From assembly GCA_024696005.1 (NCBI GenBank), contig JAILHF010000052.1, forward strand, positions 186,001 to 250,000: a stretch of 64,000 bases of DNA, read 5' to 3'. This stretch comes from Lachnospiraceae bacterium (lineage in GTDB: Bacteria > Bacillota > Clostridia > Lachnospirales > Lachnospiraceae). The notes under the pieces are model-generated. The model was not told the DNA's origin. It was given only the letters and a program-made list of their open reading frames with translations, and did not search any database. Positions 1-64,000 of this stretch are shown here, piece after piece. The position numbers were made by a program, and so were the translations under genes. The stretch's first letter is position 1; each line of letters opens with the position of its first letter.

Positions 1-224
1 CTGTCGGCGCCTTCCATCCCCAGTTCCTGTCCCCAGAGGAACAGCTGCTCCTTTCCCGAGCAGGGCCTGGCCGCATAATAGGAAAGCTTTTTCCCCTGCG
101 CAAAACGGAACATAAGGGAGCTTTTCCCGACTCCCTTATGCCCGTAAACCACCAGGAGACGATCCTCTTCCCTGGCAAAATTATCTTCCAGAAATTTCAG
201 TTCTTTTTTTCTGCCTACAAACAT
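1..224 (-). CDS. AAA-type ATP-binding protein, N-terminal part (cut by window edge)
   Basis: Only the first 74 residues are in the window; the frame runs off base 1. The protein opens with MFVGRKKEL, and a Walker A loop GHKGVGKSS sits at about residues 28-36. That arrangement is typical of the archaeal-type/DUF234-like P-loop ATPases common in Clostridia, which often act with an unknown partner. The ATG at 224 follows the asd stop after a single base (TGA-G-ATG), so it is very probably co-transcribed and translationally coupled with asd. The substrate cannot be told from this fragment; the family call is an inference from the first quarter of the protein. Confidence 0.7.
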   Translation of the reverse strand, partial: MFVGRKKELKFLEDNFAREEDRLLVVYGHKGVGKSSLMFRFAQGKKLSYYAARPCSGKEQLFLWGQELGMEGAD

Positions 225-225
225 C

Positions 226-1308
226 TCACTTCTCTTTAATATAATCCATGGCCTTCAGCAGCTCAGCGCAGAGCACGGCACCGCCGGCCGCACCGCGCAG
301 GGTATTGTGGGAAAGGCCCACGAATTTCCAATCGTAAACGGTATCCTCGCGCAGACGTCCCACGGAGATCCCCATGCCGTTCTCGTAATCGACATCCAAT
401 GCCACCTGGGGACGGTTGTCTTCCTCCATGTAGCGGATGAACTGCTTCGGCGCACTCGGCAGCCCCAGTCTCTGCGGCTCTCCGGAGAAGCTGACCAGCT
501 TTTCGATCAGCTGCTCTTTTGTCGGTTTCTGACGGAACTTGACAAAGACCGCAGCCGTATGGCCGTTCAGCACCGGCACGCGGATGCACTGGCAGGTGAT
601 CACGGGACTCTCGGCCGGCACGATCACGCCGTTCTCGATCTTGCCCCAGATGCGCAGAGGTTCCTTTTCGCTCTTCTCCTCCTCGCCGCCGATGTAAGGG
701 ATGATGTTCCCTACCATCTCGGGCCAGTCCTTGAAGGTCTTGCCTGCTCCGCTGATCGCCTGGTATGTGGTGGCAACCACCTCATAGGGCTCGTATTCCT
801 TCCATGCCGTCAGGACAGGCGCGTAACTCTGGATGGAGCAATTGGGTTTTACGGCGATGAAGCCGCGCTCCGTTCCGAGGCGCTTTTTCTGGAACTCGAT
901 CACATGCATGTGCTCGGGATTGATCTCGGGCACCACCATCGGGACATCGGGTGTCCAGCGATGTGCGCTGTTATTGGAGACCACAGGCGTTTCGGTCTTT
1001 GCATATGCTTCTTCGATCGCACGGATCTCGTCCTTGGTCATGTCTACTGCCGAGAAGACAAAATCCACGGCAGATGCCACTTTCTCAACCTCGTTCACGT
1101 TCGCGACGACAAGCTTCTTCACGGCCTCCGGCATCGGAGTATCCATCTTCCAGCGATCCCCTACTGCCTCTTCATAAGTCTTGCCCGCGCTGCGGGGGCT
1201 GGCTGCCACCGTAGTCACCTCAAACCAGGGGTGATTCTCCAGTATGGAGATAAAACGCTGCCCGACCATGCCGGTCGCACCCAGAACTCCGACCTTAAGC
1301 TTACTCAT
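226..1308 (-). CDS. asd: aspartate-semialdehyde dehydrogenase
   Basis: Reduces beta-aspartyl phosphate to aspartate semialdehyde with NADPH, the branch point to lysine, threonine and methionine and to diaminopimelate for the cell wall. The 360-residue product has the nucleotide-binding loop GATGMVGQ near residues 10-17 and the catalytic cysteine in KPNCS at about residue 157. Its length and the C-terminal segment with FIRYMEEDNRPQ match the archaeal/fungal-type branch rather than the proteobacterial one. An in-frame ATG at 1314 lies only 2 bases from GGAGG, while the ATG at 1308 is spaced 8 bases from it, so 1308 is preferred. The gene has its own promoter between it and argH, and the partial ATPase gene follows directly. 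Confidence 0.95.
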   Translation of the reverse strand: MSKLKVGVLGATGMVGQRFISILENHPWFEVTTVAASPRSAGKTYEEAVGDRWKMDTPMPEAVKKLVVANVNEVEKVASAVDFVFSAVDMTKDEIRAIEEAYAKTETPVVSNNSAHRWTPDVPMVVPEINPEHMHVIEFQKKRLGTERGFIAVKPNCSIQSYAPVLTAWKEYEPYEVVATTYQAISGAGKTFKDWPEMVGNIIPYIGGEEEKSEKEPLRIWGKIENGVIVPAESPVITCQCIRVPVLNGHTAAVFVKFRQKPTKEQLIEKLVSFSGEPQRLGLPSAPKQFIRYMEEDNRPQVALDVDYENGMGISVGRLREDTVYDWKFVGLSHNTLRGAAGGAVLCAELLKAMDYIKEK

Positions 1309-1359
1309 AATCATTACCTCCCAAAAGATTAAATTTACATTTTACCGAAAATTTGAATT

Positions 1360-1388
1360 ACTCTATCACAGCTGCGGGATTATGTCAA
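1360..1388 (-). promoter_or_regulatory. promoter of asd
   Basis: On the minus strand TTGACA (1383-1388) and TAGAGT (1360-1365) are separated by 17 bases. The -35 box ends two bases short of the argH stop codon, so asd can be transcribed independently of argH. Confidence 0.75.
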
Positions 1389-1389
1389 G

Positions 1390-2766
1390 TTACTGCTTCA
1401 GGTATTTCCTGTATTCGGCGATCACGCCCCGCATGGCCGAAATGCCGGGTGCCCCGGTCGTCAGCCTGCGCTCCACACAGGTCCTCAGCGATACGGCATC
1501 ATAGATATCCGCATCAAACACCTCCGAGATCCCGCGCAGCTCTTCAAGACTGAGCTCTTCGATCGTCTTGTCATGCTCGATGCAGTAGAGCACGAGCTGT
1601 CCGATGATCCCGTGCGCATCCCGGAAAGCCACACCGTGCTTCACCAGATAATCCGCGGCATCCGTGGCATTCGTAAAGCCGCGCATCGCGCTCTTTGCCA
1701 TCACATCTTTCCGGAAGCGCATCGTATCGATCATCTGCATGAACATCTTCAGGCAGTCCTTTACCGTATCGATCGCGTCAAAGGTCCCTTCCTTGTCCTC
1801 CTGCATGTCCTTGTTATAGGCAAGCGGCAGGGCTTTCATCGTGGTGAGCATTCCCATCAGATGCCCGTACACCCTGCCGGTCTTTCCGCGGACCAGCTCG
1901 GCGATATCGGGATTCTTCTTCTGCGGCATGATGGAGCTGCCGGTCGAAAAGGCATCATCGATCTCCACAAAGCCGTATTCATTGGAATTCCAGAGGATCA
2001 CTTCCTCCGAAAAACGCGAAAGATGCATCATGATCGTGGAAAGCGCGCTCAGAAGCTCGATCAGGTAATCCCTGTCCGAAACGCTGTCCATGGAATTCAG
2101 CGTCGGCCCTTCGAAACCGAGCATGCTCGCCGTATAACCGCGGTCCAGCGGATAAGTCGTTCCGGCCAGTGCCCCTGCCCCGAGCGGGCAGGTATTCAGA
2201 CGCTCGTAAGTATCCGAAAGGCGGGAACGGTCACGCTTGAGCATTTCAAAATACGCACCGAGATGATGCGCCAGGGTTACGGGCTGCGCCTTCTGCAGAT
2301 GCGTAAAGCCGGGCATCCAGGTCTCGAGGTTTTCTTCCATCACGCGCAGAAGGATCTCCTGGAAGGTCTTTAACAGCTCGTCGATCTCGATGATCTCGGC
2401 GCGGACATAAAGCTTCATGTCCAAAGCCACCTGGTCGTTTCGGCTGCGGCCGGTATGGAGCTTCTTGCCGGCTTCCCCGATCATGTCCGTCAGCGTGGAC
2501 TCCACAAAGCTGTGAATATCCTCATATTCTTCCGTGATCACAAGACTGCCCTCTTCCAGGCGTTTGCGTATCGTCGTCAGTCCTTTTACGATCGCGTCCT
2601 TTTCCTCAAGGCTCAGGATCCCCTGTTTTTCCAGCATGATCGCATGGGCAATGCTCCCTTCGATGTCCTGCTGGTACAGACGCTGGTCAAAACGCGCGGA
2701 GGCATTGAAACGGTACACCTCCCGGTCGGTCTCTTTTGTAAATCTTCCTCCCCACAATTGCGCCAT
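1390..2766 (-). CDS. argH: argininosuccinate lyase
   Basis: Last step of arginine synthesis: argininosuccinate to arginine plus fumarate; cytoplasmic homotetramer. The 458-residue sequence carries the superfamily signature GSSIMPQKKNPD at about residues 276-287 with the catalytic serine, plus the conserved TGRSRNDQ and THLQKAQP segments. The start at MAQLWGGRF (2766) has AGGAG seven bases upstream; an in-frame ATG six codons earlier has no comparable site. argG is not adjacent. The gene diverges from the Rrf2-type regulator and has its own promoter at 2797-2825. Confidence 0.96.
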   Translation of the reverse strand: MAQLWGGRFTKETDREVYRFNASARFDQRLYQQDIEGSIAHAIMLEKQGILSLEEKDAIVKGLTTIRKRLEEGSLVITEEYEDIHSFVESTLTDMIGEAGKKLHTGRSRNDQVALDMKLYVRAEIIEIDELLKTFQEILLRVMEENLETWMPGFTHLQKAQPVTLAHHLGAYFEMLKRDRSRLSDTYERLNTCPLGAGALAGTTYPLDRGYTASMLGFEGPTLNSMDSVSDRDYLIELLSALSTIMMHLSRFSEEVILWNSNEYGFVEIDDAFSTGSSIMPQKKNPDIAELVRGKTGRVYGHLMGMLTTMKALPLAYNKDMQEDKEGTFDAIDTVKDCLKMFMQMIDTMRFRKDVMAKSAMRGFTNATDAADYLVKHGVAFRDAHGIIGQLVLYCIEHDKTIEELSLEELRGISEVFDADIYDAVSLRTCVERRLTTGAPGISAMRGVIAEYRKYLKQ

Positions 2767-2796
2767 GATCGTTCTCCTCTCCATATATTCTTCTGC

Positions 2797-2825
2797 ATTA
2801 TAGACTTTTTCACCACTGCGGGCAA
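2797..2825 (-). promoter_or_regulatory. promoter of argH
   Basis: TTGCCC (2820-2825) and TATAAT (2797-2802) on the minus strand with a 17-base spacer, about 30 bases upstream of the argH start. Confidence 0.7.
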
Positions 2826-2843
2826 GTGTTCACGAGAAAAAGC

Positions 2844-2872
2844 TTGATTCACCTACTCTCCTATGGTATAAT
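2844..2872 (+). promoter_or_regulatory. promoter of the Rrf2-family gene
   Basis: TTGATT (2844-2849) and a perfect TATAAT (2867-2872) separated by 17 bases; the start codon of the regulator is at 2895. The two divergent -35 boxes of this gene and argH are only 18 bases apart, so one bound regulator could affect both. Confidence 0.75.
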
Positions 2873-2894
2873 AGGGTTTAAGGGGGAATACAGC

Positions 2895-3302
2895 ATGATT
2901 TCTACAAAAGGACGTTATGCTCTGCGGGTAATGGTTGATCTCGCGGAAAACGAAAACGGGGACTACATTCCCCTGAAAGACATCGCCGCAAGGCAGGAAC
3001 TCTCCAAAAAGTACCTGGAGATCATCGTAAAGGACATGGTCGCAGGCGGCCTGATCGAAGGTGCCAGCGGAAAAGGAGGCGGCTACAAACTGGTCCGCCC
3101 CCCCGAAGAATACACGATCGGCGAGATCCTCGAGCTGATGCTCGGTACCCTCTCCTCCGTCGGCTGCCTGGCGGACAAGGATTACGATTGCCCGCGCCGC
3201 AGCATATGCAGTACCCTTCCCTTATGGGAGGACTACGATAAAGTGGTGCACGATTTCTTTTACGGCCGGCGCTTGAGCGACCTGCTGACCGAAAAAGCTT
3301 AA
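2895..3302 (+). CDS. Rrf2-family transcriptional regulator (IscR/CymR-like)
   Basis: A 135-residue winged-helix regulator. Residues 1-80 form the Rrf2 helix-turn-helix domain (MISTKGRYALRVMVDLAE at the start, then the recognition region around QELSKKYLE). Three cysteines at about residues 94-107 (GCLADKDYDCPRRSIC) have the spacing of the iron-sulfur ligands of IscR and NsrR, so it may sense Fe-S or redox state; that is inferred from family knowledge. Start chosen at 2895, preceded by AGGGGGA and a strong promoter. No isc or suf genes lie nearby. Its stop codon shares bases with that of the convergent EAL gene. Confidence 0.88.
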   Translation: MISTKGRYALRVMVDLAENENGDYIPLKDIAARQELSKKYLEIIVKDMVAGGLIEGASGKGGGYKLVRPPEEYTIGEILELMLGTLSSVGCLADKDYDCPRRSICSTLPLWEDYDKVVHDFFYGRRLSDLLTEKA

Positions 3303-5044
3303 CTTTCCCATTCCATTCCCTTGCTCTTCGTAAAGCCGCGTGTCTCTTCCATGGGCTGCGGCTTTCCGAAATAGTATCCCTGGGCACGCTCACATCCCAC
3401 TCTCTTCAGGAAATCATAGTGCGTCTCGCTCTCCACGCCCTCGCAGAGCGGGGACAGCCCCATTCCCTGCGCACCTTCGATGATGTACTCCATCAGCTTG
3501 CCTGTTTTGGGATTGTGATCAAAACAGCGCAGGAACACCAGATCGAGTTTAAGGACGTCAAAACGGTATTCCGCCAGTGTATTGAGCGAAGAATAACCGC
3601 TTCCGAAATCATCCAGCCAGATCTTGTAACCCAGCTCGCGCATCCTGTCGCATTCCGAGCGTATGTAACCCACGTTGTCGTTCAGGGCGCTCTCCGTGAT
3701 CTCGATGTCGATCATGTTGCGCGGTATGTCATATTCGGCCCGCGTCTCTTCCACAATCCCGAAGATATCGCACAGTTCAAAATCCAGTCTGGAGATATTG
3801 ATCGAGACAGGCACGAGCGTTTCTCCCGCCTCCTTGAGCCTTTTGTACTCTTCGCAGATCTTGCGGATCACAAAGGCATCCACAAGATGGATCAGATGAA
3901 ACTGCTCGAGCGTCTCGATGAAATCGCCCGGATTGAGCATACCCAGCTTGGGATCCACCCAGCGCACCAGCGCTTCGTATCCGCAGATCTTTCCGCTCTT
4001 TACACGGATCACCGGCTGGTAATACACCTTGATGTATTCGTTTTCGATCGCCTCATCCACGTGATCGACCACATACTGCTGCTTCCGCAGCCCTTCCCGG
4101 AGCATCTCGTCGTAAATGCAATAGTAATGGTCATGCCGGTGTTTGATGCTGTTACAGGCCAGTCTCGCGTGATCGCAGGCCAGTCCCACCTCGGCCCCCC
4201 TGTCATCCGGATAATAGATGCCGGCCTTGATGCGGACTCTCCTGCTGGAATCCTCCGACATCAGCATGTTCTTGTAGATCGTCTCCACCTTTTTGACGAT
4301 CTCTTCCCGTTCGCCGTCGGCACAGACCACGAAATGATCGTCCGAAAAGCGGGCCACGATATCGCCGGCAAAGATCTCGCTGATGTGCTTCGCCAGCTCA
4401 CAGAGCAGTTCGTCCCCGAGCTTGAAGCCGTGCCTCTCGTTATAGAGCTTAAAATTCGGTATATCGAAATGGACGATGGAGAGTTCCCTGCGTCTGCCGT
4501 CCGGAGAGGCCATCCGCTTCTGCACATGCTGGTAGAAGAAGGCCATGTTGAACAGCCCCGTCAGGCTGTCCGTCTCCTGGTTGTCGGAAAGGATCTCCGC
4601 CTCCGCAAAGGAATTGCGGCTCCGGTTGTAGTACTCGTTCCGGTCCACATCCACGATAAAGACATAAAAGAAGCTCATGCCGTTGCTCCGGTGGAGCAGA
4701 TGACCGAAATCTTCGATATAGCGTTCTTCCCCGCTTTTGGCGCGGATCCGGTAGCGCACGTAATCGTGCCGCTTCTCCCCGAAGAAGGTCTGCGCCTGGA
4801 TCTGGTTCCGGATCTTGTTGTAATCCTCCGGATGGACCATCCCCCGGAAATTCCCTCCCACATACTGCAGAAAATCTTCAAAATCCTCACAGCCGAACAG
4901 ACGGATCACATTCATCTCCGCGAACAGGATCTTCTCATCCCCCTCCGCTTCGTAGATGAAGAATCCGCCGGGCAGTCCTGTCGGCACGATCCCGCAGGCT
5001 CCCGTATCCAGGAACCCCTCTGTCATGTCAGTCAGGTCTGCCAT
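3299..5044 (-). CDS. PAS / degenerate GGDEF / EAL cyclic-di-GMP phosphodiesterase
   Basis: A 581-residue signalling protein with no transmembrane segment. Residues 20-140 look like a PAS-type sensor; 155-310 form a GGDEF fold whose catalytic motif has become RFSDDHF, so it should not make c-di-GMP; 330-570 is an EAL domain. The EAL part keeps the residues expected for hydrolysis: YEALVRW, the Asn of SINISRLDF, the Glu of DIEITES, LDDFGSGYSS, VLKLDL, CEGVES and QGYYFGKP. Predicted role: hydrolysis of c-di-GMP to pGpG, possibly tuned by the inactive GGDEF domain. Start supported by AGGGGGG six bases upstream. It follows the GH120 gene after 28 bases and is probably co-transcribed with it. Confidence 0.9.
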   Translation of the reverse strand: MADLTDMTEGFLDTGACGIVPTGLPGGFFIYEAEGDEKILFAEMNVIRLFGCEDFEDFLQYVGGNFRGMVHPEDYNKIRNQIQAQTFFGEKRHDYVRYRIRAKSGEERYIEDFGHLLHRSNGMSFFYVFIVDVDRNEYYNRSRNSFAEAEILSDNQETDSLTGLFNMAFFYQHVQKRMASPDGRRRELSIVHFDIPNFKLYNERHGFKLGDELLCELAKHISEIFAGDIVARFSDDHFVVCADGEREEIVKKVETIYKNMLMSEDSSRRVRIKAGIYYPDDRGAEVGLACDHARLACNSIKHRHDHYYCIYDEMLREGLRKQQYVVDHVDEAIENEYIKVYYQPVIRVKSGKICGYEALVRWVDPKLGMLNPGDFIETLEQFHLIHLVDAFVIRKICEEYKRLKEAGETLVPVSINISRLDFELCDIFGIVEETRAEYDIPRNMIDIEITESALNDNVGYIRSECDRMRELGYKIWLDDFGSGYSSLNTLAEYRFDVLKLDLVFLRCFDHNPKTGKLMEYIIEGAQGMGLSPLCEGVESETHYDFLKRVGCERAQGYYFGKPQPMEETRGFTKSKGMEWES

Positions 5045-5072
5045 CTCTGTCCCCCCTTTATCTCAGATTGGT

Positions 5073-7073
5073 TCACAAAACTGCCTTTGCGGCTTTTTCA
5101 TCCGCGAAAGGTCCCGGAAACGCCTCCGTACCGCGGTGGTTGCCGAAATAATCAGAATCAAAGACGATCGCGCTTCCGTCCGGATTCTCGAAACGCTGTT
5201 CGGGCTCAAATGCGATCCCCAGCGTATCGCTGGTGATGATGCCGTTTTTGAAATCCTTCAGGAAGGAGTATACATTGGTCTTCAGACTGTATTTCCCGTT
5301 CTTTTCCACAAGCTCGACATTCACCTTGTCCTTTTTGTTGACCAGTTTCTTCTTTTCATGTTTGCAGACATTTGCACCGTTGAAATAAGCATTCCCGGAG
5401 ATCCACACCGGCAGATGGCCGAAATGCGCCTGCGCCAGCGCCCCCATGTCCGGCATCCCTTCCGTCTCAAACGGCGCATGCCATTCCTCATAGGTCGGGA
5501 AAATGTCAAAAGCTTTCGTTCCCACTTCCATGTAATCCGCATCGGCCGGCGTCTTCTTCTTATCCTCTACCGGATACTTCTGGATGAAGATATTATTGTA
5601 GATGCGGTCATCTCCGTGCAGGATGGTCATGAAGCCCGCGACCTCGGTACGGTGACGGATGTGATACGGCGTATAACGCGGCTCGCGCTGTCCGTTGACC
5701 ACACTGTCTACCCCGGAGTTGATCAGGCTGAACGAACCCAGGATCAGATTGTTCACACAGGCGATGCCCTCACTCGGAATGGTCACCGAGACCTTGGAGA
5801 GCAGGAGGTTGTTGTCGATCAGCGTGGGCCCGTGCCCTACCTCGACAAAGACATCCGTATTGAACATGACGCCTTTTCCCGCCTTTACCCCGTCGGGCCG
5901 GAAATTGTCGTGCATCAGGTTCTGTGAAACGCGGGCGCCCTGCGCCTCCCAGTCCAGCCATACGCCCATGATGCTGTCATGAATGTGATTCCGCCGTATC
6001 GTCACATCGATCGCGGCATGCAGCTTGATCCCGGCCGTCTCGGCTCCTCCCAGCTGCGAAGAATTACAGATATGATGGATATGGCAGTCCTCGATCGTCG
6101 AAAAGACCGCCCCCATGCGGCCCACGATGCCGGTCTGTTCACAGTGATGGATATGGCAGCGCCTCACGACATGGCTGCCGATGCGTTCTTTGGTCCAGCC
6201 GTGGAACTGGCCGCGGCAGACAGCGTCGCGCTCCATCTGCGTCGGGCTCTTGACATGTCTCTTCGTAAAATACATGTCGTTCTCGGGATCCAGGTATTTT
6301 CCGAGCGAGATCCCGCAGCAGCGGCTTCCGTAGATCTCGCAGTCCTCGATGATCCAGCCCTTTGCCCAGTGCGGCCCGATCATGCCGTCCTGATAGGCAG
6401 CCGGCGGAGCCCAGGTGGTCGCGGCCTTGTTGATGTTAAACCCGCTTACCGTGATGTAGTCCAAGTGGTTCTTATCCGGCATGAAGCAGTTGCGGCGCAC
6501 GGTGATCTCGACTTTTTCCTTATTGGGATCCAGTCCGCGGAAATTCGCATAAAACACCGTTTCGTCCCCTTCCTGCTCAACATACCATTTGTATCTGGAT
6601 TCCTCCGCGTTCCAGGCATATTCATCGACGGGTGCCTTCACGCATTCTTCAAGCGTCTCCGTCTCGTACATGGCCAGATCGTTCAGGAAGACGCAGCCGG
6701 TATGGCGGATGACCGGCGAGAAATACCAGTCTCCGCATACGAAAGTCTTATAAGGATGATAGGATCCGAAGACCGAGTTGTCCACACGGGCCGTCCAGAC
6801 CGTTCCTTTATGTTTTTTCCAGCCTTTCAGTTCCTCCGCTCCCGTGATGACGGCTTCCAGCGGTTTTTCGGAGCGGTAGCTGATCCTCGCTTCTTTTGTC
6901 CCCCCGTTCTTCGGGCAGACATGCTCGCGGTAGATCCCGGGTGCCACGAGGATCTCGTCCCCGGCCTTCGCGACCTGCGCAGCTTCGTTGATGCGCCGGA
7001 ACGGACTCTCCTTGCTTCCGTTTCCGTCGTGGGACGCGTTCGCATTAACATAGTAGGTTCTGTGTTCCTGCAT
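5073..7073 (-). CDS. right-handed beta-helix glycosidase, probable GH120 beta-xylosidase
   Basis: A 666-residue protein without signal peptide, so probably cytoplasmic. It begins with a pectate-lyase-like beta-helix segment (YYVNANASHDGNGSKESP), a fold built from repeated IxxNxIxx strands. The central NHIHDSIMGVWLDWEAQG and the following FVEVGHGPTLIDNN resemble the two catalytic regions of GH120 beta-xylosidases such as XylC of Thermoanaerobacterium, where an Asp and a Glu act; I place them here by recollection of the family, not by alignment. It would release xylose from xylo-oligosaccharides. Start at 7073 is preceded by GGAGG seven bases upstream; in-frame ATGs further upstream lack such a site. 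It lies upstream of an EAL gene. Confidence 0.75.
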   Translation of the reverse strand: MQEHRTYYVNANASHDGNGSKESPFRRINEAAQVAKAGDEILVAPGIYREHVCPKNGGTKEARISYRSEKPLEAVITGAEELKGWKKHKGTVWTARVDNSVFGSYHPYKTFVCGDWYFSPVIRHTGCVFLNDLAMYETETLEECVKAPVDEYAWNAEESRYKWYVEQEGDETVFYANFRGLDPNKEKVEITVRRNCFMPDKNHLDYITVSGFNINKAATTWAPPAAYQDGMIGPHWAKGWIIEDCEIYGSRCCGISLGKYLDPENDMYFTKRHVKSPTQMERDAVCRGQFHGWTKERIGSHVVRRCHIHHCEQTGIVGRMGAVFSTIEDCHIHHICNSSQLGGAETAGIKLHAAIDVTIRRNHIHDSIMGVWLDWEAQGARVSQNLMHDNFRPDGVKAGKGVMFNTDVFVEVGHGPTLIDNNLLLSKVSVTIPSEGIACVNNLILGSFSLINSGVDSVVNGQREPRYTPYHIRHRTEVAGFMTILHGDDRIYNNIFIQKYPVEDKKKTPADADYMEVGTKAFDIFPTYEEWHAPFETEGMPDMGALAQAHFGHLPVWISGNAYFNGANVCKHEKKKLVNKKDKVNVELVEKNGKYSLKTNVYSFLKDFKNGIITSDTLGIAFEPEQRFENPDGSAIVFDSDYFGNHRGTEAFPGPFADEKAAKAVL

Positions 7074-7200
7074 GTTTTTTCCTCCTTGATCGGTCATGGA
7101 TACGCTGTCTCGCCACATGTAGTCATCCTCTCCGCTCATCATAAACTTGCCCCGTATGCTTGTCAATGAAAATACCCGGACCGGGCAGGCGGGGATGACG

Positions 7201-7229
7201 AAAAAAAAGACTCCCGCATTCGACGGGAG
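7201..7229 (-). terminator. rho-independent terminator of the 7254-8039 lipoprotein gene
   Basis: CTCCCG (7211-7216) pairs with CGGGAG (7224-7229), and the minus-strand transcript then runs into eight U residues (7201-7208). Confidence 0.85.
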
Positions 7230-7253
7230 CCTTCGGAAACAAGCCGTTTCTTC

Positions 7254-8039
7254 TTAGTGGATCGCGTTGTAGATCTCGTCAGCCTCAGCCTCGGAAAGAT
7301 GTGCTGCCGCATAAACGTTGCTGTCGCCATCGATCAGATAAACGTCATCGCCGTCCTCATAGTAGCCCAGAGCAGTGTTGCCAACGCTTACGATGTAGTA
7401 CACGGTGCCGTCATCCAGCTCAGCTTCGGAAACGGTGTACTCAGCCAGGACTTCATCGGTGCCGTCGCTGACATAAGCAACATCCCCAGCAGCGCCCTCA
7501 TAGAAAGCGATGACGAAATCGTTGCCGTTTCCGTCGTTTGCATAGAAACCGTCAACATAGCTCACCTCACCCGCGTCCTCGGTTTCGACCTCGGTATCGG
7601 CCTCGGAATCGTTGTCAGCTCCCTGCATCATATCTACGATGCCCTGAAGGCCGTCCAGAACATTCAGCATTGCATCGTTCATGTCGATCATGTCCTGCTC
7701 GCTCTCGAACTGATCCTCGGTAAGCTCGCCCATCTGTGCGATGAGGTCATCTGCTTCGCTAAGAAGGGACTCCACATTGTCATCCTGTGCGATCGCATCG
7801 TTCTGGTAAAGCTCTACGACTGCATCCTTTGCATCTACCAGCAGAGCGTAGTTGTTCTGCAGATCCGCAAACGTGATGCCGGCAGACTCTTCCTTCTTCT
7901 CAGCGGGCTTCTCTTCGGTCTTGGTCTCGGTGCTCTCGGTCTTCTCAGCAGGAGCCGCAGGCTCGTCACCGCCGCAAGCGGTAAGTGCGGATACGGAAAG
8001 TACCCCTGCCATCAGTACAGCCAACATTTTCTTTTTCAT
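7254..8039 (-). CDS. acidic lipoprotein of unknown function
   Basis: A 261-residue lipoprotein. The N-terminus MKKKMLAVLMAGVLSV followed by SALTACGG is a lipoprotein signal peptide with the lipobox LTAC, so the protein should be anchored on the outer face of the membrane. An Ala/Glu/Lys/Pro-rich linker follows, then a helical acidic region (about residues 70-150) and a C-terminal part rich in short beta strands ending SEAEADEIYNAIH. No catalytic motif recognised. Met at 8039 is preferred because GGAGG is 8 bases upstream; the Met two codons earlier is too close to it. It is a single-gene unit with its own promoter, a perfect palindrome next to the -35 box and a strong terminator. Confidence 0.85.
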   Translation of the reverse strand: MKKKMLAVLMAGVLSVSALTACGGDEPAAPAEKTESTETKTEEKPAEKKEESAGITFADLQNNYALLVDAKDAVVELYQNDAIAQDDNVESLLSEADDLIAQMGELTEDQFESEQDMIDMNDAMLNVLDGLQGIVDMMQGADNDSEADTEVETEDAGEVSYVDGFYANDGNGNDFVIAFYEGAAGDVAYVSDGTDEVLAEYTVSEAELDDGTVYYIVSVGNTALGYYEDGDDVYLIDGDSNVYAAAHLSEAEADEIYNAIH

Positions 8040-8107
8040 TTTCATTTCCTCCCTTGTTTGTGTGCGTATCCGACGCACAAGATATAGTATTTTATTCACA
8101 ATGTGCG

Positions 8108-8135
8108 ATTATAGCACCTTTATTTTTTCTTGCAA
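8108..8135 (-). promoter_or_regulatory. promoter of the 7254-8039 lipoprotein gene
   Basis: TTGCAA (8130-8135) and TATAAT (8108-8113) on the minus strand with a 16-base spacer. Confidence 0.75.
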
Positions 8136-8153
8136 GTACCCCCAGGGGTACTT
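8134..8153 (-). promoter_or_regulatory. perfect palindrome abutting the -35 box, CsoR-like operator candidate
   Basis: AAGTACCCC (8134-8142) and GGGGTACTT (8145-8153) form a perfect 9-base inverted repeat with a CA centre; it overlaps the -35 hexamer by two bases. The TACCCC/GGGGTA core resembles operators of the CsoR/RcnR/CstR repressor family. The regulator assignment is inference. Confidence 0.5.
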
Positions 8154-8180
8154 TGCCTGTTTTTTTATGTCACCCTAAAT

Positions 8181-8209
8181 CAAAAAGCCACGGGGAAAAC
8201 CCCGTGGCT
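8181..8209 (-). terminator. rho-independent terminator of the 8236-9204 gene
   Basis: AGCCACGGGG (8186-8195) and CCCCGTGGCT (8200-8209) form a perfect 10-base stem with a 4-base loop, followed on the minus strand by five U residues. Confidence 0.9.
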
Positions 8210-8235
8210 CTGTCCTGCATGTTGCCAATCCGGAC

Positions 8236-9204
8236 TTATTCGGCCTTGTCATCCTCCGGTCCGTTGATCACGATGCGGTCACTCTTGTCCGCGTCACCGT
8301 CCGACTCTCCGGCCGTCTCATCGGCCACCTGCTCCGCTTTGTCCTCTGCGGAAGCCGCAGGACGGATCACATCGCTCACGGCCTTGGTGATCTTTCCGCC
8401 CACTTCTCCGACGAACTCGCCGATCCCCTTCAGGTTCTCGCCGATCGTTCCGCCCAGCTCGTTGAGGGTTCCTCCGAGGGAATCGCCCAGATCGTTGAGC
8501 TTCTTCGCCAGCTTGTGGATCTCATCCTGTCTCCACTGCTCGTAATCCACATCCGGAAGCTCCGCATAAGCCTCGGCATCCTTTACGGGATAGACCCAGG
8601 CCTTCATGTCATGCGCCCGGAAGCGGATCGTGCAGCTGTCCGAATCCGCGCTGTTGAAGGGCAGTTCGAACACCCTGAGGATCCCTTCCTCCGTCTTCTT
8701 GCAGATCACGGGCTTAAAGCGGTTGCGGTCACCCCGGTCGATGGGATAGGTGTATCCGTCGTCCGGCTCGTCAAAGAAGATGACCACCTGGCTCTCCGCC
8801 GCATCGGGACGAATGAAACGGCTCTTCAGCGCGAAACGGAACACGTAATCCTGTTCCTGTTCCAGATCCAGCTCGCACTCGATCTCGGTCGCCTTGCCGT
8901 TCTCCGCCACTTCAAAGCATTCCACGTTCTCTCCGTTCTCCGTGACGATCAGACGCTTTCCGCATCCGCCCTCGCAATCCTCCGAAAGCTTAAAACTTCT
9001 TGCCTTAAAATCTACGATCTTTGCCATATTTTTATCCTCCGATTCCATAGAAAAAGCGCCCGGATCAACCGAAAACAAAAGCCGGATCATTCGTCCGCCT
9101 GTTTGGGTCGCCCGACCGCTCTTTACAAGCCCCTTTGCCCTCTTCGGGTAAGTAGTGCCAACTACAATGCCATTTGCATCAGTCACAAGAATGTTTTTTG
9201 TCAT
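8236..9204 (-). CDS. uncharacterised protein with PLMP-like N-terminus and acidic tail
   Basis: A 322-residue protein of unknown function with no signal peptide. Residues 1-45 (ILVTDANGIVVGTTYPKRAK then GLVKSGRA) have the look of the PLMP/RRXRR segment found at the start of IscB-type proteins, but no HNH or RuvC motif follows. Residues 60-220 appear to be a beta-rich domain with a CEGGCGKRL cysteine pair. Residues 225-275 are an amphipathic Gly-rich helical stretch with repeated LGG/LGD turns, and the tail is acidic. GGAGG is placed six bases before the ATG at 9204. Upstream is a short leader frame that starts with a near copy of this gene's own initiation region. Confidence 0.75.
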   Translation of the reverse strand: MTKNILVTDANGIVVGTTYPKRAKGLVKSGRATQTGGRMIRLLFSVDPGAFSMESEDKNMAKIVDFKARSFKLSEDCEGGCGKRLIVTENGENVECFEVAENGKATEIECELDLEQEQDYVFRFALKSRFIRPDAAESQVVIFFDEPDDGYTYPIDRGDRNRFKPVICKKTEEGILRVFELPFNSADSDSCTIRFRAHDMKAWVYPVKDAEAYAELPDVDYEQWRQDEIHKLAKKLNDLGDSLGGTLNELGGTIGENLKGIGEFVGEVGGKITKAVSDVIRPAASAEDKAEQVADETAGESDGDADKSDRIVINGPEDDKAE

Positions 9205-9255
9205 GGGTGTCCTCCCCCTTGTAAACTGTCCGATCCCCGCACGGGCGGGAATCCT

Positions 9256-9288
9256 TTATGAAATTTTCCGGTTTTCGTTTTTTCTCAT
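9256..9288 (-). CDS. possible 10-residue leader peptide
   Basis: ATG at 9288 opens a 10-codon frame (MRKNENRKIS, stop TAA at 9256) in the 5' leader of the 8236-9204 gene, preceded by GGGGAAGA. The initiation region 9277-9301 is a near copy of that of the main gene (9193-9217). A small GC-rich hairpin, CCCGC/GCGGG, lies between the two frames. It may be a translated leader or just a duplicated ribosome site. Confidence 0.35.
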   Translation of the reverse strand: MRKNENRKIS

Positions 9289-9312
9289 GGGTGTCTTCCC
9301 CAACCGTCAGTA

Positions 9313-9341
9313 ATTGTACTACAGTTTTGCTCTTTTGTCCA
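9313..9341 (-). promoter_or_regulatory. promoter of the 8236-9204 gene and its leader
   Basis: TGGACA (9336-9341) and TACAAT (9313-9318) on the minus strand with a 17-base spacer, giving a leader of roughly 100 bases before the start at 9204. Confidence 0.65.
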
Positions 9342-9348
9342 CCGCTTT

Positions 9349-9789
9349 TTATTCCGGCTTGAACTCGAGCACGACGCCACCGCCGGGCTGCGCAGTCTCC
9401 TGCGGTGCCGCCCCGCCGGCCGGGCCCAGAACGCGTTCGATCACGCCTGTCACCCGGACATACTCCTCCAGCAGCGCTGCGTATCCGCTCCGTATCGTGT
9501 CGGCATCTGCCGCTTTCGCTGCCTGCTCCTGCACATAGGCCATCTCCGAGAGCTTCTCCAGACCGATCGTCCGGGAAGAGCTCTTCAGGGAATGGACCAG
9601 CGTCTGATACTCCTTCCAGTTTTCCTCCGCGAAGTAGCGCTCGATCCCCGCGCGCTTTTCCGCCGATGCCGCCAGATAGCTGTTCAGCACCGTCCGGTAA
9701 AAGCTCTCGTCATTCATGCAATACAGAAACGCTTTCTCTATATCAAAGCCTTCCTCCCTGAGTTCCTCCGTAAAAGACCTTTCCCCCAT
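9349..9789 (-). CDS. HPt (histidine phosphotransfer) domain protein
   Basis: A 146-residue, mainly helical protein. The segment LVHSLKSSSRTIG puts the phospho-accepting histidine at residue 66 in the standard HPt context (HxLKGSS-like), followed by the second helix pair. HPt proteins shuttle phosphoryl groups between receiver domains of hybrid kinases and final response regulators. No histidine kinase or receiver is in this window, so its partners are elsewhere. AGGAGG precedes the ATG, and the gene starts 9 bases after the endoglucanase stop, so the two are co-transcribed. The Ala/Pro/Gly-rich tail after residue 125 is probably disordered. Confidence 0.85.
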   Translation of the reverse strand: MGERSFTEELREEGFDIEKAFLYCMNDESFYRTVLNSYLAASAEKRAGIERYFAEENWKEYQTLVHSLKSSSRTIGLEKLSEMAYVQEQAAKAADADTIRSGYAALLEEYVRVTGVIERVLGPAGGAAPQETAQPGGGVVLEFKPE

Positions 9790-9798
9790 CTCTTCCTC

Positions 9799-11688
9799 CT
9801 ATTTTGCTTCCTTTAATGTGATCCCGTTCTCCCCGAGGGGGATCTCGTGATCAAGTCCCACAAACTTTCCGTTCTGCTGCCAAAGCACTTCCTTTACAAA
9901 TTCATACTTTTCCTCATCCCAGCTGATGAAATCATCCAGAAGCAGTCCCCCGGTATCCCCGGAATTCGCATTCAGGCACCAGAACGTATGGTTCAGACGG
10001 TATTTTTTGATCAGCTCGCGCATGCAGCTCATCCATTTGAGGTTCGGTTCCCGCATGAAGCCGCCCCATTCACCGATCAGGAGAGGAGCAATGTCATCCT
10101 CATAGATATAGAACCAGTTGTCCTCCCAGCAGTCCTTCATCAGGCTGGCATAGTTGTAATTCCCCTCAAACCAGGGCTGCTCGTATACGGTCGGGCCGTA
10201 GTCATGTGGCGAATACACCAGCTTGTCCCGGTATTTTCCCAGATCCACAGGATAATCTTTCACGCCGCGCAGATTGCCGCCCCACCAGTTGTAATAATAA
10301 TCCTTTTCCGAATCCGAATGGTAGTCGGAATTCTTTTTCACATCGACCGGATAGATCTCGATCCCTTCCACAAGGACCAGGACGTTCGGATTCTTTCCGA
10401 GCACCGTCAACGCCGCCCGCTCTGCCATGTATTTCCAGTTGTTCGCATCCTTTGAACCGTTCCAGATCGCAGCACCCTTTCCTTCGTTTGGCTTGCCGTG
10501 CGGCTCGTTCTTCAGATCGAACGCGATGATCGTATCATTATCCTTATAGCGGTCCGCCGCCCACTCCAGCGCCGCCAGATAATCTTTTTCCGATACCTTT
10601 TCCGTGTACCAGAGATTGACATTATGCCCGGAGGCATCCGTCTCCGCACTGTGGATATCGATCATGACCTTGATCCCGTTTGCCTCGGCAAGCGCCAGGA
10701 AATAATCGAAGATCTCGAGGCTGTTCATGGAATTGAGCTCGGGATTATAGGCGTTGTTGTAATTCGCGCGCGGATATTCCCCCGCCGCCCACTCGTTCAG
10801 AAGCTGTGCCGACATGGGAACACGGATCAGATTAAAGCCGTGGTCGGCGATCGCCTTTACCGTCGGAGCCAGCTGACTGTTCCACAGACCGTCAAAGGTA
10901 TTCGTGCCGGTATTGTAACCGAACCAGTTCACACCGGTCAGCCATACCTCTTTTCCGTTTTTATCGAGGATGCGCCGGCCGTCGGTATGAAGCCAGTCAT
11001 CCCCCTGCACCGCATCTGCGCTCCGGGCAAGCATTGCCGAAACATCGACCGCTTCCTGCGCGTTTCCGCCCGCCTGCGTGTTTTGGCCGTTGTTATTCTC
11101 GTCGTTAATGCTGTTCGGATCGACCTTTCCTTCCTTTATGCTGCATTCCTCTCCGTTCAAAAGCGCCCTTCGCACAGACAGCTTCCCGGCCGTCACGCCC
11201 AGGTTGCAGCCGCAGCTGATGCTGCTGCCGGACGAAAGCTGCGCATTGTACTCCGCATTTTTCACGGTCAGGGTGTCGCCCTTGCACGAAAAAGTCCCGT
11301 TCCATCCGTCCGCTTCCGCAAGTCCGTCGATCTCGAGCGTGAGTGTCCATCCGTCCAGTGCCTTTCCGGATGTGTTCGTGATCTGCCAGTCCACGCCGAA
11401 CATGTTGACACTGCCGTTCTGCCAGCTGTTGTTTGTCCCGTAGGTCAATACATACGCTGCCTTCGGAGCCTCGGGCTCAATCTGCTCATCGGCTTCATCG
11501 ACCGCTTCCTGCTCCTCCGTCTCCTCGTCTTCGGTTTCTTCCTCCTCTTCCGCGGTCTTTTCCTTTCTCGCCGGCACTTCCTCTTCCGAAATGCGCGGCA
11601 TGACCATGCGGAGCGCAAGAAATAGCCCTCCCACCATGATCACTATGCTTAAGACCGCTACCAGAACCAGCGGCAATACCTTTTTCAT
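9799..11688 (-). CDS. membrane-anchored GH5 endoglucanase with N-terminal CBM2-like domain
   Basis: A 629-residue extracellular enzyme. Residues 5-30 form a hydrophobic signal anchor (LPLVLVAVLSIVIMVGGLFL) with no clear cleavage site. An acidic Glu-rich linker (30-75) is followed by a CBM2-like carbohydrate-binding module (about 78-170, motif NTSGKALDGWTLTLEI), a short linker, and a GH5 catalytic barrel (about 230-610). The acid/base Glu is in FDLKNEPHG and the nucleophile Glu in LIGEWGG; GVNWFGYNTGTNTF and MIDIHS are other GH5 landmarks. It should cleave beta-1,4-glucans such as cellulose at the cell surface. The HPt gene follows in the same operon. The ribosome site (GGAG, 9 bases away) is modest. 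Confidence 0.9.
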   Translation of the reverse strand: MKKVLPLVLVAVLSIVIMVGGLFLALRMVMPRISEEEVPARKEKTAEEEEETEDEETEEQEAVDEADEQIEPEAPKAAYVLTYGTNNSWQNGSVNMFGVDWQITNTSGKALDGWTLTLEIDGLAEADGWNGTFSCKGDTLTVKNAEYNAQLSSGSSISCGCNLGVTAGKLSVRRALLNGEECSIKEGKVDPNSINDENNNGQNTQAGGNAQEAVDVSAMLARSADAVQGDDWLHTDGRRILDKNGKEVWLTGVNWFGYNTGTNTFDGLWNSQLAPTVKAIADHGFNLIRVPMSAQLLNEWAAGEYPRANYNNAYNPELNSMNSLEIFDYFLALAEANGIKVMIDIHSAETDASGHNVNLWYTEKVSEKDYLAALEWAADRYKDNDTIIAFDLKNEPHGKPNEGKGAAIWNGSKDANNWKYMAERAALTVLGKNPNVLVLVEGIEIYPVDVKKNSDYHSDSEKDYYYNWWGGNLRGVKDYPVDLGKYRDKLVYSPHDYGPTVYEQPWFEGNYNYASLMKDCWEDNWFYIYEDDIAPLLIGEWGGFMREPNLKWMSCMRELIKKYRLNHTFWCLNANSGDTGGLLLDDFISWDEEKYEFVKEVLWQQNGKFVGLDHEIPLGENGITLKEAK

Positions 11689-11802
11689 TTACTCATGCTC
11701 CGTTCTTCGATGATACATGGCATCACGCGTCCTAAGACAGTCTGCCGTTCCCTGATGTCAAGAAAAAAATATAGCCTTTCCGGTAGAAAGTCAAGACGGA
11801 TG

Positions 11803-11811
11803 TGGTATAAT
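11803..11811 (+). promoter_or_regulatory. extended -10 promoter just before the 11823 gene
   Basis: TGGTATAAT (11803-11811) is a perfect extended -10 element. No good -35 box is present. Transcription should begin near 11818, only about 5 bases before the ATG at 11823. Confidence 0.6.
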
Positions 11812-11822
11812 CGGAACTGACA

Positions 11823-12911
11823 ATGAACCCGTATTTTTTTACCGGCATCGGAGGGGGGATACTCCTTCTGCTCATATTGACCGCCGCCCCTCTGCTCTGC
11901 GGAGGCTTTTTGGCGTCCGACGAAGCCGGCTGCGGCGTCCCGCGCAGGCTCGTTGAACGCTATCTGTACGGTCTGCTGCTGACCTGGGGCCTGTTTGAGC
12001 TCTGCGCGCTGCCCTTTGTCCTGCTGAAAAGCTCCTTCCGCCTGCTGTGCATTGTCTACGGCATCCTGCTTCTTCTCTTCTGCGTCGCCGGGCTCGCCCA
12101 TGCTTTGCTCAGCCGCAAAAAGAAGGACAAAGCAAAGGAGCCTGCAGATCCCGCGGATCTTCGAAGCCTCCTGCCCTGGATCCCCGTGTTCCTGCTGCTG
12201 GCGGCCCAGATCGTTTTCTTCGTTTTCTTCCGTCATCTGGACGGTGACGATTCCTATTATATCGCGCAATCCGTGATCAGCCTGCAGCTGGACAGCATGT
12301 TCCAGCGCGATGCCTACACCGGTTATACGATCTTTCTGGACGGCCGCCACGCCCTTGCCACGCTGCCGCTCTGGATATCGTTCCTGTCAGCGGTCAGCGG
12401 CATCCATCCCGCCATTATCGCCCACAGCATCCTCGCCCCCTTTTTCCTTACCCTGCTCTATGCCTGCTACGGTCTTCTCGGAGACCGTCTGCTGCAAAAG
12501 AAGCGGAACTATCTGCCTCTCTTCCTTATCCTTTTGGGCTTATGGTACAGCCGTTCGCATGTCTCACTCTTTACCGCCGAGACCTTTGCCTATACACGCA
12601 CCTGGCAGGGGAAAGCCGTTTTCTCCAATCTGATCATCCCGCTGGCCTTCTGTTTCCTCTGGGATCTGTATCATGAAAAGAAAGGAAGCCTGAAGCGCCT
12701 GCTGCTGCTCTCGATCTGTGCCGTCTTCAGCACGACGGCCGCCGTCTTTCTTCTGGGGATCTGTTACGGCTGTGCCGCACTCTCCCTGGCAGTTGCACGC
12801 GCCGTGTCCGAAAAGAAGCTTCGTCCCGCCCTGAAAGCCATGCTGCCGCTGATCGCCGCAGCCCTGCCGCTCGCGGTCTTCGGATTTTTGTACCTGCTCA
12901 TACGACGTTAA
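11823..12911 (+). CDS. polytopic membrane protein, DUF6077-like
   Basis: A 362-residue integral membrane protein with about eight to nine hydrophobic helices. A charged cytoplasmic stretch near residues 97-112 (SRKKKDKAKEP) is followed by a conserved-looking motif HLDGDDSYYIAQS, an acidic extracellular loop of the kind seen in lipid-linked sugar transferases. Function is not established; this architecture and the companion gene suggest a role in envelope polysaccharide assembly, which is inference. No Shine-Dalgarno sequence precedes the ATG, and the promoter is so close that the mRNA may be leaderless. The second gene of the pair starts 15 bases after its stop. Confidence 0.75.
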   Translation: MNPYFFTGIGGGILLLLILTAAPLLCGGFLASDEAGCGVPRRLVERYLYGLLLTWGLFELCALPFVLLKSSFRLLCIVYGILLLLFCVAGLAHALLSRKKKDKAKEPADPADLRSLLPWIPVFLLLAAQIVFFVFFRHLDGDDSYYIAQSVISLQLDSMFQRDAYTGYTIFLDGRHALATLPLWISFLSAVSGIHPAIIAHSILAPFFLTLLYACYGLLGDRLLQKKRNYLPLFLILLGLWYSRSHVSLFTAETFAYTRTWQGKAVFSNLIIPLAFCFLWDLYHEKKGSLKRLLLLSICAVFSTTAAVFLLGICYGCAALSLAVARAVSEKKLRPALKAMLPLIAAALPLAVFGFLYLLIRR

Positions 12912-12926
12912 GGAGACACGTTCCAC

Positions 12927-13712
12927 ATGGATACCATACGCGCCACTTTGCTGACATTAAAAGATTATAACGGACACAGCCTCCACTTTGTTCTTTTCCT
13001 TGCCGCAGTCATCTATCTGATCCTGGCGGAAAAAGACAAGGCGAAGCGCTATCTTCTGCTGTGGCTGCCTCTGACCCTGCTCGCCGTCTTTCTCTTTCCG
13101 CTTTCGGCCTGGTTCTCCATGCACTATCTCCTGAACCAGGAGATCTATTACCGTGAGCTCTGGCTCATCCCCTACGCCGTGGTCGTGGTCTATGCCGCCG
13201 TGCACGCCGTGTCCCGATGCAAAAAACTTTGGGCACGCATCCTGATCCTGGCCGCGCTGATCGTTCCGCTCTTCGTCACCGACAGCGGCATGTTCAGTCC
13301 CGAGGTCTATGCACCTGCCGAAAACCCCTACCATCTTCCGCAGGAAGCGGTGGATGTGTGTGACATCATACTGTCCCAGAAAGGCGTGGTCGAAAAAGAA
13401 TATCCGCCGCTGACGGCCTTTCCCCCTTCGCTGGTGGAATACAACCGCCAGTATACCGCGTCGCTCTTTACACCTTACGGGCGCGAGGCACTGATCGAAC
13501 GCTGGAATTTCGACACGCCCTTTCTGGACACCCTTTGCGAAAGCCCCGTTCCCGATGCGGAAAAGATCTGCACCATGGCTGCCGACGCCATGATCGAATG
13601 CTTTGTTGCCGAGAAAAGCCTCGGCATGAAAGGCGATCCCGCCGATTACGGTTATCCGGCCGCCGGCGAGACCGAGCATTACATCATCTACATGGTCAAA
13701 TGGCTCCAGTAG
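12927..13712 (+). CDS. membrane protein, partner of the DUF6077-like protein
   Basis: A 261-residue protein with four to five transmembrane helices in residues 1-125 and a soluble C-terminal half (about 130-261), probably extracytoplasmic, rich in Pro and Tyr with a few Cys. AAGGAGA lies before the ATG and the distance to the preceding gene is 15 bases, so the two form one unit that ends at the terminator at 13744. The soluble part has no motif I recognise. The pair may be one ancestral long membrane protein split in two, since the first protein ends abruptly after its last helix and this one opens with further helices. Confidence 0.75.
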   Translation: MDTIRATLLTLKDYNGHSLHFVLFLAAVIYLILAEKDKAKRYLLLWLPLTLLAVFLFPLSAWFSMHYLLNQEIYYRELWLIPYAVVVVYAAVHAVSRCKKLWARILILAALIVPLFVTDSGMFSPEVYAPAENPYHLPQEAVDVCDIILSQKGVVEKEYPPLTAFPPSLVEYNRQYTASLFTPYGREALIERWNFDTPFLDTLCESPVPDAEKICTMAADAMIECFVAEKSLGMKGDPADYGYPAAGETEHYIIYMVKWLQ

Positions 13713-13743
13713 CTCCGTCACCGCTGCCCGCATGCAAAACATA

Positions 13744-13770
13744 AGCCCCGGTTTCATCCCGGGGCTTTTT
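13744..13770 (+). terminator. rho-independent terminator of the two-gene membrane locus
   Basis: AGCCCCGG (13744-13751) pairs with CCGGGGCT (13759-13766), followed by a T run on the plus strand. Confidence 0.85.
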
Positions 13771-13777
13771 CATTTCA

Positions 13778-14092
13778 TTAACCTGTCACTTCCAACAGGA
13801 GTGCGCCGTGAGCGGGAACCTTCAGCCCCGCTGCCGCTTTCGCGCTCTTCCCGCTCCAGAGCTCCCGCACAGTCCTGCTTCGACCGGCTTCAGGGCCTCC
13901 TTCGTCGCATCCGCAAGATCCAGTTCCTTCTCCGAGATGTTAAACACCGCCAGATATTCCTTCTCCGCGGTCTTTCCGCCCCAGACGATCAGGTCTTCCC
14001 CGCAGAAGAGTTCCCGGCTTTCCCGGATATTCCGCGCCATGTCATATACCGCTTCGTTGGTCAGAAGCGAATTTCTCCATGACGGATCCTTT
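13778..14092 (-). pseudogene. C-terminal remnant of a glycoside hydrolase, frameshifted
   Basis: Reading the minus strand from just after the EAL stop codon gives KDPSWRNSLLTNEAV, then EDLIVWGG and EKEYLAVFNIS, then after one frameshift near 13875 VRELWSGKSAKAAAG and VPAHGALLLEVTG followed by TAA. The strand series ending in VRxLWSGK and a V-PAHGA-LL finish is the usual C-terminal beta-sandwich of GH27/GH36-type alpha-galactosidases and relatives. The catalytic barrel is missing; the remnant abuts the stop codon of the EAL gene, suggesting a deletion that fused the two loci. The exact GH family is uncertain. Confidence 0.75.
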
Positions 14093-15700
14093 CTATTCTT
14101 CCTCTTCCGAAACGACCATCGTCGCGGAGCCGAAGCCCTTCAGCGGCTTGCCGTTCTCATCAAATACATTGGTATAACGGACGATGAAGGGGATCCTTCC
14201 GACCGTGAGCGGTATGATGCCCTCCAGATGCTCCACGCCTTCATGCAGCTGCCGCATCCAGTCACGATACATGTCCCAGTAATCCTCCGGAAAGATCCCC
14301 GCTTCAAAAGCCGTTTCCGGATAATTCTTTACAACCGGCGGCAGATGCAGGTCTCTCATGCAGCGGAAGCAGGGATGCATCTCCTTTGTTTCATAGATAT
14401 ACTCCCAGGCATAAACATTTGCCTGTTCGCTGGCAAAGCGGAAACGCCTCTCACTGTCAAAGAGTTCGATGTATCGTTTCTTCTCTGCGGTGATGTTCTG
14501 CACTCTCGCAAAAAAGAGGTACTGCTCTCCCGTCTGTCCGATCATGCGGATAAAGCTGCGGATGCAGATCTTTTCCTCACCGCAGCAGCTCGACTCAAAT
14601 GTCCTCCAGGTCTCGCAGACCTCCTCATTCCCGCTCCGGATCGCCTTTTTGATCGCATCCTCGTAGATCCGCTGTCCTTCAAAACTGTGCTGGCGCCAGG
14701 GATTGGTCGTAAGGAAATCCCTGGCCGACATGTTCATGCCGATCTCTTCCAGGTAGGCATTGTTGAGCCGCAGGATGCTCACCCTGCCTTTCTCATAGGC
14801 AAAGATCACCGCACCTCCGACAAAATTGTTGAAGATCAGCGTTTCCATGGAATCCGGATTCCAGAACTTTCCGGCATCGATGCTCTCGATCAGATGCAGC
14901 GCCGGCGTGATCGGCTCGTGGGAAAGCCTTTGCAGCTTTTCCAGAAAGCCCTTTTCGGACACGGGTCTGGAATACAGATAGCCCTGGATATAATTGCAGC
15001 CCAGGCTCTTCATGTAGTCTGCCTGTTCCATGGTCTCAACGCCCTCGGCGATCACCGGGGTCTGCAGCCATTTGCTCATCTGAACCATCGAGCTGATGAT
15101 CACACCGCCGCGTCCGCCTATGGTCCCGCTCAGAAAGCTCATGTCCAGCTTGATGATATCCACATCCAGATCCTTGAGGATATTCAGGGAGGAATAACCG
15201 CTCCCGAAGTCGTCCATCTCCACGACATAACCGCATTCATGCAGCTTGTGCAGCGCTGCGGAAACCAGCTCCATTCCGCCGACTGCCGAACTTTCCGTGA
15301 TCTCGGCACGTAGCAGGCGTACCGGTATGTCGTAGTGCTTCCGGATCTCCTCGAGCTGCTCCACGTAATCTTCCTGCCGGATATCGTAACGTGAGATATT
15401 GAAGGAGATCGGCACCGCCGTCATCCCTTCCTCCAGGATCTTTTTCTGAAACGCGCAAACGCATTCAAAGACGTGCAGATCCGCCCTGCAGATCAGCCCT
15501 CTCTCCTCCATGACCGAGATGAAATCCACGGGATACTGCATCCCCGCATCCGGGTCGTTCCAGCGCATCAGGGCCTCCGCCCCTATCATGCGCCCCGTCG
15601 TGTGATTGATCTGCGGCTGATAGACCGCAAAAATGTGATTGTTCTCCAGAGCCCGATCGAATCCTGCTTCCAGTTCATCCGCGCTCATTCTTCTTTCCAT
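14093..15700 (-). CDS. EAL-PAS cyclic-di-GMP phosphodiesterase
   Basis: A 535-residue soluble protein with an unusual order: the EAL domain comes first (residues 10-255), followed by two PAS-like domains (about 265-390 and 400-520) and a Glu-rich end. No GGDEF domain. Key EAL residues are all present: GAEALMRW, ISFNISRYD, RAEITES, MDDFGSGYSS, IIKLDMS, AEGVET and QGYLYSRP, so it should hydrolyse c-di-GMP. The start has GGAG with seven to eight bases of spacing. It lies 20 bases downstream of the polyphosphate kinase gene and is probably read with it. A decayed glycosidase fragment begins directly at its stop codon. Confidence 0.9.
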   Translation of the reverse strand: MERRMSADELEAGFDRALENNHIFAVYQPQINHTTGRMIGAEALMRWNDPDAGMQYPVDFISVMEERGLICRADLHVFECVCAFQKKILEEGMTAVPISFNISRYDIRQEDYVEQLEEIRKHYDIPVRLLRAEITESSAVGGMELVSAALHKLHECGYVVEMDDFGSGYSSLNILKDLDVDIIKLDMSFLSGTIGGRGGVIISSMVQMSKWLQTPVIAEGVETMEQADYMKSLGCNYIQGYLYSRPVSEKGFLEKLQRLSHEPITPALHLIESIDAGKFWNPDSMETLIFNNFVGGAVIFAYEKGRVSILRLNNAYLEEIGMNMSARDFLTTNPWRQHSFEGQRIYEDAIKKAIRSGNEEVCETWRTFESSCCGEEKICIRSFIRMIGQTGEQYLFFARVQNITAEKKRYIELFDSERRFRFASEQANVYAWEYIYETKEMHPCFRCMRDLHLPPVVKNYPETAFEAGIFPEDYWDMYRDWMRQLHEGVEHLEGIIPLTVGRIPFIVRYTNVFDENGKPLKGFGSATMVVSEEEE

Positions 15701-15720
15701 GGATGCTTCTCCTTTTTGGC

Positions 15721-17190
15721 TCAGTCAAGTCGTTCTTCGATCGCGGCGATCACGGTCTCAAGAGCCTTGATCCTGGCATAATGTTTGTCGTTGGATTCCA
15801 GTATGTACCAGGGAGCAAATTCGGTACTTGTCTTTTGTATCATTTCATTGACAGCCTGCTCGTAAGCGTCCCATTTTTCGCGGTTGCGCCAATCCTCGTC
15901 CGTGATCTTCCACTGTTTTTCCGGCGTGTTCTGGCGGTCGGTAAAGCGTGCGAGCTGCGTATCCTTGTCGATCTGGACCCAGAACTTGACGATCACCGCG
16001 CCCCAGTCATCCAGTTCCTTCTCGAACTCGTTCATCTCGTTGTACGCCCGCTGCCAGTCGTTTTCCGAACAAAAGCCCTCCAGGCGCTCGACCATCACCC
16101 GGCCGTACCAGGTCCGGTCAAAGATCGCGATATGTCCGTCCTTCGGCAGTCTGTTCCAGAAACGCCACAGATAATGCCTGTTCTTCTCTCTGGGTTCGGG
16201 CGACGCGATGGGATGGACCTCAAAGCCGCGCGGATCCAGGGCCGCGGTAAGGCGTTTGATGTTTCCGCCCTTTCCCGCCGCATCCCAGCCTTCATAGGCG
16301 ATGACAACAGGGATCTTCTTCTGGTAGATGCGGTTATGCAGATCCGCAAGTTTTTCCTGCAGCTCATCCAGCCGCGTGCGGTATTCCTCCTCCGGGATCG
16401 AGACCGAAAGATCGATCTCGGAAAGCTTCGGCATGGGCTTGAGCGGGAAGGTATTCTGCAAAAGCGTGGCCGCCCGTCCCGTATTCTGCAGAGCGGTGTC
16501 GATGCTCCTTACCAGGATCTCCGTCACCTGCAGTTCCGCCCATTTCCGGCTCTTGGAATCGATGAAGAACCAAGGCGCCGTGAACTGGTTTGTCGACTCC
16601 AGATATTCATCGTAAACATCCATGCACTCATCGTAGTGCTTGTTCTGCCAGCGGTCCCACTTTTCGACCCGCCAGGAAGTGCTCTTTTCTCCCTCCAGCT
16701 CATCCAGGCGTTTCTTCTGCTCGCTCTTCGAGATATGGAAGAAAAACTTTACCACCAGATAGCCGTTGTCGGAAAGCGTCCGTTCAAAACGCTTTATGCT
16801 CGTAAGCTGCCTGTGATACTCTTTGTTCCCGGTCTCTCCGAGCAGGCGTTTCTTCGTCAGCTCATCCATCCAGCTGCCGTCAAAAAACGAAAACTTGCCC
16901 GCTTCGGGAATGCGCACGAAATAACGATAGAGGAAGGGCCTGCGCAGTTCCTCCTCCGAAGGCTTGACCAGGGTCTCCGTTTTGTAAAAACGGGGATCCA
17001 GGTTCTTGATCACCTTGCCGAGCACCCCGCCCTTTCCGGCGCCGCCCCAGCCGTCCATGATCACCAGTACGGGAAGCTTTTTCTCCTTGATCGCCATCTG
17101 CCTTCCGGCCAGTTCCAGTCTCGCTTCCTTCAGTCGTTTTGCGATCGTCTCATCATCCGGTCTTTCCGCTTTTACCCATTCCTTCAACAT
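15721..17190 (-). CDS. pap: two-domain PPK2, polyphosphate:AMP phosphotransferase
   Basis: A 489-residue protein with two tandem PPK2 domains (about 30-240 and 265-480). The N-terminal copy has Walker A DGWGGAGKGG and a Walker B region FDGSW; the C-terminal copy has EGWDAAGKGG and FDRTWYGRV with the lid RExNRHYLWRFW. The two-domain architecture is that of class II PPK2 enzymes, which transfer phosphate from polyphosphate to AMP giving ADP. The N-terminal copy is more diverged (FDGSW instead of FDRSWYNR), as in Pseudomonas/Acinetobacter Pap, so the second copy is probably the catalytic one. It lies between two EAL genes on the same strand. Confidence 0.9.
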   Translation of the reverse strand: MLKEWVKAERPDDETIAKRLKEARLELAGRQMAIKEKKLPVLVIMDGWGGAGKGGVLGKVIKNLDPRFYKTETLVKPSEEELRRPFLYRYFVRIPEAGKFSFFDGSWMDELTKKRLLGETGNKEYHRQLTSIKRFERTLSDNGYLVVKFFFHISKSEQKKRLDELEGEKSTSWRVEKWDRWQNKHYDECMDVYDEYLESTNQFTAPWFFIDSKSRKWAELQVTEILVRSIDTALQNTGRAATLLQNTFPLKPMPKLSEIDLSVSIPEEEYRTRLDELQEKLADLHNRIYQKKIPVVIAYEGWDAAGKGGNIKRLTAALDPRGFEVHPIASPEPREKNRHYLWRFWNRLPKDGHIAIFDRTWYGRVMVERLEGFCSENDWQRAYNEMNEFEKELDDWGAVIVKFWVQIDKDTQLARFTDRQNTPEKQWKITDEDWRNREKWDAYEQAVNEMIQKTSTEFAPWYILESNDKHYARIKALETVIAAIEERLD

Positions 17191-17225
17191 AAGCCGTAAC
17201 CCCCTTTCTCTTTCCGCCTGTCTCC

Positions 17226-20200
17226 TCAGGAGATCTCCCGCAACGCCGCCTCAAACATATCCTGGTCTCCTATGGAGGCCTTGGAACGCAGCTGTGCATG
17301 GATCCGGATCCGTACCGTGATCTGGTTCCCCTGCAATTCGTTGATCGCCTCCATGGCATCCACGATCTGCCGGCTTATCTCCCGGACACCTTCTTCATTG
17401 TCGATGTGGACCAGCATTCCGAAGACCGATTGTCTCGTCCGTGCCAATACGCTGTTCCTGCCGAAGAGCTCCAGCAGTCTGTCCGAAACCACACGCAGAA
17501 GCGAAGTGGCAAAGGCCTCTCCGAAGTCCTCCACGATCTGCTCGTGAAAACTGTTGCGGAAAACAAACATGGCGTAATCTTTTCCCAGTTCCGTATACTG
17601 TTCCCCGAAATCAATGATGCTGTCGATCAGGGCATGGGCATTCTGAAGCCCCGTAACGGGATCCACATGGAAGGGATTTTTCCGGTTCAGGATGCGCTCC
17701 TGCTCCTCCTCCCAATCCACAAAATAGCCGACTACGCCCTGTATCCGCCCGTTCTCGTACAAAGGGAATTCATTGAAGCACATGTCACGGACGATGCCGT
17801 GGGTGATCACCTTTCCGAAAGCATCCCGGATAAACTCTCCCGTCCGGAGAAGATTCTCTTCCCTCTCCCGTATCTGGGGTTCTCCCAAAAGCCAGCCGAT
17901 CTCTTCATCGGTCTTCCCGAGGATCTCACTCATATCCCCGACCCCGAAATAGTCCAGGAAACTGCGGCTGGCCCCGCGCAAACGGAGATCCGTATCCTTC
18001 CAGAAGAACATGACCGGCCCGTGCTGGACGATATTTTCGCATACGCAGGCATATTCCAGCGCCTTCCCTTCCAGAGCGGCCGTGATCACCGTCCGCCCCC
18101 GCAAAGAATCTACCGCCTCTATGTCGTCGATCTGCGTCTCCGGAAGAGGCTTTATGCAATACAGATATTCTTTACAATCGGTGCCGGCAATCGGCATGAG
18201 ATACTGCTCCGACCAGACATAGCTTCCGTCACCCTGACGCTGGCGGAAAACATCAACCACATACCCCTTCCCGGATCTTTCCACACGCTCCCGCAGGGTG
18301 TCATAATCCAGAAAGGCCTTGGCCCGTTCCCGGTCATCCGCAAAGATCCCGAGACGGATCGCTGCCGGGGTCTTTCCCCGCAGATCCTTCGCCCACTCAC
18401 TCTCGGTCCGGAAATGCCCGCAGCCCCCCAGCAGTGAGGACAGGGTATTTTTTTCCAGATCCATGAGGAGCACATCCGTAAAGAGCAGGTTCAGATCTTT
18501 CAGTTTCTGGTCCAGCTTCTCCCGCTCCTCCTTCAGATTGTCCCGGCTGATATCCTGGATCTTTCCCAGGATCAGAGCACATTCGGAGTTCTCCGCGATC
18601 ATCCGTCCGCGGAAGCAGAAATACTTCCCTCCCACCGTATAGTAGAAGGTCTCTTCTTTCCCGCTTCGTCTGATCTGATCGGCGATCTCCCGGTATTTCG
18701 GTAACAACGGCGATCCGGGATTGTAAACCTTCCGGTCGATCTCTTCCAGCCGCAGGCCCTCCATGCCGATCTGCGCTTTATACCATTTGTTCATGAACAG
18801 GGTTCGAAGCTGTCTCCCGTCATCCTCCAGCACCTCCAGAGGGATGTCCGTATCCCGTATGATGCTGCCGGCGACTTCATAAAAATGCCTCCACTTTCTG
18901 GTCTCAATGGGGATCTGCTTTTCCCCCATGTGGGAAAACAGATCAAGGATGGGCTCGGGTTTGCCGTAATAATACCCTTGTATCATGTCACAGCCGATCT
19001 CCCGCAAAAAATCCAGCTGTTCCTGGGTCTCCACTCCTTCCGCGACCGTGCAGATCCCGATATCCTTCGCCATGTTGACCGTAGAACGCACGATGCTTCG
19101 TGAGATCCCGGTAAAGGGTCTCAGGAAACCCATGTCAAGCTTCAGCGTATCGAAATGGTAATCCTTCAGCAGGTTCAGCGAAGAATAGCCGCTCCCGAAA
19201 TCATCCATCCACACCTCATATCCGGCTTTGCGGAAGCGTTCGATCACATCCCTCATCAGCGCCTCATCCGAGGCGATCATGCTTTCCGTGATCTCGATAT
19301 GCAGGGCATCCCTGGGGATATCGTACTTCTTGACAGATTTTTCCACCACCTCGAGCATGTCGCAAAGTACAAAATCGATGCGCGAGAAATTGACTGAGAC
19401 CGGCACCACCGGCAGGCCCTGCCCGGCGCGCTCATGTATCATCTCGCATACCTTCTCCACGACAAAGCAATCCAGCTTGTGGATGAGGTTCTGATTCTCC
19501 AAAATGCTGATGAACTCGTCGGGTTTGAGAAAACCGACATAGGGATCGATCCAGCGTACCAGGGATTCCATGCCGCAGAGGCAGCCGGTCAGGGAGCGCA
19601 CCACCGGCTGGAAATAAATCTTTACCCAGTCCTTCTCCAGCGCTTCATCGATCTTTTCCGCCACGTAATCCCGCGTCTGCAGGGTTTTCGCCAGATCTTC
19701 CGTATAAACGGAAACATAGCGGGTGATGTCATGCTTGATAAAATCACAGGCGAGTTTTGCCCTGGACAGAGACGCTTCCACTTCCAGGCCCGGCCCCATT
19801 CTGAGACGACAGATGCCGAACTTGCAGATCACGTCGAATTTCTTTTCAAACTGTTCGCGAAAGATGCGTGCCGCTTCTTCCGTGCTGCTCTCCACGCCGT
19901 CAAACTTCGTGAAAACGGCAAAGTGGTCATCGGAAACACGGGCGATGAACGAGTCGGCATAGATCCGGCGCAGCAGATCCGCGATCCCCTTCAGCAGTGC
20001 ATCCCCTTCATCCGCGCCTCTTTCGATATTGAGAAGCTTGAATCTGACCAGATTCAGATAGACGATGGCATATTCATTCTCTTCGGATGAACGGCAATCA
20101 TTATTCTTCTTTTCGATATACTTCCGCAGCCTGTTCTTTCCGTACAGGCCCGTCACGGTATCCAGGTCACTGCCGGTAAGGTCGGATCGATGAAGATACA

Positions 20201-20573
20201 GGCAGGAATAAAAAACCTCGCCTTCCTCCGGTTCCTCAACAAGTCCCCAGTGAAGAACCACCCTGTGCCTGTTCCCGTTTTTGGTCAGGATATGGAAAAA
20301 AACATAGCCCGAACGGCTCTGTGATTCCGCGAGCTGCATCTCGATCTCCCGCATGACTCCGGCAAATTCCTGCTCCCTGACGAGCCCGCGGAAACTTCCG
20401 CCGGCCAGTTCATGCAGTTCTTCCGTGCTCCCGCATTCATACAGCTCGGCCAAACGTTCGCTGACGCACAAAAGCTCGTGATCGTTCCCGGCGCGCCATA
20501 TAAATGCCCCGCCGCTCATGCGATCCGTAAACTCTTTGCCGAAGCGATCCGGAGATCGCACGTCATCTTTCAT
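17226..20573 (-). CDS. large GGDEF-like / EAL / PAS signalling protein
   Basis: A 1115-residue cytoplasmic multidomain protein. Order: PAS-like domain (20-130), degenerate GGDEF (137-300, motif RVSDDHF), EAL (305-560), PAS-like region (570-700), a second PAS-containing region (710-940), and a second GGDEF-like domain (955-1100) whose catalytic motif is replaced by RTRQSVF. EAL residues are conserved (MESLVRW, VNFSRIDF, HIEITES, MDDFGSGYSS, LKLDMGF, AEGVET, QGYYYGKP), so phosphodiesterase activity is likely, while neither GGDEF should be active. Start at 20573 has GGAG seven bases upstream and a near-consensus promoter. The first 560 residues parallel the protein at 3299-5044, pointing to an internal gene family. 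Confidence 0.88.
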   Translation of the reverse strand: MKDDVRSPDRFGKEFTDRMSGGAFIWRAGNDHELLCVSERLAELYECGSTEELHELAGGSFRGLVREQEFAGVMREIEMQLAESQSRSGYVFFHILTKNGNRHRVVLHWGLVEEPEEGEVFYSCLYLHRSDLTGSDLDTVTGLYGKNRLRKYIEKKNNDCRSSEENEYAIVYLNLVRFKLLNIERGADEGDALLKGIADLLRRIYADSFIARVSDDHFAVFTKFDGVESSTEEAARIFREQFEKKFDVICKFGICRLRMGPGLEVEASLSRAKLACDFIKHDITRYVSVYTEDLAKTLQTRDYVAEKIDEALEKDWVKIYFQPVVRSLTGCLCGMESLVRWIDPYVGFLKPDEFISILENQNLIHKLDCFVVEKVCEMIHERAGQGLPVVPVSVNFSRIDFVLCDMLEVVEKSVKKYDIPRDALHIEITESMIASDEALMRDVIERFRKAGYEVWMDDFGSGYSSLNLLKDYHFDTLKLDMGFLRPFTGISRSIVRSTVNMAKDIGICTVAEGVETQEQLDFLREIGCDMIQGYYYGKPEPILDLFSHMGEKQIPIETRKWRHFYEVAGSIIRDTDIPLEVLEDDGRQLRTLFMNKWYKAQIGMEGLRLEEIDRKVYNPGSPLLPKYREIADQIRRSGKEETFYYTVGGKYFCFRGRMIAENSECALILGKIQDISRDNLKEEREKLDQKLKDLNLLFTDVLLMDLEKNTLSSLLGGCGHFRTESEWAKDLRGKTPAAIRLGIFADDRERAKAFLDYDTLRERVERSGKGYVVDVFRQRQGDGSYVWSEQYLMPIAGTDCKEYLYCIKPLPETQIDDIEAVDSLRGRTVITAALEGKALEYACVCENIVQHGPVMFFWKDTDLRLRGASRSFLDYFGVGDMSEILGKTDEEIGWLLGEPQIREREENLLRTGEFIRDAFGKVITHGIVRDMCFNEFPLYENGRIQGVVGYFVDWEEEQERILNRKNPFHVDPVTGLQNAHALIDSIIDFGEQYTELGKDYAMFVFRNSFHEQIVEDFGEAFATSLLRVVSDRLLELFGRNSVLARTRQSVFGMLVHIDNEEGVREISRQIVDAMEAINELQGNQITVRIRIHAQLRSKASIGDQDMFEAALREIS

Positions 20574-20608
20574 AAAAAATCTCCGTTCATGCAGCCGTAT
20601 TTCGTTAA

Positions 20609-20637
20609 ATTATACAACAAAACGCGCTGTTTGGCAA
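20609..20637 (-). promoter_or_regulatory. promoter of the large EAL gene
   Basis: TTGCCA (20632-20637) and TATAAT (20609-20614) on the minus strand with a 17-base spacer. Confidence 0.8.
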
Positions 20638-20680
20638 TTAAAAGATGCTCTCCTTACCGTCAAGTTGACGAAAAAAAATC

Positions 20681-20709
20681 TTGCCCGCCTTCCTCTGTTG
20701 CATTATAAT
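20681..20709 (+). promoter_or_regulatory. promoter of the TrpB2 gene
   Basis: TTGCCC (20681-20686) and TATAAT (20704-20709) with a 17-base spacer. It is back to back with the promoter of the large EAL gene. Confidence 0.75.
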
Positions 20710-20782
20710 AGTAAGCGTTGTTGACCGGCGGTTCTTTTCTCTCAGTCCGCATCGGTCCTATCAAATCATCGGAGGTATAAGT

Positions 20783-22150
20783 ATGAGCACGATCCCCTAC
20801 AAGATCTATCTGGAAGAGAACGAAATGCCCAAACAGTGGTACAACGTCCGGGCTGACATGAAGAAGAAACCCGCCCCCATCCTGAATCCCGGCACCCTGC
20901 AACCCGTCACGCTGGAAGAATTGTCCGGCATTTTCTGCACGGAGCTGGCAAAACAGGAGTTGGATGACACCACTCCCTATTTTGACATTCCGCAGGAGAT
21001 CCTGAGCTTCTACCGCATGTATCGTCCGTCACCTCTTGTCCGTGCGTACTGCCTTGAGGAAAAACTCGGCACCCCTGCGCACATCTACTATAAATTCGAA
21101 GGAAACAATACATCCGGAAGCCACAAGCTCAATTCCGCCATCGCCCAGGCCTATTACGCCAAGAAGCAGGGCCTGAAGGGCGTGACCACCGAAACCGGTG
21201 CCGGACAGTGGGGTACCGCCCTTTCGATGGCCTGCTCCTATTTCGATCTGGACTGCCAGGTCTACATGGTCAAGGTTTCCTATGAGCAGAAGCCTTTCCG
21301 CCGCGAAGTGATGCGCACCTGCGGTGCCACCGTCGCTCCTTCCCCTTCCATGAACACGGAAGTGGGCCGCAAGATCAACGCCGAGTTCCCGGGCACCACC
21401 GGAAGCCTGGGCTGCGCGATCTCCGAAGCAGTGGAAGCAGCCGTGACCCAGGATGGTTATCGTTACGTTCTGGGATCGGTGCTGGCACAGGTTCTGCTGC
21501 ACCAGTCCGTGATCGGTCTCGAAACCAAGGCTGCTCTTGACAAGTACGGCATCAAGGCCGACATGATCATCGGCTGCGCAGGCGGCGGCTCCAATCTGGG
21601 CGGCCTGATCTCTCCTTTTGCAGGTGAGATGCTCCGCGGCGAAGCGAAATACGACATCATCGCCGTGGAACCCGCATCCTGCCCGTCCCTGACCCGCGGC
21701 GTCTACGCATACGACTTCTGCGATACCGGAAAGGTTTGCCCTCTGGCCAAGATGTACACCCTGGGCAGCAGCTTCATCCCTTCCGCGAATCACGCAGGCG
21801 GCCTGCGCTATCACGGCATGAGCAGCATCGTATCCGAGCTTTATGATCAAAAGCTGATCAGCGCACGCAGCGTGGAACAGACTTCGGTCTTCGAGGCTGC
21901 CACCACCTTTGCGAGAGTGGAAGGCATCCTGCCCGCTCCCGAGAGCAGCCACGCGATCCGCGTTGCCATCGACGAGGCCCTCAAGTGCAAAGAGACCGGC
22001 GAAGAAAAGAACATCGTCTTCGGCCTGACCGGCACCGGCTACTTCGACATGGTCGCTTACCAGAAGTACAACGACGGCGAGATGAGCGATTACATCCCTA
22101 CCGACGAAGACCTGCAGAAATCCATCTCGCAGATGCCGAAGGTAGACTGA
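20783..22150 (+). CDS. TrpB2-type tryptophan synthase beta-like protein
   Basis: A 455-residue PLP enzyme. The PLP lysine is in NTSGSHKLNSA (about residue 111), and the phosphate-binding glycine loop is CAGGGSNLGG. The extended N-terminus and length are those of the TrpB2 (TIGR01415) group, not canonical TrpB of about 395 residues. TrpB2 enzymes condense indole with serine or phosphoserine and often work without TrpA; no trpA or other trp gene is near, so an indole-salvage role is likely, by inference. GGAGGT precedes the ATG by six bases. Single gene with its own promoter and terminator. Confidence 0.9.
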   Translation: MSTIPYKIYLEENEMPKQWYNVRADMKKKPAPILNPGTLQPVTLEELSGIFCTELAKQELDDTTPYFDIPQEILSFYRMYRPSPLVRAYCLEEKLGTPAHIYYKFEGNNTSGSHKLNSAIAQAYYAKKQGLKGVTTETGAGQWGTALSMACSYFDLDCQVYMVKVSYEQKPFRREVMRTCGATVAPSPSMNTEVGRKINAEFPGTTGSLGCAISEAVEAAVTQDGYRYVLGSVLAQVLLHQSVIGLETKAALDKYGIKADMIIGCAGGGSNLGGLISPFAGEMLRGEAKYDIIAVEPASCPSLTRGVYAYDFCDTGKVCPLAKMYTLGSSFIPSANHAGGLRYHGMSSIVSELYDQKLISARSVEQTSVFEAATTFARVEGILPAPESSHAIRVAIDEALKCKETGEEKNIVFGLTGTGYFDMVAYQKYNDGEMSDYIPTDEDLQKSISQMPKVD

Positions 22151-22176
22151 GAGACTTAAACGTACCCGAAAACAAA

Positions 22177-22203
22177 AGCCGGGAGCCCAGCTCCCGGCTT
22201 TTT
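22177..22203 (+). terminator. rho-independent terminator of the TrpB2 gene
   Basis: AGCCGGGAGC (22177-22186) and GCTCCCGGCT (22190-22199) form a perfect 10-base stem, followed by a T run. Confidence 0.9.
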
Positions 22204-22232
22204 CATGCTTTATCTGTCTGACGCGATCCTGC

Positions 22233-23006
22233 TCAATCCGGAAATTCACCGTTGAAATAGTATTCCTCCACCACATACCCGGTCCTGGCGTCAAGCTTGA
22301 TCTGACTGTATTCATTTAACTGATACGAATAATAAAGGATATCCCGCTCTTCGTCATACTCCAGGCGATAGGTCCCATAGATCTCGCCCGTAGTACGGTC
22401 GACCATCATTTTGTTCTTGTTCTGCTCCGCCAGGCTGATCGCTTTCTCCGCCAGTTCATCCCCGTCGAGCAGCCCCGAGGTATCCAGCTTCCTGACCGGC
22501 GTTCCGCGGCCGCCGTCTACCAGGTTCGGATAAGGAAGATCATCGTCCGTCCGGAAGAAGACATTCGGGATGATCGCTCCGTTCAGGTATTGATACGCGT
22601 TCATGCACGGCTCGTCCGTGATGCTGTTCCGGAAGCTTCCGCAGATATACACGTCCCGGCTCACATGCTGATCCGCTTCCTCCAGATAGTCCAGTATCTC
22701 CTGCCTTTCTTTCTCATCGGCATGCCGGTTTTCAAACAGCCGTTCCGAATAATAGATATGCTGCCCGATCTGCAGGATCTCCTCGGCGTGAACCGGCTTC
22801 GGCTCCGACGTCGACGCCGACGGAAGGACGACGTTTTTGATCACGTCAGGGATCTGAATATCCACCTTCTGCTTCTGTCCTGCGTTGCTTCCCGAATTGT
22901 TTCCCGCATTGCTTCCCAGACTCAAAAACAGAACGGTCGCTAAAACTCCGCCGCCGATCAGCACAAATGCCAATATCCCCAGAAGGATCTTTGTTTTTCT
23001 TTCCAT
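22233..23006 (-). CDS. membrane-anchored extracytoplasmic protein of unknown function
   Basis: About 257 residues. A single N-terminal transmembrane helix (residues 7-30, ILLGILAFVLIGGGVLATVL) is followed by a Ser/Asn/Gly linker and a soluble domain outside the cell. The C-terminus DILYYSYQLNEYSQIKLDAR followed by TGYVVEEYYFNG resembles the strand pattern of PepSY-like domains (hydrophobic strand, then DxxTGxV), but I would not call it firmly. Two overlapping ATGs at 23009 and 23006 follow AAGGGG; the second has better spacing. The terminator of the TrpB2 gene lies just past its stop in the opposite direction. Confidence 0.7.
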   Translation of the reverse strand: MERKTKILLGILAFVLIGGGVLATVLFLSLGSNAGNNSGSNAGQKQKVDIQIPDVIKNVVLPSASTSEPKPVHAEEILQIGQHIYYSERLFENRHADEKERQEILDYLEEADQHVSRDVYICGSFRNSITDEPCMNAYQYLNGAIIPNVFFRTDDDLPYPNLVDGGRGTPVRKLDTSGLLDGDELAEKAISLAEQNKNKMMVDRTTGEIYGTYRLEYDEERDILYYSYQLNEYSQIKLDARTGYVVEEYYFNGEFPD

Positions 23007-23062
23007 CATCTTTCCCCTTTCCGGTCCTTATTTACTGATACGGATGCAATGCAACGGATTTA

Positions 23063-23506
23063 TGGCAGTTTGGCGGATTTTTTCTGCCAAGCGCAGCACG
23101 CTTCCGGCGGGAAGCTCTCTGAATGGACCGCTATAGCGAGCGAATGTCGAATTGTTCCGTTCGCAAGACGGCTTTGCGGGATGAGAGGCAAAGATGGAAT
23201 GGAGCAGAAGCACATAAGTCCGGGCACCACTCCGGAGCCACGCAGCTCTAAGGCGCTGCTTTCATTTTAGGTACAGCCCGGGACCGCTCGAGACACAGCA
23301 TCCCTGCTGTGGCTCTCGCTCGATCCGCCATCCGTGGCGGCTCGTCCCTATTTTCATCATGCAGCTTCAAGAGCTGACGGGCTCCTCCGCAACGTGCCGG
23401 GGACTTATGTCTTCTGCTCTTCCCGTAAGCTGCTTCATTCATCCCGCAAAGCCGCATGCTCACTGCACTGCGGGCAGATGGATAAGGTTGGTCGAAGACC
23501 TGAACC
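23063..23506. ncRNA. large nested foldback, candidate structured RNA or repeat element
   Basis: The gap 23010-23553 holds a series of mutually nested complementary segments: 23169-23184 with 23439-23454 (16 perfect base pairs), 23202-23210 with 23411-23419, 23213-23221 with 23401-23409, 23223-23227 with 23394-23398, 23235-23239 with 23380-23384, 23243-23249 with 23370-23376, 23255-23259 with 23361-23365, and 23280-23284 with 23344-23348. The inner loop carries two strong hairpins, 23289-23318 and 23325-23340. Outside lie hairpins 23070-23090, 23100-23115 and 23486-23506. Short mismatched stretches separate the helices, as in a folded RNA. No promoter or terminator fixes the strand, and no known family was recognised. 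Confidence 0.65.
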
Positions 23507-23553
23507 TCGGCAGAAGTCCCCCTTTATAAACCGGAGTCGCTCCCGGTCCCGGA

Positions 23554-24399
23554 TCACTCCGCGAGTTCCCGCTCCGAGCGGCGTTTTTTCAGATACAGGA
23601 TGAGAGAACCTGCATGATGAATGATGAAGACCGCCACCAGCATGAAAAGGTGGACGTAAAAAGCGCAGACGATATAGTAGTTCTTCTCCAGAAGATAGCC
23701 CCTCGAAAAGCCGAAGAAGAACAGAAAGCTGCTGAGCGCCAGGCAAAGAAGCAGCAGATAGCAGTTCCGGAACATGTTGACCAGAGATGCCAGGAAATCC
23801 CGGAACGAGGCGTCAAAATAGACAAAGCGCCCGACCATGAGACCGAGGTAATACATCATGACGGGATGATACTCACTTTCGTCACCGACACTGTATAAAT
23901 ACAGGAGGATAAAGATGCAATAGAACATGGCAAGCATCCGGACACAGGCCTTTTCGCCCCGGCCTGTCTTTTTGAGCGGGATGACAAGCCGATCAAGCAG
24001 GGAATTCAGCAAACAGGACAGACAGATCAGCAGCAGGAGCATGAAATCCTTGCCGCTTCCCCAAAGCTCCAGAAAGCCGTCCAGGAAAGCCGAACCGGTA
24101 CCGCCGCCCATTTCCTGCGCTTTGGCATAGATATGATTGATCACGACATAGGCGCAGGAAAACGACAATACCGAGGTTCCCGCGATGATCATCTCAAAGA
24201 AGCGCTGCACACGGTTTCGAACGGTTCCCGCAAAAAATTCTTCCGCGTCGTCCTCCTCTTCCCGCAGGACGTTGCGGGATATCCATGCGCCTCCCGTGAT
24301 CAGGAGGATGCAGAATACGACTCCCAGCAAGGCCATGAACAGAAACAGGAGCTTTTGCCCCCCGCTGAAGTCCGGATTGATATATGCCTCGATCGTCAT
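23554..24399 (-). CDS. polytopic membrane protein of unknown function
   Basis: A 281-residue integral membrane protein with about seven predicted helices. The first helix spans residues 17-40 (LLFLFMALLGVVFCILLITG), a charged cytoplasmic segment REEEDDAEEFF follows, and the C-terminus ends in a basic/acidic tail KKRRSERELAE. No transport or enzymatic motif is visible. The ribosome site is weak (AGGGAA close to the ATG). It is 81 bases downstream of the SGNH lipoprotein gene and may be the last gene of the GH51/AT3/SGNH operon. The large foldback element lies directly beyond its stop codon. Confidence 0.75.
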   Translation of the reverse strand: MTIEAYINPDFSGGQKLLFLFMALLGVVFCILLITGGAWISRNVLREEEDDAEEFFAGTVRNRVQRFFEMIIAGTSVLSFSCAYVVINHIYAKAQEMGGGTGSAFLDGFLELWGSGKDFMLLLLICLSCLLNSLLDRLVIPLKKTGRGEKACVRMLAMFYCIFILLYLYSVGDESEYHPVMMYYLGLMVGRFVYFDASFRDFLASLVNMFRNCYLLLLCLALSSFLFFFGFSRGYLLEKNYYIVCAFYVHLFMLVAVFIIHHAGSLILYLKKRRSERELAE

Positions 24400-24480
24400 T
24401 TATTCCCTGTATCCGCACCCGGACCTGCCCGGTCCGTGAATGCGCTCTCCTCCCCGTCGTGTTACATTCCGTGTGATCCG

Positions 24481-25647
24481 TCAAAGACTTCCGATGATCA
24501 CCGAAAAGATCCGCTGGTTGGTCGTCGGATCGTAATGCAGCCCGTCGTTGCAGACATAACCGTTGGCAATGAGCCAGTTGCAGGTATCGATATACTTGAC
24601 CCCCGACAGGTTGTTGATCATGATATTGTTAAAGTTCACCACATTGTCCATGTTGGTATAAGGGTTATCCCCCACCGGGTTGACGGACACAAAGTAAGTG
24701 CGCGCTCCCCTGGCCGCCCATTCCGCCGCCTTCTGGTTGATCAGCGGCGCATAGCTGTAGGCATGGTCCGTATCGTTCACACCCATGCAGATCACGACCT
24801 TCGTCCCTTTTCCGACGATGGCATCCAGCTGCGGTATCGCGGTTCCCTTGAACCATTCGTATTCCTTCGAGTTCTCACAGATCCAGGAAACTCCGCCCCC
24901 TCCGGTCGCCTCACGCATTCCGACGCAACGGGAATCCCCGACGATCACGACCCCTGCCGGTGCACTGACAACGGGCGCCGGTGCCGGCGTGGGTGCCGCG
25001 GGCGCAGGTGTTGTTTCCGGAACCGGAACAGGCGTGGGATCCGCTGGCGGCGTCTCCGCCAGATAGGAATTACACACGAAACAGATCTGGCCACCGCGCA
25101 GAAGCTCATACCAGCCTCCCGCATCCTGACCGAAGATCGAAACTTCTTCACCGCGAACGAGCTCTCCGACACGCCTGTATTCCACCGAAGGTCCCTTTCG
25201 GAGGTTCACCCTCACGGAAGCATACATGGTCCTGGGTTTCTCCCATTCCGTCACGCGGCTGAGATCGGGCTCCTTCTCGGCCGGCTTGTCTGCGGCCCCG
25301 GCTGCATTATCGCTTGCGGAATTCCCGCTCACTGCATTTTCACTCGCCGTGTTTTCGCTTGCCGTGTTCTCGCTTGCCGAATCGTCACTAACGCTGTCGA
25401 TGCTTACGCTGTCGGTACTGACACTATCGGCATTGTCGGCGCTGACGGCGTCCTCGCCGGGTCCGTCCTCTGTCTCATCCGGCCCGGCCGTCGGTGCAGG
25501 CGTTACCGTCGCGGCAGGCTCATCCTCTTCCGCAGCCGTTACACCCGCAGCCACATTCCCGTCTGTGCCGGTCGTCTTTCCGCAGGCTGCGAGCAGGAAA
25601 CAGATCATGATTAAGAAAGGGAAGATTCCGTTCCTTGCTTTTTTCAT
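24481..25647 (-). CDS. SH3b-SGNH hydrolase lipoprotein, probable carbohydrate esterase
   Basis: A 388-residue lipoprotein: lipobox LLAAC with Cys22, then a long acidic linker containing a short-period Ser/Asp/Glu/Asn repeat (units like DSVS and ASENT, residues 70-115), an SH3b wall-binding domain (about 137-197, motif VRVNLRKGPSVEYRRVGEL), a Pro/Ala linker, and an SGNH esterase fold (about 232-388). Catalytic markers are VIVGDSRCVGM (Ser), CMGVNDT (Asn) and NDGLHYD (Asp/His). It is expected to transfer or remove O-acetyl groups on wall or exported glycans. It overlaps the AT3 gene by ATGA, and together they resemble the two halves of an OatA-type O-acetyltransferase. Confidence 0.88.
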   Translation of the reverse strand: MKKARNGIFPFLIMICFLLAACGKTTGTDGNVAAGVTAAEEDEPAATVTPAPTAGPDETEDGPGEDAVSADNADSVSTDSVSIDSVSDDSASENTASENTASENAVSGNSASDNAAGAADKPAEKEPDLSRVTEWEKPRTMYASVRVNLRKGPSVEYRRVGELVRGEEVSIFGQDAGGWYELLRGGQICFVCNSYLAETPPADPTPVPVPETTPAPAAPTPAPAPVVSAPAGVVIVGDSRCVGMREATGGGGVSWICENSKEYEWFKGTAIPQLDAIVGKGTKVVICMGVNDTDHAYSYAPLINQKAAEWAARGARTYFVSVNPVGDNPYTNMDNVVNFNNIMINNLSGVKYIDTCNWLIANGYVCNDGLHYDPTTNQRIFSVIIGSL

Positions 25648-26645
25648 CTTTGTTTCTCATCCTTCTTTCCGATCGCCGACAGAAGTCTGCCCGTCAGAAA
25701 CAGGCAGCCCTTCCCGATCAGTGCGCTGACCAGCAGCGTAATAAGCGCTGTCAGCATATTTGCCCATGCATATTCCCAATTTTCCAGCCGTGACATAATA
25801 GCATAAAAGAAAACCGTATGCAAGAGATAGATGAACAGGCTCACCTCACCGAGAAGCCCCAGCACGGGAGAACGCCACGCGGGCAACAGATAGGCCAGCC
25901 CCAGGACAGCCAGACTGAAGGCGAAGACCAGACACAGCTCCGCCTTATAGGCCCCGGGCGCCCCGCTCCCGCCGCAGCGCTGCATCATGACAAAAGAAAG
26001 CCCCAGCCCGCACAGTCCGGTCCCGAGTATCCCAAGCTTAAGCGGCAGGCTGCGGAAGATGTCCCACTTCTTCTCCGCCGCTGCCGCAAGCAGGCCGAGG
26101 GCAAAAGCCGGATTCGAAAGCGTCCAGAAATCACGGTATCCCATTTTGTGCAGGCCGATGAACTGTATCACCAAGAGCAGGAGCAGAAGCGGGATGCGAA
26201 GCCTCCTGCCGAAGCGGAAGCACATCATGAATGCCAGATACATGAAAAGAAGGACATTTATATACCAATAATCCTCCGCCAGGAAAAAGCGCAGGACCGC
26301 CGAAGCGTCGGCCTCTTCCCAGCCGCCGCTGTAGCAATTGATCGCAAATGCGAGGATCAGATACGGCAGATAGACCGCCAGAAAACGTTTCAGCACAAAA
26401 AGGGCATCAATTCCCTTTGGGCTCTTGTCCGCGCTTTTGTACAGCCCATATCCGGAAAGCAGGAAAAAAACAGCCACCCCTTCCGGCCCCCAGGTGCTGA
26501 TCGCGTGGGCCAGCTGCGGATGCGCGGGTTCCACCCACATCCACTCCGCGTAATGACTCGCGATCACGATCAGGATCGCCACGCCCCTCAGAATGCCGGA
26601 TGTTTTCCGATCTATCGTGCAGCCTTCCTGCAGGATCCCGCTCAT
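25644..26645 (-). CDS. acyltransferase family 3 (AT3) membrane protein
   Basis: A 333-residue protein with about ten transmembrane helices. Early residues ILRGVAILIVIASHYAEW include the RG..I..V...H signature of AT3 proteins (OafA/NolL/OatA membrane half), where the His and an Arg handle the acyl group. It lacks the C-terminal SGNH domain of OatA; that activity is supplied by the next gene, whose start overlaps this stop by four bases. Its own start overlaps the GH51 stop (TGATG). Predicted function: moving acetyl groups across the membrane to modify an extracellular glycan. Confidence 0.9.
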   Translation of the reverse strand: MSGILQEGCTIDRKTSGILRGVAILIVIASHYAEWMWVEPAHPQLAHAISTWGPEGVAVFFLLSGYGLYKSADKSPKGIDALFVLKRFLAVYLPYLILAFAINCYSGGWEEADASAVLRFFLAEDYWYINVLLFMYLAFMMCFRFGRRLRIPLLLLLLVIQFIGLHKMGYRDFWTLSNPAFALGLLAAAAEKKWDIFRSLPLKLGILGTGLCGLGLSFVMMQRCGGSGAPGAYKAELCLVFAFSLAVLGLAYLLPAWRSPVLGLLGEVSLFIYLLHTVFFYAIMSRLENWEYAWANMLTALITLLVSALIGKGCLFLTGRLLSAIGKKDEKQR

Positions 26646-28249
26646 CAGGCTTTTTTACTCTCGAAAACGAACACGTTCCACGACAGGGGCTTTACGCTTG
26701 TCGTGCAGATGCCGTCCCGCAGAGCCGCTGCCTTGTTCTCGACCGGTGCAAAAACATCCTGCGCCTCAAAGCTGCTCTTCTTGTCCGGATCTTCGGGATC
26801 GGAAAAGATCTCGTAATGCGTGACTTTTTCGAAGCCTTCAAACGCGCTGATATCCACGTTCAGGGAATAGTCTTCCTTTTCGTTACGGTTGATCGCAAAC
26901 ACGCAGAGCCGCCCGTTTTCCTTATCCCAGGCCGCCGCGCTGTCAATGTAGGGCACGCCTTCCTTTCCGGTATACTGGGAAGTATCGTCGATGGCATAGC
27001 CGGGCATGTCATAGGTGTCGCAATCCACAACAGTCTTCATCGAGGTCCCCCGCGCATAGCGGAGCATCTGCATATAGCCGTAATGCGACGCACTCTTCCA
27101 GACATGGTCGTGATCCGCTTCACACAGAGCTCCCAGCCCGCCCGTCATGCAGCCGATCTCAACGCGGTCGGCATGGCGCAGAAAGGCCAGCTGGATCGAA
27201 AGGGCCGACAGCATGTGCAGGATCTCCCTTCCGGGGAAGGTAAAGAATTTCATCTTGTCCGGATCATGAAAGAGATAGGGGCGTTCCGGGTCGAACTTGT
27301 AATGGGAACGGGCCATGTTATAACGCCCCCAGCCGGGATTAAGCGGTGCGTTGTCCCGCATCATGCAGCCGTACTCGTCAAAGGAGATCTTTACTCTCTT
27401 CGGGGATCTGTGCTTTGCGGCCACATAATCGATCACGGCTGCCTCCGTATTGATGAAATCTTCATAATACAGCGCTCCGCCCAGCAGGGATCCCACATCG
27501 TCCGCCGGCGCGGAATGATAATGATGCACGGAAAGAAGATCGACCACATCATAACACTGGTCGAGCACCTTCTCGTCCCATTCCGGGAAGCCTTCCATGA
27601 AGGAGGCCGACGAACCGCAGACACCGGTCGAGATCGACGCATCGATCCATTTCAGCGCTTTGGATGCCTCCCTGCATCTGCGCCCATAGCCTTCCGGATC
27701 GCCGCTCCAGGAGCCCAGCTGCCAGGGTCCGTCCATCTCGTTTCCGAGATACCAGGTTTTTACGCCGTAAGGCTTTTCATGTCCGTTCTTTTTCCGGAGA
27801 TCGGACCACCAGCTGCTCCCCTCAAAATTGGTATACTCCACCAGGTCCATGGCATCCTGAATGTTTCCGGTCCCCATGTTGACCGTATACAGAGGTTCGG
27901 TCCCGATCTTCTCCGCCCACTGCAGATACTCGTCGTGTCCCACATCGTTGGGGATAAACTGATACCAGGCCGGATCAAGCCGGATCTTTCTCTCCGATTT
28001 CGGTCCGATGGAATCCTTCCACTGCCAGGCCGAAACAAAATTCCCGCCGGGCAGCCGGACGGCAGGCAGTCCCGTCGCTTTCAGGGCTTCGATCACATCA
28101 CCGCGAAAGCCCTGCTCATCGGCAGTCTCGTGCTTCGGATTATACATGAAGCCGTTCACAATGGTTCCGATCGGCTCCAGAAAAGCCGAAAACAACTTCT
28201 CCGAGATCTCTCCGGTCTCGTACTTCGGATGCAGCGTGATCTTTGCCAT
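26645..28249 (-). CDS. GH51 alpha-L-arabinofuranosidase
   Basis: A 534-residue intracellular glycosidase. The catalytic barrel carries the acid/base Glu in LGNEMDGPWQ and the nucleophile Glu in KISFDEYG (usual family form DEWN); RLPGGNFVSAWQWKD and HHYHSAP are further GH51 landmarks. The C-terminal part is the family's beta-sandwich, ending SWNVFVFESKKA. It removes arabinofuranose from arabinoxylan or arabinan oligosaccharides. Start at 28249 has GGAGG seven bases upstream. It lies 17 bases after the TIR-protein stop, and the AT3 and SGNH genes follow with overlapping codons, so GH51-AT3-SGNH is one transcript. Confidence 0.93.
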   Translation of the reverse strand: MAKITLHPKYETGEISEKLFSAFLEPIGTIVNGFMYNPKHETADEQGFRGDVIEALKATGLPAVRLPGGNFVSAWQWKDSIGPKSERKIRLDPAWYQFIPNDVGHDEYLQWAEKIGTEPLYTVNMGTGNIQDAMDLVEYTNFEGSSWWSDLRKKNGHEKPYGVKTWYLGNEMDGPWQLGSWSGDPEGYGRRCREASKALKWIDASISTGVCGSSASFMEGFPEWDEKVLDQCYDVVDLLSVHHYHSAPADDVGSLLGGALYYEDFINTEAAVIDYVAAKHRSPKRVKISFDEYGCMMRDNAPLNPGWGRYNMARSHYKFDPERPYLFHDPDKMKFFTFPGREILHMLSALSIQLAFLRHADRVEIGCMTGGLGALCEADHDHVWKSASHYGYMQMLRYARGTSMKTVVDCDTYDMPGYAIDDTSQYTGKEGVPYIDSAAAWDKENGRLCVFAINRNEKEDYSLNVDISAFEGFEKVTHYEIFSDPEDPDKKSSFEAQDVFAPVENKAAALRDGICTTSVKPLSWNVFVFESKKA

Positions 28250-28265
28250 TTCAATCCCTCCCTGT

Positions 28266-30713
28266 TCAGTTGATGTTGTATTTTTCCCGGATCTCTTCGC
28301 TCGGCTCATAATCTCCGAGATATTCATCCGCCCTTTTGATCAGCTCATTATACGACACATAGGGTACCAGATAGTATTCGAACTCATAGGTCTCACCATC
28401 CGTCTTTTCCGCCATAAGCAGCAGCTTTCCGTCATGCTCCCCGACGATGCGGTTCATTTCACAGATCGGCCTGAGATCCTCATCCAGGATCTGGGATGAA
28501 ACATCGGAATTCATGACATAGCTGTCACAGAGCTCACAATACCAGAGCGAAGATACACTCTCATCCGAGTTGACGCTCCGGAGAACCACTCCCGTTTCCG
28601 CGTCCAGGATCTGGTACAGCTTGTTCGAATAGATCGCCACGATAAACCTTCCGTCCACGGAGTAAAAGGCATAATAGAGCTGATCCCTGTTCACGCTTTC
28701 CGGAATCTGGTCATCCTCCAGGTATTCATAAGAATACAGGTCATAATAGTAATCAAAGGCTTCCTCCTCTTCGATCAGCTCGCCGTTCACTCCCGCCTGA
28801 TCATGGTAGATCAGCGCAAAACTGGCATCTTCCGTAAAGAGTGCGATGGTCTCGCCACTCATGATCATACTCCGCACCCCGTCCGGCAGGCCGGTCAGGA
28901 AAAGCTTATCCCAGGAATCCCGGAAGCCCTCGTCCGTATAGGTATATACACTCCCGTTCGCGCAGAAGATGTATGCTTTCCCCTTATAATTCATGGCTCC
29001 GAAAACATCCCCCTTCAGCTTTTCCCTGCACACTTCCTTGCCGTTATGCTGATTCACGACAAGGGCTTCCCCCCATCCGAGGATGATGACATCGTCACCC
29101 TGACCCACGATATCGATCACCGAAGAGGGAAATTCGGTTTCCCAGAGCTTTTCTCCGGTTTCCGCTTTCACGGCACGTATCCGGGCAGAGAATGTACCCT
29201 CCTGATTAAAATTCGAAAAGATCAGATACAGTCTGCCGCCGGCCCAGCGGGTATCCAGGGAATAACACCTCTCCAGCCCCGTAAAGCGCAGGATTTTTCC
29301 GCTCTCCTTCTCCAGCACCACACTCCCCGCCGAAGCCCCATCCTCCGCATACAGATCCGCACTGACGTAATCCCCGCCGAACTGTATCCAGGCATAGCCG
29401 GGCTTGACGTTTTCCGAAAGATCCTCCGCTTTGATCCGGTAAGCGACTTTCCCGCCCGCTTCGATCGCCAGGATCTCGCCGCTTTGAGAAGCCAGAGTCA
29501 GCTTTCCGTCCGGGTCCGCAAACAGCAAAGCTTCTTCCGTAAGCCCCAGTTCTTTCGCCGTATGTGCCTGCCCCCCCGAAAGGGAGAAATAGCCGGAACG
29601 GTCGGCATCGAGCACGATCACACCGTCTTTTCCGCAAAATGCCGCCGTAATTCCGTATACATCGCTGTTGCATGTGAATTCCTCCAGCAATTCTCCCGTA
29701 GAGGTCCGGAAGATGCGGGCACGATCCGTATTCTGCAACAGGATATATTTTCCGTCCGGTGAGAGAAAGCTCTCCGTGAGCGCCGCTCCCAGATCGACAC
29801 TCACATCGGAACTGAAGCCGTGATCCACACCGTATACGTTCAATGCCTTATACATGGTACGCACCGCATTCGCGTTATAGGCCCCGGTGTCGTCATCCGG
29901 AAGGGCATTGCGCAGAGCATACACGGCATCCCTCGTCCTGCCGTCCTGCATCATCACTTCGGCTTCATCGGCAACCTGGGCCGCAAAGCGGTCCTGCAGC
30001 TCCGCGTACTGCTCGGTGATCAGCGAATTCTGATCGCTGATCTTAAAGAGCATCCCGGTCACAACAAGGGCAAACGTCAGAAACGCTGCCGCGGCAACCC
30101 CGAAGACCGTCATCAGCTTGCGCATTTTCGCTTCGCGGTGCCTCTGGCGCAGATCATCGTAATTCAGTCCGAACATGGCGGCGCAGAGCTTCACCACAGC
30201 GGTATCCATGGCTTTGAGGATCTCTTTTCTGTTTTCGCCGCGCGTATCGGCCGCAAGCGGCTCCAGTTCCCTTCTTTCGACCCGGACTTTCCCGTCTTCC
30301 TCCTTGATCTCTACCTCATCATAGGTCAGGATCTCCGGAAAAGCTTCCGCCGGTTCGCCATCCGCAAGGACGACCAGGATATGGCTGCGGTCGTGCGACT
30401 TCAGGAACAGTTCGATCTCCTTCATGCACCATCTGGATTCCGGATAGCGCGGGGTACAGATGGTGATCAGATAATCGGAATTGGCTATGGCATTATTGAT
30501 CGGCTCCGACAGGTTTTCCGACAACGGCAGTTCGTCGACATCCCGGAACACCCTTTTGATCCCGGTCTTGCCCGATTTCGATCTTTCATGAAGGGTGCGC
30601 GGAAGCTTGAAGCTCTCGAGCTTTTTATGCAGATGCTCCGCCACGAAACTGTCCAGATCACTGTGGCGGTAGCTGATAAATGCGTCGTAATGTACTTCTT
30701 TCAGTTCGTTCAT
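28266..30713 (-). CDS. TIR domain - transmembrane helix - beta-propeller-like protein
   Basis: An 815-residue protein. Residues 8-150 are a bacterial TIR domain (YDAFISYRHSDLDS at the start; the region SRWCMKEIELF holds Glu99 at the position of the NAD-hydrolysing glutamate of TIR enzymes). Residues 200-223 form one transmembrane helix. After a short coiled coil (QNSLITEQYAELQDRF), residues 280-815 are a long series of beta strands with WD/PQQ-like units such as SPDGKYILLQ, TGELLEEF and TGEKLWETEF, probably a propeller outside the cell. This suggests a membrane receptor whose external propeller controls an internal TIR domain; signal and effect are unknown. GGGGAG precedes the start. Confidence 0.85.
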   Translation of the reverse strand: MNELKEVHYDAFISYRHSDLDSFVAEHLHKKLESFKLPRTLHERSKSGKTGIKRVFRDVDELPLSENLSEPINNAIANSDYLITICTPRYPESRWCMKEIELFLKSHDRSHILVVLADGEPAEAFPEILTYDEVEIKEEDGKVRVERRELEPLAADTRGENRKEILKAMDTAVVKLCAAMFGLNYDDLRQRHREAKMRKLMTVFGVAAAAFLTFALVVTGMLFKISDQNSLITEQYAELQDRFAAQVADEAEVMMQDGRTRDAVYALRNALPDDDTGAYNANAVRTMYKALNVYGVDHGFSSDVSVDLGAALTESFLSPDGKYILLQNTDRARIFRTSTGELLEEFTCNSDVYGITAAFCGKDGVIVLDADRSGYFSLSGGQAHTAKELGLTEEALLFADPDGKLTLASQSGEILAIEAGGKVAYRIKAEDLSENVKPGYAWIQFGGDYVSADLYAEDGASAGSVVLEKESGKILRFTGLERCYSLDTRWAGGRLYLIFSNFNQEGTFSARIRAVKAETGEKLWETEFPSSVIDIVGQGDDVIILGWGEALVVNQHNGKEVCREKLKGDVFGAMNYKGKAYIFCANGSVYTYTDEGFRDSWDKLFLTGLPDGVRSMIMSGETIALFTEDASFALIYHDQAGVNGELIEEEEAFDYYYDLYSYEYLEDDQIPESVNRDQLYYAFYSVDGRFIVAIYSNKLYQILDAETGVVLRSVNSDESVSSLWYCELCDSYVMNSDVSSQILDEDLRPICEMNRIVGEHDGKLLLMAEKTDGETYEFEYYLVPYVSYNELIKRADEYLGDYEPSEEIREKYNIN

Positions 30714-30772
30714 CCCGGTCTCCCCGTCGATCGCCGTTTACGGATCAGCATCCGTCCGCGGCATCGTCTTTC

Positions 30773-31363
30773 TTATCCTTCCTCGTCAAAAATGCTGTAA
30801 TCCCGCTCAAACAGCTCCTCACAGGCCTGCTGCCAAAGGAGTTCCGAAGGCACGGTATCCAACAGCTTTTTTCTCACAAAATCCTTGCTTTTTCCGGCAT
30901 ATTTCGGCAGATGATTGCGCTGCAAAAGCGCCGTCAGTTCACGACGCCACAGGATCGCGATCTTTCTGTGATCCTTTACTCTCGGGTTTTCCGCAGCCTG
31001 CCGCACTTCATAAAAATCCGACCGTCCCTTCTCATCCGCCTCAACGGAAATGATGCCCCACCATTCCGGCACATGCTCCTTCACATGATGGGCATGCTTC
31101 GAACCGATGACGATGATGTTCCGGTCGTAATACCAGTTATAATACCGTACCTGCCTCGCAAGCCTGGCATAAGTATCCGCGTCGGATTTGATCTCGATCC
31201 CGTACAAAAGCCCCGGCGTCACCATGACAACATCCGCCCGGACCCTGCCGATCACTTTTTCCTCCAGGATGCGGATCTTGCCGTACTTCTCATCCAGCCA
31301 GTCAAAAAGCGGTTCCCGGATATCACGGTCCCTTAAGATGATCTCACTTTTTTCTTCGCTCAT
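30773..31363 (-). CDS. sce7726-family protein, PD-(D/E)xK nuclease-like
   Basis: A 196-residue protein of the sce7726 family. The core GRVRADVVMV then LYGIEIKSDADTYARLARQ supplies the Asp and the E-x-K of a PD-(D/E)xK metal-binding site in the expected beta-hairpin arrangement, and YYDRNIIVIGSKHAHHV follows as in related proteins. The family is often found near phage or defence genes, but its activity is not established. It starts inside the end of the small gene at 31344 (20-base overlap) and stops 59 bases before the TIR gene, so the three may be co-transcribed. Confidence 0.8.
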   Translation of the reverse strand: MSEEKSEIILRDRDIREPLFDWLDEKYGKIRILEEKVIGRVRADVVMVTPGLLYGIEIKSDADTYARLARQVRYYNWYYDRNIIVIGSKHAHHVKEHVPEWWGIISVEADEKGRSDFYEVRQAAENPRVKDHRKIAILWRRELTALLQRNHLPKYAGKSKDFVRKKLLDTVPSELLWQQACEELFERDYSIFDEEG

Positions 31364-31553
31364 CTTCCGCTTCCGTTATGTCACAATTCGACACGGTCCC
31401 TCTGGCCCAGGGGCTTCCGACATCGCAGCGGCCGTGATGGTAGCTTTCCCTCTTCACTCCGGAATGCAGATCCTCGCTGAATCCGATTGTCAGCCGGCTC
31501 ACGCCGCTCATCATCTTTCCGTCGATCATGTCGACCAGCTCATTCACGTCCAT
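31344..31553 (-). CDS. small protein of unknown function
   Basis: A 69-residue frame beginning MDVNELVDMIDGKMMSG, with two Cys in the C-terminal half. AAAGGAG lies seven bases before the ATG, and a 17-spaced promoter is 50 bases upstream, so translation is likely. The last 20 bases overlap the start of the sce7726-family gene, which has only a weak ribosome site of its own, consistent with coupled translation. No family was recognised; it could be a short regulatory partner or a leader peptide. Confidence 0.6.
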   Translation of the reverse strand: MDVNELVDMIDGKMMSGVSRLTIGFSEDLHSGVKRESYHHGRCDVGSPWARGTVSNCDITEAEDERRKK

Positions 31554-31606
31554 CCGCTTTCTCCTTTCGGACTGCCTTCCCCTTTTGGGACATTTCTCCG
31601 GAGAAA

Positions 31607-31635
31607 ATCATACCATAAAAACGGCAGCCGCTCAA
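31607..31635 (-). promoter_or_regulatory. promoter of the small protein / sce7726 / TIR genes
   Basis: TTGAGC (31630-31635) and TATGAT (31607-31612) on the minus strand with a 17-base spacer. The -35 box is in the loop of the feo terminator hairpin. Confidence 0.6.
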
Positions 31636-31644
31636 GCTGCCGTT
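31620..31644 (-). terminator. rho-independent terminator of the feo operon
   Basis: ACGGCAGC (31621-31628) pairs with GCTGCCGT (31636-31643), followed by U residues on the minus strand. Confidence 0.8.
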
Positions 31645-31683
31645 CCTTTGTCACATTCAGCGGCCAATGCGGCCCGCAAAGCC

Positions 31684-31845
31684 TCATTTCTCCGGCCGTT
31701 CTTCGCAGGGTTTCCCCTTCCGCGGACAGTGATCCGCCATGGGGCAGCCGATGCAGTGATTCCCTTTTTTCTTTTCCCTGATGATATAGATGCATGCCCC
31801 CGAAAACAAAAGCACGATCACCACGGCTGCAATGATGTTTACCAT
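31684..31845 (-). CDS. FeoB-associated Cys-rich membrane protein
   Basis: A 53-residue peptide: one N-terminal transmembrane helix (IIAAVVIVLLFSGACIYII) and a cysteine-rich tail (HCIGCPMADHC, then KPCEERPEK). This is the small Cys-rich protein regularly encoded after feoB in Clostridia. Its ATG is two bases after the feoB stop codon, so it is translationally coupled. A role in iron uptake is inferred from the constant gene neighbourhood; the cysteines could bind Fe(II). Confidence 0.85.
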   Translation of the reverse strand: MVNIIAAVVIVLLFSGACIYIIREKKKGNHCIGCPMADHCPRKGKPCEERPEK

Positions 31846-31847
31846 GG

Positions 31848-33845
31848 TCAGCCTTCCTTCCTGCGATACTGCGCCGCCATCTTCCTTTGGTTGAAAATGA
31901 TGATGCCCGCAATGATCACGGCAAACAAAAGCACCGCACACAGGCCTCCCGCAAAGCCCGCGCCGAAGCTGCCGCTTGTGATGAGCGTTCCGATCTGATA
32001 GACCAGAAAGCCCACGGTAAAACCGGTAGTCAGCTGCAATCCTATCGCTCCGCAGAGCCATTTCGCGGATTTCAGTTCGGAACTCATGGCCCCCAATGCC
32101 GCAACACAGGGCGGTGAATACAGATTAAACATGAGATAGGCAAGCGCCGCCACCCTGGTGATGCCCATGACCGCCGCAACACCCGTGCCATCTCCCACCA
32201 GCTCCATCTGCTCGGGATCCACCAGATTGGTGATCGCATAGACCGTTGCGATCGTGCCCACCACATTCTCTTTAGCGATGAACCCGCTGATCGCCGCTGC
32301 GGCAAGCTGCCAGGCAGCCACACCGACAACGGGAATGAGCAATACGGAAAAAGGGCCGGCAACGGATGCCAGGATGGAGGTATTCTCCATGCCCGCCTCC
32401 ACTTTCTCCAGCTTCCAGGTAAAGGCCTGCATGATCTGTACAAGCGTATTGCAGACCAGGATGACGGTCCCGGCCTTGATGATATAGGACTTGCCGCGTT
32501 CCAGCATGGATTTCAGCGCAAAGAGCAGGCTGGGCAGCTTATAATCCGGCAGCTCGATGATGAAATAACTCTTTTTGTATTTCGAAACGGTGATCGCCCT
32601 GACGAGCAGAGCGCCAAGAAGGATCAGCACGATGCCCAGCACATAGCAGACAAAACTCACCCAGGCAGCTTCCGGAAAGAACGCTCCCGCAAAGAGCGCG
32701 ATCACGGGAAGCTTGGCCCCGCAGGGCATGAAGGTCGCCAGCATCGCCGTGGCCCGTCTCTCCCTCTCATTGCGGATGGTACGGCAGGACATGACCGCGG
32801 GAACGCCGCAGCCCGTCCCGATCACCATGGGGATCACGGACTTGCCGGACAGGCCCACGCGCTTGAAGATGGGATCCAATACCACTGTGGCCCTCGACAT
32901 GTAGCCGCAGTCCTCCAGAAGCGCGATCAGAAAGTACATCACCATGACCAAAGGCAGAAAACCGACCACGGCCCCCACGCCGCCGATGATGCCGTCCACA
33001 AGAATGGCATAGAGCAGCGGATCGGCCCCCGCCATCCGCGCGCCCACCCAGCCCCCGAAGGAATCGATGCCCGCGGCCAGGATATCCGCCGCCCAGGTTC
33101 CCACGGTAGTCTGGGAAATAAAGAATACAAGAAACATGACCCCTGCAAAAATGGGGATCCCGATCACGGGATGCATGAGGACCCTGTCGATCGCGTCGCT
33201 CACGGTCCTGTCCTTCGTAAGGGTCCTGCGGACCTCCACTTCTTCCACGATCCGGTTCACGAATTCGAAACGTCTGCGATCGGCGGCCTCTACCGAGCTC
33301 TTGTCCTGCAGATCCACCTCTCCCTCATCAAAGGGGGCCGTCTGGGTCTGCCCGACAAGGCCGACCGCTTTGCTGACCAGCTCCGTGAGCCCCTTTCCTT
33401 CCGTGGATATGGTTTCCAGAACGGGGCAGCCCAGCTTTTCCGCAAGCTTGCCCGCATCAATGACATTGCCTTTTTTCCCGTTCACATCGCTTTTGTTCAG
33501 GGCGACCACCATGGGGATCCCCAGTTCCAGAAGCTGCGTCGTAAAGAAAAGGCTTCGGCTCAGATTGCTCGAATCCACGATATTGATGAGTGCGTCGGGC
33601 TTTTCGTTTTTGACATACGCGCTCGTGATGCTCTCCTCCGATGTAAACGGAGACATCGAATAGGCACCGGGCAGGTCGACCGCGATCAGCTCCCTTCCGG
33701 TGTCATTGAAATTCTTTTTGACGGGACTTTCCTTTTTGTCCACCGTAACACCGGCCCAGTTCCCGATCTGTTCACTGCGCCCGGTCAAAGCGTTGAACAT
33801 CGTGGTCTTTCCGCTGTTCGGATTTCCCGTTAATGCGATCCTCAT
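31848..33845 (-). CDS. feoB: ferrous iron transporter B
   Basis: A 665-residue Fe(II) transporter. The N-terminal G domain has G1 GNPNSGKTT (residues 7-15), G3 DLPGAYSM and G4 NKSD, followed by a GDI-like helical region and the membrane domain with the two Gate segments; the motif GTGCGVPAVMSCRT is typical. It imports Fe(II) across the cytoplasmic membrane under anaerobic conditions. Start chosen at 33845, with GAGGAG five bases upstream. It lies between feoA and the small Cys-rich protein, and the set is closed by the terminator at 31620. Confidence 0.96.
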   Translation of the reverse strand: MRIALTGNPNSGKTTMFNALTGRSEQIGNWAGVTVDKKESPVKKNFNDTGRELIAVDLPGAYSMSPFTSEESITSAYVKNEKPDALINIVDSSNLSRSLFFTTQLLELGIPMVVALNKSDVNGKKGNVIDAGKLAEKLGCPVLETISTEGKGLTELVSKAVGLVGQTQTAPFDEGEVDLQDKSSVEAADRRRFEFVNRIVEEVEVRRTLTKDRTVSDAIDRVLMHPVIGIPIFAGVMFLVFFISQTTVGTWAADILAAGIDSFGGWVGARMAGADPLLYAILVDGIIGGVGAVVGFLPLVMVMYFLIALLEDCGYMSRATVVLDPIFKRVGLSGKSVIPMVIGTGCGVPAVMSCRTIRNERERRATAMLATFMPCGAKLPVIALFAGAFFPEAAWVSFVCYVLGIVLILLGALLVRAITVSKYKKSYFIIELPDYKLPSLLFALKSMLERGKSYIIKAGTVILVCNTLVQIMQAFTWKLEKVEAGMENTSILASVAGPFSVLLIPVVGVAAWQLAAAAISGFIAKENVVGTIATVYAITNLVDPEQMELVGDGTGVAAVMGITRVAALAYLMFNLYSPPCVAALGAMSSELKSAKWLCGAIGLQLTTGFTVGFLVYQIGTLITSGSFGAGFAGGLCAVLLFAVIIAGIIIFNQRKMAAQYRRKEG

Positions 33846-33900
33846 GAAATCTCCTCGAAACATCAAAAAAATATATGCCCGTTGCTGGGCATATACTTTT

Positions 33901-34113
33901 TCAGATACGGATCCTTTCCGCCAGCTCGGGATCTATGTTATAGCGTGCATCCTTGACGGAGATCACCAGATTCTTCCGCCGGTCCACCACCGTGATCTTT
34001 TCACCGCTATAGCAGCCCAGGGAAAACAGAAAACTCTCCAGTTCCTCGTCGCCGTCAAGCTCCACCGACCTGATCTCGTATTCCTTTCCCAGTTCCGCAT
34101 CGTTCAGATTCAT
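33901..34113 (-). CDS. feoA: ferrous iron transport protein A
   Basis: A 70-residue SH3-like FeoA protein (MNLNDAELGKEYEIRSVEL, then LFSLGCYSGEKITVVDRRKN), which assists FeoB on the cytoplasmic side. Start at 34113 has GGAG nine bases upstream; the in-frame ATG 14 codons earlier has no such site. It begins the feo operon, 55 bases before feoB. Confidence 0.92.
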   Translation of the reverse strand: MNLNDAELGKEYEIRSVELDGDEELESFLFSLGCYSGEKITVVDRRKNLVISVKDARYNIDPELAERIRI

Positions 34114-34147
34114 TTTGTCTATCTCCCGTGAGCCTTCTTTAATATCC

Positions 34148-34200
34148 GTTAGCAATACCTATCTCCCGAATAATCATATTGCATTCCGGAAAAAAGTCAA
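34148..34200 (-). promoter_or_regulatory. promoter of the feo operon with possible operator
   Basis: TTGACT (34195-34200) and TATGAT (34173-34178) with a 16-base spacer on the minus strand. Just downstream, 34148-34161 reads TAGGTATTGCTAAC on the minus strand, a partial match to DtxR/IdeR-type iron boxes. No convincing Fur box is visible. The promoter is well supported, the operator weakly. Confidence 0.6.
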
Positions 34201-34268
34201 GCAGATTTTATACGGCTGACAGGGCCGCGGAGTGCTTGGCACGGGACAAAACGGCAATCGGGCGCCTG

Positions 34269-35669
34269 TCAGAAGATCCCTTTCAAAAAGGCTTCATATC
34301 CCCTGACCGCCTCATAAACATCCGCTTTGCTCGCGATCTCCCAGGGAGCGTGCATGTTCAGGATCGCGACGCCGCAATCGATCACTTCCATGCCGTACAA
34401 CGCCATGATGTAGGCGATGGTCCCGCCTCCTCCGACATCCACCTTGCCGAGCTCCGCCGTCTGGTAAGCAACCCCTGCATCATCCAGCACACGCCGTATC
34501 CTGGCGATGAATTCCGGATTGGCATCGTTGCTGCCGGATTTCCCGCGCGAGCCGGTGAACTTGTTAAAGACCAGTCCCTTTCCGAAGTATGCGGAATTCT
34601 TTTTCTCATAAGCCGAAGCATAGAGCGGATCGAAGGCTGCGCTCACATCGGAGGACAGCATGCGCGAATTTGCCAGGCAGCGGCGAAGCTTCAGCTCGTC
34701 ATGGCCGCCTGCCAGATCCAGAAGCTCTGCCACCGTATTCTCAAAGAAGCGGGAGCGCATTCCGGTCGCGCCCACACTGCCGATCTCTTCCTTGTCCACC
34801 AGCAGACAGCAGGCCGTATGGTCCGACTTTTCCACGTTCAGCATGGCTTTCAGGGAGGTAAACGCGCATATGCGGTCATCCTGCCCGTAACCGAGGACCA
34901 TGCTGCTATCCAGTCCGCTGTCCCTGGCCGGTCCGGCGGGGACCACTTCCAGCTCCGCCGAGCTTAAATCTTCCTCCTCGATCCCGTATTTATCCTTCAG
35001 AAGCTTCAGCACATTCTTCCTGACCGCTTCCTTTGTCTCTTTTTCCTCTTTTTTCTTATCCGTAAAGGGAATGCTTCCGAAGAGGATGTCCAGGTTCTCG
35101 CCCTCGATCACCTTGGAAGCTTTCTTCTCCATGTTGTCCGCCGAAAGATGGATCAGCAGATCCGTGATGCAGAAAACAGGCTCATTCTCCTCTTCCCCGA
35201 TGCTGATGTTAATGACCTTTCCGTCCTTTCGTACCACGACACCATGGATCGCAAGGGGGATCGTTACCCACTGGTATTTCTTGATCCCGCCGTAATAATG
35301 CGTATCCAGATACGCGAAACCGTTGTCTTCATACAGAGGATTCTGCTTTACATCGATGCGGGGGCTGTCGATATGCGCACCCAGGATCGCCATCCCCTTC
35401 TCCAGGGGCTCTTTCCCGATCCGAAAGAGCGCGACCATCTTGTTCATGTTCACTGCGTAAACCTTATCCCCGGCTTTGAGGCTGCGCCCCTTGGCGATCA
35501 GCTCCTTTATGTCTTTGTATCCGGCCGCTTCGGCCATCTCCACAGTCATGGATGTGCAGAGGCGCTCGGTCTTCCCTCTTGTCAGAAAAGCCTTGTACTC
35601 CCCGCAGAGTTTTTCCATTTCCTTTTTATCTTTTGCACTGTATGATTCCCATACCGTTTTCTTTTCCAT
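34269..35669 (-). CDS. M18 family aminopeptidase
   Basis: A 466-residue cytoplasmic metallopeptidase that removes N-terminal acidic and other residues from peptides. Metal and catalytic landmarks: GAHIDSPRID near residue 95, LGYGQDDR, LVDKEEIGS with the Glu pair, SSDVSAAFDP, and the terminal LNMHAPWEIAS with the last metal-binding His. Length and order fit the bacterial M18 family, which assembles into large oligomers. GGAGG lies seven bases before the ATG. It is 15 bases after the gpsA stop and thus the last gene of the DUF512-der-plsY-gpsA run. A partial inverted repeat, CTGACAGG/CCTGTCAG, spans 34216-34272 after it. Confidence 0.92.
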   Translation of the reverse strand: MEKKTVWESYSAKDKKEMEKLCGEYKAFLTRGKTERLCTSMTVEMAEAAGYKDIKELIAKGRSLKAGDKVYAVNMNKMVALFRIGKEPLEKGMAILGAHIDSPRIDVKQNPLYEDNGFAYLDTHYYGGIKKYQWVTIPLAIHGVVVRKDGKVINISIGEEENEPVFCITDLLIHLSADNMEKKASKVIEGENLDILFGSIPFTDKKKEEKETKEAVRKNVLKLLKDKYGIEEEDLSSAELEVVPAGPARDSGLDSSMVLGYGQDDRICAFTSLKAMLNVEKSDHTACCLLVDKEEIGSVGATGMRSRFFENTVAELLDLAGGHDELKLRRCLANSRMLSSDVSAAFDPLYASAYEKKNSAYFGKGLVFNKFTGSRGKSGSNDANPEFIARIRRVLDDAGVAYQTAELGKVDVGGGGTIAYIMALYGMEVIDCGVAILNMHAPWEIASKADVYEAVRGYEAFLKGIF

Positions 35670-35684
35670 GATAATGCCTCCTTC

Positions 35685-36698
35685 TCAGTTCTTCCACGGC
35701 AGTGCGGAATGCTCGCTCTTTTTGTCCCGCAGCATCAGTTCGCGCACGGCTTCCTTCACCGGCTTGTCATCAAAAAGTATGTGATTGACCTGTTCCACGA
35801 TCGGCATCTCGACGCCGTATTTTTTTGCCAGCGCCATCGCCGCCTTGGCGGAATAGACACCCTCAACCACCATCTTCACTTCATCCATGGCCTCCTTCGG
35901 GCTCTTTCCCTGGCCCATCAGATAGCCTGCCTTGCGGTTTCTTGAATGCACGGATGCGCAGGTGACGATCAGATCGCCCATGCCCGTGAGCCCGGAAAAG
36001 CTCTCGGCCGCGCCGCCCATCGCGATCCCCAGCCGGCTGATCTCCGCCAGTCCGCGGGTGATCAGCGCCGCTTTGGTATTATCGCCGTAGCCGAGCCCGT
36101 CCGCCATTCCGGCCGCCAGGGCGACCACATTCTTCAGGGCTGCGCCCAGCTCCACGCCCAGCACATCCGGCGAAGTATACACACGGAAAACCTCGGAAGA
36201 AAAGATCTCCTGCACAAATTCGGCAGTCTCGCGCTTTTCGGCCGCCGCCACGATCGTCGTCGGAAGGCCGCGCCCCACTTCCTCGGCGTGTGTCGGGCCG
36301 GACAGGACCGCCACCTCCGCCTGCGGGATCTCCTCCTTGATCTGCCTGTCCAGGGTCAGGAGCGTGCTCTCCTCTATCCCTTTTGCCACGTTTACGATGA
36401 TCTGGCCCTCTTTCACAAAGCCTTTCATCTCCGCAGCGGTCTTTCTCGTAAAGATCGAAGGAACTGCCATCACCAGAAGAGCCTTGTCCCGGCAGGCCTC
36501 TTCCAGATCCTTGGTAAAGGATATCGCCGGACCAAGCTTTACGCCGGGAAGCTTATCCTTATGCTCCCTCTCACGGGAAAGCATGTCGATCTCGTCGGGT
36601 AAAGCCGACCAGACCAGCACCTCATGTCCGTTATTCGACAAAAGCCAGGAAAGTGCTATCCCCCAGCTGCCTGCACCGATGATCGCAATCTTTGCCAT
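35685..36698 (-). CDS. gpsA: NAD(P)H-dependent glycerol-3-phosphate dehydrogenase
   Basis: Makes sn-glycerol 3-phosphate from dihydroxyacetone phosphate for phospholipid synthesis. The 337-residue protein starts with the Rossmann motif GAGSWGIALSWLL, and has the conserved SGPTHAEEV and the lysine-containing ALKNVVALAAGMADGLGYGDNTK region. AGGGGG precedes the ATG. It follows plsY, the next enzyme in the pathway, after 12 bases, so the two are co-expressed. Confidence 0.96.
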   Translation of the reverse strand: MAKIAIIGAGSWGIALSWLLSNNGHEVLVWSALPDEIDMLSREREHKDKLPGVKLGPAISFTKDLEEACRDKALLVMAVPSIFTRKTAAEMKGFVKEGQIIVNVAKGIEESTLLTLDRQIKEEIPQAEVAVLSGPTHAEEVGRGLPTTIVAAAEKRETAEFVQEIFSSEVFRVYTSPDVLGVELGAALKNVVALAAGMADGLGYGDNTKAALITRGLAEISRLGIAMGGAAESFSGLTGMGDLIVTCASVHSRNRKAGYLMGQGKSPKEAMDEVKMVVEGVYSAKAAMALAKKYGVEMPIVEQVNHILFDDKPVKEAVRELMLRDKKSEHSALPWKN

Positions 36699-36710
36699 AA
36701 CGTTTCCCCC

Positions 36711-37412
36711 TTATTCCGCCTTATTTTTTTTGAAAAGATAGGTCTTTCTCTCTTCTCCGCGAAGCAGTTTTTTGATATTCTCCCGATGCCTGATAAAAGC
36801 CATCAGCGTGATCACAAACGCAACCACATACATCTCGATCCGGATTTCGAACGGTATCTCCGTAAAATACACGATCCTTCCGGGCAGATGAAAACGCCCG
36901 AACCAGCCAAGCTCCCCCATCAGTATGGTCTCAACAAAAAAGGCTGCAGTCAGAGTCAGGGAAGCCAGCGACACATAATTGGTCAAGGCAAAGAGCCCGA
37001 AAAAGATCACCAGGTCGATGGGCACATACAGCCAATGGAACGCAAGGATCATGCCGCTCATGGCAGCGATCCCCTTTCCGCCCTTGAACCCGAGATAGAA
37101 GGGAAAATTATGGCCCAGAATGCAGCCCAGTCCCGCATACAGCTTCAGCAGATAGAGATGCTCCGGAAGACTCTTCCTGAAAAGATAGTAAACTACCACC
37201 ACCGCCAGGATAGACTTGGCGAGATCACCGATGAATACATACAATCCTGCCTTTTTTCCCAGCACGCGAAGGGTATTGGTGGTACCGGCGTTCCCGCTCC
37301 CCTTTTCACGTATGTCGATCCCGTTGGCTTTTCCGACGAAGAACGCCGTCTGAAAATTCCCGAACAGATAACCGATCACCAGACAGATGATCCGCGCCAC
37401 GATGGTATTCAT
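36711..37412 (-). CDS. plsY: glycerol-3-phosphate acyltransferase PlsY
   Basis: Adds an acyl group from acyl phosphate to glycerol 3-phosphate, the first step of phospholipid synthesis. The 233-residue polytopic membrane protein has the substrate motif KGSGNAGTTNTLRVLG and the later GHNFPFYLGFKGGKGIA characteristic of PlsY. The start at MNTIVARII (37412) has AGGA five bases upstream. The tail after residue 205 is basic, on the cytoplasmic side. It lies between der and gpsA. Confidence 0.95.
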   Translation of the reverse strand: MNTIVARIICLVIGYLFGNFQTAFFVGKANGIDIREKGSGNAGTTNTLRVLGKKAGLYVFIGDLAKSILAVVVVYYLFRKSLPEHLYLLKLYAGLGCILGHNFPFYLGFKGGKGIAAMSGMILAFHWLYVPIDLVIFFGLFALTNYVSLASLTLTAAFFVETILMGELGWFGRFHLPGRIVYFTEIPFEIRIEMYVVAFVITLMAFIRHRENIKKLLRGEERKTYLFKKNKAE

Positions 37413-37472
37413 GCATGTCCTTCCTTCCAAAGTCATTCGCGGCTTATCCTTCGCCGCGCCCGTTTCCTGCTC

Positions 37473-38798
37473 CTACTCCCCTTTTCGCTCTCTGACGATG
37501 AAGCGCAGGGGCGTCCCGGCAAATCCGAATGCCTCGCGGATACGGTTTTCCAGATAGCGCACATAGGAAAAATGCATCAATTCCTTGTCATTTACAAAGA
37601 TAACAAAGGTAGGCGGCTTGACCGCCACCTGCGTGACATAAAAGATCCTGAGCCTTTTGCCCTTGTCCGAAGGCGGCTGCTGGAGAGCCACAGCTTCGCT
37701 CACGATCTCGTTGAGCACACCGGTGGCGATCCGCATCGCATGATTCTCGATCACCGCGTCGATCATGTCGTAAAGCTTCGGCAGACGCTGTCCGGTCTCG
37801 GCCGACACAAAAAGCAGCTCCGCATACGGCATGAAGGCCAGCGTATCACGGATCTTCTTGGTAAACTCGTTTACGGTACTGTTGTCCTTCTCGATCAGGT
37901 CCCACTTGTTGACGGCAACGATCATTCCCTTGCCGCGCTCGTGGGCGATCCCGGCGATCTTGGCATCCTGCTCGGTGACACCTTCCTTCGCATCGATCAC
38001 AAGAACCGCAACATCTGCCCGTTCCACGGCACTCACGGTACGCACGATCATGAACTTTTCGAGCTCTTCCCTGATCTTGCTCTTGCGCCTGAGGCCCGCG
38101 GTATCGATGAATACATATTCCTTCCCGTTTCTCTTTACACGGGTATCCACGGCATCGCGCGTCGTGCCGGCAATGTCCGAAACGATCAGGCGGTTTTCGC
38201 CCAGCAGACGGTTGATGATCGAGGATTTTCCGACATTCGGTTTCCCGATGATGGCGATCTTCGGTTCATCCTCCTCTTCTTCCTCTCCCGCACTCTCGGG
38301 AAAGTACTCCAAAAGCTTGTCCAGAAGATCTCCCAGTCCCTGCTTCTCCGCCGAGGAGATGGGATAGGGATCGTCAAGCCCCAGGTTATAGAACTCGTAG
38401 ACATCGGCAGACTGCTTCTCGTAGCTGTCCACCTTGTTGACGACCAGGATCACGGGTTTTCCGGAACGGCGCAGCATGTCCGCCACCTTATCGTCCGCAT
38501 CCACCAGTCCCTGGCGCACATCCGTCATGAAAAGGATCACATCCGCCGTGTCAATGGCGATCTGTGCCTGTTCCCGCATCTGCGAAAGTATGATATCCTT
38601 GCTGTCCGGCTCGATGCCTCCGGTATCGATCAGGGTAAAGCTGCGTCCGAGCCATTCCACGTCCGTATAAAGCCGGTCTCTCGTGATCCCGGGCGTATCC
38701 TTTACGATCGAAAGCCGTTCCCCGGCCAGCGCGTTAAAAAAAGTCGATTTTCCCACATTCGGCCGGCCGACTACCGCCACCACCGGTTTACGTTTCAT
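37473..38798 (-). CDS. der: ribosome-assembly GTPase Der (EngA)
   Basis: A 441-residue protein with two tandem GTPase domains and a C-terminal KH-like domain. First domain: GRPNVGKST (residues 11-19), DTGG and NKVD; second: GKPNVGKSS, DTAG and NKWD. Der assists maturation of the 50S subunit. Its start codon is inside the last codons of the DUF512 gene (11-base overlap), so translation is coupled. The arrangement DUF512-der-plsY-gpsA is conserved in Clostridia. Confidence 0.97.
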   Translation of the reverse strand: MKRKPVVAVVGRPNVGKSTFFNALAGERLSIVKDTPGITRDRLYTDVEWLGRSFTLIDTGGIEPDSKDIILSQMREQAQIAIDTADVILFMTDVRQGLVDADDKVADMLRRSGKPVILVVNKVDSYEKQSADVYEFYNLGLDDPYPISSAEKQGLGDLLDKLLEYFPESAGEEEEEDEPKIAIIGKPNVGKSSIINRLLGENRLIVSDIAGTTRDAVDTRVKRNGKEYVFIDTAGLRRKSKIREELEKFMIVRTVSAVERADVAVLVIDAKEGVTEQDAKIAGIAHERGKGMIVAVNKWDLIEKDNSTVNEFTKKIRDTLAFMPYAELLFVSAETGQRLPKLYDMIDAVIENHAMRIATGVLNEIVSEAVALQQPPSDKGKRLRIFYVTQVAVKPPTFVIFVNDKELMHFSYVRYLENRIREAFGFAGTPLRFIVRERKGE

Positions 38799-40173
38799 CC
38801 TTCACCTCTCCGGAATATTCGTAAGGATTGACATCCTCCGTGTCATCTCCGCTCTGTTCCTGTCCCAGGATAGCCCTGATCAGGTCCATACCGTTCGATT
38901 TTACAATAGTCACCTTCGTTTGTAAAGCCGTCTCCACCTGCGTGCGGGTCACATCATCCAGGAAGATCTCCGTCCCCGAGCGGAACATCGAGGAAGGAAG
39001 CAGAAGCTCTTCCCCCTTTTCCTTCTCCTTCAGCTGGGCCATCAGATCCTGCCCCGTGATCAGGCCGGATACCGTGATCCTCTCCCCGAAGAAATCGTTA
39101 CGGATCCAGTAAAGGTGAATGTCCACTTCCGGATATACCCTGCCCACTTCCTTCATGAGACGCTGCATCGTCGGATAGGCGCTCTTGCCGCAGGCGATCG
39201 AGATGCTTCTCCGGATATCCGTCCCGTATATCATGGCCGCCTGGGGCAGAAACGAGCGGATCTCCTCGCTCAGCAGCCTTATCATGCCCACTCCGTTTTC
39301 CAGCTGTAGATAGCCGTCGTAGCGTTCCTCTTCCGGCACCTCCCGTTCAGCCGTGATATACCACTCATCCGAGGCGTGCACAAAATGCAGCCCGGTCTGC
39401 TCATATGCTCTTTTCTGAAAGGCCTCGATCTGGTCAATGACCTTTTCCGCATCCTCCTTCCCGAAGGGTTCCAGCGGATGCAGCTTGTCCCGGTATTTTG
39501 TAAGGCCCGTAGGCACCACGGATACGCTCTGCATCACCGGCGCATACTTCAGGAGCTCGTTCATCGTGTATTCCAGATGCTCCCCGTCATTGACATTCTT
39601 GCAGAGCACGATCTGGCCGTTCATCGTGATGCCGGCCGCATGGAAATCATCCAGATATTTCAGCACTCTTCCGGAATTGGGGTTTTTGAGCATGAACACC
39701 CTAAGCTCCGGCTCCATGGTATGAACGGAGATGTTGATGGGCTCCATGTGGTACCGGATCAGGCGTTCCACATCCGCATCCTTCAGATTGGTCAGGGTCA
39801 CGTAATTGCCCTGCAGGAAGGAGAGTCTGGTATCGTCATCCTTGAAATACAGGGTCGGTCGCATGCACGGCGGATTCTGGTCGATAAAGCAGAAGATGCA
39901 CTTGTTCTTGCAGGAATGCGCCTGGTCCATGAGGCCTTCATCAAAGATCAGCCCCATGTCCTCGTCTGCCTCTTTTTCCACCTCCAGCAGCCATTCCTCA
40001 CCGTCTGCCTTGCGGATCAGGACCTCAATGTATTCCTCCATGCAAAGAAAATCGAAGTCAAAAACATCTTCGATCTCCTTGTCATTGATCGCCAGAAGCA
40101 CATCGCCGGGTTCGATCCCCAGCTCTTCCCCTATGCTCCCCGCTTTCACTTTGATGATCGTATGCTCCTTCAT
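38788..40173 (-). CDS. DUF512 family protein (PDZ plus radical-SAM-like)
   Basis: A 461-residue protein of the DUF512 family. Residues 1-70 form a PDZ-like domain (SIGEELGIEPGDVLLAIND). Cysteines CKNKCIFCF at about residues 87-95 have a C-x3-C-x2-C spacing like a radical SAM cluster, and a further conserved Cys occurs in DQNPPCMRP. The C-terminal half is the DUF512 domain proper. Its biochemical role is unknown; constant linkage with der hints at a link to ribosome assembly or RNA/protein modification. Start at 40173 has GAGG six bases upstream; an upstream extension would run through the tyrS terminator and is excluded. Confidence 0.92.
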   Translation of the reverse strand: MKEHTIIKVKAGSIGEELGIEPGDVLLAINDKEIEDVFDFDFLCMEEYIEVLIRKADGEEWLLEVEKEADEDMGLIFDEGLMDQAHSCKNKCIFCFIDQNPPCMRPTLYFKDDDTRLSFLQGNYVTLTNLKDADVERLIRYHMEPINISVHTMEPELRVFMLKNPNSGRVLKYLDDFHAAGITMNGQIVLCKNVNDGEHLEYTMNELLKYAPVMQSVSVVPTGLTKYRDKLHPLEPFGKEDAEKVIDQIEAFQKRAYEQTGLHFVHASDEWYITAEREVPEEERYDGYLQLENGVGMIRLLSEEIRSFLPQAAMIYGTDIRRSISIACGKSAYPTMQRLMKEVGRVYPEVDIHLYWIRNDFFGERITVSGLITGQDLMAQLKEKEKGEELLLPSSMFRSGTEIFLDDVTRTQVETALQTKVTIVKSNGMDLIRAILGQEQSGDDTEDVNPYEYSGEVKDET

Positions 40174-40224
40174 GCAGGTCCTCTGAAGATGGCTTTCCGC
40201 CCGGATGCCGTCCTTCTTCGCTCC

Positions 40225-40254
40225 AAAAAAGGGGGAGCGCCGCCGCACTCCCCC
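40225..40254 (-). terminator. rho-independent terminator of tyrS
   Basis: GGGGGAG (40231-40237) pairs with CTCCCCC (40248-40254); the minus-strand RNA then has six U residues (40225-40230). Confidence 0.88.
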
Positions 40255-40267
40255 GAGATCTTCCTTT

Positions 40268-41491
40268 TTATGCCAGCGTATATTTCATGAAACTCTTCTT
40301 GCCCTTTTTCAGGACGAAATCACCATCAAAGTCTTCCCGGCTGAAGCTGTGGTGGATATCGGCGATCTTTTCGCCGTTCACGCTCACACCGCCCTGCTCC
40401 ACATTCCTTCTGGCATCCCCGCGGGAACCCGCCAGTGAAGCCTTTACCAGAAGCGTGATCACGTCCACCGCCCCGTCGGTAAAGTCCTCGGGATTCAGGA
40501 TCGTGGTAGGCATGTTCTCGGAATTGCCGCCGCCCGAGAAAAGCGCATGACTCGCTTCCTTCGCCTTGTCGGCCTCCTCCTTCCCGTGCACCAGGTTCGT
40601 CAGTTCCCAGGCCAGGATCTCCTTTGCTTCGTTGAGCTGCGAACCTTCCCAGGCATCCATCTCGCGGATCTGCTCCATGGGCAGGAAGGTCAGCATGCGG
40701 ATGCACTTGAGCACATCGGCATCGGCGATGTTCCTCCAGTACTGGAAGAATTCGAAAGGAGTGGTCTTGCTCGCATCCAGCCAGACGGCACCCTTTTCGG
40801 TCTTGCCCATCTTCTTACCCTCGGAATTGAGCAGGAGCACCTGTGTCATCGCATAGGCATCCTTGCCCAGCTTGCGCCGGATCAGCTCGGTTCCTGCCAG
40901 CATGTTCGACCACTGGTCATCCCCGCCGAACTGCATGTTGCAGCCGTACTTCTGGAACAGGGTGTAGAAATCGTATGCCTGCATGATCATGTAGTTGAAC
41001 TCCAGGAAGGTAAGCCCCTTCTCCATGCGCTGCTTGTAGCACTCGGCACGGAGCATGTTATTGACCGAGAAATGTGCGCCCACTTCCCGTAAAAGCTCGA
41101 CATAGTTCAGCTTCATGAGCCAGTCCGCATTGTTGACCAGTCTGGCCTTGCCTTCACCGAACTCGATGAAACGGCTCATCTGTACCTTGAAGCAGTCGAT
41201 GTTGTGCTGGATCTGCTCGGGTGTCAGCATCTTGCGCATGTCGGTCTTGCCCGAAGGATCGCCGATCATGCCGGTGCCGCCGCCCAGAAGCGCGATGGGC
41301 TTGTTCCCTGCCTGCTGCATGCGCCGCATCAGGCAAAGTGCCATGAAGTGTCCCACATGCAGGGAATCCGCCGTGGGATCGAAACCGATATAGAAGACGG
41401 CCTTTCCGTTATTGATCAGCTCACGGATCTCCTTTTCGTCCGTAAGCTGTGCCAGAAGGCCTCTTTCCTTTAATTCTTCAAAAATCTCCAT
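40268..41491 (-). CDS. tyrS: tyrosyl-tRNA synthetase
   Basis: Charges tRNA-Tyr. The 407-residue class I synthetase shows the HIGH-type motif LHVGHFMAL, the KMSKS-type motif KKMGKTEKG, the tyrosine-binding QFGGDDQWSN region, and a C-terminal S4 RNA-binding domain (GGVSVNGEKI). Three ATGs are clustered; Met at 41491 (MEIFEELKERG) lies 10 bases after GGGAGG, whereas the ATG at 41500 is only one base from it. No T-box leader was found upstream; the gap to the SGNH gene is about 130 bases. Confidence 0.96.
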   Translation of the reverse strand: MEIFEELKERGLLAQLTDEKEIRELINNGKAVFYIGFDPTADSLHVGHFMALCLMRRMQQAGNKPIALLGGGTGMIGDPSGKTDMRKMLTPEQIQHNIDCFKVQMSRFIEFGEGKARLVNNADWLMKLNYVELLREVGAHFSVNNMLRAECYKQRMEKGLTFLEFNYMIMQAYDFYTLFQKYGCNMQFGGDDQWSNMLAGTELIRRKLGKDAYAMTQVLLLNSEGKKMGKTEKGAVWLDASKTTPFEFFQYWRNIADADVLKCIRMLTFLPMEQIREMDAWEGSQLNEAKEILAWELTNLVHGKEEADKAKEASHALFSGGGNSENMPTTILNPEDFTDGAVDVITLLVKASLAGSRGDARRNVEQGGVSVNGEKIADIHHSFSREDFDGDFVLKKGKKSFMKYTLA

Positions 41492-41619
41492 TTTATTCAT
41501 TCCTCCCGTATGCCGTTTCGCAAAAACCGCTTCCGGCTTTTTATTCTGTGTCATTCACTGCCTGTCATCCGCCGATGCGGTATCGCCATTCCTCCATGTC
41601 CCTGGCACGATACAGGACT

Positions 41620-42558
41620 TTATTCATAAACATATGCATCGATATGCTCCTTCCAGTTTTTATATGCCGTCGCATTCAGATGAACCCCGTCATAATAGAA
41701 TTCATCCCGCATCGCCTGATCCTCACCGGCAAATGCCGGCCACAGGTCAATAAAGACCAGTCCCCGCTGCTCGCACATCTCCGCAAGCTGCCGGTTCACA
41801 TCCATCGTATCCACCAGAATGCGGTAGGAATCGTTCTGGGATGCCGCTACCGGCAGGATGGACGTTACATAAAGCTTGCAGTCGTACATTCCAAACTCAT
41901 CCAAAAGCAGGCCGTAATATTCCACGACCACGTCAACCGGCCGCCCCATCAGGATATCATTGATCCCGATCTCGAGAAAGACCTTTTCCGGCTGTGTATC
42001 TATGATACTCTGGACGCGGGCTCTCACCCCGATGATGGTATCCGCACCGATCCCGCGGTTCTTTACGTTCAGATCCGGGTACAGTTCCGCCCAGTTGCAG
42101 CGCGCCACCAGGCTGTCCCCCACAAAGACCACATCCGTGGGATAGGAATAGAGCGAACTGTAGATATACTGCCGCGTATCGTACTCGTCGTTCCGGTCCG
42201 CATATTGCTCGTAGTGGGTCTGCTGGTAGATGCGCGGAACATCCTCTTTGATCACTACGGTCTGCTCGGCCGGGATCCGGCTGAGGGCATCCGTTAGTTC
42301 ATCCTTCAGGCGGTCTCTTTCCTCTTCCAGCGCCGACGTCTCCTCCGTAAGCTTTGTCACTTCCTTCGCATGAGCTTCCTGCTCGGCCGTGCGTTCCTCC
42401 TGAAAACGGCTCTCCAGTTCCTCGAGTTCATCCTCTTTCTCTTCCTCAAGCCGTTCCTCAAGCTCTTCGGCCCGGAGGTGCATGAAAAACCAGGTTCCGG
42501 CTCCGCTTCCTGCCACCAGAAAAATTGCCAGCAGGATCAGCGCGATCTTCTTTCCCAT
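41620..42558 (-). CDS. membrane-anchored SGNH/GDSL hydrolase with coiled coil
   Basis: A 312-residue protein. Residues 4-28 are a transmembrane anchor (IALILLAIFLVAGSGAGTWF), 30-100 a strongly charged Glu/Arg coiled coil, and 135-312 an SGNH hydrolase domain facing outside. Catalytic markers: VVFVGDSLVAR (Ser), the Gly of NRGIGAD, LEIGINDIL (Asn) and YYDGVHLNA (Asp/His). Substrate unknown; enzymes of this type deacetylate wall glycans or peptidoglycan. GGAGG is five bases before the ATG. It stands upstream of tyrS on the same strand. Confidence 0.87.
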   Translation of the reverse strand: MGKKIALILLAIFLVAGSGAGTWFFMHLRAEELEERLEEEKEDELEELESRFQEERTAEQEAHAKEVTKLTEETSALEEERDRLKDELTDALSRIPAEQTVVIKEDVPRIYQQTHYEQYADRNDEYDTRQYIYSSLYSYPTDVVFVGDSLVARCNWAELYPDLNVKNRGIGADTIIGVRARVQSIIDTQPEKVFLEIGINDILMGRPVDVVVEYYGLLLDEFGMYDCKLYVTSILPVAASQNDSYRILVDTMDVNRQLAEMCEQRGLVFIDLWPAFAGEDQAMRDEFYYDGVHLNATAYKNWKEHIDAYVYE

Positions 42559-42637
42559 CTCATCCTCCCTTGCGGTGCTGCTTTGGGAATCCGCAAAACA
42601 TGGATGGTATTTTAGCACATTCCCGCTGCACTTTCAA

Positions 42638-43000
42638 TCAGAAGCCTTTTCCCTGATAGGGAAACGCATCCTTGATCCACGTGGTCTCTTCCCCGTCAAA
42701 CGCAAGCACATCGAAACGCACCTGCAGCTGTGCCAGGTTCAGATGCTGCATGCGGTAGTAATCCGCCACAAGACAGATCTTTTTCTGCTTTCGCTCGTCG
42801 ACTGCCTCCGCAGCCGTCCCGGACTGGTCCGTGCTCCGGGCCTTTACCTCGAAAAAGATCAAAGTGTCCTCCAGCTTTCCGATCAGATCCACTTCCCCTT
42901 TCCGGCAGCTGTAATTCGTCACCAGGATCCAAACGCCCTGCTTCTCCAGATAGCGCCTGGCGCGTTTTTCCATTTCGCTCCCCATTGCACGCTTGTTCAT
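42638..43000 (-). CDS. YraN family endonuclease-like protein (UPF0102)
   Basis: A 120-residue protein of the UPF0102 family with the restriction-endonuclease-like core RKGEVDLIGKLEDTLIFFEV plus K (Asp and E-x-K). The exact role is not known. It follows ylqH after 18 bases at the end of the rplS-lepB-rbgA-rnhB-ylqG-ylqH string. The start MNKRAMGSEME has AGGGGGGG upstream. Confidence 0.92.
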   Translation of the reverse strand: MNKRAMGSEMEKRARRYLEKQGVWILVTNYSCRKGEVDLIGKLEDTLIFFEVKARSTDQSGTAAEAVDERKQKKICLVADYYRMQHLNLAQLQVRFDVLAFDGEETTWIKDAFPYQGKGF

Positions 43001-43018
43001 CGTCCCCCCCTTACATAT

Positions 43019-43318
43019 TTATTTCCCGGCCTTCGCCATCTTTTCCCGGATCTTGTCCATGGCATCGACAAAGACCAGGATCTCGGCCACCACCTCGTAC
43101 AGCTCCGGCGGGATCATCTCCCCGATCTCCAGGCGGGAAAGCGTATCCGCAAGCCTCGCGTCCTGGTGGACCGGGACCTTGGCTTCCTTCGCCTTCTCGA
43201 TGATCTTGTCCGCCATCTTTCCGGTCCCGGAGGCTATGACCTTCGGGGCCGAATCTTCGGGATCGTATTCCAGCGCTACGGCTGTTCTCTTTTTCTGCTT
43301 CGGATCAGCCAAATTCAT
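43019..43318 (-). CDS. YlqH-like protein, FlhB C-terminal domain homologue
   Basis: A 99-residue cytoplasmic protein resembling the C-terminal cytoplasmic domain of FlhB/EscU/YscU (AVALEYDPEDSAPKVIASG, then AKEAKVPVHQDARLADTLSR). It lacks the NPTH autocleavage site and membrane part of true FlhB. In Bacillus subtilis the equivalent ylqH sits next to ylqG and rnhB, as here. Function unknown. Its ATG overlaps the ylqG stop by four bases. Confidence 0.9.
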   Translation of the reverse strand: MNLADPKQKKRTAVALEYDPEDSAPKVIASGTGKMADKIIEKAKEAKVPVHQDARLADTLSRLEIGEMIPPELYEVVAEILVFVDAMDKIREKMAKAGK

Positions 43319-45165
43319 GCCCTCACATCAAAACTCTGTTTGGAAAGCAGCTTCCCGCCTGCCGGCGGCATCAGCGGCCGGGTCTTTCCCCCGTCCTTTC
43401 CCAAAGCATCACGGTTCGTGATCTCGGAATTCATGTGATAGCCGCGCTTTTCAAGGCGTTCGTTCAGGACATGGATGTGCTCCGAGATCAGGTCGATCAC
43501 CTCATCGTTCTCCAGATAAAAATGCGTCGAAACCCTGTCTCCGCCCGATATGGCCGCATAGACATCCACGGTCCCGAGATACTTCATGTCCAGATGGAGC
43601 ATCGCACTCACGTTTCCGTCCGAAGCCGCCAGGCTCTTTTTATCCGAATAGACATAAAGATCCCCTGTCGCCTCACTCCCGCTCATTTTCAGGGGGAGCT
43701 GGATGTACTGCATGCTCTGGTTCATCTGGTTCATGAAATCCAGATCGTTGCTCATGTTCCCCAGGCTCTGGGCCAGGCTGCTCCCCGGTTCGGCAAGCCT
43801 GCCGAGGTTCTGCGCCAGCTCCTGCGTCTGCTGCGTCAGCTTCCGGTAAAGAGCCTCCACATTCTGCTTGTCCGCCACCTGCTCGGGATGAAGGCTCCAG
43901 TTTTCCTTCAGGGCGTTCTTAACCACATCCTTGAAATCTTCGCTGTGAAGAAGTTCCCGGAGTGCCCTTTCCAGAGGCTGCTGTATTCCTTCCTGCCTGT
44001 TGGCATCCAGATGCTTCAGGACCGCATCCGCAAGCTTCAGGGCATTCCCGTCATCGGGCGGAAGCTGCTTTATCTGCGCTGCCAGGTTTTCCGCGCCGCT
44101 CGTCCCTTCGAGGATCTGCGCCATTTTTCCCATCAGTTTCGCGGCAGGTGCGGCATCCCCCGAAGCGGTCTCTGCCGTCCCCGCTTTGTTCTGTATTTCC
44201 GGCTCCGCGGATTCCCGGATCAGGCGGAGCGCCTCTTTTGCTTTTGCCTCTGCGGTTCCTTCCGCCTGCTCTCCCGTTTCCGAAACGGCTGCTCCGTTCT
44301 CCAGAAGCTCCGAAAGCTCTCTGGCAAGTCCCTCCGCCGTCACAGCCTTCTGTCCGGGGGCGCCCTCTTCCGGAAGTACGCCCTTAGCCGCGGCATTCTC
44401 TGCCTCCGCCTGTGAAGTCCCTTTCGCGCTTTCTTCCGCGGGAAGCTCTTCGCCTGTCGGCTCCGAGAGGATCAGCCCGGTCAGTTCCTTCATGAAATGA
44501 ATGGCTTTTCCTTCCCCTTCCCCGCCGGCTGCCGCCATTTCCTCATAGAGCGCAACGGCCCCGTCCGCGATCTCCTTCATTCCCTCGCTGATCTGCATCT
44601 CGTAATTCTTGAAAGCCGTAAACTGCCCTATCGTCTCTTCGTTCACGGGCAATCCCAGGCGTTTCATCTCAACCAGCGTTTCCACATTCGTATCGGGATG
44701 CGAAGCCGCCAGATGGTACATGTCCCCGAGAGATCTGCTGTCGATGTTCATGCCGGCATCCATCATGGCACTTGCCATGGCCATATTTCTGGCATCGGCC
44801 GTCATTCCCGCGGCCGAAAGCGCCTTCATGGCAGTCGGATCCATGGTCAGATTGGTATATAGCGGAGTCAGTGTGATCTGGGAGGAAGAATTCGAGCGAA
44901 GCTCAAAAGTAAGAAGCTGTCCCGGTTCCAGGGACATTGCGTTCTCCAGACGGGCCGTCACGGTCCCGCCGTTCGGAAGCTCGATCTGCACATCCTGGCC
45001 GCGGATATCCGTCACCTTCCCCTCAACGGTCTGCCCGTTTGAGAGGCCGGAGAGATATTCCCGTCCGCGTGCTTCGCTTCCCGCCTGGGGATTCGAGGCT
45101 TCCTGCGGTTCCGGCGGCGTGCCGTTCACTCTGCCGTTGCCGAAGATCTGACTGATCATGCTCAT
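43315..45165 (-). CDS. YlqG-like protein with FliK-type C-terminal domain
   Basis: A 616-residue protein. Residues 40-105 look like an OB-like beta domain (GQTVEGKVTDIRGQDVQIEL). The middle (about 230-480) is low-complexity, Ala/Glu/Gly-rich and probably disordered. The C-terminal 130 residues (YIQLPLKMSGSEATGDLYVY and MLHLDMKYLGTVDVYAAI) match the FliK C-terminal domain that in flagella controls hook length by contacting FlhB. The next gene encodes an FlhB-C-like protein, so the pair mirrors the FliK-FlhB contact without other flagellar genes. Start and stop overlap rnhB and ylqH by four bases each. Confidence 0.85.
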   Translation of the reverse strand: MSMISQIFGNGRVNGTPPEPQEASNPQAGSEARGREYLSGLSNGQTVEGKVTDIRGQDVQIELPNGGTVTARLENAMSLEPGQLLTFELRSNSSSQITLTPLYTNLTMDPTAMKALSAAGMTADARNMAMASAMMDAGMNIDSRSLGDMYHLAASHPDTNVETLVEMKRLGLPVNEETIGQFTAFKNYEMQISEGMKEIADGAVALYEEMAAAGGEGEGKAIHFMKELTGLILSEPTGEELPAEESAKGTSQAEAENAAAKGVLPEEGAPGQKAVTAEGLARELSELLENGAAVSETGEQAEGTAEAKAKEALRLIRESAEPEIQNKAGTAETASGDAAPAAKLMGKMAQILEGTSGAENLAAQIKQLPPDDGNALKLADAVLKHLDANRQEGIQQPLERALRELLHSEDFKDVVKNALKENWSLHPEQVADKQNVEALYRKLTQQTQELAQNLGRLAEPGSSLAQSLGNMSNDLDFMNQMNQSMQYIQLPLKMSGSEATGDLYVYSDKKSLAASDGNVSAMLHLDMKYLGTVDVYAAISGGDRVSTHFYLENDEVIDLISEHIHVLNERLEKRGYHMNSEITNRDALGKDGGKTRPLMPPAGGKLLSKQSFDVRA

Positions 45166-45830
45166 GTGAAATTACCGATAAAGCTCCTTCTGTGAATGGG
45201 ACAGGGTCCGTATTTCTTCAGCGCTTCGATATGCGCCGCCGTCCCGTAGGCCTTATGTTTCGCAAAACCGTATTCGGGATAACGCTCATCCATCTCGAGC
45301 ATGTAATGATCCCTGGTAACCTTGGCAATGATGCTGGCTGCCGCGATGCTCGCCGACTTGGCATCTCCCTTGATGATGGGGATCTGGGGGATCGCCACCC
45401 CGGGGATCGTCACGGCATCGTTCAGGCAAAGCTCCGGCTGCGGCGACAGCTGCGCGATCGCCTCACGCATGGCTTCGTAAGTCGCATTCAGGATGTTGAT
45501 CTCGTCGATCCGCTCCGGTGACGCAAAGCCCACGCCCACGCTGACAGCCCCTTCCCGTATCACCTCATACAGTTCCTCTCTCTTTTTTTCGGAGAGTTTT
45601 TTGGAATCGTTTAGATACAGAATGGGACAATCCTTCGGAAGGATCACCGCTGCAGCCACGACCGGCCCCGCCAGCGGGCCTCTTCCCGCTTCATCGATCC
45701 CGCAGATAAAAGCGGCTTCCGGATGTTCCCTTTCATAAGAAAACATCTGCTGCATCCGCTGCTTTTCCGCCTCGAGGCGTTCAGCCTGTCTGCGTTCCCG
45801 CTCCAGGCGCTTCTCTTCCGTTTTCGTCAA
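45162..45830 (-). CDS. rnhB: ribonuclease HII
   Basis: Removes RNA primers and single ribonucleotides from DNA. The 222-residue protein has the active-site motif CGIDEAGRGPLAGPVVAAAV (Asp-Glu), the third acidic residue in LCLNDAVTIP, and DAKSASIAAASIIAK with the fourth. A basic/acidic helical N-terminal extension of about 40 residues precedes the core, as in several Firmicutes. ATGA overlaps tie it to lepB before and ylqG after. Confidence 0.96.
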   Translation of the reverse strand: MTKTEEKRLERERRQAERLEAEKQRMQQMFSYEREHPEAAFICGIDEAGRGPLAGPVVAAAVILPKDCPILYLNDSKKLSEKKREELYEVIREGAVSVGVGFASPERIDEINILNATYEAMREAIAQLSPQPELCLNDAVTIPGVAIPQIPIIKGDAKSASIAAASIIAKVTRDHYMLEMDERYPEYGFAKHKAYGTAAHIEALKKYGPCPIHRRSFIGNFT

Positions 45831-46456
45831 TGTCTGATCCCCCCGAATTTGTTAAAGGGATATACACGAAGGAGGGCTCTTCCGATGATGTCCTTTCCTT
45901 CGATCAGGCCCACGGACGGGACACGGGAATCCGAGGAATGATTCCGGTTATCCCCAAGGACAAAATACTGGTCCTCTCCCAGGGTCACCGGTTCTATGGC
46001 CGTTCCCGGTTCCTTGATCACCTCCGCACCGAAATCCTCTTCCAAAACCGTCTCGTTAATGTAGATGACACCGTTCTCGTCGATCCGCACCGTTTCGCCG
46101 GGCAGGCCGATGATGCGTTTGATATAGTAGGTTTCTTTCTTATGCTTATAGGGAAAAACAATGACCTCAAAGCGGTTCGGTGCCCGGAAGCGGTAACTGA
46201 TCTTGTCCACGATCAGGTTATCCCCGTCCTGAAGCGTTGTTTCCATGCTTTCTCCGACCACCACGGTCCTCTGGCCGACGTATCGGACCAGCAGCAGCGT
46301 GATCACCAGAACGCCCAGAAGAAACAGCGAATTATGGAGGATATCCATGATGATCGCACGCGCCCGGTTTTTCGGGGGATCCGGCTTCTCCGTCAGCTCC
46401 GGATCCGCTTCGAGCTCTCCCTCTTCAACTTCCTCAAACTCTTTCTCGTCTTTCAT
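45827..46456 (-). CDS. lepB: signal peptidase I (first copy)
   Basis: Cleaves secretory signal peptides on the outer face of the membrane. A 209-residue type I signal peptidase: acidic N-terminal tail, one transmembrane helix (about 33-55, LFLLGVLVITLLLVRYV), catalytic Ser in VVGESMETTL and Lys in YYIKRIIGLPG, and the box D motif VLGDNRNHSSDSR. The Met at 46456 follows AGGAG; longer in-frame extensions run over rbgA and are rejected. It overlaps rbgA and rnhB by four bases on either side. A second, differing lepB precedes rbgA. Confidence 0.94.
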   Translation of the reverse strand: MKDEKEFEEVEEGELEADPELTEKPDPPKNRARAIIMDILHNSLFLLGVLVITLLLVRYVGQRTVVVGESMETTLQDGDNLIVDKISYRFRAPNRFEVIVFPYKHKKETYYIKRIIGLPGETVRIDENGVIYINETVLEEDFGAEVIKEPGTAIEPVTLGEDQYFVLGDNRNHSSDSRVPSVGLIEGKDIIGRALLRVYPFNKFGGIRH

Positions 46457-47301
46457 TCTTCTCCTGCCTTTTCTATCGTTATCCTGCCGAGCCTTCCGCT
46501 GCGCAGATCGTCGATCACCAGTCCTGCGGCCCGCGCAAGATCGATCTCGCCTCCGCTCTTCAGACAACCCAGACGCCTGCCGATCGCCTCAAGCAGCTCC
46601 GCGCCTGCGATCTCTTCCTCGATCCCGTATCGATCCCGTATGCTGTCAGGCCACGAGCTCTTCAAAAGCTTCAGGATCTCCAGCGCCAGTTCTTCCTTCG
46701 GCAGGATCTCGTCATTGATGGAACCGATCATCGCCAGATGCAGCCCCACCTTCGGATCCTCAAACTTCGGCCAGAGTATGCCCGGCGTGTCCAGAAGCTC
46801 CAGCTCCGGATCGAGCCTGATCCACTGCTTTCCCTTCGTTACCCCCGGACGGTTCCCCGTTCTGGCCACGGACTTGCCGGCAAAGCTGTTGATGAAGGTC
46901 GATTTTCCGACGTTCGGTATCCCCGCCACCATTGCCCGGACGGGTCTGTTTTTGATCCCGCGGCGCAGATCGCGCTCTTTCTTTTCCCTGCAGGCCTCCC
47001 TTACGGCTGCCTTGATCGGGTTCATCCCGTCCCTTCTGCGGGAATCCAGCTGCACGCACGCTATCCCGCGTTCCTTGAAATGCTGCGCCCAGCGCCGGTT
47101 CTCTTCGGCCCCGGCCAGATCTGCCTTGTTCAGCAGGATCAGCCTGGCCTTTCCCTGTCCCAGACGGTCGATATCGGGATTGCGGCTTGCCACCGGCACC
47201 CTCGCATCCAGGAGTTCGATGATCAGATCGATCAGCCGGATATCCTCCTGCATCGAGCGCACGGCTTTGGTCATATGTCCGGGATACCATTGTACGTTCA
47301 T
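46453..47301 (-). CDS. rbgA: ribosome biogenesis GTPase RbgA (YlqF)
   Basis: A 282-residue circularly permuted GTPase needed for late 50S assembly. The permuted order is visible: G4 LLNKADL comes before G1 GIPNVGKSTF and G3 DTPGILWP; DARVPVASRNPDI is the typical early motif, and the N-terminus MNVQWYPGHMTKA is the family signature. It lies 5 bases after the second lepB and overlaps the first lepB by ATGA, so two signal peptidase genes bracket it. Confidence 0.96.
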   Translation of the reverse strand: MNVQWYPGHMTKAVRSMQEDIRLIDLIIELLDARVPVASRNPDIDRLGQGKARLILLNKADLAGAEENRRWAQHFKERGIACVQLDSRRRDGMNPIKAAVREACREKKERDLRRGIKNRPVRAMVAGIPNVGKSTFINSFAGKSVARTGNRPGVTKGKQWIRLDPELELLDTPGILWPKFEDPKVGLHLAMIGSINDEILPKEELALEILKLLKSSWPDSIRDRYGIEEEIAGAELLEAIGRRLGCLKSGGEIDLARAAGLVIDDLRSGRLGRITIEKAGEE

Positions 47302-47306
47302 TGTTC

Positions 47307-47894
47307 CTACCTGTCCACAAAACCGGCCTTCGAGCCCTTGCCTCCCAGCTTGAACCAGGCCCTGCCGATGATATATTCCCTGCGTACGATGCCGATATTG
47401 CTGGAGCGGCTGTCCTCGCTGTCGTTGCGGTTGTCCCCCAGCACGAAAAACTCGTCTTCTTCCAGATCCACGGCGTTTTCGGCAATCCCGCCGTTTTCGA
47501 TGCGGTCAAAGATCCCCGCCTCATCATAAACATCGCCGTTTATATACAGAAGGCCGTCCCGGATCAGCACCGTGTCTCCGGGTGTGCCGACCACGCGCTT
47601 GACATAAAGATGCGCGTTCTCATTCCCGTTGGGGCGGAAGACCACAACGTCCTCCTGCTTCGGCGGACTTACCAGATATACAAAACGGTCGATCAGGATC
47701 TCCTGTCCGTTCTGCAGCGCCGGTTCCATGGATACGCCGATCACGCTGGTACGGATGCCGAAAAGATACACGCATACAAAAGCGATCAGCACCATGAGCG
47801 CCCCGCTGAAGATCCAGGTCAGGATCTCGCGGAGGAGCTTACGGTTTATTTTCCTCTCTTTTGTATAAAAGGTCAAGCCCTTCTTCCTGGCCAT
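47307..47894 (-). CDS. lepB: signal peptidase I (second copy)
   Basis: A 195-residue type I signal peptidase. Basic N-terminus, one transmembrane helix (about 28-48), catalytic Ser in VIGVSMEPAL and Lys in YVKRVVGTPGD, and the box VLGDNRNDSEDSR. It differs substantially from the copy after rbgA, so the two probably split substrate range; which is housekeeping cannot be told. The ribosome site is weak (GGAG about 14 bases upstream). The rplS terminator lies upstream, so an independent weak promoter or read-through is needed. Confidence 0.93.
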   Translation of the reverse strand: MARKKGLTFYTKERKINRKLLREILTWIFSGALMVLIAFVCVYLFGIRTSVIGVSMEPALQNGQEILIDRFVYLVSPPKQEDVVVFRPNGNENAHLYVKRVVGTPGDTVLIRDGLLYINGDVYDEAGIFDRIENGGIAENAVDLEEDEFFVLGDNRNDSEDSRSSNIGIVRREYIIGRAWFKLGGKGSKAGFVDR

Positions 47895-48009
47895 GTCTTT
47901 CGCAATCTCTCCGTATGTGCCGTCTTCCGCGCAAACAGCAAAGCCGCAGCGTTTGCAGCCCGGAACGGAGCGGCAGGATCACCGGTCCGTTTCTGCTTCC
48001 GGCTGCACG

Positions 48010-48049
48010 GTATAAAACAACAGGGGGACAGGCTTACCACCTGTCCCCC
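48010..48049 (-). terminator. rho-independent terminator of rplS
   Basis: GGGGGACAGG (48023-48032) and CCTGTCCCCC (48040-48049) form a perfect 10-base stem, followed on the minus strand by a U-rich tail. Confidence 0.88.
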
Positions 48050-48073
48050 TTCCCATGATCGTTTCAGCTTATC

Positions 48074-48424
48074 TTAGCGAATAACCTCTTTAACCTTCGC
48101 TCTTTTACCAATACGTCCCTTCAGGTAGTTCAGACGAGCACGACGCACCTTACCGCGGCGTACCACTTCCACCTTTTCCACATTGGGGCTGTGCAGAGGC
48201 CAGGTCTTGTCTACACCCACGCCACCGCTGGTCTTGCGTACCGTGAAGGTCGTGCGGTTGGATCCGTTCTGGATCTTGGTCACGATACCCTCAAAAATCT
48301 GGATACGCTCCTTCTCGCCTTCCTTGATCTTGCCGTGTACCTTGACGGTATCACCGACGTTGAACTGGGGAACGCTTTCCTTCAGCTGCTCCTGTTCGAT
48401 CTCTTTGATGATCTCTGCATTCAT
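48074..48424 (-). CDS. rplS: 50S ribosomal protein L19
   Basis: A 116-residue L19 protein at the 30S-50S interface, ending with the family signature [16 protein letters not shown]-like stretch (here [20 protein letters not shown]) and the earlier [26 protein letters not shown] precedes the ATG. It heads the conserved rplS-lepB-rbgA-rnhB block. A structured leader and a 17-spaced promoter lie upstream, and it has its own terminator. Confidence 0.97.
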
Positions 48425-48452
48425 GATAAATCCTCCTGTGATTTCATCGGAC

Positions 48453-48482
48453 GTTCATTCGCAACCGAATTGCCAGCGGAAC
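48453..48482 (-). promoter_or_regulatory. hairpin leader of rplS, possible L19 leader
   Basis: On the minus strand GTTC-CGC...GCAA-TTCGG-TTGC-G...GAAC folds as one stem-loop between the promoter and the ribosome site. Position and the GTTCCGCTG start are reminiscent of the L19 autoregulatory leader of Firmicutes, but I cannot confirm it without a covariance model. Confidence 0.4.
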
Positions 48483-48508
48483 ATCTCTTTACTTTTCGCA
48501 ACTCGCAC

Positions 48509-48537
48509 AGTTTACCACAGTTTATTGGATAATGCAA
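48509..48537 (-). promoter_or_regulatory. promoter of rplS
   Basis: TTGCAT (48532-48537) and TAAACT (48509-48514) on the minus strand with a 17-base spacer. Confidence 0.65.
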
Positions 48538-48586
48538 GCATTTTATTATGCGGAACGGGGCTGACCGATCTTTCCCTATTATATTG

Positions 48587-48997
48587 TCATATGATCACAC
48601 CATCAAGATGGTCACACTCATGCTGTATGATCTGGGCAATATAGCCTTCATATTCCTGCTGTTTCACCTCAAAGTTTTCGTCCTGATACCGGACACGGAT
48701 CTTTTTGTGGCGCTTTGTCTTTCGCACCCCGTCCAGGGACAAACAGCCTTCCTCCGTTTCATAGGGCTGGGATTTGGATACGATCACGGGGTTCACCATC
48801 ACCACATCCGCAAATCCCATGGATACGATGATGATGCGTTTTTTGTATCCGATCATGTTCGCCGCCATTCCGACGCAGCGCTCCCGCTCCGCCCTGAGCG
48901 TATCCTTGAGATCTTCAATGACGTTCCTGTCCGCCTCCGTGGCTTCTTCCGATCTCTGTCCGAGGAAAAAAACATCCCTCACGATCTCTTTTTTCAT
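48587..48997 (-). CDS. def: peptide deformylase
   Basis: Removes the formyl group from nascent proteins. The 136-residue protein carries the three deformylase motifs in diverged form: GMAANMIG (usual GxGLAAxQ), EGCLSLDG with the metal Cys, and QHECDHLDG with the HExxH-type metal site. It is shorter than housekeeping deformylases (about 165) and has Asn where the Gln of motif 1 is normally found, so it belongs to the short clostridial subgroup and may be a secondary enzyme. It ends at the DGVII after the metal helix. Confidence 0.88.
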   Translation of the reverse strand: MKKEIVRDVFFLGQRSEEATEADRNVIEDLKDTLRAERERCVGMAANMIGYKKRIIIVSMGFADVVMVNPVIVSKSQPYETEEGCLSLDGVRKTKRHKKIRVRYQDENFEVKQQEYEGYIAQIIQHECDHLDGVII

Positions 48998-49009
48998 CCC
49001 ATCCCCCTC

Positions 49010-49777
49010 TCAGCCGAAACATTCCGGTATTTCCTTTACGCCTCTGGCGCGGCAGAGCACCGATGTCGCGCCGGCATAGGAAAGCGGCTTTCCCTCGATA
49101 TCGCTGAGCGTGCATCCTGCCTCCTGCGCGATCAAGGCGGCTGCTGCGTAATCCCAGAGCTGTATCTTAAGCTCAAAATACAGGCCGCATCTGCCCATGG
49201 CAACACAACACATGTCCCATGCCGCTGTCCCGGACCTTCTGAGATCCACACATGACGGCAGAAGCTTCCTGGCGATCTCGAAAGTCCTGTCCTGCAGCTC
49301 CGCATAGTAGGGGGCCGTCCCGAAAACGGCAAGAGAATCCTTCAACGGAGCATCGGAAGACATGATCCTTTCACCGTTCCGATACGCTCCCTGCCCCACA
49401 ACAGCCGAAAACGTCAGCTCATCATACGGATCGTAAACGACGGCCATGTACGGTTTTCCGTCTTTCAACAATCCCACCGAGATCACGGACGGTCTGTATT
49501 CATAAATGAAATTCGATGTCCCGTCGATGGGATCTATGACAAAGCAATACCCGCTGCCCATTTTGGAGGAAAATACATCCTGCCCATCCTCCTCCCCCAG
49601 GAATTCGGCCTCGGGAAACAGTTCCTTCAAGCGACGGATCAGGAAAGCCTGTATCTTCTCATCCGTTTCCGTGCAGAAATTCGCATGTCCCTCTTTTTCC
49701 ATGATCCTGGGCCGTTTGGCGCTCAGCATGATCCCTCCGGCCTCTTTTACTGCTTCGATCATCCTCTCTATCGTCAT
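49010..49777 (-). CDS. inositol monophosphatase family protein
   Basis: A 255-residue Mg-dependent phosphatase. Metal site residues: LGEEDGQD, FVIDPIDGTSNFIY and the C-terminal LWDYAAAALIAQEAG. The family hydrolyses inositol phosphates, fructose bisphosphate or PAP; the exact substrate is uncertain. AGGAG lies nine bases before the ATG at 49777; a TTG three codons earlier overlaps the spacer and is less likely. It is 12 bases upstream of def and likely co-transcribed. Confidence 0.9.
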   Translation of the reverse strand: MTIERMIEAVKEAGGIMLSAKRPRIMEKEGHANFCTETDEKIQAFLIRRLKELFPEAEFLGEEDGQDVFSSKMGSGYCFVIDPIDGTSNFIYEYRPSVISVGLLKDGKPYMAVVYDPYDELTFSAVVGQGAYRNGERIMSSDAPLKDSLAVFGTAPYYAELQDRTFEIARKLLPSCVDLRRSGTAAWDMCCVAMGRCGLYFELKIQLWDYAAAALIAQEAGCTLSDIEGKPLSYAGATSVLCRARGVKEIPECFG

Positions 49778-49831
49778 TTCCGTCAACTCCTCGCCTTACT
49801 ATTCGGAATTTTATCACGCCCACGCCTTTTT

Positions 49832-50356
49832 TCAAGCGCTTTCTCCGTCTTCCCTCCGGCACTCCATGTCAATGCAGCGCCAGTTCTCTCCCAGCAGAAA
49901 AACCTCCCGTTCCGAGTATTCCCGAAACCCTGCCGCCTTATAGCATCGGTAAGCCGGCTGATTGTTATCAAACACACCAAGCGTCACCCTCTCGGCCATA
50001 AAAAGCTCAAAGGCATTTTTCAGTGCCAGCCGTATCATCTCACGGCCATATCCTTTCCCTCTTTTTGCATCGTCCACGATCACAAAGCCGATGCGCATGT
50101 TCTTCTTTTCTGCTCCCGTGTAACGAAGGATCAGATGTCCTGCTATCCCGTCTTCATCAAAAGCCGTCAGCGGATAGAAATTATCCGGCTCATCACAATC
50201 CCCGTTATTCTCCAGATATTTGCGGTTCATGTCTTCCGCCGTGATCGGGAAGGAATCGTATCTGTCCGAGGTCCATTTGCGGAAGCTCTCCTCATCCTTG
50301 CACCAGGTAACGATCGTAGCCGCATCCTCCGGTTTATACTGTCTTAATCTAAGCAT
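49832..50356 (-). CDS. GNAT family N-acetyltransferase
   Basis: A 174-residue acetyltransferase. The acetyl-CoA pyrophosphate loop is in AKRGKGYGREMIRLAL (R/Q-x-x-G-x-G/A), preceded by strand RIGFVIVDD and followed by VTLGVFDNNQPAYRCYKAAGF, the usual C-terminal core. Related to the RimJ/RimL-type group that acetylates protein N-termini or small amines; the substrate is not known. GGAGG is eight bases before the ATG. A collapsed methyltransferase pseudogene lies immediately upstream. Confidence 0.88.
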   Translation of the reverse strand: MLRLRQYKPEDAATIVTWCKDEESFRKWTSDRYDSFPITAEDMNRKYLENNGDCDEPDNFYPLTAFDEDGIAGHLILRYTGAEKKNMRIGFVIVDDAKRGKGYGREMIRLALKNAFELFMAERVTLGVFDNNQPAYRCYKAAGFREYSEREVFLLGENWRCIDMECRREDGESA

Positions 50357-50387
50357 CGTTTTTTCCTCCTTTTTCAATGGATTTATC

Positions 50388-50541
50388 TCATTTTTTCCTC
50401 GATACGATCATCAGATGCTCCGAATGCGTCAGGTATTCTTCTTTTTCACAGAAACGCAAAGCATTGAAGTCTGTCCCATTCTTTTTTCGGATCCGCATTG
50501 TAATGCTCTCTGATCTTTTCCGTTTCCTCTCTTCTTAACAT
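50388..50541 (-). pseudogene. methyltransferase remnant with central deletion
   Basis: ATG at 50541 opens MLRREETEKIREHYNADPKK followed by EWDRLQ, the usual N-terminus of a class I SAM methyltransferase of Clostridia. The frame then shifts near 50460 and continues as FCEKEEYLTHSEHLMIVSRKK before TGA at 50388, which looks like the C-terminus of the same kind of protein. About 200 central residues, including the SAM-binding core, are missing. A good ribosome site (GGAGG) is still in front of the ATG. Confidence 0.6.
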
Positions 50542-50560
50542 GCTCTTTTCCCTCCTTTCG

Positions 50561-50595
50561 ATAAAAAAACCACTTATCCGGACAGATAAGTGGTT
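50561..50595 (-). terminator. rho-independent terminator of the short 50.6-50.8 kb unit
   Basis: AACCACTTATC (50568-50578) and GATAAGTGGTT (50585-50595) form a perfect 11-base stem, followed on the minus strand by seven U residues. Confidence 0.92.
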
Positions 50596-50626
50596 TCATT
50601 TGCGGTAATCTTATGGAAAGGGTAAC

Positions 50627-50737
50627 CTATCGCTTATCTTGATCCGTTTTTGAATGCTCAAATCCAAAACCATGCACGTTGACGACCTGCATAGTCCCGA
50701 CATATGACCATTCCATTACGGATACGCGATGAAGCAT
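50627..50737 (-). CDS. 36-residue small protein or small RNA unit
   Basis: Between a consensus promoter (50777-50805) and a strong terminator (50561-50595) lies a transcript of about 210 bases. Its only sizeable frame starts at ATG 50737 after AAAGGAATAAA and encodes MLHRVSVMEWSYVGTMQVVN and a further 16 residues ending in TDQDKR. The frame has no hydrophobic anchor and no match I recognise. The unit could be a small-protein gene, a small regulatory RNA, or both. It stands alone between the methyltransferase remnant and the alpha-galactosidase gene. Confidence 0.5.
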   Translation of the reverse strand: MLHRVSVMEWSYVGTMQVVNVHGFGFEHSKTDQDKR

Positions 50738-50776
50738 TTTATTCCTTTCCCGAAAATTCGTTTTTGATTTTGTCAG

Positions 50777-50805
50777 AGTATACTCCGCGTGTTGCTCCGT
50801 GTCAA
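50777..50805 (-). promoter_or_regulatory. strong promoter of the short unit
   Basis: TTGACA (50800-50805) and TATACT (50777-50782) with an exact 17-base spacer on the minus strand, one of the best promoters in the window. Confidence 0.85.
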
Positions 50806-50841
50806 GAGCAAAAGTGCAAGCCCGCATGGGTTTGCGGCGGA

Positions 50842-52713
50842 TCAGCGGGTCCCGGTGCGCCTCATCATCACTGCCATTGCCGAGAAATCTTCCTCTGCCT
50901 TGCCGTAGCAGAAGCTTGGCTCATAGTCGCCGTGATCAGGTACATGCCCGGCAAGATACTCCTCCAACGAACAGGATCCTTTGAAACGATGGAATACAAG
51001 CAGTCTTTCATTCCCCAGTTCACGTATCACCAGCTGCGAGCCGGCCGGCTCATTATAGCTTTTTGCATCACAGCCGATATAGCTTGTCTTTCCGTCTTTT
51101 ATGACATGTGCCGCTTTCTTGTAAAAGGCGATCGCATCATCAACAAGCTCCCACTGATGATCCGTCAGTTCGTATATGTCACCGGACAAGCCCATGCGGC
51201 CGAGGAAGGTTGCGCACATGGAATAAAAGATGCGTGAGTCACTGTCCTTTGCTCTCAGGACCGACCATATCTGGCTCTGCTCCGCCCGGATCACCCGCTG
51301 GACATTTGCCGCGATGATCGGAAGCGCCGCGATCTCATGCGCATCGGAAAAGCTGGCCATGCTTGCCAGTTCCATGAAGGAAGGTTCCAGCCTGTGTCCG
51401 CCGCTGGAGCAATTCTCTATCACAAGCTCCGGGATCTCTCTTTTCAGTGTCCGGAAATAATCCTGCGTGGCAAGGACTTTTCTTCTCAAATTCTCACCCG
51501 GTGCTTCTTCTCCGTCGCAGCCCATTCCAAGCGTATCGTTATAATCGATCTTTATGTATCCGAAGCCGTCGGCTTTTAATCGGTCGGTCACGGAAGATTT
51601 CAGATAATCCCCAACCCAGGGATCCTCCATGTCCCAGAATCTGGCTCCGCCTATGGTCAGAGGCACTCCGTCTTTTTTTACCAGATGTTCACTGTCTTCG
51701 AATTGTTTCGCCTTATATCCGACAGTCTCAAATTCAAACCATATGCCCGGGATCATTCCCTTGGCGCGTATATAGTCTGCCAGCTCCTTCAGCCCGTTCG
51801 GGAAGCGCTTTCCGTTTATGCTCCAGTCGCCTCTGTATTCCCACCAGTACCCGCAGTCGGAATACCAGCCGGAATCCATGACCAGATACTGTATTCCTTT
51901 GCCCGCGATCCTGTCCGCAAGCTTCTTGAGCTTATCGATGTCCGGATTGCCCCAGGTGGTGCAGTATTCATTAAACACAATGCCCATCTGATCATCAACG
52001 GGGCTGATATCCGGATGCTGCGCCTTTACAAGTTTGTCACATACATCCTCAAAGGAATCGCCAACAGCGGCCACGGCCTTGGGCGCCCGGAAGCTTTCGC
52101 CCGGCTTAAGCGTTTTCATCCACTGTCCGAAGTCCCTGTCTGCAATGCCTCCGGAAAGGGTCACCACATCCCCCCTCCTTACCGTCAGCTCGATCTGCCA
52201 TGATGCCGGCGCATATAACTGCACGGCAAAGAATGTGTGAGCATCACTGTCTTCCAACGCCACAAAAGGAAAATACCTGCGCACCGGCATCGATCCCACG
52301 TTGCCGAACTTTTCCACACGGAAAGCCATGTCGTTCCAGGCATGCTCCATGTTAAGATCCGCAAGCTCGTCCGTCTTTACCCTTCCCTCCGCGCTCCAGA
52401 AAGACAGGATCCTGTGTACCCTGTCCGCTTTGATATCGGGGAACAAAAAAGATGTGAGCATCTCCATGGTGATCTCATTTTCGGAATTGTTGACAAACTC
52501 GGTCTGTATCTCATAGGCGTCACTGCATGCGCTCTTTTTTGTTTCCGTTTTCAGTTCCAGTCCGTCTTCGGATCGCAGACGCAGCATGCCCCCCTCTTCT
52601 TCCGTCTCCGTAAACCTTCGCATGGTGGAACTTCCGAGCATGGTCAGACCGCAGGAATAAAAGCCCGCGTATTCGTCTTTGATCAGTTTGACCTCGGCTC
52701 TGCTGTTTTGCAT
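50842..52713 (-). CDS. GH36 family alpha-galactosidase
   Basis: A 623-residue cytoplasmic glycosidase (no signal peptide) hydrolysing alpha-1,6-galactosides. An N-terminal beta-supersandwich (1-265) is followed by the barrel: GIVFNEYCTTWG, VMDSGWYSDCG, GIWFEFETVG, the nucleophile Asp in YIKIDYNDTLG, ENCSSGGHR and the acid/base Asp in SFSDAHE. These are GH36 signatures, though the length is shorter than the usual 700-750 and the C-terminal sandwich is reduced. AAGGAGG is four bases before the ATG. Its upstream region is filled by a degenerate five-copy repeat. A remnant of a related C-terminal domain lies at 13.8 kb. Confidence 0.9.
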   Translation of the reverse strand: MQNSRAEVKLIKDEYAGFYSCGLTMLGSSTMRRFTETEEEGGMLRLRSEDGLELKTETKKSACSDAYEIQTEFVNNSENEITMEMLTSFLFPDIKADRVHRILSFWSAEGRVKTDELADLNMEHAWNDMAFRVEKFGNVGSMPVRRYFPFVALEDSDAHTFFAVQLYAPASWQIELTVRRGDVVTLSGGIADRDFGQWMKTLKPGESFRAPKAVAAVGDSFEDVCDKLVKAQHPDISPVDDQMGIVFNEYCTTWGNPDIDKLKKLADRIAGKGIQYLVMDSGWYSDCGYWWEYRGDWSINGKRFPNGLKELADYIRAKGMIPGIWFEFETVGYKAKQFEDSEHLVKKDGVPLTIGGARFWDMEDPWVGDYLKSSVTDRLKADGFGYIKIDYNDTLGMGCDGEEAPGENLRRKVLATQDYFRTLKREIPELVIENCSSGGHRLEPSFMELASMASFSDAHEIAALPIIAANVQRVIRAEQSQIWSVLRAKDSDSRIFYSMCATFLGRMGLSGDIYELTDHQWELVDDAIAFYKKAAHVIKDGKTSYIGCDAKSYNEPAGSQLVIRELGNERLLVFHRFKGSCSLEEYLAGHVPDHGDYEPSFCYGKAEEDFSAMAVMMRRTGTR

Positions 52714-52755
52714 TTTTCCTCCTTGCCCGCTTCCTATATAAGAAGGGAGCCAACC

Positions 52756-52929
52756 TTTAAGCGCAGATAACGGTCACACCCCCCCGCTCCTTTAAGCGCA
52801 GATAACGGTCACAGATTCCCCCTCCGGCACCTATATACGCAAGAAGCGGTCACGGATCTTCCCGCCATTTAAGCGCAGGGAACGCTCACATATCCCCTAC
52901 CCGCCCCCCTAAGCGCAGGCAACGGTCAC
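52756..52929. repeat. degenerate tandem repeat, five copies, upstream of the GH36 gene
   Basis: A 22-base core, best form TTTAAGCGCAGATAACGGTC plus AC, recurs at 52756, 52791, 52832, 52868 and 52908, spaced 35-41 bases apart. Copies 1 and 2 are identical; copy 3 is the most changed. Spacers are C-rich and not conserved. The array fills the gap between the GH36 start and the membrane-protein stop at 52943. The gap between repeats and their divergence argue against CRISPR; an operator array or selfish repeat is possible. Confidence 0.85.
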
Positions 52930-52942
52930 AGATTCCTCCCGC

Positions 52943-53581
52943 TCAGAAGGCATCCAGGTTCAGGCCCGACTCCCGCAGGCAGTCCTTTACTTCCTCAACC
53001 TTATCCCCGTTTTCCGCGACCCAGGTCAAAAGTACATCCCCGCTGCCGTTACGGAACTCCACATCACAGGAGCCGTTCCCGTTTCGGACCGTATGCAGCA
53101 CGGAAATGCTGCCGATCGCGATGAAGCGATAGGTCACATTCCCGAGATGATTAAACTTTGTCCCGAGAAAATCCTTCGTCGCGAAAATGTATTGATCTTT
53201 GGTGTTTTCCACACGGAATACGGGTTCCGCGCTCATCTGCGCATCAAAAGCGGCCGCATCCTGCGGGTTCTTCAGCAGGCTGTCCAGGTCTTTCCTGGTG
53301 ATCCCTGCGGCATCCGTTTTTTTCGACCTGCCTGTCAGGATCAGTATCATAAGGACCAGCACGATGCCGATGCCTGCCAGCATGTATACGGCGCCCTTGG
53401 TCTGCTCGCTCTCCAGGGCGCCGTTTCGGACCATCATGAAGATCGCTCCTCCGATCAGCAGGATCGGGATGATCACCAGGAGCCCTTTGTTCCCGTTCGA
53501 GGCTTTCTTTGCGCCGTTCACTTCCCCTTCGTACTTTCTGAACCATGCAGACTGCTCTGCCATGGACGCCGAATTTGCCAT
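52943..53581 (-). CDS. membrane protein of unknown function
   Basis: A 212-residue protein with two adjacent transmembrane helices (about residues 34-51 and 66-83: GLLVIIPILLIGGAIFMMV and MLAGIGIVLVLMILILTG) and a cytoplasmic C-terminal domain of mixed strands (IFATKDFLGTKFNHLGNVTY). No catalytic motif recognised. GGAGGGGGAG precedes the ATG, and a 17-spaced promoter is found at 53654-53682. It is monocistronic, with the repeat array beyond its stop. Confidence 0.75.
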   Translation of the reverse strand: MANSASMAEQSAWFRKYEGEVNGAKKASNGNKGLLVIIPILLIGGAIFMMVRNGALESEQTKGAVYMLAGIGIVLVLMILILTGRSKKTDAAGITRKDLDSLLKNPQDAAAFDAQMSAEPVFRVENTKDQYIFATKDFLGTKFNHLGNVTYRFIAIGSISVLHTVRNGNGSCDVEFRNGSGDVLLTWVAENGDKVEEVKDCLRESGLNLDAF

Positions 53582-53653
53582 GTGCTCCCCCTCCTTTTTA
53601 TCCGTTGTAGCTGTTGTTTTGTCTTCCGCCCTTTGTCCGGGCCGTCATTTCGT

Positions 53654-53682
53654 ATTTTATGCCATTGTTTCCCGATTTACAA
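53654..53682 (-). promoter_or_regulatory. promoter of the 52943-53581 gene
   Basis: TTGTAA (53677-53682) and TAAAAT (53654-53659) on the minus strand with a 17-base spacer. Confidence 0.65.
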
Positions 53683-53754
53683 TGCGTTGCATCCGCTTTC
53701 CGCTGTCCGTGTCACAGGTACCGTATCCGCCGATGCCGGCAGCTCCGTTGTTTC

Positions 53755-54012
53755 TCAATCCTGACATCTCTTAAACAGAACCGAAACGTCATCCTTTCCC
53801 AACCCGCATTTGCCGTAAAAGGCTTCATTCGCTTCTATGGACAACAGCTGGATCACGGATATGTTCTTCTTCCTTAGGAGCCTTTCCAGCTCCTGTATCA
53901 AAGCTTTTCCGATCCCCTGTTTCTTTTTCTCAGGGATCACGAACAGTTCGGAAATATAGAAAAAATTTGCAAGTTCATCGATACTCTTTTCATCTGCGGC
54001 AACAAATTCCAT
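53755..54012 (-). CDS. N-terminally truncated GNAT acetyltransferase
   Basis: An 85-residue product that begins in the middle of a GNAT fold: MEFVAADEKSIDELANFFYI, the acetyl-CoA loop EKKKQGIGKALIQEL, then the last strand pair and YGKCGLGKDD. The first two to three strands and the substrate-binding helices of a full GNAT (about 150-180 residues) are absent. The frame remains open upstream for about 30 codons up to near the end of the previous acetyltransferase, and PYSGLGGGMIMEF reads like genuine sequence, so this is probably a remnant left by a deletion. GGAGG is seven bases before the ATG, so a short protein may still be made. Confidence 0.55.
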   Translation of the reverse strand: MEFVAADEKSIDELANFFYISELFVIPEKKKQGIGKALIQELERLLRKKNISVIQLLSIEANEAFYGKCGLGKDDVSVLFKRCQD

Positions 54013-54055
54013 GATCATTCCTCCTCCCAGCCCTGAATAAGGCATTCCGCCGGCT

Positions 54056-54583
54056 TTATTTGATCTCGATCCAATACCGCTGTTCCACGGAACCATCGGG
54101 TTCGGTGAACTCATATTCCAACACCCCGCCGTTTTTCAGGATGGACCTGGCGGAAGCGATATTGTCCTTATTGCAGACCATCAAAACCCTGTCAAGGTCG
54201 AGCCTCCTGCACTCGATCAATGCCAGGCGGATCATTTCCGTGCCGTAACCTTTTCGTCTTTCGCTCGGCCTGATGCCATCACCGATATGACCTCCGGTCC
54301 TCAGCAGTTCCCCTTTCAGGAAATGCCGGATATTCACTGCTCCCAGCAAAATATTCCTTTCGGTATCCAGCAGAAAGAATACGGAATCCGGCACCCAACT
54401 GTCCGTCTCCTCTTTCGTCTCAAGTGTCTCCAGATAATGTTCAAAATCATTGCAATCGTTCTTGAATATCACCCACGGCGAATGATTCGTATTATTGGCG
54501 ATGATATCAGCCTTCCATTCCTCGATCATCTCCTTCAATTGCGTTTCGTATTCTTTTGTCAGCTTGATCAATCGAAGACTCAT
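54056..54583 (-). CDS. GNAT family N-acetyltransferase
   Basis: A 175-residue complete acetyltransferase: N-terminal region with DSVFFLLDTERNILLGAVNI, the acetyl-CoA loop PSERRKGYGTEMIRLALIE, and the C-terminal MVCNKDNIASARSILKNGG. It belongs to the group annotated as GNAT proteins resembling spermidine/aminoglycoside-like acetyltransferases, substrate unknown. GGGAGG is found before the ATG. The truncated GNAT gene follows after 43 bases, suggesting that two similar genes once lay in tandem. Confidence 0.88.
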   Translation of the reverse strand: MSLRLIKLTKEYETQLKEMIEEWKADIIANNTNHSPWVIFKNDCNDFEHYLETLETKEETDSWVPDSVFFLLDTERNILLGAVNIRHFLKGELLRTGGHIGDGIRPSERRKGYGTEMIRLALIECRRLDLDRVLMVCNKDNIASARSILKNGGVLEYEFTEPDGSVEQRYWIEIK

Positions 54584-54863
54584 GTTTCCCTCCCGGATAC
54601 CGCTTCATCCATATTATCAAAACAAACGTTTTCGAGATGTATTTTACCATAAAGAACGACAGTTCGATCATAAAACATCCGGGTGGTTTTTGACGCTTTT
54701 TCGCCGATGGCTGCTTACGCAGGCATCAGGTGCACCAAAAGCAGAAAAAATGCAATGCCCCGCCCGAAGGAGGAGCATCGCGATATCGATCATGATCTCG
54801 GATCATAGACTCCATAAAAGCTTCTATGATCCCTTCCTCCTCTGATCTGTTTATCTCAATGGG
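54584..54863. other. intergenic region with one inverted repeat
   Basis: No gene is supported in these 280 bases. GGATCATAG (54800-54808) and CTATGATCC (54824-54832) form a 9-base inverted repeat with a 15-base loop; there is no U tract on either strand, so it is not a standard terminator. Confidence 0.5.
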
Positions 54864-55433
54864 TCAATAATACATGTCAAAACCGGTCTCAAGCGTATTT
54901 GCGTAGGTTTCGCCCGCTTTTTCCAGCACCGGCAGGATATAATCCTTATTATATCTGACCACGGAGATCCTGTCATACACTCTCATCCCCATATGCGTAA
55001 GACCTCTTTCCAGCTGGGTAAGGCATTCCAGCGTTCCCCGGCCGGTCCCTCCGGCACACGCCACGAGCACACATCTCTTTTCAGCCAGAAAGTGATTCTT
55101 CGTGGCATCACACCTGCGCAGTCTGTCAAAGAACACTTTAAAAGCCTCGGTCATATCAGACCAGTAAACAGCACTGATCCATACGATACCGTCCGCCTCC
55201 GCAAGTGTTTTATATATCTCGGCGAAATCATCCTGGATCACACAGACTCCGCTCTTTTTGCAGGAACCCCACCCGTTTCCGCAGGCCCTGCAGTGTTCCA
55301 GCTTCCTGCTGTTCAAATGGATCTCTTCCACCTCGGCTCCCGCTGATGTCAGTCCTTCGACAAAGCGTTTCCCGGCTGAGGCTGTCAGACCGTCCTTGTT
55401 CGGGCTCGACCATATGACTGCTACTTTTTTCAT
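54864..55433 (-). CDS. NADPH-dependent FMN reductase / iron-sulfur flavoprotein-like
   Basis: A 189-residue flavodoxin-fold protein. VAVIWSSPNKDGLTASAGKR is the FMN-phosphate-binding loop (SxxxxGxT/S), and a four-Cys set CRACGNGWGSCKKSGVC follows as in iron-sulfur flavoproteins and related oxidoreductases; SAVYWSDMTEAFKVFFDRL is the usual second FMN loop. Likely reduces quinones or flavins; partner unknown. Start at 55433 with GGAGGGG upstream; longer forms read through poor sequence. Confidence 0.88.
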   Translation of the reverse strand: MKKVAVIWSSPNKDGLTASAGKRFVEGLTSAGAEVEEIHLNSRKLEHCRACGNGWGSCKKSGVCVIQDDFAEIYKTLAEADGIVWISAVYWSDMTEAFKVFFDRLRRCDATKNHFLAEKRCVLVACAGGTGRGTLECLTQLERGLTHMGMRVYDRISVVRYNKDYILPVLEKAGETYANTLETGFDMYY

Positions 55434-55977
55434 AAACAGTACCCCTCCTTGTTTTTCTGTTATGATACCCCGAACAGCTGTTTCTTTCTCATCAGAACAT
55501 GGCCTTATATATGTCATTTTTTGATATTCCGATCGTCCTGATCTCGATCCCAATTGTCACGATCACGATCCAGATAGACCCGGGAAACCGATCTGCGCCT
55601 GTGATCAGCCTTCACAAGCCCCTCGATATACCCGGTCCCGGTCAGTCCGGTCTTGATCCCTCTCCTTGTTTTCCGTTCAGCCAAAGGTGCGCAGAGCTTC
55701 CTGCAGCCCCGCTTCCCGGAAAACGGCCAGGAAGACATTCCCGATCCTCGAAATGAACTTGCGGAATGGAGATTCGGATGAAAGATCACGCCTCGCGAAC
55801 GGGGATCTGCGTATATTGCCGGATATGCTCAGTTCCCATGCAGTTAAGACTACAGATCCCGGAGCTGCTTCGGCACCGGGAAAGGATGCAGGCAGCTTCA
55901 TCCGTTCTCCAAAACCTTCTTGATCGGCCGTAGATTACGCAAATACAAAATCAATTACATTTTTACGTATATCCGTA
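55434..55977. other. long intergenic region without a supported gene
   Basis: A minus-strand frame 55677-55901 (74 codons, GGAG five bases before its ATG) and a minus frame 55514-55789 (91 codons, Asp/Arg-rich end created by GATC-type short repeats at 55540-55590) overlap each other out of frame; neither shows a recognisable domain. The right end carries TTACG-type sequences (ATTACGC at 55934-55940) that recur in the operator of the following regulator, so a divergent target might lie here. No gene is called. Confidence 0.4.
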
Positions 55978-56043
55978 TTGACAGCTTCTGCGCCGTATGG
56001 TATTATGCAATTACGGAACAGCGTAAAGCAATTACGCAATTGC
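55978..56043 (+). promoter_or_regulatory. promoter and operator of the ArsR-like regulator gene
   Basis: TTGACA (55978-55983) and TATTAT (56001-56006) with a 17-base spacer. Directly downstream are GCGTAA-N5-TTACGC (56021-56037) and GCAATT-N4-AATTGC (56028-56043), two overlapping palindromes, plus another GCAATTACG at 56007. This placement over the transcript start fits repression by the encoded regulator. Confidence 0.7.
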
Positions 56044-56073
56044 AAACAGTTTGATTTAAGGAGGAAAATGAAG

Positions 56074-56685
56074 ATGCCCAGAGATTATGGAAAAGAAATC
56101 GATGAACTGAAGGATCAGATTTCGGCATTGCAGGAAATGATCAAAACTGCACTGGAAGAAAGGATGCAGACCGAAAACGAGAAAGTCGGTCATGTGGAGA
56201 AGATGAAAAACATGTTCCCAAATGCGCACATCAATGCATGTCTGGACGAAATGGAGAACATTGTGGGGAAAAGCGGACAGACAGGGGGAATCACCTACTT
56301 TGGCGTTTTTTCATCCGGTGGCAGACAGTCCACATGGGTAAAGAATTGCATCAACACGGATGACCTGCTGAAGCTGATCGCCAACAATGTTGCCGAAAAG
56401 GTCCTTTCCTGCCTTGGAAATGCGGACAGACTCAATATCCTGCTGGCGCTCTTACGGAAGCCCATGAGTGTTGTCGAGCTGGTCACCGAATGCAAGCTGA
56501 ATTCGACCGGGCAGGCCTATCATCACATGAAGCCCCTTCTGGCCGCGGACCTTATCACGGAAGACGGCAAAGGGATCTATGTTGTCCAACCGTACAAAGT
56601 TCAGGGTATCATCATGCTTTTAGCGGGCATATGCGATATGGCTGATGAAACCTATTCCAAGAGCAGATGGGACAGCGAAGAATAA
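56074..56685 (+). CDS. ArsR-like winged-helix transcriptional regulator with N-terminal coiled coil
   Basis: About 203 residues. Residues 5-45 form a charged coiled coil (IDELKDQISALQEMIKTALE), then a Gly-rich segment (GKSGQTGGITYFGVFSSGG), and residues 105-195 an ArsR/HTH_20-type winged helix: LGNADRLNILLALLRKPMSV, then LVTECKLNSTGQAYHHMKPL with the recognition helix. Two ATGs at 56068 and 56074 follow AAGGAGG; the second has the better spacing. The dense palindromes at its own promoter suggest autoregulation. A possible sensor role for the Gly-rich middle part is unknown. No cysteine metal motif of classic ArsR is present. Confidence 0.85.
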   Translation: MPRDYGKEIDELKDQISALQEMIKTALEERMQTENEKVGHVEKMKNMFPNAHINACLDEMENIVGKSGQTGGITYFGVFSSGGRQSTWVKNCINTDDLLKLIANNVAEKVLSCLGNADRLNILLALLRKPMSVVELVTECKLNSTGQAYHHMKPLLAADLITEDGKGIYVVQPYKVQGIIMLLAGICDMADETYSKSRWDSEE

Positions 56686-56730
56686 GCAGGAAGTATGCTT
56701 CTTTACAGTCTCACCGGATCGGCAAAACAA

Positions 56731-56760
56731 TCCGGGCTGCCGATTGACAGCCCGGATTTG
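56731..56760. terminator. hairpin terminator after the ArsR-like gene, perhaps bidirectional
   Basis: AATCCGGGCTG (56731-56741) and CAGCCCGGATT (56750-56760) form a perfect 11-base stem. The plus strand lacks a T run; the minus strand continues GTTTTG, so it may also stop transcripts from the nuclease-like gene. Confidence 0.65.
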
Positions 56761-56830
56761 TCATGAGCAGAAAGCGCTCGAAGCCGGTTATTGATGTTTC
56801 ATGATCCAATCTTAAAGAGTCCAACTTTTT

Positions 56831-56990
56831 GTCCGCTCTCCCATCTCGTCCAAAAAAATATCCGCATTCCACTCTCGTCCAAAAACAAAGTCCGTACTTT
56901 CCTCTCATCCAAAAATTTAGTCCGTACTTTCCTCTCGTTCCCAAAAATGTCCGCTCTCTCGTCCCAAAAAATATCCGCATTCCACTCTCG
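56831..56990. repeat. 30-base tandem repeat, about 5.5 copies
   Basis: Units of about 30 bases begin with TCCG: 56832, 56861, 56891, 56921, 56950 (shortened) and 56974 (partial). A typical unit is TCCGTACTTTCCTCTCATCC followed by an A-rich end. It lies in the convergent gap between the regulator and the nuclease-like gene. Because 30 is a multiple of three, several frames stay open through it in both directions, but none has a ribosome site or a known domain, so it is taken as non-coding. Confidence 0.85.
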
Positions 56991-57078
56991 ATTGATTTGC
57001 ACATACTCGCTGTCCGCCCCCCGATGTATAATCATGTCTGACGTTTAGAGGCCTGAAATGATCGATTGGCAGATATAA

Positions 57079-57918
57079 CTACTGCTTCCCAAAATGATCC
57101 GTTATCACCGCATCTATCTCATTTGTTCCCAACGGATCAGCCGATGTCTCCTCCGTTATGATCAGGTCCTGTCCTATGAATATTCCGTTCTTCCTATATG
57201 TTTTTATTCTGAGTACCGCTTTCGTTGCATAATCCTTATCATCCATCATCCCCCTGTGTTCCCAGTATATCTGTCTTCTCTCCTTTACGTGGAGCACCGT
57301 GAAGTCCGGATGGATCTTGATACCGTTCTTTAATTTCAGCGGGCACTCGTATTTATACGGTATCCCTCTCTCAGCCAATGCGTTTGCTATGTTGAGTTCG
57401 GATTTTGATCTCACTCTTTCCCCTCTTTTCGTCTCATATACAGTCGCATAATCCGAGATCCCCTTCGTTTCATACCGGATGCCCTCCCACAGCTTTATAT
57501 AGTCTTCATCCGTCATGTCGATCGGATCGATAAACCATTTCACTTCATCAGGATACTTCGAATACTCCAACTTAATCCTGTCTGCAATACCATCCGAACT
57601 CTTCAGGAACCGTTCAAGCGCATTTATCTCCCGCTTTATAAGCTTCAGGACTTTTTCATCATATGCCTTCTGAACATACTGTCTGATCTTTGATGTTTCC
57701 GTTTTTGAAATATACTCTCCCGTTTTATCCGCTTTATCGCTTCGCAGGTAATATTTTACTCTTTGATCAGCAACAGCTATATGTATTTTCCCTGGCAGTT
57801 CCGTCACTGCAGAAGCTTTCTTTTCCTGCATTATTTCCGATAACAGACGATACCTTTTTTCTGCTTTACTGTATAGATCCGTATACTTCATGATCGTTCT
57901 CTTTCTCTGTTTACTCAT
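57079..57918 (-). CDS. PD-(D/E)xK nuclease-like protein of unknown function
   Basis: A 279-residue protein. Residues 1-150 are mainly helical and basic. Residues 165-279 have the restriction-endonuclease-like pattern: RSKSELNIANALAERGIPY (Glu on the first helix), KIHPDFTVLH (Asp) and QIYWEHRGMMDDKDYATKAV, where the third position reads E-x-R rather than E-x-K. This arrangement occurs in a group of uncharacterised clostridial proteins. AAGGAG is nine bases before the ATG at 57918, better than the next ATG. A 62-base palindromic repeat array fills its upstream region. Base composition is more A/T-rich than the neighbouring genes, suggesting acquisition. Confidence 0.75.
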   Translation of the reverse strand: MSKQRKRTIMKYTDLYSKAEKRYRLLSEIMQEKKASAVTELPGKIHIAVADQRVKYYLRSDKADKTGEYISKTETSKIRQYVQKAYDEKVLKLIKREINALERFLKSSDGIADRIKLEYSKYPDEVKWFIDPIDMTDEDYIKLWEGIRYETKGISDYATVYETKRGERVRSKSELNIANALAERGIPYKYECPLKLKNGIKIHPDFTVLHVKERRQIYWEHRGMMDDKDYATKAVLRIKTYRKNGIFIGQDLIITEETSADPLGTNEIDAVITDHFGKQ

Positions 57919-57944
57919 TTTTGAATGCTCCTTTCTTCCTAAAT

Positions 57945-58204
57945 GGAACGATTTCGTTCCTTTTGCTATTTTCGTTCCCTACTCCCGTAAATCCATTAGC
58001 TTCCCGGGAACGATTTTGCCACTTTCGCTCTTTTCGTTCCCTTCACCCGTACATCCATTAGCTTCCCGGGAACGATTTTGCCACTTTCGCTCTTTTCGTT
58101 CCCTTCACCCGTACATCCATTAGCTTCCCCGGAACGATTTTGCCACTTTCTCTCTTGTCGTTCCATTCACCCGTACAACCATCAGCTTCCCCGGAACGAT
58201 TTCG
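57945..58204. repeat. 62-base tandem repeat with internal palindromes, 4 copies plus partial
   Basis: GGAACGA begins copies at 57945, 58007, 58069, 58131 and 58193, exactly 62 bases apart; copies 2 and 3 are nearly identical. Each copy contains GGAACGA and TCGTTCC facing each other, so each can form a hairpin, and the copy edges (TCGTTCCC...GGGAACGA) can pair as well. The first copy has a compact perfect palindrome GGAACGATTTCGTTCC at 57945-57960, about 27 bases upstream of the nuclease-like gene's ATG. The array would be in the promoter or 5' leader of that gene. Confidence 0.92.
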
Positions 58205-58397
58205 TTAAAAAATTGGGATTTTGCTGCCTGAAGTCTGAAATACTTCCGAAACAGCACCATTAAAAGATCTTTCAGATTTCCGGCGCCCGGATCCGGGCCC
58301 CGGAATAATGATATTATTGATATTTCCGTGTTACAATTGGGGGCAGGGCAGGCTCAATAGCCCTCATCCCGCATAAATACTGCATTTCACATAAGTA

Positions 58398-58496
58398 TTA
58401 TGTTATCACCGTCGCGGGGGGCTTCGGCGTATGATCGAAGAGAACACGCTTGTTCCCGGGCACTTTTATGATGCGCCCCACCGGACGGTCGATCAA
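58398..58496 (-). pseudogene. duplicated 3' end of guaA
   Basis: On the minus strand this stretch reads LIDRPVGRIIKVPGNKRVLF followed by DHTPKPPATVIT and a stop, against LIDHLVTRIIKEVPGINRVL and DYTPKPPATVEYE at the end of guaA. The 3' flank is copied too: AGCCCTC and TAAATAC recur 142 bases apart (58359/58501 and 58374/58516). It is a diverged tandem duplication of about 145 bases covering the end of guaA and its downstream region. It has no start codon or ribosome site. Confidence 0.85.
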
Positions 58497-58543
58497 CAGT
58501 AGCCCTCCCCACGCCTAAATACCGCTTCCCGCATACCCTTTTC

Positions 58544-59527
58544 TTATTCGTACTCCACCGTTGCGGGAGGCTTCGGCGTATAATCGAAGAGAACGCGGTT
58601 GATCCCGGGCACTTCCTTTATGATGCGTGTGACCAGATGGTCGATCAGTTCATCCGAAAGATGCTCTACCGTGACCTCCATGACATCGGTCGTATTGATG
58701 GCACGGATGATACAGGGCCAGTCGAAGGTTCTCTTTCCGTCCCTGACACCCGTGGACTTAAAATCGGGCACCACGGTAAAGTACTGCCACACCTTGCCCT
58801 CCAGACCGTTTTTGGCAAACTCTTCGCGAAGGATGGCATCCGACTCCCGAACCGCCTCCAGGCGGTCCCTGGTGATGGCTCCCGGGCAGCGGACACCAAG
58901 CCCGGGTCCCGGGAAAGGCTGACGATAGACCATGTTGGCCGGCAGCCCCAGTCTTTCGCCCACAACACGCACTTCATCCTTAAAGAGGATCTTGACCGGC
59001 TCCACGAGCTCAAACTTCATGTCTTCGGGAAGGCCTCCGGCATTGTGATGTGCCTTGATCCCCGCTTCACTCTCCAGAATATCCGGCCAGATGGTGCCCT
59101 GTGCCAGAAATTCGATGCCGTCCAGCTTTCTGGCTTCCTCGGCAAAGACCTCGATGAACTCGCCGCCGATGATCTTGCGCTTCGTTTCGGGATCCGTCAC
59201 GCCCGCAAGCTTGTCCAGGAAGCGGTCCGTCGCATCCACATAGATCAGGTTCGCCTTCATCTGGTTGCGGAACACCTCGATCACCTGCTCGGGCTCGCCC
59301 TTGCGCAAAAGCCCGTGGTTCACATGCACGCACACAAGCTGGTCCCCGATCGCCCTGATCAGCATGGCTGCCACCACGGAGGAATCCACTCCTCCGGAAA
59401 GTGCCAACAGCACTTTTTTATCGCCGATCTGCGCCTTCAGGTCTTTGATCTGTTCTTCGATGAACGCATCCGCCAGTTCCGGCGTGGTGATGCGCTTCAT
59501 GTCTTCCGGTCTTCTGTCTGCAGCCAT
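58544..59527 (-). CDS. guaA: GMP synthase, ATP pyrophosphatase subunit/domain only
   Basis: Converts XMP to GMP. The 327-residue protein starts directly with the synthetase part: PP-loop ALSGGVDSSV (about residues 40-49), AQGTIWPDILES, and the dimerisation domain YRQPFPGPGLGVRCPG up to FDYTPKPPATVEYE. The glutamine amidotransferase domain of about 190 residues that precedes it in normal bacterial GuaA (510-525 residues) is absent, and no such gene lies upstream. It may use a separate amidotransferase subunit, as in archaea, or ammonia directly. GAGGAG lies six bases before the ATG. Confidence 0.92.
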   Translation of the reverse strand: MAADRRPEDMKRITTPELADAFIEEQIKDLKAQIGDKKVLLALSGGVDSSVVAAMLIRAIGDQLVCVHVNHGLLRKGEPEQVIEVFRNQMKANLIYVDATDRFLDKLAGVTDPETKRKIIGGEFIEVFAEEARKLDGIEFLAQGTIWPDILESEAGIKAHHNAGGLPEDMKFELVEPVKILFKDEVRVVGERLGLPANMVYRQPFPGPGLGVRCPGAITRDRLEAVRESDAILREEFAKNGLEGKVWQYFTVVPDFKSTGVRDGKRTFDWPCIIRAINTTDVMEVTVEHLSDELIDHLVTRIIKEVPGINRVLFDYTPKPPATVEYE

Positions 59528-59564
59528 GTCAATCTCCTCTCCTGCTTTCGTAATTATCAGCAAC

Positions 59565-59588
59565 GACGGTTTCCCGAAGGAAACCGTC
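59565..59588 (-). promoter_or_regulatory. perfect hairpin at the 5' end of the guaA transcript
   Basis: GACGGTTTCC-TTCG-GGAAACCGTC on the minus strand: a 10-base stem with a stable TTCG tetraloop. It begins about five bases after the -10 box, so it would be at the very 5' end of the mRNA, a placement known to protect against decay. Confidence 0.7.
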
Positions 59589-59592
59589 AATA

Positions 59593-59621
59593 ATCATACC
59601 ACAAAATCCATGCCATGAAAA
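59593..59621 (-). promoter_or_regulatory. promoter of guaA
   Basis: TTTTCA (59616-59621, weak -35) and TATGAT (59593-59598) with a 17-base spacer on the minus strand. Confidence 0.5.
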
Positions 59622-59635
59622 GCCGGAAGCGATCG

Positions 59636-60667
59636 TCACACCTTCTTGCTCCGGTTCCTGCGCCCGAGCACGACGCTCTGCAGCAGGATGAAGAAGCAGA
59701 GCATCCCGCCGGTGGTGATGGACTGCCACCAGGGCTCGTTCAGGCCGCTGGAGACCACGATCTTTTTGATGGTGGTCAGCGTCATGGTCCCAAAGAAGGT
59801 TCCGAACACATTGCCCACACCGCCGGTAAGCAGGGTCCCGCCTATGATGGAGGAAGCGATGGCATTCATTTCCATGCCCGCCGCATTCGTCGCGTTTCCC
59901 GCTCCGGTATGCATCATGAACACGTATCCCGAAATGCCGCTCAGAAGACCGCTGATCACGTAACTCATGAAGCGGGTGCGCTTCACGTTGATGCCGAGCA
60001 TCAGGGCACTCTGCTGGTTGCCGCCCATGGCGTAAAAGCCGCGTCCGAGACGGAAATAGCGCAGAAGGATGAAGATCACGAGCACGATCAGTAGTGCAAG
60101 CACCACGCCCAGCTCCATGCGGGCCGGCACGAAGTTTCCGTTCTTTGCCGTGTAGCCCAAAAAGCCGATCTCGATCTTTTTCTCCCGAAGGGCGTTAAAC
60201 GCTCCGTTCTCCGCTTTCTGCGGATTGACGGAAAGGATCGTCGTCATGCCTCTGGCAAAGAACATGCCCGCCAGTGTCACGATGAAGGGCTGTATCTCCA
60301 GATAACTGATCAAAAAGCCCTGCACCAGACCGAAGGCCAGTCCAATCCCCAGTGCCAACAGGATCGAGGTAAAGATATTGCCTCCGTTGTTCAGAAAGAG
60401 CACGCAGCTCATGACCACCAGGGACGTGACCGCACCCACGCTGATATCGATGCCGCCGCCGATCATCACGATGGTCAGACCGCAGGATACGATGATCAGG
60501 GGCGCATTGTCGTTGAGCATGTCAAAGATCTGCTGTGCGTGAAGAAAGCCGCCGCCAAGAAGAGCCATGGCCAGGAAATACATGGCCAGGAAGATGATGA
60601 CGGTGATCATCATCAGCAGCTGAGTATCCGTGAGAGGCTCTCTTCGAAAGTCCTTTTTCTTATCCAT
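59636..60667 (-). CDS. sugar ABC transporter permease, YjfF-like
   Basis: A 343-residue permease of the ribose/galactofuranose (BPD_transp_2) family with about ten transmembrane helices. The family signature is visible in VMIGGGIDISVGAVTSLV and in the cytoplasmic coupling region YAMGGNQQSALMLGINV. Ends with a basic tail RRNRSKKV. It forms the second half of a permease heterodimer with the preceding gene product, two bases upstream. Gene order QRTF matches the ytfQRT-yjfF galactofuranose system of Escherichia coli; the real substrate here could be another furanose or pentose. Confidence 0.9.
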   Translation of the reverse strand: MDKKKDFRREPLTDTQLLMMITVIIFLAMYFLAMALLGGGFLHAQQIFDMLNDNAPLIIVSCGLTIVMIGGGIDISVGAVTSLVVMSCVLFLNNGGNIFTSILLALGIGLAFGLVQGFLISYLEIQPFIVTLAGMFFARGMTTILSVNPQKAENGAFNALREKKIEIGFLGYTAKNGNFVPARMELGVVLALLIVLVIFILLRYFRLGRGFYAMGGNQQSALMLGINVKRTRFMSYVISGLLSGISGYVFMMHTGAGNATNAAGMEMNAIASSIIGGTLLTGGVGNVFGTFFGTMTLTTIKKIVVSSGLNEPWWQSITTGGMLCFFILLQSVVLGRRNRSKKV

Positions 60668-60669
60668 CC

Positions 60670-61749
60670 TTATTTCGCTCCTTTCATAGATACTCTCTGT
60701 TTGCTGCTTCTGCCCCTGGCCATCAGCTTCGCAAACTTCGCCTTGATCACCGGCGAGCCGATCACCACCAGCAGCACGATCACCACAGCCTTATAGGCCT
60801 TCACATCCGTGGAGGAGACCTTCATCGCATACAGGGTGGTGGTCAGGATCTGGATCACGTAAGCACCGATGATGCTTCCGCTGATCTTGAACTTTCCGCC
60901 CCCCAGGTTGTTTCCGCCGATGGCCACTGCCAGGATGGCATCCATTTCCACATCCAGCAGGAGGGTTTCATGGTTGATCAGTTCCAGACGGCTCACGCCG
61001 ATGCAGCCGGCCACTGCCACGCAGAAGCCCAGGATGATGAAACTCAGAAGCTTGATGAAGGTGTCGTTGATGCCGTTTAAGCGGGCGGCGCTCCCGTTGA
61101 TGCCCACCGACTGCGTGAAGAGCTCGAGGGAGGTAAAGTGAAATATCAGCATGAACAGGATGGTCACGCCCGCCACGATCAGCACGGGGGTGGGAAGCGG
61201 GACGCCGGGAATGAAACGTCCGATGGCACGGATGATGGGACTGTCCACGGTCGGCGTGGCTCCGCCGTTGATCCAGTAGGCGATGGAACGCCCACAGGTA
61301 TAGAGGATCAGGGTCGCTATCATGGGCTGTATCTTGAACACCGCGACCAGGACTCCGTTAAAGGCCGCAAAAAGCATTGCCACGATGCAGGCACACAAGA
61401 AGGCCAGCAGGACCGTTCCCCCGCTGATGGAGGGGCCGGATTTCAGTACCTTCACGAAGGCGCTGCCCGCGATGGCCGCGGCGGCGCCCACGCTGATATC
61501 CTGTCCGCCGCAGGCCGCCGTCACCAGCGTCATGCCGATGGCGAGGACCGCCAGCTCGCTCGCTCCGTTGATCACGCTGATCAGGTTGCCCGCCAAAACG
61601 GCGTTTCCGTCATTATTGTGGGTGATCTCTATGCTGAAGAAGCCGGGATCCCGGATCAGATTGAACAGGATCAGGATGGCAATGGCGATGAGGGGGATGG
61701 TAAGCTGCCCGAGACCGCCCTTTCTGAATTTCATAAACTTTTCTTTCAT
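60670..61749 (-). CDS. sugar ABC transporter permease, YtfT-like
   Basis: A 359-residue permease of the same family: VTAACGGQDISVGAAAAIAG is the signature loop, and LELFTQSVGINGSAARLNGI the coupling region, followed by DAILAVAIGGNNLGGGKFKI. About ten helices. It starts one base after the ATPase gene stop and is followed by the second permease two bases after its own stop, so all are translationally coupled. Confidence 0.9.
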   Translation of the reverse strand: MKEKFMKFRKGGLGQLTIPLIAIAILILFNLIRDPGFFSIEITHNNDGNAVLAGNLISVINGASELAVLAIGMTLVTAACGGQDISVGAAAAIAGSAFVKVLKSGPSISGGTVLLAFLCACIVAMLFAAFNGVLVAVFKIQPMIATLILYTCGRSIAYWINGGATPTVDSPIIRAIGRFIPGVPLPTPVLIVAGVTILFMLIFHFTSLELFTQSVGINGSAARLNGINDTFIKLLSFIILGFCVAVAGCIGVSRLELINHETLLLDVEMDAILAVAIGGNNLGGGKFKISGSIIGAYVIQILTTTLYAMKVSSTDVKAYKAVVIVLLVVIGSPVIKAKFAKLMARGRSSKQRVSMKGAK

Positions 61750-61750
61750 C

Positions 61751-63250
61751 TCAAGACTCTCCTCCCGCGATCGTTTCCATTACTTTCTTCTGGTTCAGAT
61801 CCTTTCCTTTCAGCTCGCCGACGATGTGGCGGTCGCGCATGACGATCAGGCGGCTGCAGGTGCGGAGCATCTCTTCCACCTCGGAGGATATGAAGGTCAC
61901 GCTGACCCCTTCCTCCGCCAGCTTCAGGACCAGTTTCTGGATCTCGAGCTTTGTGCCCACATCGATTCCTCTGGTCGGCTCGTCAAGGATCAGATAATCC
62001 GGATGCGTGAGCAGCCATCTTGCAAGGATCACCTTCTGCTGGTTTCCGCCGCTCAAAGAACCGATCGGCGTCTCACGGCTTGCCGTTTTGATGTTCAGCG
62101 CCTTGATGTATTCGTCCGCGAACGCTTCGGACTCACTGCGGCTGATGGGCTTGAAAAAGCCGTTCATGACCTGCAGGGCCAGAATGATATTCTCACGTAC
62201 ACTGAGATCGGCGATGATGCCGTCGCGCTTTCTGTCCTCCGCAAGGTAACCGATGCCGTGCTTCATTGCTTCGATGGGTTTCGTGATCTTCACGGCCTCG
62301 CCTTTGATCTTTACCTCACCGCCGCCTATCTTATCCGCTCCGAAGATCGCCCTCACGCTCTCGCTCCGTCCCGAACCCAGAAGCCCCGTGAAACCATTGA
62401 CCTCGCCCTTGTGAATCGTAAAATCAAAGGGCAGCGCATCGCTGCTGGAAAGGGAAGATGCCTCGTAAAAGACCTCTCCGTTCTGCGTCTTTTTTTCTTC
62501 ATTTTCTCCGAGGGAATTCAGTTCATCCAGTTCTTTTCCCATCATCCGGGCAACCAGCTCCACCTGGGGCAGATCTTCCGTCAGGTATTCCCCTACCAGT
62601 TCCCCGTTCCGAAGGACCGTGATGCGGTCGCTCACTTCATAAACCTGCTCCAGGAAATGCGTGACAAAAATGATGCCGACGCCCTGACTTTTCAGATTCC
62701 GCATCAGCTCGAACAATAGATTGACTTCTTTGTCATCCAGTGACGACGTGGGCTCATCCAGGATAAGCACCTTGCACTGCATGTCCACGGCACGCGCGAT
62801 GGCAACCATCTGCTGAACGGCCAGCGAGCAGCTTCCCAGGATCTGACGGCTCCTTGCCGGGATGCCCAGGTTCCCGAGGATCTCATCCGCGCGTTTTTCG
62901 TATTCCTTCTGCTTTACCAGAAGGTCTGCCCCGCGGCCGATGAACATGTTCTCGGCAACCGTCAGGTTCGGGCAGAGCGTGATCTCCTGATAAACCGTGC
63001 TGATCCCCGTATTCTGGGCATCCTGCGGCGAACGGATGACGGCCTTCTGTCCGTCCACGATGATCTCGCCCTCGTCCATCTGGTAAACACCGGTCAGGAC
63101 CTTGATCAAGGTGGATTTTCCCGCTCCGTTCTCTCCCATGAGCGCATGGATCTCTCCCTTGCGAAGGGTAAAATCAACACCGCCCAAAGCCCGGACACCG
63201 GGAAAACTCTTCTCTATGTTACGCATCTGCAGTATGACGTTATCCTGCAT
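61751..63250 (-). CDS. sugar ABC transporter ATPase, YtfR-like (two nucleotide-binding domains)
   Basis: A 499-residue protein with tandem ABC domains as in RbsA/XylG/YtfR. First domain: Walker A GENGAGKST (about residues 38-46), Walker B VLILDEPTSSLD; its signature motif is replaced by SCSLAVQQ. Second domain: Walker A GLLGSGRSE, signature LSGGNQQKV and Walker B LILDEPTRGID. In this family the first domain's canonical P-loop and the second domain's signature combine into an active site. AGGAGGG is before the start. A leaky terminator separates it from the binding-protein gene. Confidence 0.93.
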   Translation of the reverse strand: MQDNVILQMRNIEKSFPGVRALGGVDFTLRKGEIHALMGENGAGKSTLIKVLTGVYQMDEGEIIVDGQKAVIRSPQDAQNTGISTVYQEITLCPNLTVAENMFIGRGADLLVKQKEYEKRADEILGNLGIPARSRQILGSCSLAVQQMVAIARAVDMQCKVLILDEPTSSLDDKEVNLLFELMRNLKSQGVGIIFVTHFLEQVYEVSDRITVLRNGELVGEYLTEDLPQVELVARMMGKELDELNSLGENEEKKTQNGEVFYEASSLSSSDALPFDFTIHKGEVNGFTGLLGSGRSESVRAIFGADKIGGGEVKIKGEAVKITKPIEAMKHGIGYLAEDRKRDGIIADLSVRENIILALQVMNGFFKPISRSESEAFADEYIKALNIKTASRETPIGSLSGGNQQKVILARWLLTHPDYLILDEPTRGIDVGTKLEIQKLVLKLAEEGVSVTFISSEVEEMLRTCSRLIVMRDRHIVGELKGKDLNQKKVMETIAGGES

Positions 63251-63268
63251 TTCCTTCCCTCCTGTCTA

Positions 63269-63314
63269 AAAGGCGCAGCTGAAACTGCCTGTTACGTACA
63301 GCTCAGCTGCGCCG
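63269..63314 (-). terminator. intercistronic hairpin between binding protein and ATPase genes
   Basis: GGCGCAGCTGA (63273-63283) pairs with TCAGCTGCGCC (63304-63314), an 11-base stem with a 20-base loop, followed by only four U residues. Probably a partial terminator giving more binding protein than membrane components. Confidence 0.7.
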
Positions 63315-63338
63315 ATCGGTCAGCATTTCATTCGATTC

Positions 63339-64000
63339 TTATTCGCCCAATCCGTAAGTGTCGATGTCGGCCTGGGTGATGTTCTTGGCGTCAAAGCCCT
63401 TCTCCTCGTTGATGATCTTCTTGGAGGAAGCGGTGGTCTTGCCCTGGATCAGATCGCTGATGATCTGTGCCTGGAAAGGACTGCACTGTCCGTCATAGTT
63501 CCACTGCTTTGCAAGAAGCTCTCTGAGTGCCCACTTGTTGCAGTCAAAGCCCATCACGATAACCTTGCCGTCCACACCGTGGGTGATGCCGTGCTCGTCG
63601 AGTGCAGCTACAGCACCCTTAGCCATGCCGTCGTTCTCAGCGTAGATCACGTTGAAGTCGTCGCCGCTGTTGATAACGGATTCCACGATGTTCTTGGCTT
63701 CCGCTTCGTCCCAGGTAGCGGTCTGCTGAATGACCTTCGTCATCTTGCCGGATGCGAACTGCTCATCAAGGGCAGCGGTACGTCCGATCTGTGCGTCGGA
63801 ACCCATTGCGCCCTGGATATGGATGACCTTGTACTCGGGCAGGTTCTGAGCCAGCAGCCAGTCAACTGCGGTCTTTCCTTCTGCGCTCATGTCGGATACG
63901 ACCGCCGCCTCGTAAAGGCTCTCATCCACGTCGATCATGCGGTCGAAGAGATAAACCTTGATACCTGCTTCCTTAGCGCTCTTGAGGACCTCGTCCCAGC
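63339..64000 (-). CDS. sugar ABC transporter substrate-binding protein, YtfQ-like, C-terminal part
   Basis: The window ends inside this gene; 220 residues are visible. The frame is open to base 64000 and begins with WDEVLKSAKEAGIKVYLFDR, the standard periplasmic-binding-protein hinge region, so the N-terminal lobe and lipoprotein signal lie outside. Conserved parts are IHIQGAMGSDAQIGRTAALD, VIYAENDGMAKGAVAALDEH and FQAQIISDLIQGK, which fit the galactofuranose/ribose binding family (Peripla_BP_4). It precedes the ATPase gene by 88 bases. Confidence 0.92.
   Translation of the reverse strand, partial: WDEVLKSAKEAGIKVYLFDRMIDVDESLYEAAVVSDMSAEGKTAVDWLLAQNLPEYKVIHIQGAMGSDAQIGRTAALDEQFASGKMTKVIQQTATWDEAEAKNIVESVINSGDDFNVIYAENDGMAKGAVAALDEHGITHGVDGKVIVMGFDCNKWALRELLAKQWNYDGQCSPFQAQIISDLIQGKTTASSKKIINEEKGFDAKNITQADIDTYGLGE

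Follow-up and report, generated by a model that had tools for sequence, protein, structure and literature searches.

The window, by which we mean the whole 64,000-nt stretch of DNA analysed here, contains a large intergenic foldback whose two neighbouring genes are both codirectional with its RNA strand (Table 1). The foldback is a full-length copy of the known RNA family TwoAYGGAY (RF01731), the sole Rfam family above threshold in a cmscan of the entire window, and the locus is an ordinary member of that family. A permissive Rfam scan of positions 22900-23700, accepting E values up to 1, returned no family besides RF01731 and thereby rules out ROOL, GOLLD, OLE and raiA as identities; the original prediction, in which no family had been recognised, had mentioned the first two as large RNAs of rumen and gut Clostridia. 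It had also proposed a new structured RNA or repeat family. The locus does hold a large structured element, one that covaries in the manner of an RNA and also belongs to a repeat family, but the family is not new because the element matches RF01731. A promoter scan of the same interval (22900-23700) gave one promoter-like site, on the plus strand at 23651. Two genes away from the element, a 1115-aa protein with GGDEF, EAL and PAS domains is encoded at 17226-20573 on the minus strand.

The region 23010-23560 folds at -241.8 kcal/mol on the plus strand (z -7.9) and at -241.2 kcal/mol on the minus strand (z -6.5), and none of 100 shuffles folded as well on either strand, bearing out the nested foldback that had been predicted as a structure beyond chance. 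Folding energy by itself cannot pick the strand of a foldback, and the original prediction had considered the element readable from either one; the strand is not open, however, because the Rfam match and the ANGGA loops both lie on the minus strand. The predicted outermost pair, 23169/23454, corresponds to the outer stem of the unit, in which 23455-23439 pairs with 23184-23169 on the minus strand, and the two predicted closing hairpins are the family's two loop-bearing hairpins, H1 and H2. The loop of H1 (ACGGAT) fits the AYGGAY signature, and that of H2 (AGGGAT) fits ANGGAY, with R replacing Y. The further hairpins predicted toward 23063 and past 23468 lie outside the unit that is common to other copies. 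This unit exceeds the Rfam model by ∼70-75 nt on each side. In the excerpts available of the respective sources, Rfam 15 lists two further covarying pairs for TwoAYGGAY (PMC11701678), and a 2025 preprint terms the motif relatively unexplored (PMC11661157).

Table 1. Features of the TwoAYGGAY locus and its neighbouring genes (window coordinates)
Feature	Coordinates	Strand	Basis
Upstream gene on the element's strand, 281 aa, apparently a membrane protein	23554..24399	-	No Pfam match
Downstream gene on the element's strand, 258 aa	22233..23009	-	No Pfam match
Whole repeated unit, type A TwoAYGGAY, ∼315 nt	23154..23468	-	11 type A copies of the window's genome aligned; similarity ends there
RF01731 TwoAYGGAY core	23227..23392	-	cmscan 96.6 bits, gathering score 43, model positions 1-168 (full length)
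Outer stem, 5' arm, outside the Rfam model	23439..23455	-	Consensus structure of 11 copies; letters checked
Hairpin H1, loop ACGGAT (CsrA-type ANGGAN)	23325..23340	-	Loop letters in sequence and alignment
Hairpin H2, loop AGGGAT (CsrA-type ANGGAN)	23294..23311	-	ANGGA in 47/47 aligned copies
Outer stem, 3' arm, outside the Rfam model	23169..23184	-	Consensus structure of 11 copies; letters checked

The genome of the window (G000; other G numbers denote the compared genomes) holds at least 24 copies of TwoAYGGAY, a lower bound since 38 of 149 candidates were scored. The 20 copies retrieved with 1-kb flanks fall into two subfamilies, type A (n=11, the window copy among them) and type B (n=9). 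Within each type, similarity breaks off at sharp ends, and the flanks beyond the element are not common to the copies. The end motifs of type A lie 306-312 nt apart in 11 of 11 copies, and those of type B 212-216 nt apart in the four copies that could be delimited, from eight tried. None of these 20 copies looks coding: the codon-model score inside the element is at most 3.2 in 20/20, as against 16 to 100 for the neighbouring genes picked. One type B copy (G000:C54:78072-80237) has a 5' arm that appears to be broken by inserted sequence carrying an inverted repeat of its own.

TwoAYGGAY was found in 26 of the 60 genomes searched, all of them within the genus (26/35, G000 included, versus 0/25 outside it), and the RNA-positive congeners have 1 to 21 matches each. 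The 73 copies extracted from the genus have one core in common, while their outer stems are lineage-specific. At broader scale, the RNA was detected at E 0.001 in 36 of the 391 genomes of a class sample (27 passing the Rfam cut-off), with two or more matches in 27 of these 36, and in 45 of the 299 genomes of a sample of the window's family spanning 298 genera (43 passing); absences in both samples are soft, as the class search scored at most seven candidates per genome and the family search nine at most, under stricter filters. Records with the type B core comprise nine Lachnospiraceae MAG contigs, including sheep-rumen and goat-omasum isolates. A single exact match to the type B core pattern also occurs in a Candidatus Krumholzibacteriia MAG contig (JAICFA010000001.1, 2190-2212).

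Some copies occur in compound arrangements. Eight divergent head-to-head RNA pairs, retrieved because they are head-to-head and thus not a random sample, were seen in G018, G020, G031 and G032, with cores 117-270 nt apart; in G018 and G032 the two arms come from different subfamilies, and the same composite recurs. Tandem direct copies are present at G030:C118 and G004:C13, 334 and 219 nt apart.

Comparison of the copies points to a conserved structure. After removal of 24 of the 73 extracted copies, each over 93% similar to one that was retained, and of two of the remaining 49 (one truncated, one interrupted), RNAalifold on a MAFFT alignment of the 47 non-redundant copies gave 22 consensus pairs. 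Compensatory changes, the absence of which the original prediction had named as counter-evidence, are present in 18 of them. Paired letters fill 96.7% of the cells, compared with 73.6% when the 3' letters are shuffled, a control inflated by the kinship of the copies, and with 29-48% after displacement of the partners by 1-3 columns, a comparison biased in favour of the consensus, which was derived from the same alignment. The covariation score is 0.670 against 0.217 in the control, and further pair types are only mildly above control (46 versus 41.9, a value reached in 30 of 500 shuffles). A structure-free origin of the pairing appears unlikely because of the size of the difference in paired cells, despite the caveats of alignment and kinship. 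Among 11 copies of G000, both sides have changed in 15 of 96 pairs. Judged from these alignments, the core is conserved either at the level of RNA or at that of single-stranded DNA, two states that structure conservation alone cannot separate.

Insertion polymorphism among close relatives provides the evidence for mobility. The copy at locus G008:C91 is missing from G016:C27 and G019:C34, where both flanks are 93-94% identical. The copy at locus G019:C83 is missing in G008 (flanks 97 and 92% identical), G016 (93 and 87%) and G023 (82 and 88%); G008 retains a short outer hairpin there, so its absence possibly reflects an internal deletion. The origin of a 13-nt direct repeat seen at G019:C83 is ambiguous, and G008:C174 may likewise owe its state to an internal deletion instead of being an untouched empty site bearing a 13-nt duplication, since the hairpin left behind there also borders another copy. 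A third copy (G019:C38) is common to G012, G016 and G023 and partly kept in G008. An Rfam scan confirmed these calls, with RNA in 0 of 5 empty loci and 2 of 2 filled ones. For the window copy itself, the upstream gene has orthologues in six congeners (54-67% protein identity), and the scan of these six loci, from which three remoter orthologues (29-31% identity) were left out, found RNA in 0/6; this is weak evidence for movement because the sites are distant. In the relatives compared, the window's downstream gene does not adjoin, so that no empty site of the window copy was obtained. A TPP riboswitch lies near the G018 orthologue of the upstream gene (L092 3318-3420, plus strand).

Many dispersed non-coding copies with defined ends and insertion polymorphism among close relatives are the features of a MITE-like element. 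TwoAYGGAY thus behaves as a dispersed, non-coding mobile foldback, and we infer transposition as the cause. A rival account takes the copies for a stationary multigene family of sponge sRNAs under selection, expanded through ordinary duplication and not by transposition. The compensatory changes between G000 copies lend it some substance, suggesting that individual copies are maintained. Segment duplication would, however, give copies common flanks outside the element, which they lack, and neither presence and absence between flanks of 93-94% identity nor the lineage-specific bursts suit a stationary family, which we therefore consider very improbable. The original prediction had also asked about a known DNA-level mobile repeat with the same boundaries: the element is indeed a repeat that is dispersed and polymorphic for insertion, but we found no DNA-level repeat described earlier that corresponds to it.

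The same observations could be accommodated by a purely DNA-level palindromic repeat of the MITE or REP/BIME kind, whose hairpins would serve as single-stranded DNA for a transposase acting in trans, with the ANGGA loops as a transposase recognition feature and any RNA role incidental. High copy number, intergenic location, foldback extending to the ends, absence from relatives and the occurrence of head-to-head pairs all agree with such a repeat, as does a conserved structure that is equally compatible with single-stranded DNA. Against it, no match to a Y1 transposase (PF01797) was found in G000, while 14 of the 35 genomes of that search have one, and a REP mobilised by Y1/RAYT was rejected on this ground. 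Nor does target duplication in type A rise above expectation (6 nt in common in 0/11 copies; 4 nt in 8/11 versus 6.7 expected). The loop letters, which fit the consensus of the RNA-binding protein CsrA, and the distribution of csrA, both described below, are further points against a DNA-level repeat, which we regard as rather unlikely. Carriage by phage or plasmid was rejected, the window element being unmatched in phage and plasmid collections; in IMG/VR, the two core patterns had no exact match.

Genomic context bears on a different possibility, that the copies act as cis-regulatory leaders in the 5' region of the downstream gene, via CsrA or another ligand, and that their common structure reflects this local role. 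The downstream gene is on the same strand in 8 of 9 type B copies, one of which lies between genes read by eye as nrdD and nrdG; the window copy, too, has codirectional neighbours, and Rfam types RF01731 as Cis-reg. Type A copies, by contrast, lack a strand bias (5 of 11), the downstream genes look unrelated, and visual inspection suggests that several type A copies sit upstream of promoter-like sequence. In Weinberg et al. (2010), the motif is rated a probable RNA that is probably not cis-regulatory (PMC2864571, in the part of the text available). A leader function as the general explanation is improbable.

H2 carries ANGGA in every aligned copy, and of 181 nearly gap-free columns only 11 are invariant, four of which are the A, G, G and A of this loop. 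In H1, GGA is kept in 45 of 47 copies, and the leading A is often missing. In the full set of 73 copies, GGA has been lost from H1 in 11 (nine in G008, G012, G016 and G019; two in G014 and G033), a count made by eye in a set where the stem near H1 of one subfamily itself contains GGA. In these H1-loss subfamilies, H2 still reads ATGGAT in the copies folded, and H1 of G023 retains AGGAT. A further 21 copies came from ten additional class genomes and from one of the same family; a GGA-less loop occurs in two of them (G235, G084), and in one G114 copy the loop GGA depends on the fold chosen.

These letters recall the sites recognised by CsrA, for which the available part of PMC7652899 gives RUACARGGAUGU as the SELEX consensus, the ANGGAN hexaloop, and a spacing of 10-63 nt at which two sites are bridged. 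The H1 and H2 loops, 30 nt apart, fall inside this range, and the CsrA of G000 has L4 and R44. Two points weigh against a CsrA role: a single ANGGAN hairpin on a 4-bp stem is nothing rare, with 24 in the window, and 11 of the 73 copies no longer have GGA in H1. A 2014 paper had already observed that both TwoAYGGAY hairpins fit the CsrA-binding motif and had proposed CsrA-binding sRNAs in Clostridia, at a time when all identified sRNAs that sequester CsrA came from Gammaproteobacteria (PMC4333381, from the excerpt available). The two conserved loops look like CsrA docking sites, which would probably be bound as such.

The distribution of csrA is consistent with this assignment at broad taxonomic scale. 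In the family sample, csrA is present in 154 of the 299 genomes (152 passing the Pfam cut-off), namely in 44 of the 45 RNA-positive and 110 of the 254 RNA-negative ones (odds ratio 57.6, p = 1.7e-13, computed, like the class statistic, without phylogenetic correction); G607 is the lone RNA-positive genome in this sample without csrA. In the class sample, csrA occurs in 31 of 36 RNA-positive genomes versus 94 of 355 others (p = 2.2e-12). There is no association at genus level, where 13 of the 16 RNA-positive and all 8 RNA-negative genomes have csrA, the call in G001 resting on a 20-position match. The association thus exists at family and class level and not within the genus. Since csrA marks flagellated lineages, lifestyle is an uncontrolled confounder of it.

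Several genomes depart from the pattern, and persistence of the element in some genomes without csrA is what a DNA-level repeat would allow. No csrA match was obtained in the RNA-positive G020, G013 and G008. G020, rated 100% complete and carrying 11 copies, has FliW and no csrA match, with none visible beside FliW. At the FliW locus itself (G020:C77:8733-9098), neither csrA nor recognisable flagellar genes adjoin. Within the class, csrA is present in only 5 of 9 RNA-positive genomes of one family (f45), and five RNA-positive genomes with completeness ratings of 80-98% have neither csrA nor FliW, yet keep the loops in most copies read. The strong association in the family sample, on the other hand, is not predicted by a repeat acting purely as DNA.

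On balance, we favour with modest confidence a dispersed mobile foldback built around a TwoAYGGAY core, whose paired CsrA loops allow the copies to titrate CsrA or to place it on mRNAs. The elements would move from one intergenic site to another in the manner of a miniature mobile repeat, presumably by transposition. If transcribed, the minus-strand RNA would fold into a long interrupted helix ending in the two ANGGA-loop hairpins, and a CsrA dimer bridging both loops would be the most likely action. Copies might then jointly titrate CsrA, and a copy located within an mRNA could put CsrA on that message.

The near-restriction of the RNA to csrA-bearing genera of the family also admits a reading toward which we are tentative and lean against, namely that these are selfish or domesticated mobile elements carrying paired CsrA sites around the genome, that each insertion would add a sponge unit or bring a new transcript under Csr control, and that their distribution reflects dependence on CsrA. 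Such dependence, if true, could for instance lie in CsrA stabilising the RNA of the element or preventing harm to the host.

It is the behaviour of the TwoAYGGAY family, more than the window locus, that is of interest. The function of this RNA has been unexplained since 2010, and its link to CsrA was itself proposed in 2014 (PMC4333381, in the text available); the new support offered here is the csrA association in the family sample. High-copy mobile behaviour, together with near-absence from genomes without csrA in a family sample drawn at one per genus, turns a motif-based guess into a testable system. Within the searchable text of the open-access literature on TwoAYGGAY, CsrA, and interspersed or palindromic repeats, no description of TwoAYGGAY as a high-copy mobile repeat was found. 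A sponge spreading as a mobile repeat in Clostridia would, if true, be new, and would be comparable to the mobile repeats that redistribute regulatory sites in eukaryotes.

Relative to known systems, the element combines features of three groups. Like RF01731 as modelled, it presents two NGGA-loop hairpins on a long interrupted helix, but its unit is larger than the model and it is one of at least 24 copies. With MITEs and REP/BIME repeats it has in common that it is short, non-coding, palindromic, intergenic and present in high copy number, with some inverted pairs; unlike them, it has a two-hairpin core kept by compensatory change across unrelated sequences, with no linked transposase (Y1 was sought) and no target duplication found (type A). 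Like the CsrA-sponge sRNAs CsrB, CsrC, RsmX, RsmY and RsmZ, it has paired GGA hexaloop hairpins at bridging distance and is a predicted CsrA binder (PMC4333381, as far as the available text goes). In contrast to these sRNAs, which are encoded by one or few genes, TwoAYGGAY exists as dispersed mobile copies with two loops per unit, in hosts of the class Clostridia, and its CsrA binding is predicted from sequence.
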